Shown here piece after piece: positions 1-64,000 of a stretch of DNA of 64,000 nucleotides (its first letter is position 1; each line of letters begins with the position of its first letter). The notes below the pieces were generated by a model. The model saw only the letters and a program-made list of their open reading frames with translations. It searched no databases and was not told the origin of the DNA. The stretch covers positions 62,001 to 126,000 of the forward strand of contig NZ_MTAW01000127.1 of the NCBI RefSeq assembly GCF_002154725.1, in the 5' to 3' direction. Position numbers and translations under genes: made by a program. The stretch is from Nostoc sp. 106C. GTDB taxonomy: Bacteria; Cyanobacteriota; Cyanobacteriia; Cyanobacteriales; Nostocaceae.

Positions 1-527
1 AAGCGTCCATCTGCGGCTATCTGCACCCCAGCTTCCAGCAGCATTACATCCCCTGGGACTAATTCCTTAGCTGCTACGTCTACCAGTTTGCGATCGCGGA
101 TGACTCGCACTAAGGGAGAGGAGAGTTTTTTCAGGGCTGCTAGGGCTTTTTCTGCACGGCTTTCTTGCACATAGCCCAGGATGCCGTTGAGGATGACAAT
201 TGCCATGATGGCGATCGTATCTTTGAATGGCACTTCACCTGGCTTTAAGTTGCCTCCTCGCCAAGCCACTAGGTCTAAAACCCCAGAAATTATAGCTACA
301 GCAATCAGCATCAACAACATAACGTTCTTGAACTGATCCCACAGAATCTCCCAAGCGCTACGGCCACCATGTTCTTCAAGTTCATTGGGGCCGTATTTAT
401 GCAACCGCTGTTCAACTTCTTGGGGTGTCAAGCCACTGTCTGCATTACTATCAAGCAGGTCTAGCGCTTTATCAACTTCTAAACTATGCCAAACGGCGGC
501 ACCTTCAGGCAGAGAATTAGCAGACAT
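1..527 (-). CDS. P-type cation-transporting ATPase, N-terminal part (cut by window edge)
   Basis: The first 175 codons of a cation-pumping P-type ATPase, read leftward from an ATG at 527; the rest lies outside the window. The visible part has the cation-ATPase N-terminal domain (residues about 10-75, with the typical KYGPNEL motif), two transmembrane helices (about 65-110, around LLMLIAVAIISG and IAIMAIVILNGILG), then the start of the actuator domain with the ESRAEKALAALKKL stretch and VPGDV. This N-terminal arrangement is that of the type IIA Ca2+-like pumps (PacL group). The phosphorylated DKTG motif and the ion-binding helices are not visible, so the transported ion cannot be stated. It is divergent from the transglutaminase-like gene that follows. 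Confidence 0.9.
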   Translation of the reverse strand, partial: MSANSLPEGAAVWHSLEVDKALDLLDSNADSGLTPQEVEQRLHKYGPNELEEHGGRSAWEILWDQFKNVMLLMLIAVAIISGVLDLVAWRGGNLKPGEVPFKDTIAIMAIVILNGILGYVQESRAEKALAALKKLSSPLVRVIRDRKLVDVAAKELVPGDVMLLEAGVQIAADGR

Positions 528-803
528 CGTGTAAGTCACAGGAAATGGTTACAAAATTCGATCATAATTTAGTGATGGCAGGAATTCCATCAACTAAAGT
601 AACATTAAGGCTTTCGCCAAGCTGTATTAGTGTAGATGTGATTCCTGGCATTTGTCACTTTCTCCTCTGGGGATTTGTGTGTGTTATTTCCTACGGAAGA
701 GTTTTTTTGGAACACATTGCACTGATAATTGTAAGTAACACCAGTCTGAAGCTTGGTCACATGGGACGTACCACAATTTATTCTAGGCGTGCTAAACGGT
801 TAA

Positions 804-2489
804 ATGAATATGCTTAATATGAGTTTTGCACTTCCCAGTATGACCGTTAGCCAGATGTTTGGGCAAAGAACAATTCGACCGCTAAGTGCTGCCGCATTGG
901 GTGGCATTGCTTTCATTAAAGATACACTCATTGCTATTGATACTGTTAAAGGTCATCTGCTAGAAATTGACCCCATATCTGATAACAGCAAAATTCTTAA
1001 TTCTCATCAAGTCAAAGAATTTACTGAAGTCACAGGTCTAGCAGTTTGGGAAGATACCCTTTGGGTTACCCGTGGCAACAGTGTTTATCGCTGTAAGCTG
1101 AATGCTTTAGGTCTAGAACATTTCGTAACATTGCCTTATCCGGCTGACGGTGTTGCTGTTTGGGAATCAACCATCTATGTCAGCTGCCAAAAGTTAGGCT
1201 ACATCTTGATTTTTGAATCCGATAGCCGCAAAGAAATTACTAGATTTTATGCACCTGGAGTTGGTGTCGAAAATTTAGCAGTTAGTCAAGACACTCTGTG
1301 GGTCAGCGATCGCACAGAACAAACAGTTTATTGTATCGATCGGGCAACAGGGGAAATTCAATTCAGTGTGCTGACGCCCTTTGACTCGCCTACAGGTATA
1401 GCTATACATAAAGACGCTGAGACAGCCAAAGAAAGTCTTTATGTCGCTTATGCCTCTGAGGAACCTTATATCCGGGATAATCCTAATGCCGATCCCAATC
1501 ATGAGCTAACATATCGCGATCGCACTTTTATTCATCCCCTGTATTATCATTACGAGCCAGAGAAGCGTTACGCCCTCTCTAATGGCTATCTCATTGAAAT
1601 GTCCTACGCTGAGGAAATTTCACCCTTAGAAGAGGTTTATTTAACAAATTTAGAGTGGCGGATAGCCTTACCTTCAGAAACCGAACGCCAAAAGGTCAAA
1701 CAAGTTGAACCCATTGGCTTACCTTTTACAGAAGAAGCGATCGATGGGCAACGGGTAGCTGTATTTAAATTTGATACCCTTACCCCCGGCGAACGGCATA
1801 TATTTGGCTGGAAAGCAATTTTGGAAGTACGCGGGATTAAGTATCGCATCACACCTAAAGATGTAGAAAATATTCCTGAACTAGCACCAGAATTTGAAAC
1901 CCGCTACCTGGTGGATGATGATGATTTAGCAATGGATACTACCATTGTCCGCCGTGCTTCTCGGGACGCAGTCGGCTCGGAAACCAATCTGTTGCGGAAA
2001 ATGTACAGCATCCGCAATTATGTTTACGATGAATTGTCTTATGGTATTAAACCATACATTGATACACCAGATATCGTTTTAGAACGGGGTGTTGGTTCCT
2101 GTGGGGAATATGTGGGTGTATTGCTGGCTCTATGCCGTTTAAACGGGATTCCTTGTCGCACGGTGGGTAGGTACAAATGTCCTCCGCATGGTGAACTACA
2201 AGGTGTGCCTTTACAACCAGATTTTAATCATGTTTGGTTAGAGTTTTACATACCCAACATTGGTTGGTTGCCAATGGAATCTAACCCTGATGACGTGGGA
2301 AATGCAGGACCTTATCCTACACGCTTTTTTATGGGCTTATGCTGGTATCACATCGAAATTGGCAAAGGTGTTCCTTTTGAAACCCTTTCTAGTCAAGGTG
2401 TACGTCTTACCAAAGAAGATATCCCCCTTGGCGACCTGGCAATTAATCATATCCGATTTACAATTCTTAAAGAGTTGCCGCCGTTTTAA
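804..2489 (+). CDS. transglutaminase-like domain protein with N-terminal beta-propeller repeats
   Basis: A 561-aa protein. Residues about 30-210 contain repeated short strands of the SMP-30/NHL-propeller type (for example GLAVWEDTLWVTR, NLAVSQDTLWVSD, GIAIHKD). The C-terminal third is a transglutaminase-like cysteine protease fold with all three catalytic positions visible: Cys433 in GSCGEY, His476 in FNHVWLEFY and Asp496 in ESNPDD. Bacterial members of this superfamily are mostly uncharacterised peptidases or amidases, so substrate and role are unknown. No signal peptide is obvious. The start at 804 has no clear ribosome-binding site; in-frame ATGs follow within a few codons and could be used instead. 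It stands alone: its left neighbour is divergent and its right neighbour convergent. Confidence 0.85.
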   Translation: MNMLNMSFALPSMTVSQMFGQRTIRPLSAAALGGIAFIKDTLIAIDTVKGHLLEIDPISDNSKILNSHQVKEFTEVTGLAVWEDTLWVTRGNSVYRCKLNALGLEHFVTLPYPADGVAVWESTIYVSCQKLGYILIFESDSRKEITRFYAPGVGVENLAVSQDTLWVSDRTEQTVYCIDRATGEIQFSVLTPFDSPTGIAIHKDAETAKESLYVAYASEEPYIRDNPNADPNHELTYRDRTFIHPLYYHYEPEKRYALSNGYLIEMSYAEEISPLEEVYLTNLEWRIALPSETERQKVKQVEPIGLPFTEEAIDGQRVAVFKFDTLTPGERHIFGWKAILEVRGIKYRITPKDVENIPELAPEFETRYLVDDDDLAMDTTIVRRASRDAVGSETNLLRKMYSIRNYVYDELSYGIKPYIDTPDIVLERGVGSCGEYVGVLLALCRLNGIPCRTVGRYKCPPHGELQGVPLQPDFNHVWLEFYIPNIGWLPMESNPDDVGNAGPYPTRFFMGLCWYHIEIGKGVPFETLSSQGVRLTKEDIPLGDLAINHIRFTILKELPPF

Positions 2490-2607
2490 ATTGATCATTT
2501 GTCATTGGTCAAAAGTCAACAATCAAAAAGCAATAGGCAATAAGTAAAAGTAAATAGACATTTGTCATTTTTCCCCTGCTTTTCCTGCGCCCTTGCCCCC
2601 TGCCCAA

Positions 2608-3462
2608 CTAGCCATTAACCTTTAAAATGGGCATAGCGAAAGATTGAGGCTGTTGAGTATCAGCAAAATCACAGATTGAGCGAAATGGGCAAAAACGGCA
2701 GTGATATCCTGGATTGGGCGGAAACACCTCACTGAATTCGCTACTTTCTTGCTGATATTTGTGTAAATCTTGCTGATGCTTTTGGGCAATGTGAGCTAAC
2801 TCAAATTCTAAGGATGCTAATTCGTGACGATTAATCCGAATTAATTCTGATTTTTTACAAAGTTCTAAATTATAGAACGATGCAACAGCTTCATGTCCAG
2901 GGTAAAGATAACGAGCAGCTAACAGATAAACTAATGCCTGTCGCTGGTCAAAAGCGGCCTTACCAGTTTTAAAATCTAAAATATGTAATGTGTGATCGCT
3001 ATCAATAAATACACAATCCATAGCCGCATATAAACGGAAGCAATAATCATCCTGGTCAATTAAAATTGGTCTGGGAAAGCCTTCATCTCCTGGAGTTAAT
3101 TGGAGGATTTGTTTATTCAACAGCAAGGGAGCGTCGTGATATTTTTGCAAGATTTGCAGCACGCGCTGTTGAACTTCATCAGAGGAATGTCTTAATTTTA
3201 GCAACTGAGCAACTTTGGCTACACCGTCTGTTTGATTTAACAGATGTCGATGATGATGAAATTCGTACACGCCTTTTTGGGCGAGTATACCAATTCGCTG
3301 GGGTGCCGTAGCTTTGGCTAATAATGCTTTAACTTGTGGTTCATGCTGACGTGCTTTGACAAACCCCCGTCTCATCTGGCAATGCCAGCGTTCTTGCCCT
3401 ATAGCTGGGGCAACTAAAGACCAAAGGTGATAACTGGCAAAAGGTCGGTCGGGGATTGACAT
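2608..3462 (-). CDS. PD-(D/E)XK family nuclease (Cas4/RecB-like, probable iron-sulfur cluster)
   Basis: A 284-aa protein with a RecB/Cas4-type nuclease core. The metal-binding part reads AAMDCVF followed by HILDFKTGK (the D-x-K signature), and a C-terminal CRFCPFRSIC cluster resembles the cysteines that hold a 4Fe-4S cluster in Cas4, Dna2 and AddB. These enzymes are DNA exonucleases; the specific role here is unknown. I start it at the ATG at 3462 rather than the GTG at 3513, because the extra 17 codons read into a GC-rich interspersed repeat just upstream and the conserved part begins after this ATG. It is far from the CRISPR array (about 49 kb) and is not placed like cas4, so I read it as a housekeeping or repair nuclease. 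Confidence 0.8.
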   Translation of the reverse strand: MSIPDRPFASYHLWSLVAPAIGQERWHCQMRRGFVKARQHEPQVKALLAKATAPQRIGILAQKGVYEFHHHRHLLNQTDGVAKVAQLLKLRHSSDEVQQRVLQILQKYHDAPLLLNKQILQLTPGDEGFPRPILIDQDDYCFRLYAAMDCVFIDSDHTLHILDFKTGKAAFDQRQALVYLLAARYLYPGHEAVASFYNLELCKKSELIRINRHELASLEFELAHIAQKHQQDLHKYQQESSEFSEVFPPNPGYHCRFCPFRSICDFADTQQPQSFAMPILKVNG

Positions 3463-3566
3463 TGCTAACGCGCAGTGAGAAAAATAACGGTGGAGATACT
3501 TGCGGCTACGCACGCTTTGCGCGAAGCTTCCTATAGTAGTGAAGTTGGACGGGAGACTGTGGCAAA

Positions 3567-4994
3567 ATGAGCAACCGTAGCAATTCCAGCAAGATTAAAT
3601 TTGGCACGGATGGATGGCGAGGCATTATCGCTGATGATTTTACTTTCCCCAATGTGAGAAAAGTTACAAGAGCGATCGCTAGTTACCTTGAAACGGCCTA
3701 TAGCAAAGACAGGCCAGTACTTGTTGCCTACGATACTCGATTTTTAGCTGACCAGTTTGCCCAAACAGCCGCCCAAGTCTTGGCTGACTTGGGGTGGACA
3801 GTAAAAGTTACTGATCGGGATTGCCCCACACCAGTAATTGCCTACAACGCCCGTCACCTAAATTCGGCAGGGGCGTTGATGTTTACGGCAAGTCATAATC
3901 CTGCACCTTACTGTGGGATTAAATATATCCCTGACTATGCTGGTCCTGCCACTCCAGAGATTACTGATACTATTGTGGCAAATATCGAAAGTGCATCAGA
4001 TGAGCCGCCAAGTGGTAGCCCATCGGGTTCTATTTCTATTTTCGATCCGAAACCCGATTATCTGCAATTTATCTACACCCTAATTGATGTAGAAAAAATC
4101 AAAAGCGCCCAGCTAAAGGTAAAATACGATGCTTTGTATTCTACTTCTCGCGGCTATTTAGATGAAGTTTTGCAACAAAGTGGTGTTCAGTTAGAAAGTT
4201 TCCATACTTGGCGGGATGTTTTGTTTGGCGGCGGAATGCCAGAACCTAAAGGTGAACAACTCGTTGAGTTAGTTGAAGCAGTACGGGCTGGTAAAGCAGA
4301 TTTAGGTTTAGCAACCGATGGCGATAGCGATCGCTTTGGCATTGTCGATGAACAAGGTAATGTCCTCACCCCTAACACTGTGCTGCTATTACTAGCACGT
4401 CATTTAATAAAAAATAAAGGCAAAAGTGGCGCTATTGTCCGCACTGTAGCTACAACTCACCTATTAGATAATTTCGCAGCTAAATACGGGCTGCCAATTT
4501 ATGAAACAGCAGTAGGCTTTAAATACATTGGTGAAAAAATGCGGGAAACCACCGTATTGATTGGTGGAGAAGAATCAGGCGGTTTGAGCGTTATCGGGCA
4601 TATTCCCGAAAAAGATGGCGTTTTAGCCGATATGTTAGTAGCAGAAGCGATCGCCTATGAAGGTAAACCCCTAAGTCAACTAGTCAAAGAAGCGATCGCC
4701 GAAGCTGACGGTCCGCTTTATAACAACCGCCTCGACTTGCACCTTACAGAAGCCCACAAAACTGCTGTTATCGACTTCTTCACCAAAAACCCACCCACAG
4801 AAGTTGCGGGAATTAAAGTTAAAGAAGTTGGTCGCAAAGACGGTATTAAGCTCTACTTAGAAGAAGGTAGCTGGATACTCCTACGTCCCTCCGGTACAGA
4901 ACCACTGGTACGCGTATATCTAGAAACCAATTCACCCGAAAAACTCACCAAAATTGCCCAAGAGATGGAGAGTGCGATCGCTAAACTAGAGTAG
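3567..4994 (+). CDS. phosphoglucomutase/phosphomannomutase family protein
   Basis: A 475-aa alpha-D-phosphohexomutase, which moves a phosphate between C1 and C6 of a hexose through a phosphoserine intermediate. Four-domain signatures are present in order: FGTDGWRGI near the N-terminus, the phosphoserine loop TASHNP (about 107-112), the metal loop DGDSDR (about 251-256), the sugar-binding GGEESGG loop (about 335) and the phosphate-binding RPSGTEPLVRVY (about 440). Family knowledge alone does not decide between glucose, mannose and glucosamine as substrate. The gene starts 104 bp from the divergent nuclease gene and is followed by a perfect palindrome and the LapA-like gene. Confidence 0.9.
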   Translation: MSNRSNSSKIKFGTDGWRGIIADDFTFPNVRKVTRAIASYLETAYSKDRPVLVAYDTRFLADQFAQTAAQVLADLGWTVKVTDRDCPTPVIAYNARHLNSAGALMFTASHNPAPYCGIKYIPDYAGPATPEITDTIVANIESASDEPPSGSPSGSISIFDPKPDYLQFIYTLIDVEKIKSAQLKVKYDALYSTSRGYLDEVLQQSGVQLESFHTWRDVLFGGGMPEPKGEQLVELVEAVRAGKADLGLATDGDSDRFGIVDEQGNVLTPNTVLLLLARHLIKNKGKSGAIVRTVATTHLLDNFAAKYGLPIYETAVGFKYIGEKMRETTVLIGGEESGGLSVIGHIPEKDGVLADMLVAEAIAYEGKPLSQLVKEAIAEADGPLYNNRLDLHLTEAHKTAVIDFFTKNPPTEVAGIKVKEVGRKDGIKLYLEEGSWILLRPSGTEPLVRVYLETNSPEKLTKIAQEMESAIAKLE

Positions 4995-5008
4995 AACCTC
5001 ACCCCCAA

Positions 5009-5032
5009 CCCCTCTCCGTATACGGAGAGGGG
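5009..5032. repeat. perfect 24-bp palindrome of the Nostoc interspersed type
   Basis: A perfect inverted repeat whose arms are CCCCTCTCCGTA and its complement, preceded by the C-rich run common to this repeat family. It sits 15 bp after the phosphohexomutase stop and 11 bp before the ATG at 5044, and its right arm runs into the likely Shine-Dalgarno GGAG (5031-5034). It could end transcription of the upstream gene, or fold over the ribosome-binding site of the next one. There is no T-run after it, so termination is doubtful. Confidence 0.7.
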
Positions 5033-5043
5033 AGTAACTAATT

Positions 5044-5322
5044 ATGAAAAGTATTGCTAATTTGTTAATATCTATAGTTGTAGCTGTGTGGGTAATGGCG
5101 ATCGCGCTTCTTTCAGTCCAAAATGCCACACTAGTACGGTTAAAATTCTTGTCATTACAATCGATTCAAATACCAGTAGGTTTAGTGCTGGCTTTTTGTG
5201 TTTGTATCGGCTTAGTTGGTATAGCAGTGCTGCAACCTCTGTGGGGTCTTGCTGATTCTAGAAAAGGGAATTCTCGCTTTGATGAAGATGCCGAGTTTTT
5301 TGTTGATGATGAAGATTTTTGA
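5044..5322 (+). CDS. LapA-like (DUF1049) small inner-membrane protein
   Basis: A 92-aa protein with two predicted membrane helices (about residues 5-25 and 44-68) separated by the short LSVQNATLVRLKFL segment typical of the lipopolysaccharide-assembly protein A domain (LapA/DUF1049). The C-terminus is strongly acidic (DEDAEFFVDDEDF) and likely cytoplasmic. In E. coli, LapA belongs to a module that adjusts LPS synthesis, but its cyanobacterial role is not established. The ATG at 5044 has GGAG nine bases upstream, inside the end of a perfect palindrome. Confidence 0.75.
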   Translation: MKSIANLLISIVVAVWVMAIALLSVQNATLVRLKFLSLQSIQIPVGLVLAFCVCIGLVGIAVLQPLWGLADSRKGNSRFDEDAEFFVDDEDF

Positions 5323-5394
5323 GGGATAAATTAACCGTAGATAAACGTCTGTGAATTAATTTGCATTGGTGAGTTTTGTAAAAATTGCTTTTAC

Positions 5395-5525
5395 TTATTC
5401 CTCACGGGCAAAATCTGCTATTTCGGCTTCAGTAATTCCTTTTTGAATCTCTTCAATTTGCCACAGTAGGTTAAAAAGTAATAACTAATCACAAGTTTTT
5501 CAATTAACTCACTTTGTTCATTCGT
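5395..5525 (-). pseudogene. decayed small gene (antitoxin-like size), frameshifted and without a start codon
   Basis: Read on the minus strand, one frame gives NEQSELIEKLVISYYF and, after a one-frame shift, another gives LLWQIEEIQKGITEAEIADF ending at a stop at 5395. The two pieces join into a plausible small acidic helical protein of about 42 residues. The place of the initiator ATG reads ACG (5523-5525). I infer a dead small gene, possibly half of a toxin-antitoxin-like pair, but I cannot name the family. It lies head-to-head with the DUF433 remnant. Confidence 0.4.
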
Positions 5526-5531
5526 ATATCT

Positions 5532-5756
5532 GTAAATTACCAAAATATTATTACGATTGAACTAGGAAAGCGAGGTGGTAAGCCTTATATTCGAGGTATG
5601 AGAATTACTGTATATGATGTTTTGTCATATCTTGCTTCTGGTATGACATACAAATAAGTACTTAATGACTTTCCTTATTTAACACAAGAGGATATTTTAG
5701 CTTGCCTAAGCTATGCGGCTGATAGAGAAGGGCAAATGCTGACGATCCAAGCATGA
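5532..5756 (+). pseudogene. DUF433 family antitoxin-like gene, broken by an in-frame stop
   Basis: The frame from 5532 reads VNYQNIITIELGKRGGKPYI, RGMRITVYDVLSYLASGMTYK, then a TAA at 5655-5657, then VLNDFPYLTQEDILACLSYA and AADREGQMLTIQA with its stop at 5754-5756. This is a full-length DUF433 protein (a small helix-turn-helix antitoxin of VapB type, usually paired with a DUF5615 PIN-like toxin). The internal TAA stands where the family normally has Glu (GAA), and the expected ATG reads GTA, so both initiation and elongation are damaged. No intact toxin follows: the next ATG frame (from 5753) ends after six codons. Confidence 0.7.
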
Positions 5757-5789
5757 GCTTCGATTCTTCCTGACAGCAGACAATTGTAG

Positions 5790-5808
5790 GGGCGGGGTTT
5801 CCCCGCCC
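5790..5808. repeat. GC-rich hairpin repeat (GGGCGGGG-TTT-CCCCGCCC)
   Basis: An 8-bp perfect stem with a 3-base loop, extended by imperfect TTGTA/TACGACAA flanks. This is a common cyanobacterial intergenic hairpin. No T-run follows on either strand, so I treat it as an interspersed repeat rather than a terminator. It separates the DUF433 remnant from the minus-strand gene ending at 5842. Confidence 0.6.
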
Positions 5809-5841
5809 TTTACGACAATTCATGAAACGGAAGGTATTTTT

Positions 5842-6537
5842 TTAGATTAGTTGTAGCTTGAGATAATCAATAAAATCCAGCAGTTCTGTATCAGAGAGAT
5901 GATGACGCGATCGCCTGCCATATTTCTGCTGTAAATACTCCCTTCCTTGCTCTGGAGACCAATTTAATTGTGCTAAATATGTATCTGTTTGAGCTATTAA
6001 AACTGCATGGAGTTCAGATTGTGTTGTATTAGTAAATGTTTGTATTCGTTCTTGCTTTGAACTGTGATTATCATTAATTTTTATACTAACTTTTTGCCCT
6101 AAAGCTTGCCAGTTAATCTCTCTATGTCCGTCCCAACTCACGCCTACAGAGCGGTAAGTTACTGGATCGTAAATACTACAAAATACTACTGTTTTATCTC
6201 CAGGACTAACAGCGAGAGTCAGTGGATTATGCAGTTGTTCAGCAGTCAGGGCATCTAAAGATAACAATAAACTTTTAGAAAAGTAAGAGTCACTTCCTGA
6301 ACGGACAATATAAGGTTTGTCTGCAAAAATGTATAAATCTGTTTTTTCAGCTTCTCCAAAGGATGTTTCAATCTTTTTATTAACTTCTATCCCTGTAATT
6401 ACTCCCGTCAAAGCTTTTTCATATATTGGAATATGTTTTCTCTCTTCAGTGAGCATATACCAACAGTAATCATTTTCTCTACTAACAAATACATATTGAG
6501 GTTTAGGGATAGATCCGAACCCTAATTTAACTTTCAT
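5842..6537 (-). CDS. hypothetical protein with conserved basic C-terminal motif
   Basis: A 231-aa protein that I do not recognise. The sequence is a mixed alpha/beta soluble domain without membrane segments or a signal peptide. The C-terminal part, NWSPEQGREYLQQKYGRRSR followed by HHLSDTELLDFIDYLKLQL, looks like a small helical domain that I believe recurs at the ends of unrelated cyanobacterial proteins. I start it at the ATG at 6537; the longer frame to 6603 begins with TTG and adds a hydrophobic 22-residue lead that does not look like the rest. It stands alone between repeats and the Uma2 gene. Confidence 0.6.
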   Translation of the reverse strand: MKVKLGFGSIPKPQYVFVSRENDYCWYMLTEERKHIPIYEKALTGVITGIEVNKKIETSFGEAEKTDLYIFADKPYIVRSGSDSYFSKSLLLSLDALTAEQLHNPLTLAVSPGDKTVVFCSIYDPVTYRSVGVSWDGHREINWQALGQKVSIKINDNHSSKQERIQTFTNTTQSELHAVLIAQTDTYLAQLNWSPEQGREYLQQKYGRRSRHHLSDTELLDFIDYLKLQLI

Positions 6538-6903
6538 AATTTTGATGATGATTTTTGTAAATAGACTAACTAGGCAGGTATTTTTGATCAAATGTACCGT
6601 CAAGTTATTCTTTTTCTTACAAATATAATTCCCTCACCATCAAGCAAATTAACATTAAGCCCATCTAAACTACGGCTATTAGTCAAATGAGGTCTTCCAG
6701 CACTCTCAACAACCGTAGAGTGGACACAAAAACTTAAGCTAAAAATTAGCTTAGCAACTCGTATCAACCATGCACACTTTGCAAGAAAAGTGAATCAAAG
6801 TACAGATGATAAAAGAGCTTTCGTCTAGATACAACACCCAGTTGAGAACATTGTTTTGCCTTAAAAAAATGCACTTTACACAAGTTTCCTCACCTTTGCG
6901 TGT
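6538..6903. other. intergenic stretch without a convincing gene
   Basis: It contains an 8-3-8 inverted repeat (TAAGCTAA / TTAGCTTA, 6735-6753) and a minus-strand open stretch of about 60 codons that lacks an ATG and a ribosome-binding site. I see no other supportable feature. Confidence 0.5.
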
Positions 6904-7626
6904 TTAAGTCAAACTTTCAGGTTCCACACCCAAATCTCTTAACCTTCCTTCTAGTATTTGCGCCCTTTGTTCCGCTTCTAAGCGCTGCTGTGCCTCAAAA
7001 TTAACCCGTTCTTCCGCTTCCTGAATGCGTTCTTCTGGTGTGAGTAACCTTTGCCCTTGCTCGTCGTACCAGTACAACCATTCCCGTGCAATACCTTGAT
7101 AAATTCCTCGTTCTCGCCCAATTCCTAAACCAATCTCTGGTAACCAAACAGGACTACCTGACATAAGTAAATATTCACCATCCACAAGTCGATAAACTTC
7201 TAAAAGCGGCTTTTTCCGGCGTAGAGGATTGTAGATTGCGTAGTATAAAATACCTAGTTTTTTGGCATAAAATTCTTTCTTACTACTGTATTCGCCCCGA
7301 TGTATTTGAGAAGCAACCTCTAGTACCAAAATTGGTAACTCTTTTTCTTCCCATAACACATAACTCAAGCGTAAGTATTCATCTATGAAGCGCTTAACTC
7401 CCAAGCTCAGAAAACCATCAGGTACAAGAGCTGGTTGTTTGGGATCATAATAAATACCCATATTTACACCAAAGAACCAATCCCAACGCTCTGACCAGAT
7501 CATAGCCAGCGTACTTTCGAGCAAAGCAGGGATTAGATGTTGTAATTGATTATCCACAGGGGTGTCATCAGAGTTGGGTAGCTCTTCGGAAGATGGCAAA
7601 CAATGTAACGGGTTGTAGTCTAACAT
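6904..7626 (-). CDS. Uma2 family endonuclease-like protein (DUF820)
   Basis: A 240-aa protein of the Uma2/DUF820 family, a restriction-endonuclease-like PD-(D/E)XK fold that is greatly expanded in cyanobacteria. The core runs over residues about 40-185 with the expected acidic positions in LVPDGFLSLGV and LPILVLEVASQIHRG, followed by YAIYNPLRRKKPLLEVYRL. Residues about 190-235 form a charged coiled coil (ERIQEAEERVNFEAQQRLEA), a common C-terminal addition in this family. No cellular role is established; DNA cleavage is only inferred from the fold. Confidence 0.85.
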   Translation of the reverse strand: MLDYNPLHCLPSSEELPNSDDTPVDNQLQHLIPALLESTLAMIWSERWDWFFGVNMGIYYDPKQPALVPDGFLSLGVKRFIDEYLRLSYVLWEEKELPILVLEVASQIHRGEYSSKKEFYAKKLGILYYAIYNPLRRKKPLLEVYRLVDGEYLLMSGSPVWLPEIGLGIGRERGIYQGIAREWLYWYDEQGQRLLTPEERIQEAEERVNFEAQQRLEAEQRAQILEGRLRDLGVEPESLT

Positions 7627-7721
7627 GAGCGGTATGGCAAATACTTACTCTAGATAGATTGTAGGGAATGAAGTTAACTACGCACACTAATGCTTTGCAT
7701 ATTGACAATAGGCATTAAAAA

Positions 7722-7744
7722 AGAGCGGAAATAAAACCCGCTCT
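7722..7744 (-). terminator. intrinsic terminator after ndhD
   Basis: A stem AGAGCGG/CCGCTCT with a 9-base loop. Read on the minus strand it is followed at once by seven T residues (7715-7721). It lies 33 bp beyond the ndhD stop, in the right orientation to end that transcript. Confidence 0.85.
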
Positions 7745-7776
7745 CAAACTAGTAGTATAAAACTATCAATCTTTTT

Positions 7777-9351
7777 CTAATTACCAATGGCCGGAGCAAT
7801 CAAAGAAACCTTTGGTGCTTCTTTTTGCTGTGCTAATGTCGGCACTGAATCACGCAACCGTGCTGTTAACTGTACTGTTGTTGAGTCATACATCTGAGTC
7901 AGCAACTTTGGATAGAAACCAATACCAATAATTGGTACTAACAAACAGGCGATGATAAAGACTTCACGAGGTTCTGCATCTATCAGTGCTTGGTGAGAAA
8001 CTAATTCTTCGTTCTCTTGACCGTAGAAAATTTCCCGTAACATCGATAGCAAATAAATTGGCGTTAAAATTACACCAACTGCCATCAAGAATACCACGAT
8101 GACTTTGAATGTTGAGTTATATGCATCGCTGGTAGCAAAGCCTACAAACACCATTAATTCTGCTACAAAACCACTCATGCCTGGCAAAGCTAAAGAAGCC
8201 ATAGAACAGGCTGTAAACATAGCGAAAATCTTCCGCATCTTCTTACCGACACCACCCATTTCATCCAGCATTAGGGTATGTGTCCGGTCATAAGTTGCAC
8301 CAACCAGGAAGAATAAACTTGCCCCAATCAAACCGTGGGAAACCATTTGTAATACTGCCCCACTTAATCCCAAATCTGTGAAGGAGGCAATACCAATGGT
8401 GACAAAGCCCATGTGTGAAATTGAGGAGTAGGCAATTTTCCGCTTCAGGTTGCGCTGGGCAAAGGATGTCAGGGCAGCGTAGATGATATTCACTACCCCC
8501 AATACCACCAATACTGGCGCAAAATAAGCATGGGCATCGGGTAGCATTTGAGCATTCATCCGAATTAAGGCATAACCACCCATTTTCAGCAGAATACCTG
8601 CCAGTAACATATGCACGGGGGCTGTAGCTTCACCGTGAGCATCTGGTAGCCAGGTATGCAAAGGAATAATTGGCAACTTAACGGCGTAGGCAATCAGAAA
8701 CCCAGCATATAGTGCTAGTTGGAAATTGAGAGCAAAGTCCTTAAGAGCGATCGCTCGCATATCGAAAGTTACTGTATCGCCGTAAAATCCCATTGTCAGG
8801 GCAGACAGCAAAATAAACAGCGACCCGCCAGCGGTGTACAAAATAAACTTTGTCGCCGCGTATTGCCGCCTTTTGCCCCCCCAAATTGACAGCAGGAAGT
8901 ATATCGGTACTAGTTCCAGTTCCCACACCAGGAAAAATAACAGCATATCCTGGACGGCGAACACGGCAATCTGACCGCCATACATTGCCAGAATCAAGAA
9001 GTAAAATAACTTCGGCTTAAACGTTACAGGCCAGGCCGCTAAAATCGCCAGCGTGGTAATGAATCCAGTCAAAATAATCAGGGGCATTGATAAGCCATCT
9101 GCCCCTACTGACCAATTCAAATCCATCTGGGGTACCCAGGGGTAACTCTCGACCAACTGCAAATCGGGATTTGAGAAATCGTACCCAGTATAAAAAGCGT
9201 AAACAATCAGTGCGAAATCTATCAGCCCTACAATCAGGGAATACCAGCGCACTGTTTTGCCATCTTTATCTGGGATGATGGGAATTAGTAGCGACGCGAC
9301 TATTGGCAACAGAATAATCGTTGTTAGCCACGGGAAATTAGCTGTATTCAT
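7777..9351 (-). CDS. ndhD: NAD(P)H-quinone oxidoreductase subunit 4 (NdhD)
   Basis: A 524-aa polytopic membrane protein, the antiporter-like subunit 4 of NDH-1, the thylakoid complex that passes electrons from ferredoxin to plastoquinone while pumping protons. Conserved segments include [20 protein letters not shown] with the proton-channel Glu, the [20 protein letters not shown] loop and the [16 protein letters not shown] helix. Its length and its pairing with ndhF fit the D1/F1 respiratory form (NDH-1L) rather than the CO2-uptake forms D3/D4; this is inferred from resemblance and context. It lies downstream of ndhF on the same strand with a terminator-like hairpin between them, and has its own terminator. 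Confidence 0.95.
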
Positions 9352-9464
9352 CGCAATTCGTCTGCAATCAAAATCATGTTTGGCAAAAAGTCACTAGCTA
9401 TTAAGTAACAGCTTTTTAGAGATTTGGTCTCCCTTGTTAGGTTGATTTAATAAAAATGAAGAAA

Positions 9465-9500
9465 GATGAAGGTAGGTAAATGTATCAACCTGCCTTCATC
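9465..9500 (-). terminator. hairpin between ndhF and ndhD, terminator-like
   Basis: A 13-bp stem with one G-T pair (GATGAAGGTAGGT against ACCTGCCTTCATC) and a 10-base loop. Read on the minus strand it is followed by a T-rich stretch (TTTCTTCATTTTTATT). It lies 87 bp after the ndhF stop. It would end or attenuate the ndhF transcript, so ndhD may be partly uncoupled from ndhF. Confidence 0.7.
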
Positions 9501-9586
9501 TCTATCAAAGATACTATTTGACTATTCACTAAACACTGAGCTATCAGAAGTAATTTTTCGCCATTACTCAGAAATCAGCACTGAAA

Positions 9587-11686
<2,100 letters not shown>

Positions 11687-12103
11687 CACTGACGCGTACT
11701 TTTAAGATTCTTGACTAAGTTAGGACAGCGCTGCCGACGGTATTGAGAAGACTGGGACGGAGAGAAAAGTTTATAGACACTGTCTTCGGTCGCCAGAATT
11801 GTACTCTTTTGGAGAACCCGCAGGGTAGCAAGTGGCATTTTTAAGGGCACAGGCGACTGCGTTAGCGCATCATAACTTTAAAGCAATCTCCGTTGCGGTC
11901 AACCGTCCGTCCTCAAACAACTGTCTAGGTCGAACTGTTAATAATTGTGACACACACCCTTTAGCATAAAATACCCCACCCGGAGGTCTTTGGGTGGGGC
12001 GTTAAGCTTGGTTTTAGATTTGCTTTAGCAAGGTGATAGTTAATAGCCAATCGTCAAGAGTGAAGATACCCAAAATTGAGTATTGACTTTTGAGTTTTTA
12101 AGA
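11687..12103. other. intergenic region upstream of ndhF
   Basis: It should hold the ndhF promoter, but no -35/-10 pair is convincing by eye. The part at 11855-11925 contains short GC-rich fragments of the interspersed type (GCGACTGCGTTAGCGC). At 11974-11999 there is a hairpin described separately. No open frame with a credible start is visible. Confidence 0.5.
11974..11999 (-). terminator. hairpin after the thioredoxin gene
   Basis: A perfect stem CCCCACCC/GGGTGGGG with a 10-base loop, 105 bp beyond the thioredoxin stop. On the minus strand it is followed by TATTTTATG, a weak T-tract. It is a probable terminator for the thioredoxin transcript. Confidence 0.6.
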
Positions 12104-12484
12104 CTATCGACATCCTAAATCTACGGTTTTTTGACTATTGTAGGTTTGAGAGCGATTGCTGTAGCTAACTTTGATGTCTTCTAAAGCTAGACGTAAATCG
12201 TCTCTGCCACGAAAACCCTCAAGACGATACTGGATAGTGCCATTTTCAATTAACAGTAAAGTTGGCAGTGATTTTAGTCGATATGTAGTAGACAATTTAA
12301 AATTTTGGTCAGCATTAACCCCAACTAATTTAATTTGCTCCCCGCATTGGGCTTTAAATTGCAACAACAAGGGGTGGATAATGCGGCACAAGCCACACCA
12401 AGGTGCTTCAAAATTCACTAAAACCGGAATAGGAGATTCTAAAACTTCTTGAGTAAATGTCCGCTCACTAACCGACAACACCAT
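12104..12484 (-). CDS. thioredoxin-like protein with CGLC active site (cyanobacterial TrxC type)
   Basis: A 126-aa thioredoxin-fold protein. The active site is WCGLC (Cys30, Cys33) instead of the usual WCGPC, and the cis-proline is Pro74 in SLPTL. The fold is complete (VLVNFEAPWC, IKLVGVNADQN, TLLLIENG, EGFRGRDDL), followed by about 20 extra C-terminal residues ending in a lone Cys. Replacing Pro by Leu between the cysteines is known to change thioredoxin redox potential; a cyanobacteria-only class with CGLC has been called TrxC, and I think this is one. No signal peptide, so it acts in the cytoplasm. It is monocistronic. Confidence 0.85.
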   Translation of the reverse strand: MVLSVSERTFTQEVLESPIPVLVNFEAPWCGLCRIIHPLLLQFKAQCGEQIKLVGVNADQNFKLSTTYRLKSLPTLLLIENGTIQYRLEGFRGRDDLRLALEDIKVSYSNRSQTYNSQKTVDLGCR

Positions 12485-12884
12485 GACGCCTCTAGAATTA
12501 TAGGGTTTTTATATCAAACTAACTATCAACAGGTAGCGTTGGCAAGCCACTTCTGTCGATAGACGCTCTCAGGGAACAGATAGTTAAACAAATTGAGCGT
12601 GTTGTTTGCGGCACTGATAAAAAAGCCAGGACGACATTAGCGGTGGCTTTTTTTGGATTCTCAACTCTTGATAGCCACTGCTGCCTAGGAATTCAGGCTG
12701 AATCTGCTATTTACTCCGCTCAAAAGTTATTTACTAGCAATTACCAATCTAAATTCTTCAACCGACTACATACACCCCCACTGACAGCTATTTGAATTTA
12801 TCCTACATTGATTTGGTAGCAATTGATAAGTTGAGATTTTCATGTATTTGAGTAGTATCTTCTGATATTGGGGATCGCCTAAAG
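12485..12884. other. intergenic region with a bidirectional terminator
   Basis: Apart from the hairpin at 12619-12654 I see no gene. The 130 bp left of that hairpin (12490-12618) could belong to a short transcript ended by it, but no promoter is clear. Confidence 0.4.
12619..12654. terminator. bidirectional intrinsic terminator
   Basis: The stem AAAAAAGCCA/TGGCTTTTTT carries a run of T on both strands (12648-12654 on plus; 12619-12624 on minus). It most likely ends the NnrU-like gene, whose stop is 230 bp away on the minus strand. It could also end an unannotated plus-strand transcript. Confidence 0.75.
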
Positions 12885-13601
12885 CTACCATGTTAACTTA
12901 CTAGTTGCTGCCAATAACAGGGGGTGCGACCACCAAAGCAAAGCTACAAAAATGGCAACTCCTAAATAGGCAGGGCGAAGAAATTCTGACCATTTAAGAC
13001 ATTGACGACCTTCCATAATTGCGCGAAAAGGAATAATTGAAGTCCGCTGTTTAACAAGTTCAAAGGCTTCACCATAGCGTTGCGTTAGGCGGCGATCCCC
13101 GTGCCAAACACCAAACAAATGATGCAACACTAAACCAATAGAGGTAATCAGAGTAAAGGAAGTACCTAGCCAAAGAGTATGAGCAACACACCAAATTATT
13201 TGTCCTACCATTTGGGGATGACGGGTGATGCGAATAATTCCCGTCTCGTAAAGATAGACCTGAGGCTTTTGAATGGCGGCAATCTCTAGTAGATTGAAGG
13301 TAGCAGGATACAAAAACAAAAAGGAAATCGCTGACAGCACCCAAACTAAAATCTGCACACCTGGTACATCTTTCACCTGCCAAAGTTGCAAGCCATCATA
13401 ACGATGATTAAAAAAGTAAATAATTAATATTACAGCTAACGGCAGGCTAACTAAGGCAAATAAAATTCGATAAAGCCTTGGCCCGATGTATTTTTCTGCC
13501 CAAGGCCGTAAGGCAGCTCCCCCACTGTGAGCGATCGCAAAAACTAACTGTAGCCCCAATATGACAAAATGACTGGGGGTTAACCAAGAAATCAGCATCA
13601 T
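12885..13601 (-). CDS. NnrU family membrane protein (Z-ISO-like)
   Basis: A 238-aa protein with about six hydrophobic helices. It has the NnrU signature: an AHSGGAALRPW segment near the N-terminus, a middle ITRHPQMVGQIIWCVAHTLW motif with conserved His residues, and HHLFGVWHGDRRLTQRYGEAF later. NnrU is named for a denitrification cluster, but the plant homologue Z-ISO is the haem-dependent 15-cis-zeta-carotene isomerase, and cyanobacterial members have an open role. Its conserved His residues are compatible with haem binding; that is inference. It sits between the thioredoxin and the divergent rbcR. Confidence 0.8.
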   Translation of the reverse strand: MMLISWLTPSHFVILGLQLVFAIAHSGGAALRPWAEKYIGPRLYRILFALVSLPLAVILIIYFFNHRYDGLQLWQVKDVPGVQILVWVLSAISFLFLYPATFNLLEIAAIQKPQVYLYETGIIRITRHPQMVGQIIWCVAHTLWLGTSFTLITSIGLVLHHLFGVWHGDRRLTQRYGEAFELVKQRTSIIPFRAIMEGRQCLKWSEFLRPAYLGVAIFVALLWWSHPLLLAATSKLTW

Positions 13602-13816
13602 ACTTATACGTAAGTGAAGTAAATTAAAGAAAACTTAGTTCAGTACAACCAATACCACAAAGTATTTAAACGGGGACTTTAGTCAAGATGTTGTGCTACT
13701 GTCTTTTTCGAGTCAAGCTTCCAAGCTTAAGATGCAATGAATCATGCCGACTTCGCTGGGTGTGAAATGCTGATTTCTTGCCAAAGCCGCTCCTTTCTTG
13801 TTTGTGGGTTTAGCCT

Positions 13817-14830
13817 ATGTCTGACCTTCCTTTCACTTTAGATCAGTTACGTATTCTCAAAGCGATCGCCGTAGAAGGGAGCTTCAAGCGCGCCGCTGAT
13901 AGTCTTTATGTCTCCCAACCTGCCGTCAGCTTGCAAGTGCAAAATTTAGAACGGCAGCTGGATGTCCCTTTATTTGATCGTGGAGGACGTCGTGCACAAT
14001 TAACAGAAGCTGGGCATCTACTTCTGAGTTACGGGGAAAAAATTCTTAGTCTGTGTCAGGAAACCTGCCGTGCTATTGAAGATTTACAAAATCTCCAAGG
14101 TGGCACTTTAATTGTCGGCGCTTCTCAAACCACTGGCACCTATCTGTTGCCCAGAATGATCGGTATGTTTAGACAAAAATATCCCGATGTGGCGGTACAA
14201 TTACATGTTCACTCGACGCGCCGCACCGCTTGGAGTGTAGCTAATGGACAGGTAGATTTAGCCATCATTGGCGGCGAAATTCCCAGTGAATTGGCAGAAT
14301 CTTTAGAAATGATTCCTTACGCTGAAGACGAGCTGGTGCTGATTTTACCCATCTTTCATCCCTTTAGCAAACTTGAAACTATCCAAAAAGAAGACCTTTA
14401 TAAACTACAATTCATCACTCTAGATTCGCAATCGACTATCCGCAAAGTAATTGATCAAGTACTAGCACGCTGTGAAATTGATACGCGGCGTTTTAAAGTC
14501 GAAATGGAATTGAATTCCATCGAAGCAATTAAAAATGCCGTTCAATCTGGTTTGGGGGCTGCTTTTGTTTCCACCTCCGCCATCGCTAAAGAGTTGCAAA
14601 TGGGCGTGCTGCATTGTGCCCCGATTGAAGGTGTCGTTGTTAAGCGCACACTGTGGCTGATTTTTAATCCAAATCGTTATCGCTCCAAGGCAGCGGAAGC
14701 TTTTAGCCAGGAAATTTTGCCCCAGTTTGCTACCCCTGGCTGGAACCATAACATGTTAAAACTGTCGCAAAAAAATTTAATGGTAAATACATTGGATGCA
14801 GTGACGCCAGTCGCCACTGACGACGGTTAA
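13817..14830 (+). CDS. rbcR: LysR family regulator RbcR
   Basis: A 337-aa LysR-type transcriptional regulator. The winged helix-turn-helix is at residues about 8-65 ([40 protein letters not shown]), followed by a LysR substrate-binding domain to about residue 305 ([34 protein letters not shown]). This sequence is very close to what I know of cyanobacterial RbcR, the regulator linked to RuBisCO and carbon-concentration genes. Its closeness to ndhF/ndhD and nnrU fits the conserved cyanobacterial neighbourhood. It is divergent from the NnrU-like gene, with 215 bp between them. Confidence 0.9.
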
Positions 14831-15230
14831 CCTCTGGTCTATTAGTTATTTAGTTATTAGTGAGCTAGTGCTATCTTGGGGAGCCACAGCGTTGGGGAAG
14901 CAGTACGTTTACCTCTGTTAAAGCAACTACCGTTGGCTTTGCCGACTTGTAGACGCCCTTCGGGCGGCTTTGCGCAGGAGAGCAAGTGGCGTGGTTTCCC
15001 CGATGAGCAACTAGCGTAGACGTCCGGAGGGCGGCTGCTCATAGAGTACCCAGGTCATGAGTCTTTAGTTAAATAGACTTACCACTGACAGCAGTACAGC
15101 GGTTACTCTACCTCGCCTCTTGTCAGCATTTACTAAAGCGGCTAACGCCGAAATTGCTAGGTTGGGGATATTTATCTACGCCGCGCTGTACGATGGACTA
15201 CTGACTATGGACTATTGACGAATAACTAAA
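14831..15230. repeat. intergenic region with GC-rich interspersed repeats
   Basis: Between 14940 and 15045 there are two related palindromic blocks, AGACGCCCTTCGGGCGGCT (14951-14969) and a second copy-like block with GTAGACGTCCGGAGGGCGGC (15016-15035). These are typical Nostoc small dispersed repeats. A short GTACAGCG/CGCTGTAC inverted pair (15094-15101, 15184-15191) brackets the region before the kinase gene. The 61-codon frame across the repeats on the minus strand is not a real gene. Confidence 0.55.
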
Positions 15231-16637
15231 ATGGAAGTTTACTGCACTCGTCCCCGCTGTCCACGTCCACAAAACTATTTTGCGGATTTAGATGATAATA
15301 CGACGCTAAAAACAGCTCAGCAAAAATACTGTACTACCTGTGGAATGCCACTAATGCTTGATGGTCGATATGTACCAATCAAGCTTCTAGGTAGAGGAGG
15401 GTTTGGAGCCGCATTTTTAGCACGCGATCGCCGGATTCCGGGAATGCGCCAATGCGTAGTTAAGCAGTTTCAACCTACGGGAAATTTAACTTCTACTCAA
15501 CTGCAATTAGCCCAGCAGCTATTTGAAAGAGAAGCAGAAGTTCTTGCACAAATAGGAAACGAACACGAGCAAATTCCTGACTTGTTTGCGTTCTTTCCAA
15601 TGACAATTCCTAGCTTACATCCAGGACATCAAGACCAATTTTTTTATTTAGTACAAGAATATATTAATGGGCAAAATCTTGAGGAAGAATTAGTAACCAA
15701 AGGCAAATTTTCTGAACAAGAAATTTTAGAGGTACTACAAGAAATTCTTAAGGTACTCACGTTTGTTCATGACAGAGGCATTATTCACAGAGATATTAAA
15801 CCCTCTAACATCATGCGTCGTCGTGATGGCAAACTTTTTCTGCTAGATTTTGGTGCGGTCAAGCAAGTGACAAATGCTCCTGCCACGTCTTCTACAGGAA
15901 TTTATTCTATGGGATTTGCACCACCTGAGCAGATGGCTGGAAACCAAGTCTTCCCATCTACAGATTTATATGCCTTGGCTGTAACTGTTTTGACCTTGCT
16001 AACTGGTCAAGAAGCAACTAAGTTATTTGATGGCTATAGTAACCAGTGGAATTGGCGAGCACAAGCTATTATCAATCCTCGCTTAGCCGATATTCTAGAC
16101 AAGATGCTCCTCCCAGCAGCAAATCAACGCTTTCAGTCAGCCCAAGAGGTATTAAATGCATTGAGAGAAATTTATACACCACAGTTAGTACCACCTACAG
16201 AAATTCCACCCAAACCCCATGTAGCTACATCGCCACCAGCAACACAAAATTATAGTCCTGTTGCATCACCATCGCCACCGATAATACCAGCCTTTTCTAC
16301 ATGGGAATTGTTAGGGGGAGCCGCTTTTAGTGGGTTTGAAGGCGCATTAATAGCGATCGCTGGTTTCAGTCTGCTACATAACCCGATCATTACTTTAGGT
16401 ATTTCATTTGTGATTTTGGGAATACTGATTTTTGCCCAAGCGAGAAGGTGGATTGAAAAGTTAGATTTATTAATTATTCCGGGAATTACTTTTGCTATTG
16501 TCTTTTTTGTGCCCTTGTTACGTGGTCAACTTGGCATTCAGCAAATCTTGCTATTAGCAGTTGCCGCAGCTTTAGTAACTATTGCACTCACAGCACTATT
16601 TCGTCTGATTTATAAATTGCTTTCTCTAATTCTTTAA
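15231..16637 (+). CDS. serine/threonine protein kinase with N-terminal 4-Cys zinc ribbon and C-terminal membrane segments
   Basis: A 468-aa Hanks-type kinase. Cys5, Cys10, Cys34 and Cys37 make a rubredoxin-like zinc ribbon typical of one cyanobacterial kinase group (Synechocystis SpkB type). The kinase core then has the glycine loop GRGGFGAAFLARD, the lysine in CVVKQF, the catalytic HRDIKPSNIM (about 186) and DFGAVK (about 205), so it should be active. A Pro-rich linker (about 318-355) leads to three or four hydrophobic helices (about 360-465), so it is membrane-anchored with the kinase in the cytoplasm. It lies 252 bp upstream of two phosphate-binding protein genes on the same strand; a functional link is only suggested by position. 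Confidence 0.9.
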   Translation: MEVYCTRPRCPRPQNYFADLDDNTTLKTAQQKYCTTCGMPLMLDGRYVPIKLLGRGGFGAAFLARDRRIPGMRQCVVKQFQPTGNLTSTQLQLAQQLFEREAEVLAQIGNEHEQIPDLFAFFPMTIPSLHPGHQDQFFYLVQEYINGQNLEEELVTKGKFSEQEILEVLQEILKVLTFVHDRGIIHRDIKPSNIMRRRDGKLFLLDFGAVKQVTNAPATSSTGIYSMGFAPPEQMAGNQVFPSTDLYALAVTVLTLLTGQEATKLFDGYSNQWNWRAQAIINPRLADILDKMLLPAANQRFQSAQEVLNALREIYTPQLVPPTEIPPKPHVATSPPATQNYSPVASPSPPIIPAFSTWELLGGAAFSGFEGALIAIAGFSLLHNPIITLGISFVILGILIFAQARRWIEKLDLLIIPGITFAIVFFVPLLRGQLGIQQILLLAVAAALVTIALTALFRLIYKLLSLIL

Positions 16638-16814
16638 ACCCTTATAGCGGTTCCCAATCTAGTAAAGTACATTTTCAAAGCTAATAACCTTGTCTAACAA
16701 GATTTGAGTGTACCTCAGTAGCTCAGGAAACGCTATACCTGTGAAGACGATTGGCTAGAGTGACTGTCGTGATTACCAAGTCGAACTTTTTGCTAAGTTT
16801 AGCAGTAGTAAAAT

Positions 16815-16844
16815 ATTAACCTATTCTTAACCTAAAATCAACCT
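16815..16844 (+). promoter_or_regulatory. PHO box (three 8-bp direct repeats)
   Basis: Three tandem octamers, ATTAACCT, CTTAACCT and ATCAACCT, each separated by exactly 3 bp (ATT and AAA). This matches the cyanobacterial PHO-box consensus of CTTAACCT-like repeats bound by the response regulator SphR under phosphate starvation. It lies 45 bp upstream of the ATG of the first PstS-like gene. sphR itself is at about 39.3-40.0 kb in this window. Confidence 0.85.
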
Positions 16845-16889
16845 CAAAATGGGACATTGCGTTTATAGATAAAAATCAAAATAACAACT

Positions 16890-17918
16890 ATGTCGCCAAA
16901 AAACGGGACTAATGAAACTGGGGTTTTGGTTTTAACTTTGGCGATTACACTAGGGTTAGTAGGTGGTGTATTTTGGTGGTTGGCTAACAATTCTGGTGTG
17001 ATCAACAGTTTGAGTATTAATCAATCTCGCCCGAATGAAGACACATTTACTCAAAAAATAAATGTTCCCTCAGGGTTATTTAGTTATGGGGGTAGTACAA
17101 CTTGGGCCCCTATCCGCAAAGAAGTAGACCCAGAAATTCAAAAGCTTTGGCCTAAATATCAATTACGTTACACCGATCCCACGACTGGTGCTCCTGGTTC
17201 TGGTACGGGGATTAAAATGCTTTTAGATAACCAGCTGGCTTTTTCCCAGTCATCTCGCTCCCTTAAAGATGAGGAATACCAGAAGGCAAAACAACGAGGC
17301 TTTCAACTACAAGAAATTCCTGTGGCGATTGATGGGATTGCGATCGCAGTTAATCCCAAGCTTCAAATTCCGGGGTTAACTCTAGCACAACTTAAAGATA
17401 TTTATACGGGAAAGTTGACTAACTGGCAACAGGTGAATGGCCCTAGTTTAGCGATTACACCTTATTCTCGGCGTTTAGAGGAGGGAGGTACGAGCGAATT
17501 TTTTGATCAAAATATCATGGGAGGAGAAAAATTTGGTACCAATGTCCAATTTATCCCGACTACAACTCAAGCCTTAAAAGAAGTGGCAAATAATCCAGGG
17601 GGAATTTACTATGCCTCTGCCCCGGAAGTTGTTGGACAATGTACTGTTAAGCCTTTATCACTAGGACGAAAATCCGATCAACTAATCTCGCCCTACAAAG
17701 AGCCTTTTATTCCTCTGCAAAACTGTCCGCAACAGCGTAACCAAATCAATGCAGCCGCGTTCCAAAAAAGTGAATACCCAATCACTAGACGGTTATTTGT
17801 AATTGTTAAACAAAATGCACAAAGCGATCAGCAAGCAGGAGAAGCTTACGCTAACTGGCTACTGACGGCTCAAGGTCAGGAATTAATTGTTAAAGCCGGA
17901 TTTGTCAGAATTCGCTAA
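16890..17918 (+). CDS. PstS-like phosphate ABC transporter substrate-binding protein (first of tandem pair)
   Basis: A 342-aa periplasmic-binding protein of the PstS/SphX family. An N-terminal hydrophobic helix (about 10-33) is a signal or anchor; I see no lipobox Cys. The binding domain follows with YGGSTTWAPIR (phosphate-loop type), GSGTGIKMLLDNQLAFSQSS and the TGKLTNWQQVNGPSLAITPY segment common to PstS proteins. Phosphate binding is inferred from the family and supported by the PHO box just upstream. The next gene is a close paralogue 75 bp downstream on the same strand, so they probably form an operon. Confidence 0.85.
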   Translation: MSPKNGTNETGVLVLTLAITLGLVGGVFWWLANNSGVINSLSINQSRPNEDTFTQKINVPSGLFSYGGSTTWAPIRKEVDPEIQKLWPKYQLRYTDPTTGAPGSGTGIKMLLDNQLAFSQSSRSLKDEEYQKAKQRGFQLQEIPVAIDGIAIAVNPKLQIPGLTLAQLKDIYTGKLTNWQQVNGPSLAITPYSRRLEEGGTSEFFDQNIMGGEKFGTNVQFIPTTTQALKEVANNPGGIYYASAPEVVGQCTVKPLSLGRKSDQLISPYKEPFIPLQNCPQQRNQINAAAFQKSEYPITRRLFVIVKQNAQSDQQAGEAYANWLLTAQGQELIVKAGFVRIR

Positions 17919-17993
17919 TAAAATACTCATACTCTAAACTACACTCTCAAGTAGTCAGTACTTGTATTTAAACGACATACAGGCTCATGTGCT

Positions 17994-19040
17994 ATGTCCC
18001 AAAAAAATGAAATACCTCTTCTTATCTTGTCTTTTGCAATCACTGCTGGGCTAATAGCAGGTGGCTTCTGGTGGTTTACCAAGAATACTGGTTTTAATCT
18101 CAATCAAAGTAATTCTAGCAATACAAATAACCCCCAGGTTTCAACAGAAAAACCTAGCGGTAAAACCTTCACTTCTATAAAAAATGTCCCTACAGGATTA
18201 TTTAACTACGGAGGCAGCACATCTTGGGCACCAATTCGATTGACAGTTGATTCAGTAATTACAGCAGTGCGCCCAGAGTTTCGCCTGCGTTATGTAGAAA
18301 CTAGCAAAGCAACTCCTGGTTCTGGTACTGGGATACAATCACTCATCGATGGTCAATTAGCCTTTGCTCAGTCATCCAGACCAGTTTTGGATCAAGAGTT
18401 GAGCCGTGCCCAGCAGCGTGGCTTTAGTCTCAACCAAATTCCTGTGGCAATTGATGGATTAGCAGTAGCAGTTAATCCTAGCCTGAATATCCCAGGGTTG
18501 ACATTGGACCAGATCAAGTCTATTTACACTGGCAAAATTAATAATTGGAGTCAAGTGGGTGGTCCTAATATTCCAATCAAGCCTTATTCCCGCCGCATCA
18601 CCGATGGCGGCACAGTAGAACTTTTTGTCCAAGATATATTGGGTGGTCAACCTTTTGGATCGCAAGTGGAGTTAGTATCCACAACCACCCAAGCCTTACA
18701 AAAATTAGCTGGTAGTCCTGGTGGTATCTATTATGCTTCTGCCCCAGAAGTGGTTCCTCAATGCTCAATTAGACCCTTGCCCTTGGGGCGGACGCAAGGG
18801 AATTACACTGCTCCCTACCAAGAACCATTTGTCCTCCCGAATGAATGTCCTGGTAAACGCAACAAATTGAACATTGAGGCTTTTCAATCAGGAAAATACC
18901 CGATTACACGCAATCTGTTTGTGGTGGTCAAACAGACTGGTCAAATCGAGCAGCAAGCAGGTGTTGCTTATGCCAACTTACTATTAACTGAGCAGGGGCA
19001 GGAACTGATTACCCAGGCTGGGTTCGTCAAAATTCGCTGA
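17994..19040 (+). CDS. PstS-like phosphate ABC transporter substrate-binding protein (second of tandem pair)
   Basis: A 348-aa paralogue of the preceding protein with the same layout: N-terminal hydrophobic anchor (about 8-30), a Ser/Asn-rich linker, then YGGSTSWAPIR, GSGTGIQSLIDGQLAFAQSS and YTGKINNWSQVGGPNIPIKP. The shared C-terminus (LLTEQGQELITQAGFVKIR versus LLTAQGQELIVKAGFVRIR) shows tandem duplication. I see no separate PHO box in the 75-bp gap, so it is likely co-transcribed from the upstream PHO-controlled promoter. No Pst permease genes are in the window, so these may serve a distant transporter or act as phosphate sensors. Confidence 0.85.
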   Translation: MSQKNEIPLLILSFAITAGLIAGGFWWFTKNTGFNLNQSNSSNTNNPQVSTEKPSGKTFTSIKNVPTGLFNYGGSTSWAPIRLTVDSVITAVRPEFRLRYVETSKATPGSGTGIQSLIDGQLAFAQSSRPVLDQELSRAQQRGFSLNQIPVAIDGLAVAVNPSLNIPGLTLDQIKSIYTGKINNWSQVGGPNIPIKPYSRRITDGGTVELFVQDILGGQPFGSQVELVSTTTQALQKLAGSPGGIYYASAPEVVPQCSIRPLPLGRTQGNYTAPYQEPFVLPNECPGKRNKLNIEAFQSGKYPITRNLFVVVKQTGQIEQQAGVAYANLLLTEQGQELITQAGFVKIR

Positions 19041-19069
19041 CACCTGCTATTGATAGCAGATCTGAACTT

Positions 19070-19828
19070 TTAGCTCGCTCTATTAATCGACTCTGCAGGT
19101 AAGCAAATTAGATTGTCCCCTTGAGTAAGGATTAAGCCACGTTGACGTAACTTGCCCATTAAACGGGTAACGGTAACACGAGTCGAACCGATCGCACTAC
19201 CAATTTGGGCATGGGTTAGGGGGAAAGGCAGACAATAGCCGCGGATAATATCGGGATCGGTTTCGCTCATTGCAGGCTCCCCATATTCCTCAATCAACAA
19301 AGTGAGGAATCCTAAGAGTCGGTCAATTGTGCGCCGTTGTCCCAAAGCACTCAGCCACAGCAACTTACGTTGGTGCTGATATCTAAAGGCATCCATAACT
19401 TCGCGACGGAAGTGAGGCCAGTTATCCAAGTCATGCCAGTACATCCACAGCACCGCAGTTTGGTCAACATGGGCGTAAGCCTGGAGTGTGAATGGTGACT
19501 GAGCAACAATTTCAAACGGTTGTCCGGCTCCGACAAAACCCAAGAAAGCTTCTTCTGGGGTTCTATTAATGCGTCGAGATGTTAGCTGGCTGGCAGTAGC
19601 GCTGACTTGGGCGGTTCCTACCATACGAATCGCACCCCTTTGCACCAAATATAGCAATCCAGGTCGAGCTGGAATGCGCTCATCTTTGCTGAAGGTGCGG
19701 CAGCGGTAGTGTTCTTGAGCCCAATCAAGAATGCGTTGCCAAGTCAAAAAAGGACGTGAAGCCTCTGAAAAGGAGGATGGAGATTGCATAGGTAACAAAG
19801 AGCGTTCGGCTGAAGACAAAGACGTCAT
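19070..19828 (-). CDS. Crp/Fnr family transcriptional regulator
   Basis: A 252-aa protein with an N-terminal cyclic-nucleotide-binding-like beta-barrel (about 25-150, including GLLYLVQRGAIRMVG) and a C-terminal winged helix with the recognition helix in LTHAQIGSAIGSTRVTVTRL. That helix closely resembles NtcA, but the barrel is too different for NtcA itself, so I leave the subgroup open. The effector is unknown. I use the ATG at 19828 because the longest frame starts with TTG; another ATG at 19789 is also possible. It is convergent with the second PstS-like gene (29 bp apart) and divergent from the DALR gene. Confidence 0.8.
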   Translation of the reverse strand: MTSLSSAERSLLPMQSPSSFSEASRPFLTWQRILDWAQEHYRCRTFSKDERIPARPGLLYLVQRGAIRMVGTAQVSATASQLTSRRINRTPEEAFLGFVGAGQPFEIVAQSPFTLQAYAHVDQTAVLWMYWHDLDNWPHFRREVMDAFRYQHQRKLLWLSALGQRRTIDRLLGFLTLLIEEYGEPAMSETDPDIIRGYCLPFPLTHAQIGSAIGSTRVTVTRLMGKLRQRGLILTQGDNLICLPAESINRAS

Positions 19829-20049
19829 AAAAAGGTGCAAGGAGTGTCTTTGTGTTGGCGAGATAGGCTTAACGCCTAAAAGCGCCAGCCATCCAAAGAA
19901 TAGAAAGCAAATAACTCTCTACTCTTTTTGTTATACTTCTTACTGTACAATGATGGTAGTAAAGTTTACCCACTATTCATTGAATATTCATCAAATTTTA
20001 TTCTACTCTCATTTTTCTTTATCTAGAAGAAACTTATAACTTTAGATAG

Positions 20050-21012
20050 ATGACAGAAAATCAACGAATTGGGGATGAGGCTGTCTTCATCAATAACTAC
20101 GTGCATTTTCAGCTACTAGTTAGTAAATACACAGCAACTAAGCAGTTAATATACAGCCACATAATCAAGTCCCCAAGTGTTTATACCTGTCAGCCAGAAA
20201 TACCATGCATAAAAGAAGGAAAATTTCCTCTATATAAAGGTAGAGATGTAAAAAGGATTTTATATATTTCCGGTATAGCGCTACGGCTAGAAAAATCTCA
20301 GAATCAACAAGCTTTGATTATAGCTAATGAGATAGCCTCAGACTTATCGGCGACTTGTGGAGACGTTTTTACTGTCCAAATTGTTCCTCCAGGCTGGATT
20401 CATTTAGAATTGGCTCACCCAATCTTAGCGGCCTGGTTACAAAACCTTGCTGTGGGAATTTTATGGGAAGGGCGGGATCAAAGTAGAACCAATAATCCGA
20501 CAATCACAAATCCAAAGCGCTTGTTTGCTGTGCAATACGCTCATGCCCGCTGCTGCTCGTTATTGCAGCAGGCTCACCGAGAAGAATTAATTAAACTCAA
20601 GGAAGTGCTCTCAGGCACAGAAATAAGTTTTGAGCAGCAACAACCACTACTCAGCATTTCCGAGCCAGCTTTTTGGAGTATGTGCTTGCCTAATCCTATA
20701 CCTTGGCTCAACAGTGATACAAAACTTCGCCTAAATCATCCAGCTGAAGGTCGTTTGATTGGTGAGTTAGTGCAGGTGGTGGATGATTTGGAGTGCAAGA
20801 GTTTTGGCAGTTCAGTTAATTGGGAAAAAACCGCGCTGAATTTAAGTCAAGCTTTTGAAAATTTCTGGAGCCAGTGCCGCATTTGGGGCAAGGTAAAAAT
20901 TACATCACCGCTACTAGCGCAAGCAAGATTGGGATTGGTCATGGCTACTCAGTCTGTATTAAGGTTGTTGCTAAAAGACAAACTAGGGGTTTTTGCTCCT
21001 TTAGAGTTATAA
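20050..21012 (+). CDS. stand-alone DALR anticodon-binding domain protein
   Basis: A 320-aa protein whose C-terminal half (about 160-320) looks like the anticodon-binding (DALR) domain of arginyl-tRNA synthetase: FAVQYAHARCCSLLQQAHRE, NHPAEGRLIGELVQVVDDLE and a final short helix before FAPLEL. There is no synthetase catalytic core (no HIGH or KMSKS motif) in the N-terminal half. Such ArgS-tail paralogues occur in cyanobacteria without a known role; tRNA binding is a guess. No operon partner: the next gene is convergent. Confidence 0.7.
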   Translation: MTENQRIGDEAVFINNYVHFQLLVSKYTATKQLIYSHIIKSPSVYTCQPEIPCIKEGKFPLYKGRDVKRILYISGIALRLEKSQNQQALIIANEIASDLSATCGDVFTVQIVPPGWIHLELAHPILAAWLQNLAVGILWEGRDQSRTNNPTITNPKRLFAVQYAHARCCSLLQQAHREELIKLKEVLSGTEISFEQQQPLLSISEPAFWSMCLPNPIPWLNSDTKLRLNHPAEGRLIGELVQVVDDLECKSFGSSVNWEKTALNLSQAFENFWSQCRIWGKVKITSPLLAQARLGLVMATQSVLRLLLKDKLGVFAPLEL

Positions 21013-21220
21013 GTAAAGTAGTCTTTATTAGCATGTAATTTCTCAGTAAACCCTCTGAGGGAAGAAATATAAATTTATATAACATCTATTGACCCAATTA
21101 ATCACATCGGCTATATTATCAGGTGTGTGAGGAGCGAACCAGCAGGGGCACCGAGACGAAACACGGCCAGTCGTCGGTGTCCTTTCTGATTTTATACAGG
21201 TCAAGTTGTTTGGATCAGCC

Positions 21221-22093
21221 CTAAGATAGTAAAAATTGTTCAATTGCTACTGCGGCTCCATCTTGCTCTACAGTAGGAGCTACCCACTGAGCAATCGCTT
21301 GCACTGCTGCTGGCGCATTCCCCATAGCTATACCAACGCCAGCATACTCTAGCATTTCTAAATCATTGAAATTATCACCAATAGTCATAACGTTAGTGCT
21401 TTGCAATCCCAATAATTCTTCTGCTAGATAACGCACAGCAGTTCCTTTGTTTACAGAGGCGTTAGTCGCTTCAAAAAAGGTGGCAACAGATGTTGTTAGG
21501 TAAAGTTCAGCAGGTGTATATTGGCGGCGCAAATTGCCTAATATCTTGTCGATCACAGCGGTGTCATCACACAAAGCCAGAACTTTTGTTGGTTCATTAT
21601 TTAAGGTTTGGCGCAAATCACCCACAGGAATCGCGGTGATGCCAGAACGTTCTGCGTAGATTTTGGTTTCTCTTGTTAATTCCCGCACATAAAGCTGATC
21701 ATTGATATAAAAATGAACAGATAAGAGTGATCGCAACTGCGGTTGTTCAAAATAGTCTAGTAACTGGGATGCAATCTCTCTAGAAACAGTCAAATGGCGA
21801 TGAATCTTCTGAGTAGCTGGGTCTTGAATCCAAGCTCCCTGATATGCTGCTAAGGGTAAAACAGAGCTAATTTCTTGGTGAAAGCGCAAAGCTGAACGAT
21901 ACATTCTACCAGTAGCGATCGCCACTTGAATTCCTCGCGCTTGTGCTGCGGCGATCGCTTGCTTTACGGGTTTGCTAATAGTGTTAGACTTTCCTGAAAT
22001 TGTGCCGTCTATATCTAAAACCAGTAGTTTAATTTCTTCTGTAGCTATTGCTGGATTGCCAGTTGATGCAAAATGAGTAGCAGCTTTATTCAT
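21221..22093 (-). CDS. Cof-type HAD-IIB family phosphatase
   Basis: A 290-aa haloacid-dehalogenase hydrolase. Motif I is LDIDGT with the nucleophile Asp27 and general acid Asp29, motif II is VAIATGR, a C2B cap occupies the middle, and the end has NKGTAVRYLAEELLG with the conserved Lys and GDNFNDLEML with the metal-binding Asp pair. Cof-type enzymes dephosphorylate sugar phosphates, nucleotides or flavin precursors; the substrate cannot be predicted from sequence. It is monocistronic, and the 208 bp to its left (21013-21220) show no gene. Confidence 0.9.
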   Translation of the reverse strand: MNKAATHFASTGNPAIATEEIKLLVLDIDGTISGKSNTISKPVKQAIAAAQARGIQVAIATGRMYRSALRFHQEISSVLPLAAYQGAWIQDPATQKIHRHLTVSREIASQLLDYFEQPQLRSLLSVHFYINDQLYVRELTRETKIYAERSGITAIPVGDLRQTLNNEPTKVLALCDDTAVIDKILGNLRRQYTPAELYLTTSVATFFEATNASVNKGTAVRYLAEELLGLQSTNVMTIGDNFNDLEMLEYAGVGIAMGNAPAAVQAIAQWVAPTVEQDGAAVAIEQFLLS

Positions 22094-22183
22094 GAATTCC
22101 CCAAGTTTTAAACTCCCAGTAAGAGGTTATACCATTTTTGATTTTCAAAACAGTAGTTTATGTTGTTTGATAAACAGGCAAAA

Positions 22184-22209
22184 ACCCGGATTTCAATTAA
22201 TCCGGGTTC
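22184..22209 (-). terminator. intrinsic terminator after the PEP-CTERM gene
   Basis: A perfect 10-bp stem AACCCGGATT/AATCCGGGTT with a 6-base loop. On the minus strand the stem ends in a run of T (22181-22185). It lies 165 bp beyond the stop of the PEP-CTERM gene, and upstream of the HAD gene on the same strand. Confidence 0.75.
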
Positions 22210-22374
22210 TATATATAGCCAACTGTCAAAAACATCTGCAAAAACAGTAATACTTAACCAATATAAAACTGGTAGTATATATCAGCTATTATGTCATCAT
22301 TTGCAATGATTAACGATAGCATCAACTTGTTAATCTCTCTGGCGACAACGTAAACTCCGCTATTGACAGAAGGC

Positions 22375-23082
22375 CTAAAAAGTTGATATCTTGAGTCGGG
22401 TTTTCTTGCTTTTTGACAACATACCAATTCCTGCAATTAAGCCAAGCCCAAGAGCAGCAGATGGTTCAGGTACAGACTTCAATTCATCATAGTCATACGT
22501 GACTTTTATAGCTGCTTTGGCTTCTGTGGTGATGGAGGAAATCATATTACCCGAGCCTGTAACCCCTGATTGGGCTAAAGCTGAGAACAAGAATTCTAGG
22601 TTACCACCACCAATAAAAGACTGCAAAAATTGGCTATCAGTATAGGTTTTTGTATCAGATTGTGAAGCTGACAATCCCGTAACACTTTGTCCAGAAGTTC
22701 CACCAAAATCTAGAGTGCCGTCAGATGCACCAACTTGGTAATTAAAGGAATTTTGGGGATTGAGAGCAAACAAAGACTGATTATTCAGTTTTAAGCCTAG
22801 GTTACTAGCAAGATTGACTGTTACTGGAGTTGAACTGGGACTAAGATTTTCAAATCTTGCTGTTCCCAATAAGTCCCCAGCAAATTCTATTTTTACACTC
22901 TTGAGCGTACCAAGAGATGCATCAAACTTCTGAACACTAAGAGGTGAATCAATGATATTTGTTAGCCCAAATCCTGTGGAACTTGAACTAGTGAGAGAAG
23001 CTGCATTAGCCACTCCACTTGTAGCGACAATACCTGCGAAGGTTGTAGCAGTAGCTAAAGTCTGGAAAAATTTGGAATTCAT
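22375..23082 (-). CDS. PEP-CTERM sorting domain protein (choice-of-anchor type)
   Basis: A 235-aa exported protein. Residues 1-27 form a Sec signal peptide ending in ANA. The middle is a Ser/Thr/Gly-rich beta domain (about 28-200) of the kind found in cyanobacterial surface proteins with a 'choice-of-anchor' label. The C-terminus is a complete PEP-CTERM tag: VPEPSAALGLGLIAGIGMLS followed by a basic KSKKTRLK tail, the signal for the exosortase system. Function is unknown; export to the cell surface or exopolysaccharide is inferred from the tag. A terminator follows. Confidence 0.85.
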   Translation of the reverse strand: MNSKFFQTLATATTFAGIVATSGVANAASLTSSSSTGFGLTNIIDSPLSVQKFDASLGTLKSVKIEFAGDLLGTARFENLSPSSTPVTVNLASNLGLKLNNQSLFALNPQNSFNYQVGASDGTLDFGGTSGQSVTGLSASQSDTKTYTDSQFLQSFIGGGNLEFLFSALAQSGVTGSGNMISSITTEAKAAIKVTYDYDELKSVPEPSAALGLGLIAGIGMLSKSKKTRLKISTF

Positions 23083-23477
23083 AGACTAATTATTTTCTGA
23101 AACTATGATTGCGATATTCCTCATCTATTTCTAACTTTGAAATATTACTTTTAGCTTTGTTAAATATACTTAATTTTATATGAATGTTTTATGAAGTAAG
23201 AAGTGGAAAATAATTATTTCCCTCTTAAAAAGCTATTTGTTTAAACTTTCATGAGTAGAGCTAGCTTGAAAGTCAAAAGTTAGAATTTTACAGTCTTTTC
23301 ATAGCTATGGATCTTCAGTGCTGAAACAGGAGGTAGTTATGAGAAGGGTTTTCCTTTGTCAGAAACTGCGGTAGGGTATTTTGACCAGTACACAGCAATA
23401 CTAGTAATAATTATGGTGCTGAAGCTGCGTCGCTGTTACCTAGTTCCGAGATGTAAGCTTCTGGCTAAAATAAGGCT
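23083..23477. other. intergenic region between the PEP-CTERM gene and polA
   Basis: This should hold both promoters. The only notable element is a very good ribosome-binding site (AGGAGG, 23328-23333) five bases before an ATG at 23339 that opens an 11-codon frame (MRRVFLCQKLR, stop ending at 23374). This could be a short leader peptide or chance. No other gene is visible. Confidence 0.4.
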
Positions 23478-26405
23478 ATGTCCCAAACTTCTTTTTCTAC
23501 AACGGCAACACGCCCTACATTCATCCTCGTAGATGGGCACTCGCTAGCATTTCGCTCCTACTTTGCTTTTGCTAAAGGACGAGATGGTGGGCTACGTACA
23601 AAAACGGGGATTCCTACTAGTGTCTGTTTTGGCTTCATCAAGTCTCTGTTAGAAGTCATGGCAACACAACAGCCACAAGCAATGGCTATAGCCTTTGATT
23701 TGGGCTTGCCAACCTTCCGTCATGAAGCCGACGATACCTATAAAGCCGATCGCCCAGGCACACCAGAAGATTTTGTACCTGATTTGAAAAATCTCCATGA
23801 GTTGCTTGCAGGCTTCAATCTGCCCATTTTTACGGCTCCAGGTTATGAGGCAGATGATGTTTTGGGAACTTTAGCACAGCTAGCCACTGCGGCTGGATAT
23901 AAAGTGAAAATTCTCACAGGCGATCGCGATTTATTTCAACTCATTGACCTCGAAAAGCAAATCACTGTTCTCAATTTTAGTCCAGATGCCTGGAAGCGCT
24001 CCACAAATGGCATCACGGAATTTGGACCAGAACAAGTTCAAGAAAAGTTGGGTGTCTTACCTACACAAATTGTTGATTTTAAAGCTCTTTGTGGTGACAA
24101 ATCAGATAATATTCCTGGTGTGAAGGGAATTGGGGAAAAAACAGCAGTACAGCTACTTCATACATACGGTTCCTTAGACAATATCTATGCCCAATTAGAT
24201 GAAATTAAAGGAGCAACTCAGAAAAAACTCGCAGTAGGTAAAGAAGATGCTGAAAAGTCACGTTACTTGGCAAAAATAGTTTTAGATGTTCCGCTAGAAG
24301 TAAATTTAGAAAATTGTAAATTAACAGGATTTGATCAAAACGTTCTCGTACCAATTTTAGAGAAATTAGAATTAAATCGTTTCTTAAGTCAAATCAACCA
24401 AATTCAGCAAAAATTTGGTGGACAAGTGGCAGAACTTTCAGCACCAACAACAGCAGCACAACTCAGTACTGACAGCGATGATGGTGAGTTGTGGTTCTTT
24501 AGTGCTGCGGATACAGCAGTAGCAGCTACAAAGCAGCCTGCTTCAGCAATTCAACCACAGATCATTAATACCGAAGCAAAGCTCACCGAATTGGTGAACC
24601 TGTTGCAAACATTTACCAACCCAGAGATACCCGTCACTTGGGATACCGAAACCACAGATTTAGAACCACGCGACGCTGCTTTAGTGGGTATTGGTTGCTG
24701 CTGGGGTACAAAACCAGATGAAATAGCCTATATTCCTGTTGGTCACAAAACTGGAGAGAATCTAGAGCAAGATCTAGTGCTAGCAGCACTACGTCCAATT
24801 CTCGAAAGTGCTGATTATCCCAAAGCTTTGCAAAATGCTAAGTTTGACCGTCTAGTTCTTAGGTGTCAAGGAGTAAAATTGGCAGGAGTGGTATTTGATA
24901 CCATGCTAGCTAGTTACCTGCTAAATCCAGATAGTAGCCATAATTTGAGTGATTTAGCTCAAAAATATCTGGGTTTAACTGCTAAAAGTTATGTAGATTT
25001 AGTTCCTAAAGGCAAAACTATTGCTGACTTAGATATTGCTAGTGTCGCAGATTATTGCGGTATGGATGTCTATTCTACATTTGGATTAGTGCCAAAGTTG
25101 CGTGAGGAACTACAGAAAATTCCAGCTTTATATCAACTAATGTTGGAAGTAGAACAGCCGCTAGAGGAAGTTTTAGCGGAAATGGAATACACAGGTGTTC
25201 GGATTAATTCAGCTTATCTCAAAGAACTTTCACAGCAATTAGAAACAGATTTGACCAAGTTGGAAGAACAAGCTACTGAGATAGCAGGAGAAAAATTCAA
25301 CTTAGGTTCTCCCAAACAACTGAGCTATATATTGTTTGAAAAATTAGGTTTAAGTACTAAGTATTCGCGAAAAATACAAACTGGTTACTCTACAGATGCA
25401 GCGACGTTAGAGAAACTCCAAGAAATTGATCAAACCGGTTTTGTTGATGCCATCATTGAGTACCGTACTCTTTCTAAATTAAAGTCTACTTATGTAGATG
25501 CATTACCAGCATTAGTACGTCCCGATACTCACAGAGTACATACAGATTTTAACCAAGCAGCGACATCGACTGGCAGGTTATCTTCTTCTAATCCGAATTT
25601 ACAAAATATTCCGATTCGGACAGCTTTTAGCCGCCAAATTCGTAAAGCATTTTTACCAGAACCAGGCTGGTTAATGGTGGCTGCTGATTACTCGCAAATT
25701 GAGTTACGCATATTGGCTCATTTAAGTCAAGAGCCAGTTTTGGTGCAAGCATATCAGCAAAATGAAGATATTCACACTGTGACAGCAAGGTTAGTATTTG
25801 AGAAAGAAGATGTCACATCAGACGAACGTAGATTGGCAAAAACCATTAACTTTGGTGTGATTTATGGCATGGGGTCTCTGAAGTTTTCTCGTTCAACTGG
25901 CGTAGATAAAGCCATTGCTAACGAATTTATTAAGCGCTTTAACGAGCGCTATGCAAAAGTATTTGCATATTTGGAACGTGTGAAAAAAGAAGCGATCGCC
26001 CAAGGTTATGTAGAAACAATTCTCGGTCGTCGTCGTTATGTTGAGTTTACCAGCAATAGTTTACGTCAATTAAAAGGCAGCGATCCAGAAGCTATTAACC
26101 TTAGTAAATTAAAAAATTTAGGGCCTTACGATGCCGGTTTACTGCGCTCCGCAGCTAATGCACCAATTCAAGGTTCTAGTGCTGATATTATCAAAATTGC
26201 AATGGTAAGACTGCATGAGGTTTTAAGTAAATATCAGGCGCGGTTGTTATTACAAGTTCACGATGAATTAGTGTTTGAAGTTCCGCCCTCAGAATGGGAA
26301 GAATTACAACCACAAATTAAGTCAGTAATGGAAAATGCCGTGAAATTGACTGTGCCTTTAGTAGTCGATGTACGTGCTGGAGAGAATTGGATGGAGACGA
26401 AATAG
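23478..26405 (+). CDS. polA: DNA polymerase I
   Basis: A 975-aa repair polymerase with all three domains. The 5'-3' exonuclease (about 10-310) shows DGHSLAFRSYFAF, GDRDLFQL and the helix-hairpin-helix GVKGIGEKTAVQLL. The 3'-5' proofreading domain (about 350-560) keeps its acidic residues in VTWDTETTDLEP, QNAKFDRLV and DYCGMDVYS, so proofreading should be active. The polymerase domain has motif A ADYSQIELRILAHL, motif B RRLAKTINFGVIYGM and motif C LLQVHDELVFEV. It fills gaps and removes RNA primers. The gene is alone and complete. Confidence 0.97.
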   Translation: MSQTSFSTTATRPTFILVDGHSLAFRSYFAFAKGRDGGLRTKTGIPTSVCFGFIKSLLEVMATQQPQAMAIAFDLGLPTFRHEADDTYKADRPGTPEDFVPDLKNLHELLAGFNLPIFTAPGYEADDVLGTLAQLATAAGYKVKILTGDRDLFQLIDLEKQITVLNFSPDAWKRSTNGITEFGPEQVQEKLGVLPTQIVDFKALCGDKSDNIPGVKGIGEKTAVQLLHTYGSLDNIYAQLDEIKGATQKKLAVGKEDAEKSRYLAKIVLDVPLEVNLENCKLTGFDQNVLVPILEKLELNRFLSQINQIQQKFGGQVAELSAPTTAAQLSTDSDDGELWFFSAADTAVAATKQPASAIQPQIINTEAKLTELVNLLQTFTNPEIPVTWDTETTDLEPRDAALVGIGCCWGTKPDEIAYIPVGHKTGENLEQDLVLAALRPILESADYPKALQNAKFDRLVLRCQGVKLAGVVFDTMLASYLLNPDSSHNLSDLAQKYLGLTAKSYVDLVPKGKTIADLDIASVADYCGMDVYSTFGLVPKLREELQKIPALYQLMLEVEQPLEEVLAEMEYTGVRINSAYLKELSQQLETDLTKLEEQATEIAGEKFNLGSPKQLSYILFEKLGLSTKYSRKIQTGYSTDAATLEKLQEIDQTGFVDAIIEYRTLSKLKSTYVDALPALVRPDTHRVHTDFNQAATSTGRLSSSNPNLQNIPIRTAFSRQIRKAFLPEPGWLMVAADYSQIELRILAHLSQEPVLVQAYQQNEDIHTVTARLVFEKEDVTSDERRLAKTINFGVIYGMGSLKFSRSTGVDKAIANEFIKRFNERYAKVFAYLERVKKEAIAQGYVETILGRRRYVEFTSNSLRQLKGSDPEAINLSKLKNLGPYDAGLLRSAANAPIQGSSADIIKIAMVRLHEVLSKYQARLLLQVHDELVFEVPPSEWEELQPQIKSVMENAVKLTVPLVVDVRAGENWMETK

Positions 26406-26653
26406 ATAAATTGAGATATTTATACAAATTTGAAGATAACATTTAAGTTAGCTCAAGAATTGCTTGCAGCTTTAAAAATTTGTTATGCAGTTAAATTCGA
26501 CTCTGGAATGTTGGAGACTGGATGTGGTTTGTAGCCTAAATTTGTTAACTTAGTACTCATCTTCAACTAAAGAATAAGTTTTTAACCACTCAATTTTTCT
26601 CTATAAACGCAGAAAATCTCCCCTATCTATCAACTCCGGAATTCTCTGAGCAA

Positions 26654-28153
26654 TTACTGATTGCGGCAAAACTTGCGATCGCCATCATTTTCAGGGTATT
26701 GCCAAGAATAGGCAAAATGGCTCACTCCTTTGATTTGGGGGGCAAATTGTCGAAGCGCCTGCATTTGTGCTTCTAGAGATGGACGATTGCTAATCGAAGC
26801 TCCCCATTTACCTGCTAAGGCTGGAATCACTTGCGTACCTGGTTTAGCCATACTCAAGACTCGTTGTATTTGTGCCACAATACAACTGGCATCACCGCAA
26901 GTGGCATAAGCCATAGGATGCCATTGCAAGGAGCTAGGAAACCGATCCCAAGGCTGTAAGCGCGAATCATATCCTTGTCCCAAAGTTTGGTTACCTTCAG
27001 GGAAAAACACTGCTCCAGCAGGAATACCTTGTTGCTGTGCTGGATAACTTGCTAAGGCGACAAAATCCAGGATACCTTGCATGGCATGGGCAACAGCGAG
27101 CTGCCATAAATCCCATTGCAAAAGCGGTTGTCTGTCGATGGGATTGAGAAGAGATTTTTGCGCTGCTGACAAAGTTCGACCTTGCCATAAGGCTTCTCCT
27201 TCTTGAGGATAAAGTTGATCGACTTCAGCAATATCTGCTGCGGTTACATATCCCTTACTTAAAAAGCGCCGAATCAAGTCTAGCCCTTTGTTATTTTGTG
27301 CTCGTCGAAATAAAGCTTCTTGAGTTGCTGAACTAAATAGCCATAAGTCTGTAACTTTGGTAGCTATAGAATCACTTCCTGCTTGACGCGGATAGCGCAC
27401 ATAGTCAAACAACAACCCATCTGGGCGACGGCGCAGTACTTCCTGCACCATTTGATAGTAGTCGCGTTTCGCCTGTGAGTTGTATGGGTCGATAAATACA
27501 TGAGTGCCGTTATCTACAACATATAAGCTAGTTTGACCTTTGCCATTACGCGCGATCGCTCCTTCTCTGTCTCGACGCTCTGCATAGCTATAGCCAAAAT
27601 TGATAGTGTACATCCAGGCGTAAACTTTCAAACCCCGTTGTCGCCCTTTTTTAATCGCATTTGCGAGTAGATCTACCTTTTCTGCACCAGGAGTACGGAT
27701 CACAGAAGGCCAAATTGTCGGGTTAGCTGCTGCTGGTAAAAGTACCCGCCCATCATAAAAAACTTCCAAATTAACTTGGTTATAGCCAAGGTTAACTATT
27801 CGATCCATAATTTGGTCGAGTAAACCAGGATTAATGTCACAAGGATACAAGCGTAACCAAATTGCTTGATTTTGCGGCCAGTTACGGTTACGGCACTCCT
27901 TTATTTCCTGTGCATGTTGTTTTAATATCTGCTGGTAGCGCTTTTGGGCATCTGGATTGCCTCTGAGTGCTGAAACACGTAAGTTATCTTTTTCTTTGAC
28001 TGCTGTTGATGATAACTGGCAATATTCCTTGACTTGCGCCTGTACTGGTTGGCTCCCAAAATTGGGAATTAAAAGGCTACTACTGAAAATAGCTGCAAGA
28101 AGGCGTCGGACAAATAACTTTGATTTTGTAACTTTCAAGGGACGGTTAGACAT
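26654..28153 (-). CDS. family 10 glycosylhydrolase-like exported protein
   Basis: A 499-aa protein with an N-terminal signal peptide (hydrophobic run about 17-32, cleavage near QPVQA-QV). The body is a TIM-barrel of the glycosylhydrolase family 10-like/DUF187 group: QAIWLRLYPCDINP, YNQVNLEVFYDGRVLLPAA, GLKVYAWMYTINFGYSYAER, and the catalytic-region motif RRRPDGLLFDYVRYPRQ. Such proteins are thought to act on cell-wall or exopolysaccharide glycans in the periplasm, but substrates are rarely known. No operon partner. Confidence 0.8.
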   Translation of the reverse strand: MSNRPLKVTKSKLFVRRLLAAIFSSSLLIPNFGSQPVQAQVKEYCQLSSTAVKEKDNLRVSALRGNPDAQKRYQQILKQHAQEIKECRNRNWPQNQAIWLRLYPCDINPGLLDQIMDRIVNLGYNQVNLEVFYDGRVLLPAAANPTIWPSVIRTPGAEKVDLLANAIKKGRQRGLKVYAWMYTINFGYSYAERRDREGAIARNGKGQTSLYVVDNGTHVFIDPYNSQAKRDYYQMVQEVLRRRPDGLLFDYVRYPRQAGSDSIATKVTDLWLFSSATQEALFRRAQNNKGLDLIRRFLSKGYVTAADIAEVDQLYPQEGEALWQGRTLSAAQKSLLNPIDRQPLLQWDLWQLAVAHAMQGILDFVALASYPAQQQGIPAGAVFFPEGNQTLGQGYDSRLQPWDRFPSSLQWHPMAYATCGDASCIVAQIQRVLSMAKPGTQVIPALAGKWGASISNRPSLEAQMQALRQFAPQIKGVSHFAYSWQYPENDGDRKFCRNQ

Positions 28154-28621
28154 ACTTCAAGGTAGCAGAGCACAATACTAGACTTCTTGTAGAAGTTAGG
28201 TAAAGCATAAAGATAAAGTCAAGGGTCAAAGAATGGAATTTTCCTTATCCCCCATAATCTTTATCTCTATCTCTTACCAAAAGTACTTGTACAAGAGGTC
28301 TGATCATCAACCTCAAAATATATTAGCTGAGGTGATGTGGATAAAATTCTATGTTTAAAAAATAGGGGTTTTGAAGCCTATTTTTGAAAGACTCTCAAAC
28401 CCCTATTTCTGTTGCCGCAATTTTTTATTTAGTTAAGTTCTAGGAGATACTCAGGTAATTTCCCAATTTCTGGTTATTTGCTTTGTCGCCAATGATAATA
28501 CCCGGTATATATGTAAATCAAAAGTCAAAATTTAAAAGTTGTTTACTTAATGAAACCAAACTTAACAAACTAGCCAAGAGCCTCAATCAAGTTGGGACTC
28601 TTGACTCTGTTTTGTAGAAAG
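28154..28621. other. intergenic region between the glycosylhydrolase gene and psb27
   Basis: It holds the hairpin at 28360-28408 and no open frame with a credible start. A weaker CAAGAG/CTCTTG pair (28575-28603) lies just after the psb27 stop. Confidence 0.4.
28360..28408 (-). terminator. long-loop hairpin, probable psb27 terminator
   Basis: Two perfect 12-base arms, AAATAGGGGTTT (28360-28371) and its complement (28397-28408), are separated by 25 bases. Read on the minus strand the structure ends in a run of six T. It is 214 bp beyond the psb27 stop. Confidence 0.55.
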
Positions 28622-29023
28622 TTAAGCACCCCGCCTCAGCGCCGTCTCTACCTGATTAAACTCCTTTTCTAAGCGATCTTTGAGTTTTTGTGGCACAGGA
28701 CGATTGGGGTAAGAACTGTAGTGTCCTGCTAGGGAGTTTAAAGCTGTTCGCATGGTAGTAAAGGAGCTCAAACCAGACACAGAGTTAGCTCGCTGGTAGC
28801 GAGCTGAAAAGTCATTTATTTTTTGACGCGCTTCTGCTTGAACTGCTGCTTTATTTGGTGAATCTTCTGATATCTCTAGGACATTTCTTAAAATCTGGAC
28901 TACCGCTAAGGTGTCTTGACGATAATCCCCTGTCAAACTATCAGGACTAGAACAGCCCATTAAGCTGATGGCTACAACTAAAACCAGGGCAAGCAGACGC
29001 GACCAATAGCGCTTCATAAGCAT
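28622..29023 (-). CDS. psb27: photosystem II repair lipoprotein Psb27
   Basis: A 133-aa lipoprotein. The N-terminal signal ends in a lipobox LMGC (Cys24), so the mature protein is lipid-anchored on the thylakoid lumen side. The mature part is the four-helix Psb27 domain (GDYRQDTLAVVQILRNVLEI, RQKINDFSARYQR, RTALNSLAGHYSSYPNRPVP). Psb27 binds CP43 in immature photosystem II and holds back the manganese cluster during assembly and repair. An in-frame ATG two codons later (29017) is an equally good start and gives the more usual MKRYWS N-terminus. Confidence 0.93.
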   Translation of the reverse strand: MLMKRYWSRLLALVLVVAISLMGCSSPDSLTGDYRQDTLAVVQILRNVLEISEDSPNKAAVQAEARQKINDFSARYQRANSVSGLSSFTTMRTALNSLAGHYSSYPNRPVPQKLKDRLEKEFNQVETALRRGA

Positions 29024-29128
29024 TTAGTGAAACAACGCATAAATCAACGTCCATAGTATCTTGGATTGGTATCTTGGGGATCATTCAAAGTGCTAAGTGC
29101 TGAGTTATGGTTTGTTAACTCGTTATTC

Positions 29129-30268
29129 TCAATTCATTACTTTTTGATACAGAGTGTCCCTTTGTTGATAAGGTCTTCCTAAAGAAATGATCGCCTTTTG
29201 TAAGGTTTCTACTTCCATTGATGTACCGCCCAAGGCTCCTGCCATTGTGGTAATGTGTTCCTCCATCAATGTGCCACCAATATCGTTGCAACCCCAAACT
29301 AAAGCCTCTTTAGCACCAGTCAGCCCCAGCTTTACCCAACTCGGCTGATGATTGGGAATCCAATTTCCTAAGTAAATCCGCGCCACAGCAGTCAGTATTA
29401 GGCTATCAGTTAAAATTGGTTGATCGCGCCCCACTCGACGACGTAAAGCTTTAGGTGCTTCTTGTCCAACAAAAGGTAATAAAATAAACTCAGTAATTCT
29501 TGCTGAATAGCCGCGGTTAATGGCAGTTTGTTGGAGCGATCGCAATTTTTCTAAATGTCTTATTTGTTGTTCTGGACTTTCGATATGCCCTGAGAGCATA
29601 GTGCTAGTGGTGTATAAGCCTAATTGATGTGCTGTACTAACAATTTCTAGCCAAGTAGCTGTGTCAATCTTCTCCGGACACAGTACCCGCCGTACCTGAT
29701 CATCCAACACCTCAGCTGCTGTTCCTGGCATTGAACCTACACCAGCATCCCCCAAAGCCGCAATCACATCAGCATAATTCAGTCCATCAGCTCTGGCGAT
29801 AAATTGCACTTCCTGAGGAGAAAAAGCGTGCAAATGTAGCTGGGGAAATTCCTGTTTGATGGTTTCCACCAACTTGAGATAATAAGGCAAAGATTTACCG
29901 TTGACCTTAGCTTGTGGGTTTAATCCCCCTTGCATACAGATTTCCGTTGCGCCCCGTAGCACTCCATCTGTAGCTTTCTCCAAAATTTGTGCCCAATCTA
30001 ACCAGTAAGCACCATCATCACCATCATCACGCCGGAAAGCACAAAAACTACAGTGCTGCTCACAAATATTAGTAAAGTTAATATTGCGGTTAACTACGTA
30101 GGTGACTGTATCACTGGCTTGAATGCGGCGGAGTTTATCAGCTGTGCTTTGAATGGCAGCGATCGCCTCTAGGTCTGTTTGTTTTAACAATACCACTCCC
30201 TCTGCAGGAGATATATCATATCCCATTAGGGCACGGTCGAGAATAGCGTCAACAGTTTTAATAACCAC
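29129..30268 (-). CDS. cofH: FO synthase subunit 2 (CofH), radical SAM
   Basis: A 379-aa radical SAM enzyme. The cluster-binding motif is CEQHCSFC (Cys69, Cys73, Cys76), followed by the [13 protein letters not shown] segment and [20 protein letters not shown]. CofH joins tyrosine to the ribityl-uracil precursor; together with CofG it makes 7,8-didemethyl-8-hydroxy-5-deazariboflavin (FO). In cyanobacteria FO serves as the antenna chromophore of DNA photolyase. The start is a GTG at 30268; the next ATG would remove the first 14 residues, which match the family. cofG is not in the window. It lies 105 bp upstream of psb27 on the same strand, without evident functional relation. Confidence 0.9.
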
Positions 30269-30893
30269 AGTTCATCAAACAAAACCACATTTCTCATTTT
30301 GGCAATAAATTAGCTGATGCGTGTCACAGGTGAAAGGAATATCTATAGTATCTATTCCGGGTGTGACTTCCTCAAAATTTTCTATAAATGAGAATACCAA
30401 AAAATATCAAACCAAATAATTTGAATAGAAATTTTTTGTAAAATAAAATTGCTATTTTTATTTTTAAATATATTATTTTGGAATCTTTTTTTGTTTTAAG
30501 TAATAAAGATAAAATTTTATGGTTGTAGGTTATTAATTAAACTTTTATATTTCAAGTTAATTGAAAATATTCAGATCCAACCAGATAAACAATCTATAAA
30601 AGTATTATTAATCCAGAAAATATTGTATAATACTCAAATGCTACGATTAATAAGTAACATAACATAAAGCCGCTGTGAATTAATCTGCACTCTTATCGCA
30701 CCTGTTTAGCAGTATAGCCAATGTCCATCAACCTAAAGTGTAAAATTATATTTTTAGGCTGAGACAAGTTTATATAAAATGTTAATCAACATCAATAAAT
30801 AGCATAAAAAGTAGTGTAGGTTATATTAAAATCCAGTTAATTAGCAAGATAATTGTTCATTAATATACTCTTTTACTATTTGGATTCTGCTGA
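30269..30893. other. 625-bp AT-rich intergenic region
   Basis: This spacer between two divergent genes is strongly AT-rich. It should carry both promoters, but no site stands out, and no open frame, palindrome or RNA gene was recognised. Confidence 0.5.
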
Positions 30894-32168
30894 ATGACTC
30901 ACAGCCAAACCAATTCACTATTATCAGTCCCAACTGGTAAATTACAAATATCGGAATTGCCTCCTAAAATTGCAGATACTAATGGAGAAGCTATGCTTCT
31001 TTCTCTAGTAATTCCAACTTACAAAGAGCATGACAATATCAAGAATGTGGTTAAGGTATTGAGCCAGTTGTTGGATGAGTCTATTCCAGGACAGTATGAA
31101 CTGATTGTGGTAGATGATGATAGTCCAGATCGAACTTGGGAAGTAGCACAATCCCTGACAGAGAAATACCCACAATTGCAGGTAATGCGACGCCAACAGG
31201 AACGGGGGCTATCTTCGGCGGTGATTCGTGGATGGCAAGTAGCAAGAGGAAGTATTTTAGGTGTGATTGATGGAGATCTACAGCATCCACCAGAAGTGTT
31301 GACACAATTGTTGGCTGAGATTGAACAGGGTGCGGATTTGGCAGTAGGTAGTCGTCATGTAGAAGGCGGCGGTGTTAGTAGTTGGAGTATTATCAGACGG
31401 TTATTGTCTCGTGGCGCTCAGGTTTTGGGATTGATTATCTTACCAGGAGTACTGGGAAGAGTTTCTGATCCCATGAGTGGTTATTTTATGGTGCGTCGAA
31501 ATGCGATCGCAGCAGCAACACTCAATCCAGTAGGATACAAAATTCTCCTAGAAGTCATTGGGCGAGGAAGAGTTCGTGAAATTGCTGAAGTAGGCTATGT
31601 GTTCTGCGAACGCAAAGAAGGCGAAAGCAAAGTGACATGGAAGCAATATGTCGATTATTTACGCCACTTACTACGGTTGCGCCTTTCCACAGGACGTTTA
31701 GAACGGGTTAGCCAAGCTACAGGAAAGTTAGAACAATTGAGTCAAAACATTGGTTTCCCTATTGGTCGATTTCTCCGCTTTGGATTGGTGGGACTCAGTG
31801 GGGTATTTGTAGATATGACAATACTTTACTTGCTCAGCGACCCTACAACTCTAGCTTTACCTTTGACTCGCAGCAAAATCATTGCCGGTGAAATTGCAAT
31901 TTTCAACAATTTTTTGTGGAATGACGCTTGGACTTTTGCTGATGTCTCCATGAAGCAGCAAGAATGGCGTCAACGTTTGAAGCGCTTTTTCAAATTCAAT
32001 TTAATTTGCTTAGCCGGATTGATATTAAATGTGCTGATTTTGAATCTCGTATTTAATTTTCTTATTCCCAACCGCTACATCGCCAACATAATCGCGATCG
32101 CAATTGCTACTATCTGGAATTTCTGGGTGAACTTGAAACTTAGCTGGCGGGTAACTGATGTTAAATAG
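30894..32168 (+). CDS. GT2 polyprenyl-phosphate glycosyltransferase fused to GtrA-like membrane domain
   Basis: A 424-aa two-domain protein. Residues about 35-275 are a family 2 glycosyltransferase of the dolichol-phosphate mannose synthase type, with VIPTYKEHDNI, IVVDDDSPDRT, the metal-binding VIDGDLQHPP (about 124) and DPMSGYFMVRR. Residues about 285-420 hold four membrane helices of the GtrA/DPMS family (FLRFGLVGLSGVFVDMTILY, GEIAIFNNFLWNDAWTFAD). Such fusions make a lipid-linked sugar and probably help move it across the membrane for cell-envelope glycan synthesis. The sugar is unknown. It stands alone. Confidence 0.88.
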   Translation: MTHSQTNSLLSVPTGKLQISELPPKIADTNGEAMLLSLVIPTYKEHDNIKNVVKVLSQLLDESIPGQYELIVVDDDSPDRTWEVAQSLTEKYPQLQVMRRQQERGLSSAVIRGWQVARGSILGVIDGDLQHPPEVLTQLLAEIEQGADLAVGSRHVEGGGVSSWSIIRRLLSRGAQVLGLIILPGVLGRVSDPMSGYFMVRRNAIAAATLNPVGYKILLEVIGRGRVREIAEVGYVFCERKEGESKVTWKQYVDYLRHLLRLRLSTGRLERVSQATGKLEQLSQNIGFPIGRFLRFGLVGLSGVFVDMTILYLLSDPTTLALPLTRSKIIAGEIAIFNNFLWNDAWTFADVSMKQQEWRQRLKRFFKFNLICLAGLILNVLILNLVFNFLIPNRYIANIIAIAIATIWNFWVNLKLSWRVTDVK

Positions 32169-32195
32169 TCAACTATCAGAATTTATGGTTTCTTG

Positions 32196-32801
32196 CTACT
32201 TTGTATAACTTTCCGGTAAACCCACTGGTGACAAACCAGCGATCGCCCGTAAGTTTTGGCAACGAATCAACTCGGTAAAATTTAAACCAGAACGTCCCTC
32301 AATCTTGGCTATTTCTTCAATTGCTGATAACAAATGCTCGGCGGCTTCAGCTTCTGAGTAACCCCGGCGTTGTGCAATGCGAATTGCGGCTGCATCAGCA
32401 TTTAATTCTAATTCTGGAGATTTATTAGTACGCCAGATCCGAAAGCTGGCGAGCGCGCTTAATCCTACTGCGATCGCTATACCCACCACATCTGACTGTG
32501 TTGATTCTATGACTCCACCCAACAACCCTATCAGTACTACACCTTGATAAACGTCGGGTTTGAACCACCTCACCCCCGTCAACCAGCTAACCGTTTGCAA
32601 CAGCAGTAAATCTCGTTGTGGTTTTGTCAAACGAAACCATAAATCGAAATTAATATATATTGGTCGCTCTTGATTCCAAGGAAGTGGAAAGAAACTGTCA
32701 ATTACCTTTGCCTGTTCGGGTTTGCTGACGATTTTTGTCATCATACGCCCCGAAGCAGGCATAACATCTAGCAAACGGCGAATTTCAACGTTTGGCTCCA
32801 T
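32196..32801 (-). CDS. DUF3318 domain protein
   Basis: A 201-aa cyanobacteria-specific protein that I recognise as DUF3318. Residues about 1-80 are soluble (RRLLDVMPASGRMMTKIVSK), a hydrophobic pair of helices follows (about 84-120, VVLIGLLGGVIEST and VVGIAIAVGLSALASF), then a helical tail with LNADAAAIRIAQRRGYSEAE. Function is unknown. It ends 27 bp from the convergent glycosyltransferase gene. Confidence 0.8.
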   Translation of the reverse strand: MEPNVEIRRLLDVMPASGRMMTKIVSKPEQAKVIDSFFPLPWNQERPIYINFDLWFRLTKPQRDLLLLQTVSWLTGVRWFKPDVYQGVVLIGLLGGVIESTQSDVVGIAIAVGLSALASFRIWRTNKSPELELNADAAAIRIAQRRGYSEAEAAEHLLSAIEEIAKIEGRSGLNFTELIRCQNLRAIAGLSPVGLPESYTK

Positions 32802-33056
32802 AAATTTAATGATTAGCCATTATATGCATCGTACCTAATTCTGCAAAGAATTAACTTTTCGTGCTAACCTTTGATTTGTAATAACTTTTTACAAAAGTTA
32901 CCTCGGCAAATTATTATTTGTCAAAGGCACAGACCAAAGCATCAACAAGCTAATTGAGTAGTGTATAGTGTAGCGGGATTATATGGTACCCGATTGCATA
33001 GAAGTTCAAAACTTTGACGTTTTGAATAACCATTTAAGAATTTAAATTTTAATTAC

Positions 33057-33317
33057 ATGGACGCTTTTGCTCCCACACCGCCTGAATGGACAAATAAGGC
33101 AATTCATGCTTATCAGTTTTGCTGTCCTAACTGCAATTCAAGTAGCCGAGAAGCCATAGAAGTTTGGATGAATCGGCGATCGCCTGTGATGACAGAAGAC
33201 CATCGCCGCAAATGGCAGGAGTTCTACAATTGTCACTGTGGTTGTGCATGGTGGGCTTGGAGTAGCGATCGCCCACCAATAGATCTGTCTAATCAACGTG
33301 ATGTTAAGCCCACATAG
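33057..33317 (+). CDS. small Cys-rich, probably zinc-binding protein
   Basis: An 86-aa protein with FCCPNC (Cys22, 23, 26) and YNCHCGC (Cys59, 61, 63), which together look like a zinc ribbon, and several Trp residues (CAWWAW). I believe it is a conserved cyanobacterial hypothetical protein, but no function is known. The ATG at 33057 has no clear ribosome-binding site. It shares a bidirectional terminator with the convergent porin gene. Confidence 0.65.
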   Translation: MDAFAPTPPEWTNKAIHAYQFCCPNCNSSSREAIEVWMNRRSPVMTEDHRRKWQEFYNCHCGCAWWAWSSDRPPIDLSNQRDVKPT

Positions 33318-33343
33318 CTATAGGTATTATTAACCACATAAAA

Positions 33344-33363
33344 AACCCGCCTCTTGGCGGGTT
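33344..33363. terminator. bidirectional intrinsic terminator
   Basis: A perfect stem AACCCGCC/GGCGGGTT with a TCTT loop. On the minus strand it is followed by six T residues and fits the end of the porin gene, 61 bp past its stop. On the plus strand it is followed by AAGTTTTAG and can also serve the small Cys-rich gene. Confidence 0.9.
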
Positions 33364-33424
33364 AAGTTTTAGTTACTCAAAGGTTAGTAGAGCTAATTGC
33401 ATGACTACTAACCTACAACCAACT

Positions 33425-35170
33425 TTAGAAAGTAAAGGTGGTACGGAGAGTACCTACGTAAATCGTGTCATTTCTGTCGTTATGCTCGGGATTGAAGATC
33501 ACCAACAAAGCTGGGGTGACAGAAATATTATCACTTAGCTGCATTCTGTACTGACCCTCTAGGTGATAAGAAGTCCCTGCATCTTTTTGCTCTACGCCGT
33601 TAGCCGCCCTAACGTCACTACTTGTCACTTTAGGTGGTTGACCAAATATAAAACCAAGTACATTTCCCTTTCTGCCAAAGTCTTGGAGAGCAGCGGTAAC
33701 ACCCCAATAGAAAAGGTCTGCATTATTACCAGGGTTGACAGTGTAGCTAGTCAAAGGTGCTCCACCAGCAGGGTTAGCAACAGTTGATGTAACAGCCGTA
33801 CTGTTCGCCGCTTCGGCGTTACTATAACCTACCCAACCAGAAAAAGTTAACTGAGAACTAGGTTTGAAGACAGCTTCAAAACCGTAGTGGTTAGCGGAAG
33901 TAGGAACATTACCAAAGGGTGTACTTGCCAAGTTACTACCTGTAGCTTCAAACAGGTTTACACCACCAAGATTATTTTGAAACGATCGGACGTAGGTCAA
34001 TCCCAAATTAAGTGTCTTGCTGGGTTGGAAAGCTATCTGAGCCAAGGCTGCGTAGTTACCGTCTGTTAAACCTGCGCTCTCAGCTGGATTACTAGCTGTA
34101 TTATTCCGACCACCAGCTAAATAACCTACAGACGCACTTAAAGCTCCACTAGGATTAAAGGTTACAGTCGCACCCGCACCACCTTGTCCTTGTCTGTAAA
34201 TTGGGCTGAACCGACCATAACGGGAAATAGCCCCCCTAGCGCTGCTAGCAAAAACAGGGTTGAAGCTGTTGGTGTTTTCCCAAAACTCACCATTGTTAGC
34301 ATCAACCTTAACGCGTAAAGCATCGCTCAAGTTAAAGGCATAGTTGATTTTATCTATGGCAACGCTATTGGGATTAGTATCAAATCCGTCATATGCTAGA
34401 CGGGTCATGTTGGTACCGGTGGAAGCAGCACCATAAATAGCGTTACCGTTATTGAAAACATTCCCTGCTTGCAAACGGACTTGCAATTGATCTTTACCAG
34501 TGAAGCTGCTGAGCAAGTTCAGACGAACTCGGTCATTAAAGGTTATGTTACTGTCTAAATTTCTTCCTGTAACCCTTCCTGTTGGATCGTTGATCAGCGT
34601 CCGGGAGCCAATGGCTTGATCGCCGCCAAAGGAATCAGATGCGCTAAAAATCGCTTCACCAACCAACTTAGTAGTAGTAGAGAACTGATTGGCTTCTAGT
34701 TCCGCAGTACGGGCTTCTAAAGCATCCACACGACCGCGCAAAGTAGCTAATTCAGCCGCAAATTCTTCTTGTAAACGCTGTAAGGTAGCTAGGTCTTGTT
34801 TCGTTACCAAGTCACTGGTAGCTGTCGCAATTAACTCGTTAACTCTATCCAAACAAGCATTCAAACCAGCAGCGAATTCATAACGCGTTAACGCACGGTT
34901 ACCACGATAAGTACCGTTGGGATAACCTGCAATACAGCCATAGCGCTCAACCAAGGATTGTAAAGCCTGAAATGCCCAGTCTGTGGGCTGTACATCCGAA
35001 AATTGTGAAACGGATGTAACCTGATCCATGCCGCTAGAGTCTTGCGACAACTGAGTAACAGGGGTTACCTGTTCGTTAGCTTCAGCAGCCAAGCTACTAT
35101 TCGCAGCCAAAAATGTAGTAGCAACAACAAGTGGACCGATCTTTATAAGATCCCAGAATACTTTTGTCAT
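33425..35170 (-). CDS. iron uptake porin (SLH domain, OprB family)
   Basis: A 581-aa outer-membrane protein. A signal peptide ends near SSLAA-EA. An SLH domain follows (about 60-110, SDVQPTDWAFQALQSLVERY, GCIAGYPNGTYRGNRALTRYE), then a short coiled coil (about 120-165, LQRLQEEFAAELATLRGRVD), then a C-terminal beta-barrel of the OprB type ending in Phe (LRTTFTF). This arrangement defines the major cyanobacterial porins; members carry inorganic ions including iron. I start at the ATG at 35170; the longer frame begins with GTG and adds only RKRT. A Crp/Fnr regulator lies upstream on the same strand, with an inverted repeat between them. Confidence 0.92.
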   Translation of the reverse strand: MTKVFWDLIKIGPLVVATTFLAANSSLAAEANEQVTPVTQLSQDSSGMDQVTSVSQFSDVQPTDWAFQALQSLVERYGCIAGYPNGTYRGNRALTRYEFAAGLNACLDRVNELIATATSDLVTKQDLATLQRLQEEFAAELATLRGRVDALEARTAELEANQFSTTTKLVGEAIFSASDSFGGDQAIGSRTLINDPTGRVTGRNLDSNITFNDRVRLNLLSSFTGKDQLQVRLQAGNVFNNGNAIYGAASTGTNMTRLAYDGFDTNPNSVAIDKINYAFNLSDALRVKVDANNGEFWENTNSFNPVFASSARGAISRYGRFSPIYRQGQGGAGATVTFNPSGALSASVGYLAGGRNNTASNPAESAGLTDGNYAALAQIAFQPSKTLNLGLTYVRSFQNNLGGVNLFEATGSNLASTPFGNVPTSANHYGFEAVFKPSSQLTFSGWVGYSNAEAANSTAVTSTVANPAGGAPLTSYTVNPGNNADLFYWGVTAALQDFGRKGNVLGFIFGQPPKVTSSDVRAANGVEQKDAGTSYHLEGQYRMQLSDNISVTPALLVIFNPEHNDRNDTIYVGTLRTTFTF

Positions 35171-35265
35171 TGTTCTTTTTCTCACTCACACCTAGCTAAT
35201 TCACTTTAATGCAAACTTCCCAAAAATTTTGAAATTGGGAAATCTACTTATTAAGTCACAATGAT

Positions 35266-35287
35266 ATTACCAAACTTAATTGGTAAT
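35266..35287. promoter_or_regulatory. inverted repeat ATTACCAA-N6-TTGGTAAT upstream of the porin
   Basis: A perfect 8-6-8 inverted repeat in the 146-bp gap between the Crp/Fnr regulator gene and the porin start. The dyad size fits a site for a dimeric helix-turn-helix regulator. There is no T-run on the minus strand, so a terminator is less likely. The regulator is unproven. Confidence 0.5.
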
Positions 35288-35316
35288 TCTTACAAGCAAA
35301 CCAAGATTATATTACC

Positions 35317-35925
35317 CTATTTTGCAATGAATTTATTAGGTAAGCGAAGAATCATCCGTCGTTTATTACGCAAAATTTGCCCTTCTTCTTCAAATTGCTG
35401 TAAAAGTCTTGTTATGGTTACTCTTGTCGTATTTAAAACTTCTGCTATTTCTTGATGAGTCACATTTAAGTCAAGCAGTATGCCATCTTCTACTTCCCGA
35501 CCAAATTTTTCACTTAACCATACTAAAAAATGCCACAAGCGTAGTGAAATTGGTTTACGATGTACTATACTTAGCAATTCCTCAGCTTGTTGAATGTGGG
35601 ACAATAAAGCGTCGATATCTTGATGCCAAAGCTGAGGCGGTATAACACTCACTTCCACGCTTGTTAAAGATTCAATTTGATAGGGTTTGATTTTAGATAA
35701 GGGATAGCCAATGATATCGCCAGGTCCCCAATAACCAAGAGTAATAAATGTTCCATCTTCACTCCAAGTTAAGGTACGAACGGCCCCCCGCTCAATTCGC
35801 CAAAGTACTTCACTCCGGAGTGGAATTACCTCTCTACGAGTAAATATCCTTTGAGGTAACTGTCCATTTACTATGAAATTATTTAATTTAGTAGAAGATT
35901 CTGCGATAGGGCTTGGGGAATACAT
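35317..35925 (-). CDS. Crp/Fnr family transcriptional regulator
   Basis: A 202-aa regulator with a short N-terminal cNMP-binding-like barrel (about 30-110, EVLWRIERGAVRTLTWSEDG, YWGPGDIIGYPLSK) and a C-terminal winged helix with NVTHQEIAEVLNTTRVTITR. The barrel lacks Fnr-type cysteines, so oxygen sensing by a cluster is unlikely; the effector is unknown. It lies directly upstream of the iron uptake porin in the same orientation. Control of that porin is a reasonable guess but not shown. Confidence 0.85.
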   Translation of the reverse strand: MYSPSPIAESSTKLNNFIVNGQLPQRIFTRREVIPLRSEVLWRIERGAVRTLTWSEDGTFITLGYWGPGDIIGYPLSKIKPYQIESLTSVEVSVIPPQLWHQDIDALLSHIQQAEELLSIVHRKPISLRLWHFLVWLSEKFGREVEDGILLDLNVTHQEIAEVLNTTRVTITRLLQQFEEEGQILRNKRRMILRLPNKFIAK

Positions 35926-37198
35926 TCAGATTATAGATTTTGATGGAGTAGAAATGTCTGAATAATCTAATCAATAATCAAATTTACTTTGACACTTGAT
36001 TAATAGATTACAATGTTTGGTGAAATTAATTCGGAAGTTTTTAGTATGGAAAGTTATAGGAATCCTGCTCAATAAAAATATTCAACAATAAAATAAATGA
36101 TCGCTGTTTTTGGTTAATTATTTATAGGAATTTAAAAATCTAAGACTAAGTATGATTTCATTTTTAATTATAAATCTATAAATCATTTGCATAAAAGATT
36201 AAAGTCATTGGAATATCTGATTCTGAATATAGACATTAGCTAATAGTAGCCCGCACATATGAGTCAATTTAAATTATTTAGTTTTGTTTAGAATTGAATT
36301 AGTAGCTTATTTTTGCGTTGACTAGGTTGATTTAATTAAAAGTTAACTAAAATCTTCATACTTAACTATGTTGGGTGAAGAAAATTTTTTTGTTTAGCGT
36401 AATTTAGCAAAGTTAAAAGGATTTACTGGCATTTTTAGCTAAAACTAAGTATTACTTTTGACAAAATTATTAAACTTTTTAGAATACAAATCTGTTATAT
36501 TCCATACATTTATCTACTTAAATAAATCTCAGATAAGTAGAACGGTGCAAATAAACTAAAGTATGTAACGAACAGTAAAGTTGCCTAAAAACCTCTTTTC
36601 TTCTGCCTTGTCATAACGACAATTTTTAACACCACCCTACTTAATATAAATAAGACTAAATATTTTTTAAGTGGAACCCCTGGTTCTTGTTTGTCTTTTA
36701 CTAATCCACATTTACTAGCTTGTGATCTTGCTTTGATTCTTTAAATCAGATGTACTTTTTTATACAAAATTTTATCAACTCAATATTGATCTCCTTGAAC
36801 TTTTTCCCTAAACATAAAGATATCCAAAAAGTGATACTTATCAGTTTGCTGCGCAAGAACTATCACTGTGTTATTTTGGCTTAACTTTAAATTTGAAAGT
36901 TTAAGAATAGGTAAGCTTTTAGTGAAATGTATGCGACTTCACTAATTTTTCATTTGATATTTTGCTTTTATAGTCGTTATTGTGCCAGTATCGTAAAAAG
37001 TTATAGTAATTGAAACTCTCAGTTATCAATGCTTTCAGCGATTATGATGCTTTAAGCAAGCTCTGTGAAATATTGAGTTAAAAAAGAAATACTGATGTTT
37101 TAGTATGTGCTGTTGTGACTAATAGGCAAGCAAAGCATACCTAAGGATTGGCTATTAACCAATTCCCAATTCCTTGTTTTAGGGTTTAGCAGTTTTAA
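35926..37198. other. 1.27-kb AT-rich region without recognisable genes
   Basis: No frame of 60 codons or more is open on either strand, and no tRNA, hairpin with T-run, or repeat unit stands out. It lies between the start of the Crp/Fnr regulator and the end of phoU. Its size is unusual for this otherwise tightly packed window. It may hold a non-coding RNA or a degraded gene that reading by eye cannot show. Confidence 0.5.
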
Positions 37199-37867
37199 TC
37201 AGGAACGTTGACCAGTAACAATATATGCTACTCGTTGACCAATGTTAGTAGCGTGATCTGCCATGCGTTCTAGGCAGCGAATTGCCAAAGCTAACAGAAC
37301 AATTGGTTCTACTACGCCAGGAACATCCTTTTGAAAAGCTAAAGTCTGATAGAGGCGTTCATACGCATTATCAACAACATCATCTAATCGCTTAACACTT
37401 CGCCCGCCAGCTTCATCCAAATCAGCTAAAGCTACTAAGCTAGTAGCTAACATAGCTTGAGCGTGATGGGACATAACTGCAATCTCTGGTAAAGACGTAT
37501 GAGGCGGGTAAGGAAAAATTTTAATGGCAATTTCAGCAAGATCTTCAGCGTAATCCCCAATCCGCTCTAAATCTCGCACTAGCTGCATAAAAGCACTCAA
37601 GCAACGTAAATCTTGTGGCGTAGTTACTTGCAGTGTCATGATTGCCGTACAGTCTGACTCGATTTGTCTATAAAAGCGATCAATTTTTTTATCTAATTGA
37701 GGAAGCTCCTCAGCTGCTGTTAGATTGCGGGAAAATAAAGCTTGGTGGCTAAGACGAAACGATTGTTCTACCAAAGCTCCCATGCGTAATACATCACGCT
37801 CTAAGCGCCTAATAGCGCGCGCCAACTGGGGTCCATCGGGATTGGGACTATAAAAGACAGCTTTCAC
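37199..37867 (-). CDS. phoU: phosphate signalling protein PhoU
   Basis: A 222-aa all-helical PhoU protein with the two repeated three-helix units: RRLERDVLRMGALVEQSFRL and DLERIGDYAEDLAEIAIKIF in the first, RLDDVVDNAYERLYQTLAFQ and CLERMADHATNIGQRVAYIV in the second. The E/DRxxD-type metal-binding motifs are both present. PhoU keeps the phosphate-starvation response off when phosphate is plentiful. The start is GTG at 37867; the next ATG would cut into the first helix. It is 29 bp after sphS, so sphR-sphS-phoU very likely form one operon. Confidence 0.93.
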   Translation of the reverse strand: MKAVFYSPNPDGPQLARAIRRLERDVLRMGALVEQSFRLSHQALFSRNLTAAEELPQLDKKIDRFYRQIESDCTAIMTLQVTTPQDLRCLSAFMQLVRDLERIGDYAEDLAEIAIKIFPYPPHTSLPEIAVMSHHAQAMLATSLVALADLDEAGGRSVKRLDDVVDNAYERLYQTLAFQKDVPGVVEPIVLLALAIRCLERMADHATNIGQRVAYIVTGQRS

Positions 37868-37896
37868 ACTTGTATTCTCAAACGTGAAGATATTTT

Positions 37897-39228
37897 TTAA
37901 CTATAGTCTTGGCTTGAAGTATTTGCCATCACTTCCGGAAGTTGCACTTGTATCCATGCTCCACCAGTTTCGGGGTGATTCATGGCTTTGATTAAACCAC
38001 CGTGGGCGAGAACAATTTGCTTAACTATTGCCAAACCTAAACCACTACCTACAATTGTAGTTGTGGAATTACTCTCTTGTAGTGAATCTCGCGTTCGTGC
38101 TTTATCTCCTCTGTAAAAACGCTCAAAAACATGGGGTAAATCTGTTTCTGAAAATCCAACTCCGGAATCAACGATATTAATTTCCAGCAAAGCAGAAGTA
38201 GGATTGCTTTTATGGGTATCTTTTACCGATAAGATTTTGGCTTGGACTTGAATAGTTGTACAAGGAGGACTGTATTTAATACTGTTGTCTAGCAAGTTGA
38301 GAAAAACTTGGTACATCCGGGAGCGATCTGCTTTAATCCAGAAAGATTCTGGTCCAGAATAGTTAAGATTGAGATGCTGCCTTTGTGCCAATGGTTCTAA
38401 AGTTTCCCAAACAGATGCAATTAGCGATCGCACTTCCATTGCTTCAGGATGCAGTTGAATGCTTGGGTCTGTTTCCATTTGAGTAAGGTCCAACCAACCT
38501 TGTACCAAATTAATCAAGCGATCAACTTCTTGCATGAGGCGGTTAACCCAACGATTTAAAGGTGGTTCTAAACGGTTTTGTAAAGTTTCTACAACCAAAC
38601 GAATCGAAGTCAGTGGTGTTCTAAGTTCATGTGCTAAATCCGAAAAAGAACGATCTCTGACTTGATTCATATCTAGCAGGGGTTGGCGATTTTCTAAAAA
38701 TACTCCTACTTGCCCGTTATGTAAGGGAAAGCTAGATGCTCGTATAGCTAGAGATTTTGTTTCTAACATTGCTGTTGCATTCTCACAAGAAGGGTGAAAC
38801 ACCCACTCTTTCACTCGTGGTTGTTGGCAATCGCGAGTTTGCTCAATTAAACGGTCAAGTTCATAAGAACGCACTAATTCCAGTAACAACCGCACTTGTC
38901 CTGGTTGCCATCTCTCCAGATACAATATCTCCCGAGCTTGCTGGTTACACCACAACAGTTGATTTTCTTCATCCACCTGCAAATATCCCAATGGTGCAAC
39001 ATCTAGCAGTTGTTGGTAGGTTTCCAGCGACTGTTGTAAATCCTGCCGTTGCTGCTTCACCAATGCTATTTCCTGCCGTAAATGAGGAATCAGCGGCAGT
39101 ATTACCTTGGAAGAGTGAGAATTTAAAGGTTTGAGTACTCGCTCCAAGTAGCGGTCTAGTTGAACCTGTTGCCAAATCCAAAACCCAACGCCTACTGCTA
39201 AACCCAAACAAAATCCCAATAAGAGCAT
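37897..39228 (-). CDS. sphS: phosphate-sensing histidine kinase SphS
   Basis: A 443-aa PhoR-like sensor kinase. An N-terminal membrane helix (about 2-20), a linker coiled coil and a PAS-like domain (about 70-190, DVAPLGYLQVDEENQLLWCN) come first. Then the phosphoacceptor His in FSDLAHELRTPLTSIRLVVE, and the ATPase domain with NLLDNSIKYS, DSGVGFSETDLPHVFERFYR and GSGLGLAIVKQI. In Synechocystis and Nostoc, SphS phosphorylates SphR when phosphate is low. It starts 53 bp after sphR and is followed by phoU. Confidence 0.92.
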   Translation of the reverse strand: MLLLGFCLGLAVGVGFWIWQQVQLDRYLERVLKPLNSHSSKVILPLIPHLRQEIALVKQQRQDLQQSLETYQQLLDVAPLGYLQVDEENQLLWCNQQAREILYLERWQPGQVRLLLELVRSYELDRLIEQTRDCQQPRVKEWVFHPSCENATAMLETKSLAIRASSFPLHNGQVGVFLENRQPLLDMNQVRDRSFSDLAHELRTPLTSIRLVVETLQNRLEPPLNRWVNRLMQEVDRLINLVQGWLDLTQMETDPSIQLHPEAMEVRSLIASVWETLEPLAQRQHLNLNYSGPESFWIKADRSRMYQVFLNLLDNSIKYSPPCTTIQVQAKILSVKDTHKSNPTSALLEINIVDSGVGFSETDLPHVFERFYRGDKARTRDSLQESNSTTTIVGSGLGLAIVKQIVLAHGGLIKAMNHPETGGAWIQVQLPEVMANTSSQDYS

Positions 39229-39281
39229 TTAAGTCATTAGTTTTTTGATAACAAGTAAAAACTAACAACTATCCTAAGCAA

Positions 39282-40034
39282 TTATCCAAATCGATAGCCA
39301 AAACCTCTGACAGTCACAATGTACTCTGGACGACTAGGATCTAACTCTAATTTTTCTCGCAACCAGCGGATGTGAACATCTACAGTTTTGCTATCTCCGA
39401 CAAAATCTGGTCCCCAAACTTGATCCAGCAATTGTTCGCGTGACCATACTCGACGGGCATAGCTCATAAACAGTTCTAGAAGCCGAAACTCTTTGGGCGA
39501 CAGACTTACCTCTTGACCGCGAACCAGCACACGACACTCTTGAGGATTCAAGCTGACATCCTTGTACTTTAATACGGGTAGTTGAGGCAATGTGCTGAAA
39601 CGCTGGCGGCGAAGTAAAGCACGACAGCGAGCAACTAACTCCCGCATACTAAAGGGTTTGGTGAGATAGTCATCTGCTCCTACTTCTAAACCTAGAACAC
39701 GGTCAGTCTCACTACCTTTGGCACTAAGCATTAAAATCGGTACTGGGTTTCCTTGATGACGTAGCAAGCGACAAATATCTAAGCCATTGATCTGCGGCAG
39801 CATTAAATCAAGGACTACCAAGTCAAAGGAAACTTCTCCTGAGTTCGGTTCAAAACTTTTGAGATATTCTACAGCCGATCGCCCATCAGTAGCCGTTACT
39901 ACTCCATAGCCTTCTTCCTCCAACGCTACCACTAGCATTTCCCGGATTAGTTCTTCATCTTCTACTACTAGAACGCGGCTTGTTTGCCCTATATCCGCTT
40001 TGGCAGAAAACTTGGTTGATTCGCTGGTATACAT
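39282..40034 (-). CDS. sphR: phosphate response regulator SphR
   Basis: A 250-aa OmpR/PhoB-type response regulator. The receiver domain (about 20-140) has VVEDEELIREML, the phosphoacceptor Asp in DLVVLDLMLP and the Lys in YLTKPFSMREL. The winged-helix DNA-binding domain (about 155-250) has LSPKEFRLLELFMSYARRVW, SREQLLDQVWG and VDVHIRWLREKLE. It is followed by sphS and phoU, so I call it SphR. The first ATG is at 40034; the longer frame to 40070 begins with TTG. Expected targets carry PHO boxes such as the one at 16815-16844. Confidence 0.93.
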   Translation of the reverse strand: MYTSESTKFSAKADIGQTSRVLVVEDEELIREMLVVALEEEGYGVVTATDGRSAVEYLKSFEPNSGEVSFDLVVLDLMLPQINGLDICRLLRHQGNPVPILMLSAKGSETDRVLGLEVGADDYLTKPFSMRELVARCRALLRRQRFSTLPQLPVLKYKDVSLNPQECRVLVRGQEVSLSPKEFRLLELFMSYARRVWSREQLLDQVWGPDFVGDSKTVDVHIRWLREKLELDPSRPEYIVTVRGFGYRFG

Positions 40035-40510
40035 TGAGATCACAAAAGTTTGGGTCTGTACTGCTATCAAGACGATGACTGAATCAATTATCGAGCCTCA
40101 GTGCATTTACGCCTCTAAGCATAATGCTTTACTTGATAAAACGTAACATTCATCACATAATCTCAAATATTATAAATCACTACTGCTACCTACAAGCAGA
40201 TAAGAGTGTTTTTCAGAGCTTGAAATATTGAATTTTTGTATGCACGCAATTCCTACTTGACAATAACGGAATTAGTTGAGTATATTTTCATAGTACACAA
40301 GTACTATAAATTAAAGAAAGCTTTTCCCTTGAAACAAGCGGACACTTGTGTAGATAGTTCTTAAGGATTTTTAGTGTCTGTTGATTCTTTGTTTCAGTAT
40401 TTGCACTGCGTGAAAAACGCATATTTACAGGCTACTCTGATGTCTGCATAGGTAAGTCTTGGTATGGCTTGCTACTCACTACATTGTTGCATGTTTAAAG
40501 GAGTTGAAAT
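40035..40510. other. divergent promoter region between sphR and the coiled-coil genes
   Basis: It carries the sigma-70-like promoter and dyad described at 40257-40306. I see no PHO box facing sphR. No open frame is visible. Confidence 0.5.
40257..40306 (+). promoter_or_regulatory. sigma-70-like promoter with overlapping dyad, for the coiled-coil genes
   Basis: A consensus -35 TTGACA (40257-40262), 18 bp, then TATATT (40281-40286). Transcription would begin near 40293, inside a perfect dyad TAGTAC-ACAA-GTACTA (40291-40306) that could be an operator. It leaves a 5' leader of about 215 bases. The spacing of the dyad (GTA-N6-TAC) does not fit NtcA, which needs N8. Confidence 0.55.
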
Positions 40511-41494
40511 ATGACTACAGTTGCAGTCAAAGACAGCAAACAACAAATAGTACAGGCATTTCAACAAATTATTACAGAAAGGAAAAAATTAGATTCAAAA
40601 ATAGCCACTAAACAAGAGGAAGCAGAAAAGGCAAAAAATCAAGAAATTCTAGTAGCTGCTTCTACATACACTGTTGATAGTATTGTTAAAGGTTTAGCTG
40701 ATTTACAATTAGAGTTTGGTGGTATTGTCAATGCCCTATCTGAAAAATTAGCTCAAGAAAATTCCAAATTAGATGAATTAAACCGAGCTATAGAAATTGC
40801 AAATCAGCAGTTACAAGAGCTTCAGCAAATCAGGATTGTAGCAGATGTTTTAGATATTTTAAATCAAGAACATCAAGAAAAGCTAAAAATATTAGAACAA
40901 GAAATTTCCAGTAAGCGAGAAGCTCTTGAAAAAGAAATTATAACTAGGCGTAAAGAGTGGCAAAAAGAGCAAGCAGAATACGAAGAAGCACTAAAATCTT
41001 ATAACGAATTATTAGTTAAACAACGTACCTCCGAAGCAGAAGAATATCAGTATAAGTTAGAAACAACACGAAAACTAACTACAGATGCTTATGAGGCAAG
41101 AAAACGCAACTTAGAACGGGAAATACAAGAAAGTACTCAACAGAAACAGAAAAACTGGGCTGAACGTGAAAAAATCCTCACTGAACATCAACCTTTGTTT
41201 ACAGAATACGAGAAAAAAATCGCAGCATTTCCTACTGAGTTAGAAGAAGCAGTTAAGAAAGCTAGAGAAGAAGCAATTAAAGAGACAAGCCAAAAAGCTA
41301 AAGTCGAAGCTGATTTGTTTGAAAAAGAATGGGAATCAAGCAAACAGAGTTATGAATTAAAAATTCAATCTTTAGAAGAAACTATTAAGAAACAAACTGA
41401 GCAAATTGAAGGAATGTCTGCTCAATTACAAACTGCCTTGAAACAGGCGCAAGACTTAGCAATGAGAGCTTTTGATAGTTCTAATGCTAAATAG
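40511..41494 (+). CDS. coiled-coil protein, first of a tandem paralogous pair
   Basis: A 327-aa protein that is almost wholly alpha-helical, rich in Glu, Lys and Gln, without Cys or membrane segments. After a 50-residue lead, a conserved segment TYTVDSIVKGLADLQLEFGG begins the shared region; long heptad coils follow, with a KKIAAFPTELEEAVKKAREE break and a C-terminal helix MSAQLQTALKQAQDLAMRAF. It starts at an ATG with AAAGGAG seven bases upstream. The next gene is a clear paralogue. I do not know a function. Filament-forming coiled-coil proteins are known in multicellular cyanobacteria, and this pair has the right build, but no sequence signature proves it. Confidence 0.8.
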   Translation: MTTVAVKDSKQQIVQAFQQIITERKKLDSKIATKQEEAEKAKNQEILVAASTYTVDSIVKGLADLQLEFGGIVNALSEKLAQENSKLDELNRAIEIANQQLQELQQIRIVADVLDILNQEHQEKLKILEQEISSKREALEKEIITRRKEWQKEQAEYEEALKSYNELLVKQRTSEAEEYQYKLETTRKLTTDAYEARKRNLEREIQESTQQKQKNWAEREKILTEHQPLFTEYEKKIAAFPTELEEAVKKAREEAIKETSQKAKVEADLFEKEWESSKQSYELKIQSLEETIKKQTEQIEGMSAQLQTALKQAQDLAMRAFDSSNAK

Positions 41495-41561
41495 TGATTA
41501 ATCCGATGATGACAATCTTAATTGTCTTGATAAGTTAATTTTAAAATTATGGAGGTTTGTT

Positions 41562-42641
41562 GTGGTAGTTAAAAAACCAACTGATAAGAGCACTAAAGCT
41601 GAAATCTTGCAAGCTTATGAAGAGTTAGCAAAAGAGACAGCAGCCGTTAAAACACAACTGAATCAAGCACTGAAAGAAAGCCAAGCTGTTGCTAAAGAGA
41701 AGCCCAAATTAGAGATAAAGACTACTATGAATCCGCAATCTACTGTTCAGCAAAAGATGAATTATACAATTGAAAGCTTGGCTAAAATTCAGTTAGGCTT
41801 TGGTAGTGCGGCCAATGAATTATCTGAACAGTTAACTACGCAAGCATCTAAATTAGCAGAAATTAGAGAAAATGTAGAGAAAGAAGTAGAACAGCTAAAG
41901 CAACTACATAATTTAGAAATATCTGAAGATATTTTGGATACTCTGATCGCAAACTATGAAGATAATTCTAAAAACTATCAAGAAGAGTTTAGCCAGCAGA
42001 AAGAAGTTTTATTACAAGAAATTGATGAGCAAAGGAAAACTTGGATAAAAGAACAAGATGAAAATAGCAGATTAATCAAAGAACGAGATGAAAATCTCAA
42101 AAAGACTCGGCAAAGAGATGATACAGAGTATAAATATAATTTAGAACTTCAACGGAAATTAGCAAAAGATGAATACGAACAGCAGCAAAAAGAGTTAAAT
42201 AAGCAATTAGAAGAATTTCAGCAAGAAACAGAGAAAGAATGGGCTGAGTGCGAAAAAATAATTGCTGAAAGAGAAAAACAATTTGAAGAATCTAAAGCTA
42301 AGGTAGAAGCATTTCCGAAAGATAAAGAAGCTGCTCTCAAAAAAGCAACAGAGGAAGGCAAGGGTATTGCCTACTATCAAGCTAAAATAAAATCAGATTT
42401 ATACAGTAAAGAAGTAGAAGGACAAAAGCGTTTTTATGAACAAAGATTGCAATCTTTAGAACAAAATATTACTAATCAAGACACTCGCATTCAAAACCTT
42501 TCTAAGCAGCTTGAATCTGCCCTCAAGCAAGTTCAGGATTTAGCAGTGAAAGCTATTGAAGGAACTGCAAATGTAAATTCATATCAAGCAATCAAAGAAA
42601 TAGCCTTAGAACAAGCGAAAAGTCAAGTGAAGAATAAATAA
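41562..42641 (+). CDS. coiled-coil protein, second of a tandem paralogous pair
   Basis: A 359-aa paralogue of the preceding protein. Matching blocks in the same order are QKMNYTIESLAKIQLGFGSA, TEYKYNLELQRKLAKDEYEQ, SKAKVEAFPKDKEAALKKA and LSKQLESALKQVQDLAVKAI. The start is GTG at 41562 with a perfect GGAGG (41551-41555) six bases before it. The 67-bp gap to the first gene has no terminator, so they are probably co-transcribed. It ends at a 32-bp perfect palindrome. The function is unknown; hetero-oligomeric coils formed by both paralogues are a natural expectation. Confidence 0.8.
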   Translation: MVVKKPTDKSTKAEILQAYEELAKETAAVKTQLNQALKESQAVAKEKPKLEIKTTMNPQSTVQQKMNYTIESLAKIQLGFGSAANELSEQLTTQASKLAEIRENVEKEVEQLKQLHNLEISEDILDTLIANYEDNSKNYQEEFSQQKEVLLQEIDEQRKTWIKEQDENSRLIKERDENLKKTRQRDDTEYKYNLELQRKLAKDEYEQQQKELNKQLEEFQQETEKEWAECEKIIAEREKQFEESKAKVEAFPKDKEAALKKATEEGKGIAYYQAKIKSDLYSKEVEGQKRFYEQRLQSLEQNITNQDTRIQNLSKQLESALKQVQDLAVKAIEGTANVNSYQAIKEIALEQAKSQVKNK

Positions 42642-42664
42642 GCCAATTGTATTTTCCAGATAAA

Positions 42665-42696
42665 TGTAGAGATGTAACTCGAGTTACATCTCTACA
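42665..42696. terminator. 32-bp perfect palindrome after the coiled-coil pair
   Basis: A perfect inverted repeat with arms TGTAGAGATGTAACTC and its complement, 23 bp after the stop of the second coiled-coil gene. It is followed by AAACAGCATTTTTAT on the plus strand. It is placed to serve as a convergent terminator for the coiled-coil genes and the 38-aa minus-strand gene. Palindromes of this GTAGAGAC-like type also occur as dispersed repeats in Nostoc. Confidence 0.65.
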
Positions 42697-42736
42697 AAAC
42701 AGCATTTTTATATTTATCAAAAGTCTTGACTTAGAG

Positions 42737-42853
42737 TTAGTTGTCTCTTTTAGGCGGAATACCATTATTTATCGGTTTTTTTCTACTTGTTGCTTGATTA
42801 GCTATGTTTTTATTATTTGATGATTGCTGAGAATTATTTTGTGTGTTAGACAT
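42737..42853 (-). CDS. microprotein (38 aa), Asn/Gln-rich with basic C-terminus
   Basis: An unlisted small frame with ATG at 42851-42853: MSNTQNNSQQSSNNKNIANQ, then ATSRKKPINNGIPPKRDN, stop. The C-terminal RKKPINNGIPPKR resembles RRKPPNNGKPAK of the neighbouring 41-aa frame on the same strand, which argues that both are real. It is likely disordered. No Shine-Dalgarno is visible. It converges with the coiled-coil gene pair. Function is unknown. Confidence 0.5.
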   Translation of the reverse strand: MSNTQNNSQQSSNNKNIANQATSRKKPINNGIPPKRDN

Positions 42854-42986
42854 AAGACTAAACCCGTGAATAATTTATTTATCTATGTTTTAAATCTACA
42901 TAGTGTGCAGCTAGATCTCCGGAAATTATTTAAATACTTTATATTCAAGTTAATTCAAAACAGTTAAAAATAGGCACTCAAAAAAA

Positions 42987-43013
42987 TAGAGACGCTATAG
43001 CTTTACGTCTCTA
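42987..43013 (-). terminator. intrinsic terminator after the 41-aa microprotein gene
   Basis: The stem TAGAGACG/CGTCTCTA, read on the minus strand, is followed by a run of T (complement of 42980-42987). It lies 77 bp beyond the stop of the minus-strand frame 43091-43216, in the right direction, which supports that frame being transcribed. Confidence 0.7.
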
Positions 43014-43090
43014 AAACAGAGGAAACCCATTATTTTTATTTATTTAAAAAGTTTAAAAAATAAATTCTCAAAAATTAAACAAACAGAAAC

Positions 43091-43216
43091 TTAGTTTGTT
43101 TCATCTAATTTTTTAGGCTGCTGTTGATTATCAGGCTTTTTGTTGCTGTTGAACCTGATAGCACCAGGCTCAGTTTTGGCTGGCTTGCCATTGTTGGGAG
43201 GTTTTCGACGAGCCAT
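43091..43216 (-). CDS. microprotein (41 aa), basic, Pro/Asn-rich
   Basis: An unlisted small frame with ATG at 43214-43216: MARRKPPNNGKPAKTEPGAI, then RFNSNKKPDNQQQPKKLDET-N, stop. It shares the core K/R-K-P-x-N-N-G-x-P with the 38-aa frame 240 bp downstream and has its own terminator. It is highly basic and probably unfolded alone; it could bind nucleic acid or the acidic coiled-coil proteins nearby. No function is known to me. Confidence 0.55.
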   Translation of the reverse strand: MARRKPPNNGKPAKTEPGAIRFNSNKKPDNQQQPKKLDETN

Positions 43217-43531
43217 AGAAACACAATCTTTAATTGTTAACTCTCTACAAATTGAACTACAGGAGTATAAATTATTAATCCGGAAAATTTAGGAAAAGAG
43301 CTAATGTGTAGCCTAATATATCTTGCTGCTGGTAGATACTCATCAATTTTCCGTAAAAGGATAAGTATCCCATTTTGGCAGTCGCCCTCAGACTAGAAGT
43401 CTGGGGCTACACAAACATAGCTTGCCTCCGCAGGCTAGATGTCGCCAGGGATTTTTCCTAGGTGGGATATTCGCCCTTTCTATCTTCTGGCCGGATTAAC
43501 TTTGTAATCTGGTTCCAGAGGGAAGGTAATG
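43217..43531. repeat. intergenic region with short dispersed repeats
   Basis: The stretch 43382-43445 holds fragments of known Nostoc-type dispersed palindromes (CAGACTAGAAGTCTGGGGCT and CCTCCGCAGGCT). Otherwise nothing is recognised. Confidence 0.4.
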
Positions 43532-44305
43532 TTAAGCAAAGGTGGAAAAATCTAGATTGGGTGGAATATCTTGAATACGCCCTGGACCGATCGCACGCAG
43601 TGCTTCTTTGAGGTCAATATCGCCAGTGTACAAGGCACGACCTACAATTACACCAGTAACGCCTTGTGGTTCCAATGCCAACAAGCTCAACAAATCGGTA
43701 ACAGAACTCACCCCTCCAGAGGCAATTACTGGTATAGAAATTGTGGCAGCGAGTTCTCGCAACGCATCTAAATTCGGCCCGGCGAGAGTTCCATCGCGGT
43801 GGATGTCGGTGTAGATGATCGCAGCTGCTCCCAATTCTTGCATTTGTACAGCTAGTTGAGTAGCTAAAACTTCTGAAGTTTCTAGCCAACCGCGAGTTGC
43901 TACTAGTCCGTTACGGGCATCAATACCGATAACAATCTGTTCGGGAAATTCTTGGCAGAGTTGCTGTACTAGCTGGGGTTGTTCTACGGCAATAGTTCCC
44001 AAAATCGCCCGCTGTACGCCTATATTCAATACTTGCTGCACGCTGGCCTTGTCGCGCAATCCCCCGCCTACTTGAATCGGTACTGATACAGCTTGGGCGA
44101 TCGCTTCAATTGCCCCCAAGTTTACTACTTTACCCGCTTTAGCACCATCGAGATCAACCACGTGTAGCCTAGCAGCACCCTGATCAACCCACTGTTTGGC
44201 AACATCAGCAGGATTTTCACTAAAAACTTGCGATCGCTCGTAGTCTCCCTGATAAAGTCGCACACAGCGGCCTTCTAGTAAATCAATTGCTGGAATTACA
44301 TCCAT
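43532..44305 (-). CDS. hisA: phosphoribosylformimino-5-aminoimidazole carboxamide ribotide isomerase (HisA)
   Basis: A 257-aa TIM-barrel enzyme of histidine synthesis that catalyses the Amadori rearrangement of ProFAR to PRFAR. The first catalytic Asp is in [20 protein letters not shown], the second in [16 protein letters not shown], with phosphate-binding GGGLR and [11 protein letters not shown]. The family length is about 240-260. It is upstream of no other his gene, as usual in cyanobacteria, where his genes are scattered. The DUF2499/DUF3593 pair lies upstream on the same strand. Confidence 0.95.
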
Positions 44306-44337
44306 TTACCTCATCCTCAATGCAATCACAAAGCTAG

Positions 44338-44652
44338 CTATACGTGGGTTTTTTCTGTGGAAGTTTTGAGTTTTAATTGCCTTACAGCTTGCCAGAAACC
44401 CAGCACAACCAAAATATTAGCAAGGGTCAAAAACACTTCTGCACCACCATGCAGCCAATCGACATCTGCTAAAGCCTTGCCATAATGAACTTTGGCATAA
44501 ATTCCCGCTGGGATGGTGACACCCACAAATACTAAAGTGCCGTAAAATCCATACAAAGCCAAACGTGGCATCTGCTTACTGCGGCTGATAAACCACAAGA
44601 AACCCAAATAAGGAAACAGCGAAAGGGCAAAAAGGGCGTCTTTAGATATCAT
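44338..44652 (-). CDS. DUF3593 membrane protein
   Basis: A 104-aa protein with three membrane helices (about 5-22, 32-52, 70-92), a cyanobacterial and chloroplast family DUF3593. Its ATG overlaps the stop of the preceding DUF2499 gene in an ATGA arrangement, so the two are translationally coupled and likely form a complex. Function is unknown. It ends 32 bp before hisA on the same strand. Confidence 0.8.
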   Translation of the reverse strand: MISKDALFALSLFPYLGFLWFISRSKQMPRLALYGFYGTLVFVGVTIPAGIYAKVHYGKALADVDWLHGGAEVFLTLANILVVLGFWQAVRQLKLKTSTEKTHV

Positions 44653-44996
44653 CGCTCTAATTTGATAGGTTGGGCTACAACAGGATTAATTCCTTTGTTA
44701 GCAGTCTTGGTGGAACGCCAAATCCACACCGCAGCTGCCCAAAGGGTAAAATTACCAACTAAGGTCATGGTAGCTTGAAGCGTTACCAGCCATTCTAAAG
44801 ATTCGGGATTGTCGAAATAGTGCCAGGTGCAAGCACACATAGCACTAACCAAAGCTGGTAGCATGGCGAAGGATAATCCCCACCAAGTCCGGTTACCAGT
44901 AAGTTCGCCGTAAGTCCAGATTAACCAAATGGCGGCAATCCACTCAATGACGCTAGAAACATGAATAATCCAGGTGGGAATTGAAAGGGCGTGCAT
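44649..44996 (-). CDS. DUF2499 (Ycf49-like) membrane protein
   Basis: A 115-aa protein with three membrane helices (about 9-28, 38-60, 70-92), the DUF2499/Ycf49-like family of cyanobacteria and plastids: MHALSIPTWIIHVSSVIEW, NRTWWGLSFAMLPALVSAMC, ACTWHYFDNPESLEWLVTLQ. I use the ATG at 44996; the longer frame starts with TTG. Its stop overlaps the DUF3593 start by 4 bp, a conserved pairing. Its role is unknown, probably in the thylakoid or plasma membrane. Confidence 0.82.
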   Translation of the reverse strand: MHALSIPTWIIHVSSVIEWIAAIWLIWTYGELTGNRTWWGLSFAMLPALVSAMCACTWHYFDNPESLEWLVTLQATMTLVGNFTLWAAAVWIWRSTKTANKGINPVVAQPIKLER

Positions 44997-45271
44997 AAGT
45001 AAGTCAAGGGTCAAGGGTTTAGAGTGACGTGGAGAGGGGGAGACGTGGCGACGCGGAGATATTTGGAATAAATTTTCCCGGTGTCTGCTTATATTCGTGG
45101 CGTTCGGTCAAGAGTCTTTTGTCCCCCTGCTCCCCTCCTTCTCCTCTCCCCATCTTCCCACAAGAAAAATCCGATTTTTTGGGAAGTATGCCAGCCATCT
45201 CACCTAACATTTGTATAAGTGATAGATAATCAGGTGCAAAGAAACTCGATTAGCTAAATCCAAAATTAAAA

Positions 45272-46321
45272 ATGAAACCGATGCGGGCGTTATTATCTGG
45301 GTATTACGGAAAAGGTAATGGTGGTGACGAAGCTTTATTGGCAACGCTGTTGCAAATGCTACCGCCTCATGTCACACCTGTAGTGCTTTCTGGTAATCCT
45401 GACCAAACCCGCGATCGCTATGGTGTAGAATCTCACAATCGCATGGCTGTTTCAGCTGTACTGCAAGCTTTGCGCTCTTGTGATGCTTTTATATGGGGTG
45501 GTGGCAGTTTAATCCAAGATGTTACCAGTGCCATTAACCCATTTTATTATGGGGGATTGATGACTTTGGCACAGAAAATGGGTTTAAAAACTGTAGCTTG
45601 GGCCCAAGGAATTGGTCCCTTGAAGCGTCGGCAAACTCGTTGGTTAGCCAGACAGACCTTTGCTAGTTGTACCAAAGTTAGTGTACGCGATCGCGCTAGT
45701 GCTGCTTTGTTATCTGATTGGCAAATTCCTTGTCTGCTTGCGCCCGATCCAGTTTGGGCGTTGGAGTCCAAGCCTGTACCCGGACTTTGGGATTTACCTG
45801 CTCCCAGAATTGCTGTAACTTTGCGATCGCATCCTCAACTTACAGAAACGCGCTTGGCAAACTTAACTCGCGCTTTGGCTGATTTTCAAAAAGCCACGCA
45901 AACTTTTATACTACTATTGCCATTTCAAAAAAGTGAAGATTTAGAAATTGCTTCAGCAATTCAACCTCAACTCAAAAATGTTAGTCACATTATGTGTCTG
46001 GAAGATCCACAACTTTTAAAAGGTGTGTATCGCGGTGTGGAAATGGTTATTGGGATGCGTCTACACAGCTTGATCATGGCAGCAGCTGAAGGTTGTCGCT
46101 GTTTTGCTCTCAGTTATGACCCCAAAGTGAATCGCCTCATGGAAGACTTAGAAATGCCTGGGTGGGATTTGGCCGCTATACCAGAGCAACCCAATTTAAT
46201 TAGTACAACTTGGATGGAGCATTACGCTAATGGCGATCCGCTTTCACCAGAGCAAATTCAATCTTTGGTAGATCGAGCCTTAATGCACCGTGAGTTATTG
46301 AGTGAAGCGTTAACAACTTAG
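45272..46321 (+). CDS. csaB: polysaccharide pyruvyl transferase CsaB
   Basis: A 349-aa transferase of the CsaB family, which adds ketal-linked pyruvate to cell-wall polysaccharide, a docking site for SLH-domain proteins. Family landmarks are the start RALLSGYYGKGNGGDEALLA, WGGGSLIQDVTS, KTVAWAQGIGPL and the nucleotide-binding end VIGMRLHSLIMAAAEGCRCF. The presence of an SLH-domain porin in this window fits that role. It stands alone and ends in a repeat hairpin with a T-run. Confidence 0.9.
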   Translation: MKPMRALLSGYYGKGNGGDEALLATLLQMLPPHVTPVVLSGNPDQTRDRYGVESHNRMAVSAVLQALRSCDAFIWGGGSLIQDVTSAINPFYYGGLMTLAQKMGLKTVAWAQGIGPLKRRQTRWLARQTFASCTKVSVRDRASAALLSDWQIPCLLAPDPVWALESKPVPGLWDLPAPRIAVTLRSHPQLTETRLANLTRALADFQKATQTFILLLPFQKSEDLEIASAIQPQLKNVSHIMCLEDPQLLKGVYRGVEMVIGMRLHSLIMAAAEGCRCFALSYDPKVNRLMEDLEMPGWDLAAIPEQPNLISTTWMEHYANGDPLSPEQIQSLVDRALMHRELLSEALTT

Positions 46322-46341
46322 ACCTCTTATCATAAGTCGAT

Positions 46342-46473
46342 TTTTTTTGGATATTGAACCACAGATAAACACAGATGAACACAGATAGACATCGGTGTTT
46401 ATTTGTGTTCATCTGTGGTTTTTTATTCTTATTGAGATTTTTGCCAGAAGTCTATTGGCCACTTTCATAACCA
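46342..46473. repeat. direct repeat copy 1, with long hairpin
   Basis: A 132-bp unit nearly identical to the one at 46521-46653. It contains a long stem built from AACCACAGAT...ATCTGTGGTT with inner ACAGATGAACACA complementarity, followed by TTTTTT. The first copy is placed to end the csaB transcript. Confidence 0.8.
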
Positions 46474-46520
46474 TTAAAGAGGGAACGGGCAACAGAGTAT
46501 TTTCAAATGAGATTTAGACC

Positions 46521-46653
46521 TTTTTTTGGATATTGAACCACAGATAAACACAGATGAACACAGATAGGCATCGGTGTTTATCTGTGTTCATCTGTGGTTT
46601 TTTATTCTTATTGAGATTTTTCCAAGAAGTCTATTGGTCATTTTCATAACCAA
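46521..46653. repeat. direct repeat copy 2, with long hairpin
   Basis: The second copy differs from the first at only a few positions (for example AGATAGGCATCG instead of AGATAGACATCG) and keeps the hairpin, including a compensating change on the other arm. It ends 26 bp before the stop of the convergent CobW-family gene. The pair fills the 357-bp gap between csaB and that gene. Confidence 0.8.
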
Positions 46654-46678
46654 TGACAAATTGACAAATAACTAAAAC

Positions 46679-47791
46679 CTACTTACCAAAGCCTTTACCT
46701 CTACTAGCAGAAGGAAGACAAAGGCAGTTTTCTATCTGACTGAGCAAAGTTTGGCTATCTAAATGTTGACCGATCAACACTAGCTGATTTTTTGGTTTAC
46801 CTTTCCACTCATCATCATCCATTGTGAAGCGCTTGCCGCACAAGTGGAAAATATGACGTTTGGGGCTTTCATCAAACCACATAATCCCCTTTGCCCTAAA
46901 GACATCAGTGGGTAGTTGGTTATCTAAGAAATATTGAAACTTCCTAATAGAAAAAGGTTTATCACTTTCAAAAGACAATGAGGTGAAACCATCATTTTCT
47001 AAGTGGTCGGAATGATGGTGATGATGCTCATGGTCATGATCGTGATGTTCATGACCGCATGTAGAATGATCGTGGTCGTGGTCATGATGATCATGATTGT
47101 GCTCATGCTGCTCATGTTCATCCGCCACGTTATCAAAATACTTGTCAGACTCAAACAAACCAACACTAAGAATTAAGGGAAGTGGTACTTCTGAACGCGT
47201 GGTGCGCAGAATTCTTGCTCCTTCCTTAACTTCACCAATTTTTCGTTCTAATTCATTTAAAGCAGCTTCATCAACTAAATCTGCTTTATTCAAAATAATG
47301 ACATCACCATAGGCAATCTGACTATATGCCGCCTGAGAATTAAATAAATCTAGGCTGTAATTTGCCGCGTCTACTACGGTAATAATTGAATCCAAACGAG
47401 TTAAATCCCGCAGTTCTGTGCCGAGAAATGTTAGGGCTACTGGCAATGGATCTGCTAGTCCAGTTGTTTCTACAACTAAATAATCTAACTTCTCTTCTCG
47501 TTCTAGAACTTTGTAAACGGCGTCAACTAAATCACTATTAATGGTGCAACAAATACAACCATTATTTAATTCCACCATGTTTTCATCGGTGGAAACAATT
47601 AATTCGTTATCGATGCCAATTTCACCAAATTCATTGACTAAAACAGCGGTTTTTAAACCCTGCTGATTAGTCAGGATATGATTAAGTAATGTCGTCTTAC
47701 CACTACCGAGGAAGCCTGTAATAATAGTTACAGGTATACCTTGTTTTGGCGCATCCATTGCTTGAGATTCAGGAGTAACTGCTGATTGCAT
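46679..47791 (-). CDS. CobW/COG0523 family GTPase, putative metal chaperone
   Basis: A 370-aa G3E GTPase. Walker A is GFLGSGKTT (about 26-34), the metal-binding CxCC motif is NGCICC (Cys79, 81, 82), the Walker B-like segment is LVVETTGLADP and the base-specificity motif is LNKADLV. A strongly His/Asp-rich loop (about 228-265) lies before the C-terminal CobW_C domain. COG0523 members with such His loops hand zinc or another transition metal to target proteins. The metal cannot be fixed from sequence; no Zur box was clear in the 246-bp divergent region shared with cysS. Confidence 0.9.
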   Translation of the reverse strand: MQSAVTPESQAMDAPKQGIPVTIITGFLGSGKTTLLNHILTNQQGLKTAVLVNEFGEIGIDNELIVSTDENMVELNNGCICCTINSDLVDAVYKVLEREEKLDYLVVETTGLADPLPVALTFLGTELRDLTRLDSIITVVDAANYSLDLFNSQAAYSQIAYGDVIILNKADLVDEAALNELERKIGEVKEGARILRTTRSEVPLPLILSVGLFESDKYFDNVADEHEQHEHNHDHHDHDHDHSTCGHEHHDHDHEHHHHHSDHLENDGFTSLSFESDKPFSIRKFQYFLDNQLPTDVFRAKGIMWFDESPKRHIFHLCGKRFTMDDDEWKGKPKNQLVLIGQHLDSQTLLSQIENCLCLPSASRGKGFGK

Positions 47792-47839
47792 AGCGCTCTA
47801 ATCAAAACAAATAAAGTCAAAAAGTAGGAGTGTAGCGCA

Positions 47840-47879
47840 GAGAGTCCAGAAAACACTAGGATAGGGATGCTGGACTCTC
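47840..47879. promoter_or_regulatory. inverted repeat in the divergent cobW-like/cysS region
   Basis: A perfect 10-bp inverted repeat GAGAGTCCAG/CTGGACTCTC with a 20-base loop, 48 bp upstream of the CobW-family start. A second pair CTACCTAT/ATAGGTAG (47911-47918, 47965-47972) lies closer to cysS. Either may be regulatory; neither matches a known operator. Confidence 0.4.
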
Positions 47880-48037
47880 ATCCCAGGTGCTTTACCCTAT
47901 TATTACGTATCTACCTATTTCAAAATTATTATCTGAACCTGTACTTGCTTTAATCTGCATCTAGATAGGTAGTCAAGATGTTTACCACAATTAGGTTTTA
48001 CCATTCTGAATCTTGAATTTTGAATTTTCAACTGCTT

Positions 48038-49504
48038 ATGACCCTAACCCTTTACAATACCCTCACCCGTCGCCAGGAACCCTTTGAAACAGTAGAACCG
48101 GGCAAAGTTAAGATGTATTACTGCGGCGTGACGGTATACGACTACTGTCATTTGGGTCATGCCAGAGCTTGTATTGTTTGGGATGTAGTGCGGCGATACC
48201 TTCAGTTTATCGGCTATGAAGTGCGCTACATCCAGAATTTTACCGATATTGATGACAAGATTCTGAATCGAGCGCGGCAAGAACAATCATCAATGGAAGC
48301 TGTTGCCGATCGCTTCATTAAAGCCTATTTTGAAGATATGGGTAGGCTGGGAATCAAAGAAGCTGATGAGTATCCCCGTGCTACCCACACGATGAATGGC
48401 ATTCAACGGCTGATTCATGATTTAGAAAATAAAGGCTATGCTTATCCAGCATCGGGTGATGTTTACTATGCTGTGCGGCAGTTTTCTGAGTATGGTAAGC
48501 TTTCTGGGCGGAAGCTAGAAGATATGCAAGCGGGGAAAAGCGATCGCGTCAACTTAGAAGATCCAGAATACCAAAAGAAAAAAGACCCCTTTGACTTTGC
48601 TTTGTGGAAAGCAGCAAAACCGAATGAACCTGCTTGGGAATCACCTTGGGGTGCAGGCCGTCCGGGGTGGCATATAGAATGTTCCGCAATGGTGCGCGAT
48701 CGCTTGGGCGATACCATAGACATCCACGCTGGCGGTGCTGACTTAATTTTTCCCCACCATGAAAACGAAATTGCCCAATCAGAGGCGGTGACAGGCAAAC
48801 CTTTATCTCGCTACTGGCTGCACAACGGCATGGTAAAAGTCGATGGCGAGAAAATGTCCAAGTCTTTGGGTAACTTTACCACCATCCGCGATTTATTAGA
48901 TCGAGGCGTGGAACCAATGGCGGTGCGGTTGTTTGTCCTGCAAGCCCAATATCGCAAGCCCATTGATTTTACCGATGAAGCGATCGCTGCTGCCACCAAC
49001 GGCTGGTATACCTTAAAAGAAGGTTTGCTCTTTGGTTATCAATATGGTGAACAACTTGGTTGGGAATTAAAGGACACAGAGGCGCAGGGACATGGAGAAG
49101 AAATCTCTACCTCATACATAGAAAGTTTCAAAGAAGCCGTGAATGATGACTTTAACTTCCCTGGTGGGTTAGCAGTAATCTTTGAATTAGCTAAGGAACT
49201 GCGCCGTGAAGGAAATATCATTGTGCATGAAGGCAAAACGGAAACACCAGCAGATGAATTACGCCAACAATGGCAAACACTTGTCACCTTGGCTGGAGTC
49301 TTAGGTTTAGAAGCAAAGTTAGAAGATGAAACTTCTGTGAGTAATGGTTTGAGCGATGTAGAAATTGAAGATTTAATTCAACAACGCCAAGCAGCTAGGA
49401 AAGCAAAGAATTTTGCCGAAGGCGATCGCATTCGTGACGAACTACAAGCTAAAGGTATTACTCTAATTGATAGCCGGGATGGCACCCGTTGGCACCGTAA
49501 TTAG
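48038..49504 (+). CDS. cysS: cysteinyl-tRNA synthetase
   Basis: A 488-aa class I synthetase charging tRNA-Cys. The HIGH motif reads HLGH (about 38-41) in YDYCHLGHARACIVWDVVRR; the zinc ligands are in the CGVTVY and ECSAM regions; HHENEIAQSEA follows, and the KMSKS loop is EKMSKSLGN (about 272). The C-terminal anticodon-binding part is complete. I start at the ATG at 48038; the longer frame begins with TTG. Family length is about 460-500. It is followed by the tldD/pmbA pair. Confidence 0.96.
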   Translation: MTLTLYNTLTRRQEPFETVEPGKVKMYYCGVTVYDYCHLGHARACIVWDVVRRYLQFIGYEVRYIQNFTDIDDKILNRARQEQSSMEAVADRFIKAYFEDMGRLGIKEADEYPRATHTMNGIQRLIHDLENKGYAYPASGDVYYAVRQFSEYGKLSGRKLEDMQAGKSDRVNLEDPEYQKKKDPFDFALWKAAKPNEPAWESPWGAGRPGWHIECSAMVRDRLGDTIDIHAGGADLIFPHHENEIAQSEAVTGKPLSRYWLHNGMVKVDGEKMSKSLGNFTTIRDLLDRGVEPMAVRLFVLQAQYRKPIDFTDEAIAAATNGWYTLKEGLLFGYQYGEQLGWELKDTEAQGHGEEISTSYIESFKEAVNDDFNFPGGLAVIFELAKELRREGNIIVHEGKTETPADELRQQWQTLVTLAGVLGLEAKLEDETSVSNGLSDVEIEDLIQQRQAARKAKNFAEGDRIRDELQAKGITLIDSRDGTRWHRN

Positions 49505-49566
49505 AGGTTAGGTTTTAGAAAAATATTACCTAATCCCCAATACCTAATCTTTAGTACCTAGTTATT

Positions 49567-51006
49567 ATGTTCTTGGAACTAACAAAAGCGATCGCTGATT
49601 TCAATATTCCTGCTGATTGGGTTGGTATTAGAGTTGTTAAAGAAACAGCCTCTAACCGTCATGTTCGTGATGGCTTACCGCAAGCTAACGGCAAATACTC
49701 CACAATGGGGGCAATGTTGGAAGTTTTGGTAAATGGCTGTTTGGGTTATGCTGCTACCAATTCTCTAGATATTGCTAGCTTACAAGCTGCTGCGGAAATA
49801 GCGTATAAACAAGCACTAGTCGCCAGCGAATGGTGGATTTATCCGTTCGGTGAAACTGAGCGTCCTAAAGTTGTGGGTGAATATATATCACCATTTTTAG
49901 AACCATTAGATGCTCTCAGTCCTGGGGAAATCAACTATTTGCTGGTTCGGATTTGCCAGACGTTGAAAGTTAGCGACAAAATTGTGCAAACCACAGCTAG
50001 CTTTACCAGCAGCGAAAAAGAGACATGGTTTGTTAGCAGTAATGGCTCCCAAGTGTACCAAAAGTTTCTTTCTTTGGGCAATCATTACGGAGCTACTGCC
50101 CAAGATGGAGTGATCGTGCAGCAGCGTACCAACAACGGTTGGCACGCAAACTGTTACCAAGGTGGACTGGAACTATTAAAACAAGAAGGCTTATGGCATC
50201 GGGTGCAACAAGTTGGTGCGCAAGCAGTCGAACTATTGACAGCAAATGAGTGCCCGAATACACGCACTAATGTAGTGTTAGCACCAGACCAAATGATGCT
50301 GCAAATCCATGAAAGTGTCGGACATCCCCTAGAAATTGACCGAATTTTAGGAGATGAGCGTAACTACGCTGGAGGTAGCTTTGTCAATAAAAGTGATTTT
50401 GGCAAGCTAGTCTATGGTTCGCCATTGATGAACATTACCTTCGACCCCACCGTACCTGGTGAATTTGCCAGCTATGGCTTTGATGATACTGGCGCTGAAG
50501 CAACACGCGAGTATGTGATCAAAGAAGGCATACTTCAGAGGGGTTTAGGTAGTCTAGAAAGCCAAGCCAGAGCTGATGTAGCAGGTGTAGCTTGTGCCCG
50601 TGCTTCCTCTTGGAATCGCCCCGCGATCGACCGCATGGCAAACTTGAATTTAGAGCCAGGAAATGCCAGCTTTGACGAAATTATAGCCGGGATCGAACAT
50701 GGTGTTTACATGGAATCTAACCGTTCTTGGTCAATAGACGATCGCCGTTATAAATTTCAGTTTGGTTGCGAGTATGCCAAATTGATTGAAAACGGTAAAC
50801 TTACTAAAACCCTCCGTAACCCCAACTATCGAGCCACAACTCCAGAATTTTGGCAAAGCTTAATCAAAGTAGGTGATGCTTCTAATTGGCAAATTTACGG
50901 TACTCCTTTCTGCGGTAAAGGAGAACCAAATCAGGCAATTTGGGTAGGACATGGTTCACCAGTTTGTCTATTTGCTAACGTCGAAGTGTTTGGCGGTGGT
51001 AGTTGA
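49567..51006 (+). CDS. tldD: TldD family metalloprotease
   Basis: A 479-aa member of the TldD/PmbA peptidase family. The zinc-binding HExxxH motif is present (HESVGH, His248 region), followed by the LEIDRILGDERNYAGGSFVN segment, so this is the catalytic TldD-type subunit. In E. coli TldD and TldE form a heterodimer that cleaves unfolded peptides, processing microcin B17 and degrading the antitoxin CcdA. The partner is the next gene, 73 bp downstream on the same strand. Confidence 0.9.
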   Translation: MFLELTKAIADFNIPADWVGIRVVKETASNRHVRDGLPQANGKYSTMGAMLEVLVNGCLGYAATNSLDIASLQAAAEIAYKQALVASEWWIYPFGETERPKVVGEYISPFLEPLDALSPGEINYLLVRICQTLKVSDKIVQTTASFTSSEKETWFVSSNGSQVYQKFLSLGNHYGATAQDGVIVQQRTNNGWHANCYQGGLELLKQEGLWHRVQQVGAQAVELLTANECPNTRTNVVLAPDQMMLQIHESVGHPLEIDRILGDERNYAGGSFVNKSDFGKLVYGSPLMNITFDPTVPGEFASYGFDDTGAEATREYVIKEGILQRGLGSLESQARADVAGVACARASSWNRPAIDRMANLNLEPGNASFDEIIAGIEHGVYMESNRSWSIDDRRYKFQFGCEYAKLIENGKLTKTLRNPNYRATTPEFWQSLIKVGDASNWQIYGTPFCGKGEPNQAIWVGHGSPVCLFANVEVFGGGS

Positions 51007-51079
51007 ATAATCAGTCATTTGTCATTGTCTACATTCCTTTGTCTGTTTATCTCCCTCATCTCCTTCATTTTTCCTGCTC

Positions 51080-52426
51080 ATGAAAATTGACGAGTTATCT
51101 GCTTTAGAAGTCAGCTTCAATCAATTAATTGAAACTCTACTCATCAAAAAAACTGCAACTGAAGAATTCACTGTGAAACTCAGCAGTGAGCGGAGTCAAT
51201 TTACTCGTTTCAATCACGCTAAGGTGCGACAAACTGGTTATGTCGCTGATGGTTGGATTGAACTGACTTTAATGGAAGATCAGCGCAGTTGTTTTCGGCA
51301 ATTTCCCTTCACTGGCAATTGGAATATTGATTGGCAAATAGCATACAACTCTTTACAAGAGTTACGTGCAGAGCTTCGTTTGTTACCTATCGATCCATAT
51401 CTAGTTTTGCCATCAGGAAATAATACGAGTAGAGAGGTAAATTCTGGTAAATTATTGGCAAATGAGGATGTAGTACCAACAATACTAGAGCTAGTTGCAG
51501 AATTAGATTTTACTGGGATATATGCCGGGGAAATTGTCATTAAAGCTTATGGCGATTCTCAAGGACAAAAACATTGGTTTGCCACAGATACATTTACTTT
51601 AGACTATTCTTTATTTAAAGAATCAGGACAAGCAGTTAAAGGCACATTTGCAGGTAGCAATTGGAATCAATCTGCTTATCAAACTAGAATTAGTGAAGAT
51701 AAAAAACAATTAGAACTACTTTCCCTCGCCGCTAAAGAATTACCGAGAGGAAAATATAAAACTTATTTTGCGCCTGCCGCAGTTGCCGATTTAGTAATGA
51801 TGCTCTCTTGGGGGGCTGTGAGTGAAGCCGATCTCAGACAAGGGAACAGTGCACTGGCTACACTATCTCGACAAGAAAAATTTCTTTCGCCAGAGTTTAG
51901 TTTAAAAGAAAACTTTCAACTAGGATTGGTGCCGCGATTTAATGCGTGGGGAGAAATGGCAGCACCAGAGTTACCAATAATTCAAAAAGGATTTTTAGTA
52001 AATACTTTAATCAACTCTCGGACTGCTAAAGAATATCAAAAAATTGCTAACGGTGCTAATAGTTCAGAAACTTTACGCGCACCAGAAGTAAGCCCAGGAA
52101 ATTTGGCATTTGAGCAGATTTTGCCAAGTTTAGATACAGGTTTATATGTATCGAACTTGCATTACTTAAATTGGAGCGATCGCCCCACAGGTAGAATTAC
52201 AGGTATGACCCGTTATGCTTGTTTTTGGGTAGAAAAAGGTGAGATTATCGCCCCCATCGAAAACTTACGTTTTGATGAAAGCCTCTATCGCTTTTGGGGA
52301 GATAATTTAGTAGATTTTACCAATTTTCAAGAATTTATCCCCGAAGTCGGAACCTACGAAAGCCGCCAACTCGGAGGCAGTCTTGTTCCAGGAATGTTGG
52401 TAAAAGATTTTACATATACTTTATAA
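51080..52426 (+). CDS. pmbA: TldE/PmbA family protein, partner of TldD
   Basis: A 448-aa TldD/PmbA family protein without a HExxxH motif, as expected for the non-catalytic TldE (PmbA) partner. Recognisable family parts are SQFTRFNHAKVRQTGYVADG, FAPAAVADLVMMLSWGAVSE, RFNAWGEMAAPELPI and PEVSPGNLAFEQIL near the end, finishing in SRQLGGSLVPGMLVKDF. It should form the heterodimer with the TldD encoded just upstream. The CRISPR leader region begins right after its stop. Confidence 0.87.
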   Translation: MKIDELSALEVSFNQLIETLLIKKTATEEFTVKLSSERSQFTRFNHAKVRQTGYVADGWIELTLMEDQRSCFRQFPFTGNWNIDWQIAYNSLQELRAELRLLPIDPYLVLPSGNNTSREVNSGKLLANEDVVPTILELVAELDFTGIYAGEIVIKAYGDSQGQKHWFATDTFTLDYSLFKESGQAVKGTFAGSNWNQSAYQTRISEDKKQLELLSLAAKELPRGKYKTYFAPAAVADLVMMLSWGAVSEADLRQGNSALATLSRQEKFLSPEFSLKENFQLGLVPRFNAWGEMAAPELPIIQKGFLVNTLINSRTAKEYQKIANGANSSETLRAPEVSPGNLAFEQILPSLDTGLYVSNLHYLNWSDRPTGRITGMTRYACFWVEKGEIIAPIENLRFDESLYRFWGDNLVDFTNFQEFIPEVGTYESRQLGGSLVPGMLVKDFTYTL

Positions 52427-52689
52427 GTAACTACGGAATTGCGTCAACCAGTAGGTGTTAAAGAAACGAGGTGCAAAATTTTAGCTGGATTTACTGCTGC
52501 ATCAAGGTTTGAGCCTTATTGCTCAAAAAACAGGTTGACGCAAACTCTAGAATTCAGGCTGGGAAAGGATTTCAGAAAAAATATTACCTTATCTCTTGAC
52601 GATACCTAGCGCTGGAATGCTAACATGACTCCAGATCGACGCCACTGCACCTTGAAAACTAAATACAGTTTGCCTTTCAACACCGGGCC
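52427..52689 (+). promoter_or_regulatory. inferred CRISPR leader with inverted repeat
   Basis: The region immediately left of the first repeat. It contains an 11-bp inverted repeat TTGCGTCAACC (52439-52449) / GGTTGACGCAA (52533-52543) spanning about 105 bp. The leader is assigned to this side because the repeats end in GATTGAAAC toward the right and the degenerate repeat is at the right end. A clear promoter is not visible. Confidence 0.6.
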
Positions 52690-54092
52690 GTTGAAATACA
52701 ATAAAATCCCTATCAGGGATTGAAACAATTACCTAACTATCGAAAAACAACAGTATGATGTTGAAATACAATAAAATCCCTATCAGGGATTGAAACACGG
52801 ACGGGCATGGAATTGCTACGGGCGGATGCCACTGAAGAAGTTGAAATACAATAAAATCCCTATCAGGGATTGAAACATTGTGGTGGCAAGTCCTAGTTTC
52901 GTACTCATTGGTTGAAATACAATAAAATCCCTATCAGGGATTGAAACGTTGATAGGCGTAGGCGCAGATTTAAATAAGTGTAGTGTTGAAATACAATAAA
53001 ATCCCTATCAGGGATTGAAACTGTTTCGTCATCCCACCAAAAATCATTCCCTTCAAGTTGAAATACAATAAAATCCCTATCAGGGATTGAAACGCTTTTA
53101 AATTTTTTCTGACAGACATTTGGAGTGTTGAAATACAATAAAATCCCTATCAGGGATTGAAACTATGCTTATCTCCCCGGAAAGAAACGGATAAGCCGTT
53201 GAAATACAATAAAATCCCTATCAGGGATTGAAACTACTTACTAACGGATTACCCAATTGACTTAGAAGGTTGAAATACAATAAAATCCCTATCAGGGATT
53301 GAAACTATTACGCGCAACAGTTTAATATCGATCTCCCTGTTGAAATACAATAAAATCCCTATCAGGGATTGAAACCGCAGCGCACTTAATACACTGCCCG
53401 CAATATTAGGTTGAAATACAATAAAATCCCTATCAGGGATTGAAACTCGTTTCTTCAAAATTCCGTTGAATCCGGTAACCTGTTGAAATACAATAAAATC
53501 CCTATCAGGGATTGAAACTCTAATGCCGTAACTCTTTCTGCTGCTTTTTGTTGTTGAAATACAATAAAATCCCTATCAGGGATTGAAACACCTTGAATTA
53601 GAGGGGAAAAATAAAACCTACAACGTTGAAATACAATAAAATCCCTATCAGGGATTGAAACAATCTTGGGCATAAAACAAATTGAATCTCGCGTATTGTT
53701 GAAATACAATAAAATCCCTATCAGGGATTGAAACTTCGCCGCTTCTGGCGCATCCACTCTCTTTTGTTGAAATACAATAAAATCCCTATCAGGGATTGAA
53801 ACACTGAACTTCTCTAAACTGAAAGTCTGCGATGACCTGTAGTTGAAATACAATAAAATCCCTATCAGGGATTGAAACCAATTTTGTGATTATCAAAATA
53901 ATACTCAATAGCGTTGAAATACAATAAAATCCCTATCAGGGATTGAAACAAGAAAATGCTTAATGTAGCAGCACCTAAACATGTTGAAATACAATAAAAT
54001 CCCTATCAGGGATTGAAACCGTAGAATGCGCGTCTTGTTTCTTGCAGTTGAACATGTTGAAATACAATAAAATCCCTATCAGGGATTACAAT
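52690..54092 (+). CRISPR. CRISPR array: 20 repeats of 37 bp, 19 spacers
   Basis: The repeat starts GTTGAAATACAATAAAA, contains the inner palindrome AATCCCT-ATC-AGGGATT and ends GATTGAAAC. Nineteen copies are identical by eye (52690-52726 to 53983-54019). The twentieth (54056-54092) keeps the first 32 bases and then diverges, marking the trailer end. Spacers are 31-43 bases, most 33-36. Transcription is inferred on the plus strand, giving crRNAs with the 5' handle ATTGAAAC that is common to type I and III systems. No cas gene is within 50 kb to the left or 10 kb to the right in this window, so the subtype cannot be assigned. The short frames reading SIPDRDFIVFQ on the minus strand are repeat artefacts. 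Confidence 0.98.
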
Positions 54093-54107
54093 AAAAGTTT
54101 GACTACA

Positions 54108-54449
54108 CTATCTATTTCTGTAAACTTCATTGATGAGAATATCTTTAACACTGAAGTAAATAATTAATATAGTTAATAAAAATTGGGCAAATTGTAAAAT
54201 TGGATCTAATCGCCATCCTTGAAAAACAAAAATAAAGCCACACAGCAACATGACACTTGGTATCAAGAGTGCTTGAAGAATATAAATAACAAAAGTTATA
54301 CTATTAAGCCTGTTAGCACGTCTAAATAGCAAAAATACCATATAAATCATATACAATATACCGAAAATTATATATAGTATTCCCAGCAAGCTAGCTGTAT
54401 TTAAACCAAAATTAACTTGCATAAAAATTAATGCATTTAAAATGGCCAT
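54108..54449 (-). CDS. Ycf66 family membrane protein
   Basis: A 113-aa protein with four hydrophobic segments. The N-terminal VNFGLNTASLLGILYIIFG and the later LCGFIFVFQGWRLDPILQFA match the Ycf66 family of cyanobacteria and some plastids, whose role is unknown. Most homologues start at the second Met (54422, MQVNFGLN); the ATG at 54449 has a GAGGA about 12 bases upstream, so I keep it. It ends 16 bp from the degenerate CRISPR repeat and is convergent to the array. Confidence 0.75.
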   Translation of the reverse strand: MAILNALIFMQVNFGLNTASLLGILYIIFGILYMIYMVFLLFRRANRLNSITFVIYILQALLIPSVMLLCGFIFVFQGWRLDPILQFAQFLLTILIIYFSVKDILINEVYRNR

Positions 54450-54790
54450 CTTAATATTATTCCTCAGTATTTAATCACTTTATCTATTGCTAGAGTTGGT
54501 TTTAGTTACGTTGTTTAGATTCCCGACTTCTTGAAGAAGTCGGGAATCTTTTAAATGTTAAACGTGAATTAAGATTACGTTTGCTTTATTTCCAAAATGG
54601 GCTTTAAATTTGTTTTTTTAAAGAAAGGATTTTTTTAAAGTTAGGAACACAGTGAGATATCACACAGTTTATTTGCGACTAGTCATTAGCCAAAATGTTT
54701 TCTGTGTTGACATTATCTAAATTTTGAATTTTTATAAAACCCTCGTTTTATTTCATCATCTGCCTAAATAGGTAAATTTCAGAATCAAGC
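54450..54790. other. intergenic region upstream of the Ycf66 gene
   Basis: Apart from the hairpin at 54518-54548 it is AT-rich and shows no gene. It should contain the Ycf66 gene promoter. Confidence 0.4.
54518..54548. repeat. dispersed hairpin repeat (GATTCCCGACTTCTT type)
   Basis: A near-perfect stem of GATTCCCGACTTCT with its complement and a 3-base loop, followed by TTTTAAA on the plus strand. This is a common Nostoc dispersed hairpin. It could also act as a weak terminator. Confidence 0.65.
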
Positions 54791-56417
<1,627 letters not shown>

Positions 56418-57323
56418 ATGGCACTGGATCTTTCCACTTTGCCTTTGGCATTTCAGTTTACTTCTCCAGGCCCGATTCTCTGGAGGATAGGGCCAATAAC
56501 TATTCGCTGGTATGGCTTATTAATCGCCACAGCAGTGCTAATTGGTGTCAGCCTTTCCCAGTACTTGGCAAAACGCCGTAACGTTAACCCGGACTTACTC
56601 AGTGATTTGTCAATTTGGCTGGTGATTGGGGCAATTCCAGCAGCACGGCTATATTACGTTTTGTTTCAATGGCCAGAATATGCCCAGCACCCAGAGCGAA
56701 TTATCGCTATTTGGCAAGGAGGGATTGCAATTCACGGAGCAATCCTGGGTGGTCTTGTGGCAGCCTTAATATTTGCCAAACTCAAGCAAGTTTCTTTTTG
56801 GCAGTTGGCAGATTTAGTAGCGCCTTCGCTGATTTTAGGGCAGGCGATCGGACGTTGGGGAAATTTCTTCAACTCGGAAGCTTTTGGCGACCCTACCAAT
56901 TTACCTTGGAAGTTGTATATCCCAGTGGATCGCCGTCCCCCAGAGTTAGCTAATTTTGAGTACTTCCATCCCACTTTCCTCTACGAATCTTTGTGGGATT
57001 TAATGGTGTTTGCTTTGCTAATAACGCTGTTTGTTCGGAGTCTGCAGGGCAAACCACGCTTAAAGATAGGTACGCTGTTTCTAACCTACTTGGTAGCCTA
57101 CAGCCTAGGACGCGTGTGGATTGAAGGTTTTCGTACTGATAGCCTCATGCTAGGACCGCTGAGAATGGCTCAAGTCGTGAGTTTAATGGGAATACTTTTA
57201 GGATTAGCTGGGTTAGCTTGGCTTTACTTAGCTAAACGCCCATTGCCAGATGTTGTTTCCACCCCTAGGAGTAATGGAGCGATAGAGGGGATGAGGGAGA
57301 CAGGAGAAACAAGGAAAAAATAA
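56418..57323 (+). CDS. lgt: prolipoprotein diacylglyceryl transferase
   Basis: A 301-aa membrane enzyme with about seven helices. It transfers a diacylglyceryl group from phosphatidylglycerol to the lipobox Cys of prolipoproteins. Signatures are [32 protein letters not shown] with the conserved His, and the [17 protein letters not shown] signature. The C-terminal 25 residues are a charged tail ([17 protein letters not shown]). It serves proteins like Psb27 at 28.6 kb. cobM follows on the same strand after 177 bp. Confidence 0.94.
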
Positions 57324-57367
57324 CTAATCACCCTTGACTCCAGACCAATGACCCCAAAATAAAAAAT

Positions 57368-57389
57368 GCCCTAGAGTGTTCTCCAGGGC
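57368..57389. terminator. hairpin between lgt and cobM
   Basis: A stem GCCCTAGAG/CTCCAGGGC with one A-C mismatch and a TGTT loop, 44 bp after lgt. No T-run follows on the plus strand (a run of A precedes it, giving T on the minus strand), so it is a weak terminator at best. No cobalamin riboswitch was recognised between here and cobM. Confidence 0.4.
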
Positions 57390-57500
57390 TTAACCAGGGT
57401 GCATCTACCATTACTCTCTACTAGGGAAATAGAGTCTATCCGGAAAGACACTGAGAATTTATCAAAAATTTTTTTTGAAGAATTGCCTTAAACGATCTTT

Positions 57501-58307
57501 ATGAGTAAATTTACTGATAAATTAAGTTCATCAAAAACTTTTACCCCAGTAGAACCAAGGGTTTACATTGTAGGAGCAGGCCCCGGAGATCCAGACTTAT
57601 TAACGGTTAAAGCGCAAAAACTCCTGACTGTAGCAGATGTAATTTTATTTGCTGATTCCTTAATACCTGAACAGATTTTGAAGCTTTGTCGCTCAGACGC
57701 AGAAATTATTCGGACTGCGAATCAGACTTTAGAAGAGATTGTACCGCTGATGATAGAACGGGTGCGATCGCATAAATCTGTAGTCCGCCTCCATTCAGGC
57801 GATCCTAGTCTCTACAGCGCTATCCAAGAACAAATGCAGCTTTTAAAAGAAGCAGAAATTCCCTTTGAAGTCATTCCAGGGATCAGCGCCTTTCAAGCCG
57901 CCGCCGCGAAACTCCAAGTCGAACTAACTGTTCCTGATTTAGTGCAAACTATCATTTTGACGCGCATCAGCGGACGTACAGAAGTTCCTGCTAGAGAAGA
58001 ACTAGCTACTCTTGCAGCACATCAAGCTAGCCTTTGTTTATATCTGAGTGCGCGCCATGTTGAAGAAGCACAAGCCAAGTTACTAGAACATTATCCAGAT
58101 GAGACACTAGTAGCGATTTGCTTTCGTGTAGGCTGGCCTGATGAGAAAATTCGGGTTGTTCCTCTTCCGGAAATGGCAGATTGTACCCACAAAGAACAGC
58201 TAATTCGCACCACACTTTACATTATTAGTCCAGCACTCTCGCCAGCAACAGGGCGATCTCGTCTATATCATCCCGAACATCATCATCTATTTCGGTCTAG
58301 TCATTAG
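57501..58307 (+). CDS. cobM: precorrin-4 C(11)-methyltransferase (CobM)
   Basis: A 268-aa SAM-dependent methyltransferase of cobalamin synthesis. The tetrapyrrole methylase fold shows the GAGPGDPDLLTVKAQKLL loop at the N-terminus, ADVILFADSLIPEQIL, VVRLHSGDPSLYSAIQEQ and PFEVIPGISAFQAAAAKL, then TIILTRISGRTEVPARE. Those features separate CobM from the related CobI, CobJ and CbiF/CobF enzymes. The ATG at 57501 gives the usual length. No other cob gene is in the window. Confidence 0.9.
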   Translation: MSKFTDKLSSSKTFTPVEPRVYIVGAGPGDPDLLTVKAQKLLTVADVILFADSLIPEQILKLCRSDAEIIRTANQTLEEIVPLMIERVRSHKSVVRLHSGDPSLYSAIQEQMQLLKEAEIPFEVIPGISAFQAAAAKLQVELTVPDLVQTIILTRISGRTEVPAREELATLAAHQASLCLYLSARHVEEAQAKLLEHYPDETLVAICFRVGWPDEKIRVVPLPEMADCTHKEQLIRTTLYIISPALSPATGRSRLYHPEHHHLFRSSH

Positions 58308-58388
58308 TCATTTGTCATTAGTCTTTTTTCACTCGTTGTTCTGTTTATTCCTTCTGTACCCTCTACATTCCTCTCATCTCAGTGCCAC

Positions 58389-58431
58389 GGGCAGTTTGCT
58401 CAAGTCGGGAAACCCGCCCACGCAACTGCCC
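58389..58431. repeat. dispersed hairpin repeat after cobM
   Basis: A GGGCAGTT/AACTGCCC stem (58389-58396, 58424-58431) with an inner CGGGAAACCCG hairpin. This is a GC-rich dispersed repeat of the Nostoc type; it may also help end the cobM transcript. Confidence 0.55.
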
Positions 58432-58516
58432 TCCTCTGCGCCTCTGTGGTTCGATAAACTAAATAACATAATTGCCATAATCCAAGTTGACAATTTTGAA
58501 TTTTGAATTATTTCCT

Positions 58517-58870
58517 ATGCCATTAATTAAAGTACAAACTTCTGTATCTGCCCCAGAAAAGGCTGAAGTTGAAGCAATGCTCAAAAGCCTATCAGCTAAG
58601 TTGGCAAAGCATTTAGGAAAACCAGAATCTTATGTAATGACAGCTTTTGAATCAGAAATTCCGATGACTTTTGCTGGTACTACAGATCCGGTTTGCTACA
58701 TTGAAATTAAAAGCATCGGCACTATGAAACCTGACCAAACTACCAGTATGAGCCAGGATTTTTGTCAACAAATTAACCAAGCTTTAGGAGTACCCAAAAA
58801 TCGCATTTATATAGAGTTTGCAGATGCTAAAGGCGCGATGTGGGGCTGGAACGGTACAACATTTGGTTAG
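58517..58870 (+). CDS. MIF-like tautomerase family protein
   Basis: A 117-aa protein of the macrophage migration inhibitory factor/phenylpyruvate tautomerase family. It starts MPLIKVQTSV with the catalytic Pro2, then has PESYVMTAFESEIPMTFAGT and CYIEIKSIGTM, and ends with RIYIEFADAKGAMWGWNGTT FG. Bacterial MIF-like proteins are homotrimers with keto-enol tautomerase activity; a physiological substrate is not known in cyanobacteria. I use the ATG at 58517, since the longer frame begins with TTG and would bury Pro2. Confidence 0.88.
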   Translation: MPLIKVQTSVSAPEKAEVEAMLKSLSAKLAKHLGKPESYVMTAFESEIPMTFAGTTDPVCYIEIKSIGTMKPDQTTSMSQDFCQQINQALGVPKNRIYIEFADAKGAMWGWNGTTFG

Positions 58871-59448
58871 GGAGCATCCCAGTTTTTATTTTGCAACCAT
58901 ATGATAACTGTCATTGCGAGGAGGAACGACGTAGGCGGAGCCTTCCCGAAGGATAGCAATCGCATGAACTCGCTCTTAGTTGTAAGATTTTGCGATTGCT
59001 ACTCTTCGAGAACGCTTTCAGCGTTAAGCGAAGCTATGCCGCAGGCTTTACGCTTCGCTCGCAATGACGTTCAAAAAAGTGCGATGCACCCCAACATTTG
59101 GTTAGATGCTCATCTATTAAAGTTCATAAAAGTATGGGAGATTGGCACAGATTATATGCAAACAAAAAGTGCTATATCTCCCAGTTTCTTGTCTACTCAT
59201 CATTAAATGTTCTACATAAATCAATTTTTATTTAAAAAAAAGTGATATTTATCACATTTTTTTGATGCGTCAAAAATTTCTGTATCTTTAATATACAATC
59301 ACTATAGAATCGAGCAGATTTTTCCAGCCAGTTTGTTGAGAATAATTTATAGGAAAAAAGTGCTAGTTGTTCTTATAACTGTTTAACTAAGAATTTTATA
59401 GGGAACACTATACTCAGTAGCTCCTTAAAAAATTAGTTAACTGGTTTT
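58871..59448. other. 578-bp intergenic region with a repeat element
   Basis: Its left part is the inverted-repeat element at 58911-59067. The right part (59215-59448) is AT-rich and should hold the promoter of the large kinase gene. A 101-codon frame runs across the repeat but has no family resemblance and is not called. Confidence 0.5.
58911..59067. repeat. 157-bp dispersed element with TCATTGCGAG inverted ends
   Basis: The ends TCATTGCGAG (58911-58920) and CTCGCAATGA (59058-59067) are perfect inverted repeats, and the inside contains further short palindromes (CCTTCCCGAAGG, AACGCTTTCAGCGTT). It looks like a MITE-like or extragenic palindromic repeat of Nostocales. No target-site duplication is clear and no transposase is encoded. 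Confidence 0.6.
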
Positions 59449-62400
59449 ATGATCAAGATACCTGCACACTTTAACACGTTTCCTGGCTATAAAATTAGCG
59501 ATACGCTGCATATTAGTACTAGAAGTATCGTTTATCGTGCTAAGCAAATACAGTCGCAAAAACCAGTTGCTATTAAAATTCTGAATACCACTTATCCGCA
59601 ACTCAAAGACTTAATTTTATTAAAAAATCAGTATTCTATATCTAGCTATATTGACCATCCAAATATTATTAAATGCTATGGACTAGAAACCTACAGCAAT
59701 AGTTATGCCCTGATATTAGAAGATTTTGGTGGCATTGCTCTTAGTCAATATGTGAACTATCAACCTCTATGCATAAATGAGTTTTTCCCGATTGCGATTG
59801 CAATTACTTCTGCCCTAGAGTGCCTATATCAAAATAAAATAATTCATAAAGATGTTAAACCAAAAAATATTTTAATTAATCCAGAAACTAAGCAAGTTAA
59901 GCTGATAGATTTTAGTATTTCTTCTATATTAGCTAAAGAAAATGCTGAGATTAAAAGCCCAAATGTTTTAGAAGGAACTCTCGCTTATATATCTCCAGAA
60001 CAAACTGGCAGAATGAATCGCGGTATAGACTACCGCACAGACTTTTACTCTCTTGGCGTGACTTTTTATGAATTACTCACAGGACAATTACCTTTCAATA
60101 GTACTAGTCCTGTTGAGTTAGTACATTACCATCTTGCACAAGAACCAATTAATCCAACAATAGTTAATGTTAATATTCCTCAGACTATTGCCAATATAGT
60201 TCTGAAGTTAATGGCAAAGTCTCCTGAGGAACGTTATCAAACAGCTAGAGGACTCAAATATGATTTAGAAATATGTCAGCAAATGTTGCTAAATCAAGGG
60301 AAAATTACAGACTTTAAATTGGGAGAAAAAGATATAAACGATCGCTTCCTAATTCCCGAAAAACTTTATGGTAGGCAAACTGAGGTTACTACTTTATTAA
60401 ATGCCTTTGAACGTGTCAGTTTAGGCAATATAGAATTGATGTTAATTGCTGGGTTTTCTGGGATTGGTAAAACTTCTATCGTTAATGAAGTTCATAAACC
60501 AATTATTAGACAAAATGGTTATTTTATTGCTGGTAAATTCGATCAATTTCAGCGCAATCTCCCTTTTTCTGCTTTCGTACAAGCTTTTCGCAGTCTTATA
60601 GAACAACTACTTACTGAAAGCACAGCCCAATTGCAAGAGTGGAAAAAGAATATTTTATCAGCATTAGGAAAACAAGCAGGGGTAATAATTGATGTAATTC
60701 CTGAACTAGAGTTGATAGTTGGACAGCAACCAAAAATTCCAGAACTCACAGGAAGCGCTGCACAAAATCGCTTCAATCTGCTATTTAGTAAATTCATTCA
60801 GGTAGTAGCAAATAAAGAACATCCCTTAGTCATTTTTTTAGATGATTTGCAGTGGGCAGACTCTGCATCTTTAAAACTAATTCAATTATTAATGAGTGAT
60901 ACAGATTCTATATATCTGTTGCTGATCGGAGCTTATAGGGATAATGAAGTTACCTCTGGGCATCCCTTACTCATAACCTTAGACGCTATTTCCAAAGCTA
61001 ATGCTAATATCAATAAAATTACACTAACACCTCTGAATGAAAATCATCTCAATCATTTAATAAGAGATACTTTAGGATGTCCAGATGCAATGGTGACTCC
61101 TTTGACAAAATTGGTGTTGAGTAAAACACAAGGTAATCCATTTTTTACCAATCAATTATTAAAATCATTACATGAAAATAAAATAATTAATTTTGATTGG
61201 CAAGCTAGATATTGGCAATACAATATTAAAGAAGCAGAGATTTTATATCAAAGTGATGATGTTGTGCAGCTTTTAGTTAGTCGCTTAGAGAAGCTGCCTA
61301 TATCAACTTTAGAAACATTAAAAATAGCTGCTTGTATTGGAATTAAATTTGATTTAAATCTCTTGTCCCTCATTTCCGAACAATCTCTTTATGAAGTAGG
61401 AGCTAACTTATGGCAAGTTTTGCAGGAAGGGTTAATTATACCTACAAATGAAATTTATAAATTGTATACAGATGAGCAATCTGAAGCCAGTTTGCTATCA
61501 AAAACAGAATTTCAAGACTTAGAGCAGAAAATAAGCGTTAACTATAAGTTCCTCCATGATCGCGTACAACAAGCAGCTTACTCACTAATCTCAGAAACAG
61601 ATAACAAAGCTATTCACCTCAAAATTGGGCGAACTATTTTAAAAAATCAGAGTTCAGAAAGCTTAGAAGAAAATATATTTGTAATAGTTAATCAACTCAA
61701 TATTGGTGTTGACTTAATTACTAATAAATCAGAAAAATTTGAATTAGCTCAACTCAACCTGATTGCAGGTAAAAAAGCTAAATTAGCTACTGCTTATGAA
61801 GCTGCTATTAAATATTTACAGATGGGTTTGCAATTGCTGGAAATAGATAGTTGGCAACATCAGTATCAGCTAACATTAGAGCTATATGTAGAAGCACTGG
61901 AAGCAGAATACTTAAATATCAACTTTCAACAAGCAGCAATCTATGCAGAAATAGTTAAGCAAAATGCAAATAGTCTACTCGATCAAGTCAAGGCTTATGA
62001 AATTCAAATGCAGATGTATATGGCTCAAATACAAATGCAATTAGCTATTGATACAGGGATAAAACTATTAGATATGCTGAAAGTAAATTTGGAGTCAGCG
62101 CCTCCTCAGAATTTGGATGTTGAAGATTTAATCAAGTTACCAAAAATGACTGCTCCCGATCGACTTGCTGCCATGCGTATATTAATTAGTATGATTTCTG
62201 CGGCTTATTTCGCTAATCCCGCATTACTGCCATCAATTGTATTTACGATGATACATTTGTCTGTAAAGTATGGAAACTCCTCAGCTTCTACTTACGGATA
62301 TGTTTTGAATGGCTTGCTACTATGCGGTATGTTATCAGAAATTGATGCTGGATATCGCTATGGCGAAGTTGCTTTGAGTTTATTAGATAAATTAAATGCT

Positions 62401-64000
62401 AAAGAACTTAAATGTAGATTACTCCTAGTATGGAATGCAAACATTAAATTTTGGAAACAGCATCTACGAACAACTATTGATCCTTTAGTAGAAGGCGTGC
62501 AATCTGGTTTAGAAAATGGAGATATAGAATATGTAGGTTATTGTTCTTCAAACCATTACTTACACCTATTGTTTGCCGGAGAAAATTTAGCATCTGTTTC
62601 TCAGCAATTAGAACAATATAGTATCTTGATGCACAAGCTGAAACAGCAGTGGACTGTAAATTTACAAAAACTTTGGTCGCAATTAGTATTTAATCTGCTA
62701 GAACCAACTGCTAATAAATATCAATTAAATGGTGTTTTCTTCAATGAGTCGGAAAAATTACAGTTATTTGTAGAAACAAATAATTATAATTCACTCTTTT
62801 GTGTGTATCTAGCAAAAACCATATTATTTTATTTATTTAACCAATCAAGTAGTGCAGTTGAAAGTGCGCGTTTGGGCAAACAATATATAAACTCTGTTGC
62901 TGGGCAAATTTCTGTCAGCCAACACAATTTTTACTATTCTCTAGCTTTGTTATCTGAATATAATAATCAGCCTAGCATTGAGCAAGAGGAATGTCTGCAA
63001 CAAGTTTTAATTAACCAAGAACAAATGCTTCATTGGGCATTTCATGCACCAATGAACTATCAACATAAGTACGATTTAGTAGAAGCAGAGAAGGCAAGAA
63101 TTTTAGGTCATAATTGGCAAGCTATGGAACTTTATGATCGAGCTATTAAAGGTGCTAAAACACATGAATTTATTCATGAAGAAGCAATAGCGAATGAACT
63201 GGCTGCCAAATTTTACTTAGCTTCCGGTAAAGAAAAAATTGCCCAAACCTATCTAATTGATGCTTACTACTGTTACAGTCTTTGGGGAGCTAATGTAAAA
63301 GTTGAGGATTTGGAAAAATCTTATTTCCAGTTACTTGTACCAATTCTCAATCAAAAACAAGTTAGTGTTAATAGCAGTGATACAAATACTTTAATTACTA
63401 ACGCAATTGTTGACTCCGGCAGTACTGGTGTGACAGCAATATTAGATTTAGAAACTGTTACTAAAGCATCTCTAGCTATTGGCTCGGAAATTCAGCTAGA
63501 TAAGTTAATCCAAATTCTGATGCAAGTTATCTTGGAAAACGTCGGAGGTAACAAAGCTGCGTTGATTCTCCCAGAAAATGGTAGTTTTAACCTTGTAGCA
63601 AAATACCAAAATCATCAGTCGTGTGAGCTACTATCTATCCCTATTAACCAAACTCAGGAAGTGCCAGTTAGTTTAATTAATTACGTAGCTCATACTAAAG
63701 AATATTTATTAATTCATGACGCTAAAAAAACCACAAATTTTTCTGCTGATTCATATATTATTAAATATCAACCAAAATCTATACTATGTACTCCTATATT
63801 GAATCAAGGAAAGCTCATCGGCATTCTTTACTTAGAAAATAGTCTCATAGTTAATGTTTTTACTCCTGATAGGTTACAAATTCTCAAACTTCTCTCTTCA
63901 CAAGCAGCAATATCTTTAGAAAATGCCCAGCTTTATGCAAATTTAGAAGAAAAAGTGGCTGCAAGAACTCAGGAATTAAATAGAAAAAATCTTCGTTTGA
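59449..64000 (+). CDS. hybrid Ser/Thr kinase - AAA ATPase - GAF sensor (C-terminus beyond window)
   Basis: An incomplete gene of at least 1,517 codons. Residues about 15-275 are a Ser/Thr kinase with the catalytic loop HKDVKPKN and IDFSISS in place of HRD and DFG, then GTLAYISPEQTGRMNRGIDY. An AAA/STAND-type ATPase follows, with Walker A GFSGIGKTS (about 335) and Walker B VIFLDDLQWADS, then a long helical TPR-like region (about 600-1300), a GAF domain (about 1345-1495) and a helix LYANLEEKVAARTQELN that leads into a sensor histidine kinase expected beyond the edge. This order is typical of very large cyanobacterial signalling proteins, such as the heterocyst-related HstK type; target and signal are unknown. 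It is the only gene from 59.2 kb on. Confidence 0.9.
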   Translation, partial: MIKIPAHFNTFPGYKISDTLHISTRSIVYRAKQIQSQKPVAIKILNTTYPQLKDLILLKNQYSISSYIDHPNIIKCYGLETYSNSYALILEDFGGIALSQYVNYQPLCINEFFPIAIAITSALECLYQNKIIHKDVKPKNILINPETKQVKLIDFSISSILAKENAEIKSPNVLEGTLAYISPEQTGRMNRGIDYRTDFYSLGVTFYELLTGQLPFNSTSPVELVHYHLAQEPINPTIVNVNIPQTIANIVLKLMAKSPEERYQTARGLKYDLEICQQMLLNQGKITDFKLGEKDINDRFLIPEKLYGRQTEVTTLLNAFERVSLGNIELMLIAGFSGIGKTSIVNEVHKPIIRQNGYFIAGKFDQFQRNLPFSAFVQAFRSLIEQLLTESTAQLQEWKKNILSALGKQAGVIIDVIPELELIVGQQPKIPELTGSAAQNRFNLLFSKFIQVVANKEHPLVIFLDDLQWADSASLKLIQLLMSDTDSIYLLLIGAYRDNEVTSGHPLLITLDAISKANANINKITLTPLNENHLNHLIRDTLGCPDAMVTPLTKLVLSKTQGNPFFTNQLLKSLHENKIINFDWQARYWQYNIKEAEILYQSDDVVQLLVSRLEKLPISTLETLKIAACIGIKFDLNLLSLISEQSLYEVGANLWQVLQEGLIIPTNEIYKLYTDEQSEASLLSKTEFQDLEQKISVNYKFLHDRVQQAAYSLISETDNKAIHLKIGRTILKNQSSESLEENIFVIVNQLNIGVDLITNKSEKFELAQLNLIAGKKAKLATAYEAAIKYLQMGLQLLEIDSWQHQYQLTLELYVEALEAEYLNINFQQAAIYAEIVKQNANSLLDQVKAYEIQMQMYMAQIQMQLAIDTGIKLLDMLKVNLESAPPQNLDVEDLIKLPKMTAPDRLAAMRILISMISAAYFANPALLPSIVFTMIHLSVKYGNSSASTYGYVLNGLLLCGMLSEIDAGYRYGEVALSLLDKLNAKELKCRLLLVWNANIKFWKQHLRTTIDPLVEGVQSGLENGDIEYVGYCSSNHYLHLLFAGENLASVSQQLEQYSILMHKLKQQWTVNLQKLWSQLVFNLLEPTANKYQLNGVFFNESEKLQLFVETNNYNSLFCVYLAKTILFYLFNQSSSAVESARLGKQYINSVAGQISVSQHNFYYSLALLSEYNNQPSIEQEECLQQVLINQEQMLHWAFHAPMNYQHKYDLVEAEKARILGHNWQAMELYDRAIKGAKTHEFIHEEAIANELAAKFYLASGKEKIAQTYLIDAYYCYSLWGANVKVEDLEKSYFQLLVPILNQKQVSVNSSDTNTLITNAIVDSGSTGVTAILDLETVTKASLAIGSEIQLDKLIQILMQVILENVGGNKAALILPENGSFNLVAKYQNHQSCELLSIPINQTQEVPVSLINYVAHTKEYLLIHDAKKTTNFSADSYIIKYQPKSILCTPILNQGKLIGILYLENSLIVNVFTPDRLQILKLLSSQAAISLENAQLYANLEEKVAARTQELNRKNLRL

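Follow-up and report, generated by a model that had tools for sequence, protein, structure and literature searches.

A coiled-coil gene pair of Nostoc sp. 106C corresponding by gene order to zicK-zacK, its putative operator and two neighbouring microprotein genes

In Nostoc sp. 106C, two adjacent genes for helical coiled-coil proteins are followed on the other strand by two tiny frames for basic proteins. Do these four genes form one functional set, and what might the coiled-coil proteins do? We analysed them within a stretch of 64,000 nucleotides (contig NZ_MTAW01000127.1, positions 62,001 to 126,000; hereafter "the window", in whose numbering coordinates are given). The coil pair is most likely ZicK/ZacK (named by gene order) and the microproteins belong to a separate neighbourhood.

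The coiled-coil gene pair and its relatives

All four frames (327, 359, 38 and 41 aa) were found where the preliminary description had placed them. The first gene (40511..41494, forward strand) encodes a coiled-coil protein of 327 aa, and the second one (41562..42641, forward strand, GTG start) a coiled-coil protein of 359 aa. These are indeed tandem paralogues with strong ribosome-binding sites: the proteins are 38% identical over residues 7-323 of the 327-aa protein (E 4.9e-47), with AAAGGAG ahead of ATG 40511 and GGAGG ahead of GTG 41562. The AlphaFold2 model, made for the 359-aa protein only, is built of five helices plus loops (mean pLDDT of 76.7, pTM of 0.25); together with the adjacency of the paralogues, it supports the proposed coiled-coil pair of the filament type. 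The earlier statement that no known domain is present in the four proteins stands for Pfam and NCBIfam, where none of them had a match above cut-off, but not for PHROGs, as PHROG 29668, whose function is unknown, matches almost the entire length of each large protein. In the PDB, no relative of ZacK was found by sequence, nor of the ZacK model by fold. A perfect inverted repeat with 15-base arms (42666..42695, found by eye) lies between the convergent zacK and mp38 genes and is likely a terminator common to both.

The gene order phoU-sphS-sphR on the reverse strand, followed by two coil genes on the forward strand, is that of all4501-all4502-all4503 and alr4504-alr4505 in the locus-tag order of Anabaena sp. 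PCC 7120; the flanking sphR-type response regulator gene (39282..40070, reverse strand) corresponds to all4503. Since the gene order beside sphR agrees, we equate the pair with Alr4504 and Alr4505, a likeness that rests on position, PCC 7120 being absent from our 27 named loci. Alr4504 and Alr4505 we take to be ZicK and ZacK; the zicK-zacK mutant of Anabaena reportedly has zigzag trichomes. According to published work, the Anabaena proteins form heteropolymers, associate with the elongasome and bind SepJ, and Alr4505 rises 20-fold under BMAA (proteomics). The claim that the four genes form one undescribed set is thus not supported, and the headline claim is an ordinary one, because the coil pair most likely adds just another copy to a system already described.

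Within the family, 91 of 145 genomes have coil homologues (including remnants or broken copies in G014, G034, G060, G063, G067 and G109), and within the class 40 of 338 do, for the most part with both genes in tandem; intact ZacK without ZicK was found in a single genome (G091). Judged from their sequences, ZicK and ZacK stem from one old duplication, and 40511-42641 would be a zicK-zacK operon whose two products have mostly been kept paired. This co-retention is consistent with an interdependent heteropolymer. By orthology with what is reported for Anabaena, ZicK and ZacK most likely polymerise together, and the resulting intermediate-filament-like heteropolymer would hold trichome shape via elongasome and septal proteins. 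The expected restriction to filamentous or multicellular species has to be rejected, because ZacK occurs in records of Aliterella, Chlorogloea and Chroococcus, which are coccoid genera. One plasmid record, from Kovacikia minuta, contains ZacK, and the ZacK profile found no relative among viral contigs.

Full-length relatives are encoded by Bacillus phage G and two Lysinibacillus phages. Phage G gp268 is co-linear with the coils and scores 90.5 bits against the ZacK profile and 66.9 against the ZicK profile (27.8% identity to ZacK); its reversed sequence and 400 shuffled versions all scored below 0 bits. M3_0082 of Lysinibacillus phage LysYB1 scores 34.1 and 27.4 bits, respectively, and is 32.8% identical to gp268. 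A tblastn search with ZicK alone found no phage, and a search with gp268 returned only phage G itself among viral contigs and nothing among plasmids.

The microprotein genes and the hisA-sphR neighbourhood

Both small frames lie on the reverse strand and encode conserved basic proteins, mp38 (42737..42853, 38 aa) with the motif RKKPINNGIPPKRD at its C-terminus and mp41 (43091..43216, 41 aa) with RRKPPNNGKPAKTEPG at its N-terminus. They had been regarded as related to each other, and this is borne out by the common motif KPxNNGxPxK and by the profiles, each of which also picks up the other gene in some of the same genomes (E ~5e-6 to 6e-3). Many of the 27 named relatives carry the same two frames 3' of zacK, and conservation between species is also evident from dN/dS values of 0.23 for mp38 (p 2e-22, 19 disjoint close pairs) and 0.38 for mp41 (p 2e-8, 13 disjoint close pairs), which become 0.31 (p 6e-10) and 0.38 (p 4e-6) if the shared motif is masked. 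Could these frames instead be non-coding DNA that is conserved as terminators, as RNA or as regulatory sites? They are very short, mostly lack a clear Shine-Dalgarno sequence and have hairpins close by, e.g. AGAGACG...CGTCTCT between mp41 and mp38 (42988..43012, found by eye), likely the mp41 terminator. Nevertheless, the strong synonymous excess, with or without the motif, start and stop codons preserved over many species and only two Rfam matches in the interval, both below the gathering score, make a non-coding origin extremely improbable. By their codon-level conservation, mp38 and mp41 are genuine genes. Neither Pfam nor NCBIfam has a model for this real family, whose members are small enough for annotation to overlook.

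Neither microprotein had a profile match in Pfam, NCBIfam or PHROGs, and a full-text literature search found no mention of asl4506, all4506, asl4507 or all4507. The core of an AT-hook is R-G-R-P; an AT-hook was rejected, as the corresponding core in the window is NGKP or NGIP and RGRP occurs only in L141 and L154 among the members displayed. The KPxNNGxPxK motif might conceivably mediate binding to nucleic acid or another acidic partner.

The preliminary description had placed all four genes in one set, with the basic microproteins as possible modulators of the acidic coils. The opposite charges fit this idea, and where both genes are present, mp38 lies less than 2 kb from zacK in 33 of 35 genomes and mp41 in 21 of 23 (a count covering 89 of the 91 ZacK genomes). 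However, among 145 genomes, a strong match to either microprotein occurs independently of ZacK (both, 31; microprotein only, 15; ZacK only, 60; neither, 39; Fisher p 0.47). ZacK is missing from 15 of the 46 genomes with such a match, and the expectation that all four stay together is largely contradicted for the small genes. Four of the five groupings tested gave p 0.47-0.72, and strong mp41 had a weak positive association with ZacK (21, 5, 70 and 49 genomes, p 0.04); these p values are descriptive, since co-occurrence was counted without a tree.

The neighbours tell which genes the microproteins follow. In the window, mp41 comes after a hisA-type flank gene (43532..44305, reverse strand; named by reading its sequence, not by a family search). 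Among the genomes listed, mp41 is found by hisA in 29 of 31 and by zacK in 21 of 31, and mp38 by sphR in 47 of 53, by hisA in 39 and by zacK in 33; the lists comprise 31 of the 38 mp41 and 53 of the 55 mp38 genomes, some weak matches being left out, and include ZacK genomes only if they have a listed microprotein. The block is broken in both ways: mp38 is with hisA and away from zacK in five genomes (G102, G002, G139, G116, G125), and with sphR alone in eight genomes scored as lacking ZacK, although contig ends may mimic some breaks and G067, scored without ZacK in this count, retains a 57-aa remnant. In six genomes, mp38 has stayed with both sphR and zacK while hisA lies elsewhere, which would suit a joint function; on the other hand, the microprotein genes are convergent with zacK, with the inverted repeat between them. 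Taken together, independence from ZacK and linkage to hisA and sphR make a four-gene unit very unlikely. The microproteins appear to track hisA and sphR, so that the four-gene set is mainly synteny, and mp38 and mp41 would form a separate basic family between hisA and sphR, whether coils are present or not.

Putative control of zicK

Upstream of zicK, a putative promoter on the forward strand is suggested by sequence and alignment, with the -35 hexamer TTGACA (40257..40262; in 50 of 64 zicK upstream rows, at varying places) and, 18 nt past it, a -10-like TATATT (40281..40286). The palindrome TAGTACACAAGTACTA (40291..40306) matches the Nostoc LexA consensus RGTACNNNDGTWCB at 40292-40305 (PMC3091678) and is a putative LexA-type operator. 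The strict consensus occurs in 19 of 48 zicK upstream regions of Nostocaceae and relatives (24 further genomes besides the window and 23 of the 27 named loci; rows related by descent, with three genomes probably counted twice), and 17 of the 19 boxes sit 33-37 bases past a TTGACA. In 342,923 bases of surrounding DNA, there is one such site; the reversed pattern was found in none of the 48 regions, and the consensus in none of 16 rows of other families, drawn from 26 non-family genomes. Many of the remaining rows hold the variant TAGTACN4ATACTA. In the genome's own sequence, a related pattern matches 17 times on each strand and its reversed control 8 and 10 times, and 10 of 22 inspected sites lie inside long frames, so many of these sites are chance; the pattern also marks genes read as uvrA and ssb. 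The conserved leader block (40439..40475, forward strand) contains GATGTCTGCAT (40439-40449) and an NtcA-consensus-like GTAN8TAC (40462-40475). A structured RNA leader was rejected, as no convincing fold emerged (consensus -1.24 kcal/mol, two-sided change in 1 of 11 pairs).

Outside the family, an XRE repressor gene is divergent from zicK in 18 of 26 genomes (two of the other eight, L266 and L273, are shortened by contig ends), and an IrrE/ImmA-like M78 peptidase gene lies beside zicK in 14. In a Pfam search of the whole genomes, each has 0-3 M78 genes, and the same 14 genomes again have one next to zicK; chance adjacency was judged from copy number. HExxH is present in four of ten M78 sequences inspected and absent in six (four of these read HELME), so these proteins may not cut. 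TGCAAACTNCAGTTTGCA is a candidate XRE binding sequence in non-Nostocaceae with the XRE-M78 pair. A repressor that responds to stress or DNA damage would probably switch the transcription of zicK-zacK. In Nostocaceae and their close relatives, it would act through a LexA-type operator just past the -10; in many other families, it would be the XRE repressor encoded divergently, together with an IrrE/ImmA-like peptidase.

Possible stress control and comparison with known systems

Three kinds of evidence, namely the LexA-type box, the XRE/IrrE-like neighbours and a phage relative adjoining Ter genes, suggest that damage or stress turns the filament system on. We tentatively propose that ZicK/ZacK-type filaments could be effectors of this switch (LexA in Nostocaceae, XRE and IrrE/ImmA-like peptidase elsewhere), with the same family in large Bacillaceae phages and once in a Ter cluster, and would thus serve a cytoskeletal stress response, not only trichome shape. 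If true, such control would tie the cytoskeleton of bacteria and their multicellular shape to the response to DNA damage, and it is directly testable. That ZicK/ZacK are primarily stress effectors and the trichome phenotype is secondary appears rather doubtful: the phage relatives, TerD-TerD-TerC downstream in LysYB1, the XRE/M78 neighbours, the LexA box and the rise of Alr4505 under BMAA would all agree with it, but heteropolymers are published for Anabaena and its mutant is said to be zigzag-shaped, for gp268 of phage G no Ter gene is annotated in the 11 kb examined, and the phage Ter proteins are unmatched in the other loci of more than 3 kb examined.

The gene pair and its putative control can be compared with several known systems. 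The cyanobacterial LexA regulon shares its consensus with the zicK palindrome, and the boxes of L003, L007 and L017 are, in reverse complement, its ssb site AGTACTTATGTACT (PMC3091678); in contrast, a search of main texts for alr4504/alr4505 did not return that paper. The IrrE-DdrO and ImmA-ImmR switches resemble the adjacent XRE and M78 genes that many other families have in divergent orientation to zicK, whereas the window has no such genes beside zicK and one M78 subtype near zicK lacks HExxH. Phage gp268 and M3_0082 (PHROG 29668), with gp268 co-linear to the coils over nearly its full length, are single genes, unlike the cyanobacterial pair, and fall outside the ZicK/ZacK split (tree rooted at midpoint); M3_0082, moreover, adjoins the Ter genes. 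The closest counterpart is ZicK/ZacK of PCC 7120, likewise two adjacent coiled-coil genes beside sphR, mostly paired and helical in product, from which the window pair, as far as seen, differs only as another species' copy; to the described system, our analysis would add a candidate operator, relatives in phages and the range of taxa.

Identity and distribution of the coil pair

The four frames of the preliminary description are genuine: zicK (40511-41494, 327 aa) and zacK (41562-42641, 359 aa) on the plus strand, and the basic microprotein genes mp38 (42737-42853, 38 aa) and mp41 (43091-43216, 41 aa), which share a KPxNNGxPxK motif, on the minus strand. Both larger frames are preceded by strong Shine-Dalgarno sites, and their products are paralogues with 38% identity across almost the full length. 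An AlphaFold2 model of the 359-aa protein (18 sequences; mean pLDDT 76.7, pTM 0.25) shows five helices, of which the longest spans residues 122-262. The proposal that no known domain explains these proteins stands insofar as Pfam and NCBIfam searches gave no family at cut-off, but both coil proteins match PHROG 29668 over almost their full length.

The pair is flanked on the left by phoU-, sphS- and sphR-type genes and on the right by a hisA-type gene, all on the minus strand. In PCC 7120, all4501, all4502 and all4503 are given as phoU, sphS and sphR (PMC7564538), and alr4504/alr4505 as two partner hypothetical proteins, for which the authors guessed a role in DNA metabolism and recombination (PMC8147232). 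The window has the same gene order on the same strands as phoU-sphS-sphR-alr4504-alr4505 of PCC 7120. Alr4504 and Alr4505 are presumably ZicK and ZacK, as reportedly named by Springstein et al. (FEBS J 2021, abstract). ZicK and ZacK are described as heteropolymer-forming, elongasome-associated and SepJ-interacting proteins (PMC7766704, PMC8262864, PMC10653889), in passages that carry no locus tags. The coil pair of the window is most likely of an already known kind.

With ZacK as a query, homologues were found in 91 of 145 family genomes and in 40 of 338 class genomes, mostly as two adjoining matches. ZacK is also present in named records of Aliterella, Chlorogloea and Chroococcus, which are coccoid, and the suggested limitation to filamentous species therefore does not hold. 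When 17 ZicK and 17 ZacK proteins were placed in a tree together with two phage proteins, ZicK and ZacK formed one strongly supported group each, so that a single duplication preceded the spread among these proteins. Five family genomes possess one match only, with remnants in four (G034, G060, G109, G067); G091 has an intact ZacK and no ZicK on the stretch examined, and G014 and G063 carry broken copies. Judged from zacK remnants beside hisA and/or sphR, the pair appears to have been lost repeatedly.

Microproteins and the hisA-sphR interval

The mp38 and mp41 frames lie downstream of zacK in many, not all, of 27 named relatives. For the coding sequences of mp38 (41 distinct) and mp41 (29 distinct), dN/dS over disjoint close pairs was 0.23 and 0.38, respectively; because these sequences had been chosen by protein motif, the test was also run with the shared motif masked (0.31 and 0.38). 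Four genomes, all from one genus (L150-L153), have at a different locus a 53-54-aa variant with the same motif, ending in IPPWLDEND or near it.

The preliminary description regarded the grouping of all four genes as the lead. At E 0.01, mp41 was matched in 38 and mp38 in 55 of the 145 genomes. Counting microprotein matches under 1e-7, either microprotein occurs together with ZacK in 31 genomes and without it in 15, whereas 60 have ZacK only and 39 neither (p 0.47; Fisher tests here were counted without a tree and are descriptive). For mp41 alone at the same cut-off a weak association was seen (p 0.04; 21, 5, 70 and 49 genomes), while the other three groupings tested in the 145 genomes gave none (p 0.70-0.72). 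The microproteins follow other neighbours: of the listed genes, 29 of 31 for mp41 have hisA within 4 kb, and 47 of 53 for mp38 have sphR within that distance. In G113 and G136, mp41 is near none of the three anchors; in six genomes, mp38 is with sphR and zacK but away from hisA. Coil-less genomes have hisA, mp41, mp38, sphR, sphS and phoU on a single strand (L122, L124), or parts of this series. As the microproteins keep to hisA and sphR with or without the coils, the grouping mainly reflects the interval between hisA and sphR, where the zicK-zacK operon sits in opposite orientation or from which it has been lost; zacK remnants are still visible in several genomes. Thus, the microproteins are real and recur beside zacK, but the presence of either is independent of ZacK, a single four-gene set is not supported, and the microproteins are a separate story from the coil pair. 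Short zacK remnants adjoining hisA and/or sphR were also noted in L127, L156, L277, L279 and L280.

Phage relatives

A tblastn search with ZacK retrieved gp268 of Bacillus phage G (L238:4995-6023; 27.8%, E 3e-14), while the search with ZicK found no phage. Against the ZacK profile gp268 scored 90.5 bits, with its reversed and 400 shuffled copies all below 0. A second phage member is present in Lysinibacillus phages LysYB1 (L250:5983-7062) and LysYB2, and in LysYB1 it is directly followed by TerD, TerD and TerC. The 11 kb surrounding gp268 contain no annotated Ter gene, the LysYB1 Ter proteins had no match in the other loci over 3 kb with which they were compared, and a PHROG 29668 search of 14 control genomes gave no member. 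Note also that three genes before gp268 phage G encodes gp264 (AAA kinase-like, weak HD match) and gp265 (T4-type RNA ligase; L238:1318-3984 for both), a putative RNA-repair-like pair.

Predicted regulation of zicK

The zicK promoter of the window (40257-40306) comprises TTGACA, an 18-nt spacer and a -10-like TATATT, shortly 3' of which lies the palindrome TAGTACACAAGTACTA. It conforms to RGTACNNNDGTWCB, the Nostoc LexA consensus (PMC3091678), and fits a predicted operator of LexA type. Strict matches are present in 19 of 48 upstream rows from Nostocaceae and close relatives versus 0 of 16 from other families, and near or strict palindromes in many relatives; the reversed pattern is absent from all 48 rows, and a single strict match was found in the 342,923 bases of DNA surrounding those of the 48 that have long loci. 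The distance from the start of a TTGACA to the start of the box is 33-37 bases in 17 of the 19. Genome-wide, Nostoc sp. 106C carries 17 matches to the related pattern AGTACNNNNGTWCT on each strand, compared with 8 and 10 to the reversed control; 10 of 22 inspected sites are inside long frames, and others precede genes read as uvrA and ssb. A conserved leader block just 5' of the zicK start (40439-40475) combines GATGTCTGCAT with a widely conserved NtcA-like GTAN8TAC, ~49 bases from the start. Lists of NtcA-regulated genes include alr4504 and alr4505 (PMC8147232) or alr4505 (PMC7290344), and BMAA is reported to increase Alr4505 20-fold and Alr4504 4.35-fold (PMC8147232).

Other families often have different neighbours. 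Among the 26 non-family genomes matched in the class search (L251-L276), all of which were inspected, profiles derived from members of these very loci placed an XRE-type helix-turn-helix gene divergent from zicK in 18 (within ~530 bases in 17, 3.1 kb off in L257), followed by an IrrE-like Peptidase_M78 gene in 14; Pfam confirmed five helix-turn-helix and two M78 members. Chance adjacency is unlikely, since a whole-genome Pfam search gave 0-3 M78 genes per genome, with one adjoining zicK in the same 14 genomes. Two of the eight genomes without an XRE neighbour (L266, L273) stop short at contig ends, and none of 29 loci scanned from Nostocaceae, Aliterella, Chlorogloea and Chroococcus has XRE/M78 neighbours. 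Palindromes that look like candidate operators lie in the gap shared by zicK and the XRE gene: one subtype has TGCAAACTNCAGTTTGCA or a sequence close to it, the other TTGA...TCAA. For the regulatory wiring and the phage relatives no earlier account was found in the literature searched (supplements and subscription papers were outside the search), and we regard both as predictions. HExxH is present in four of ten M78 sequences examined and absent in six, so cleavage by these proteins cannot be assumed. In Deinococcus, IrrE cleaves DdrO and in this way starts the radiation response (PMC7907104).
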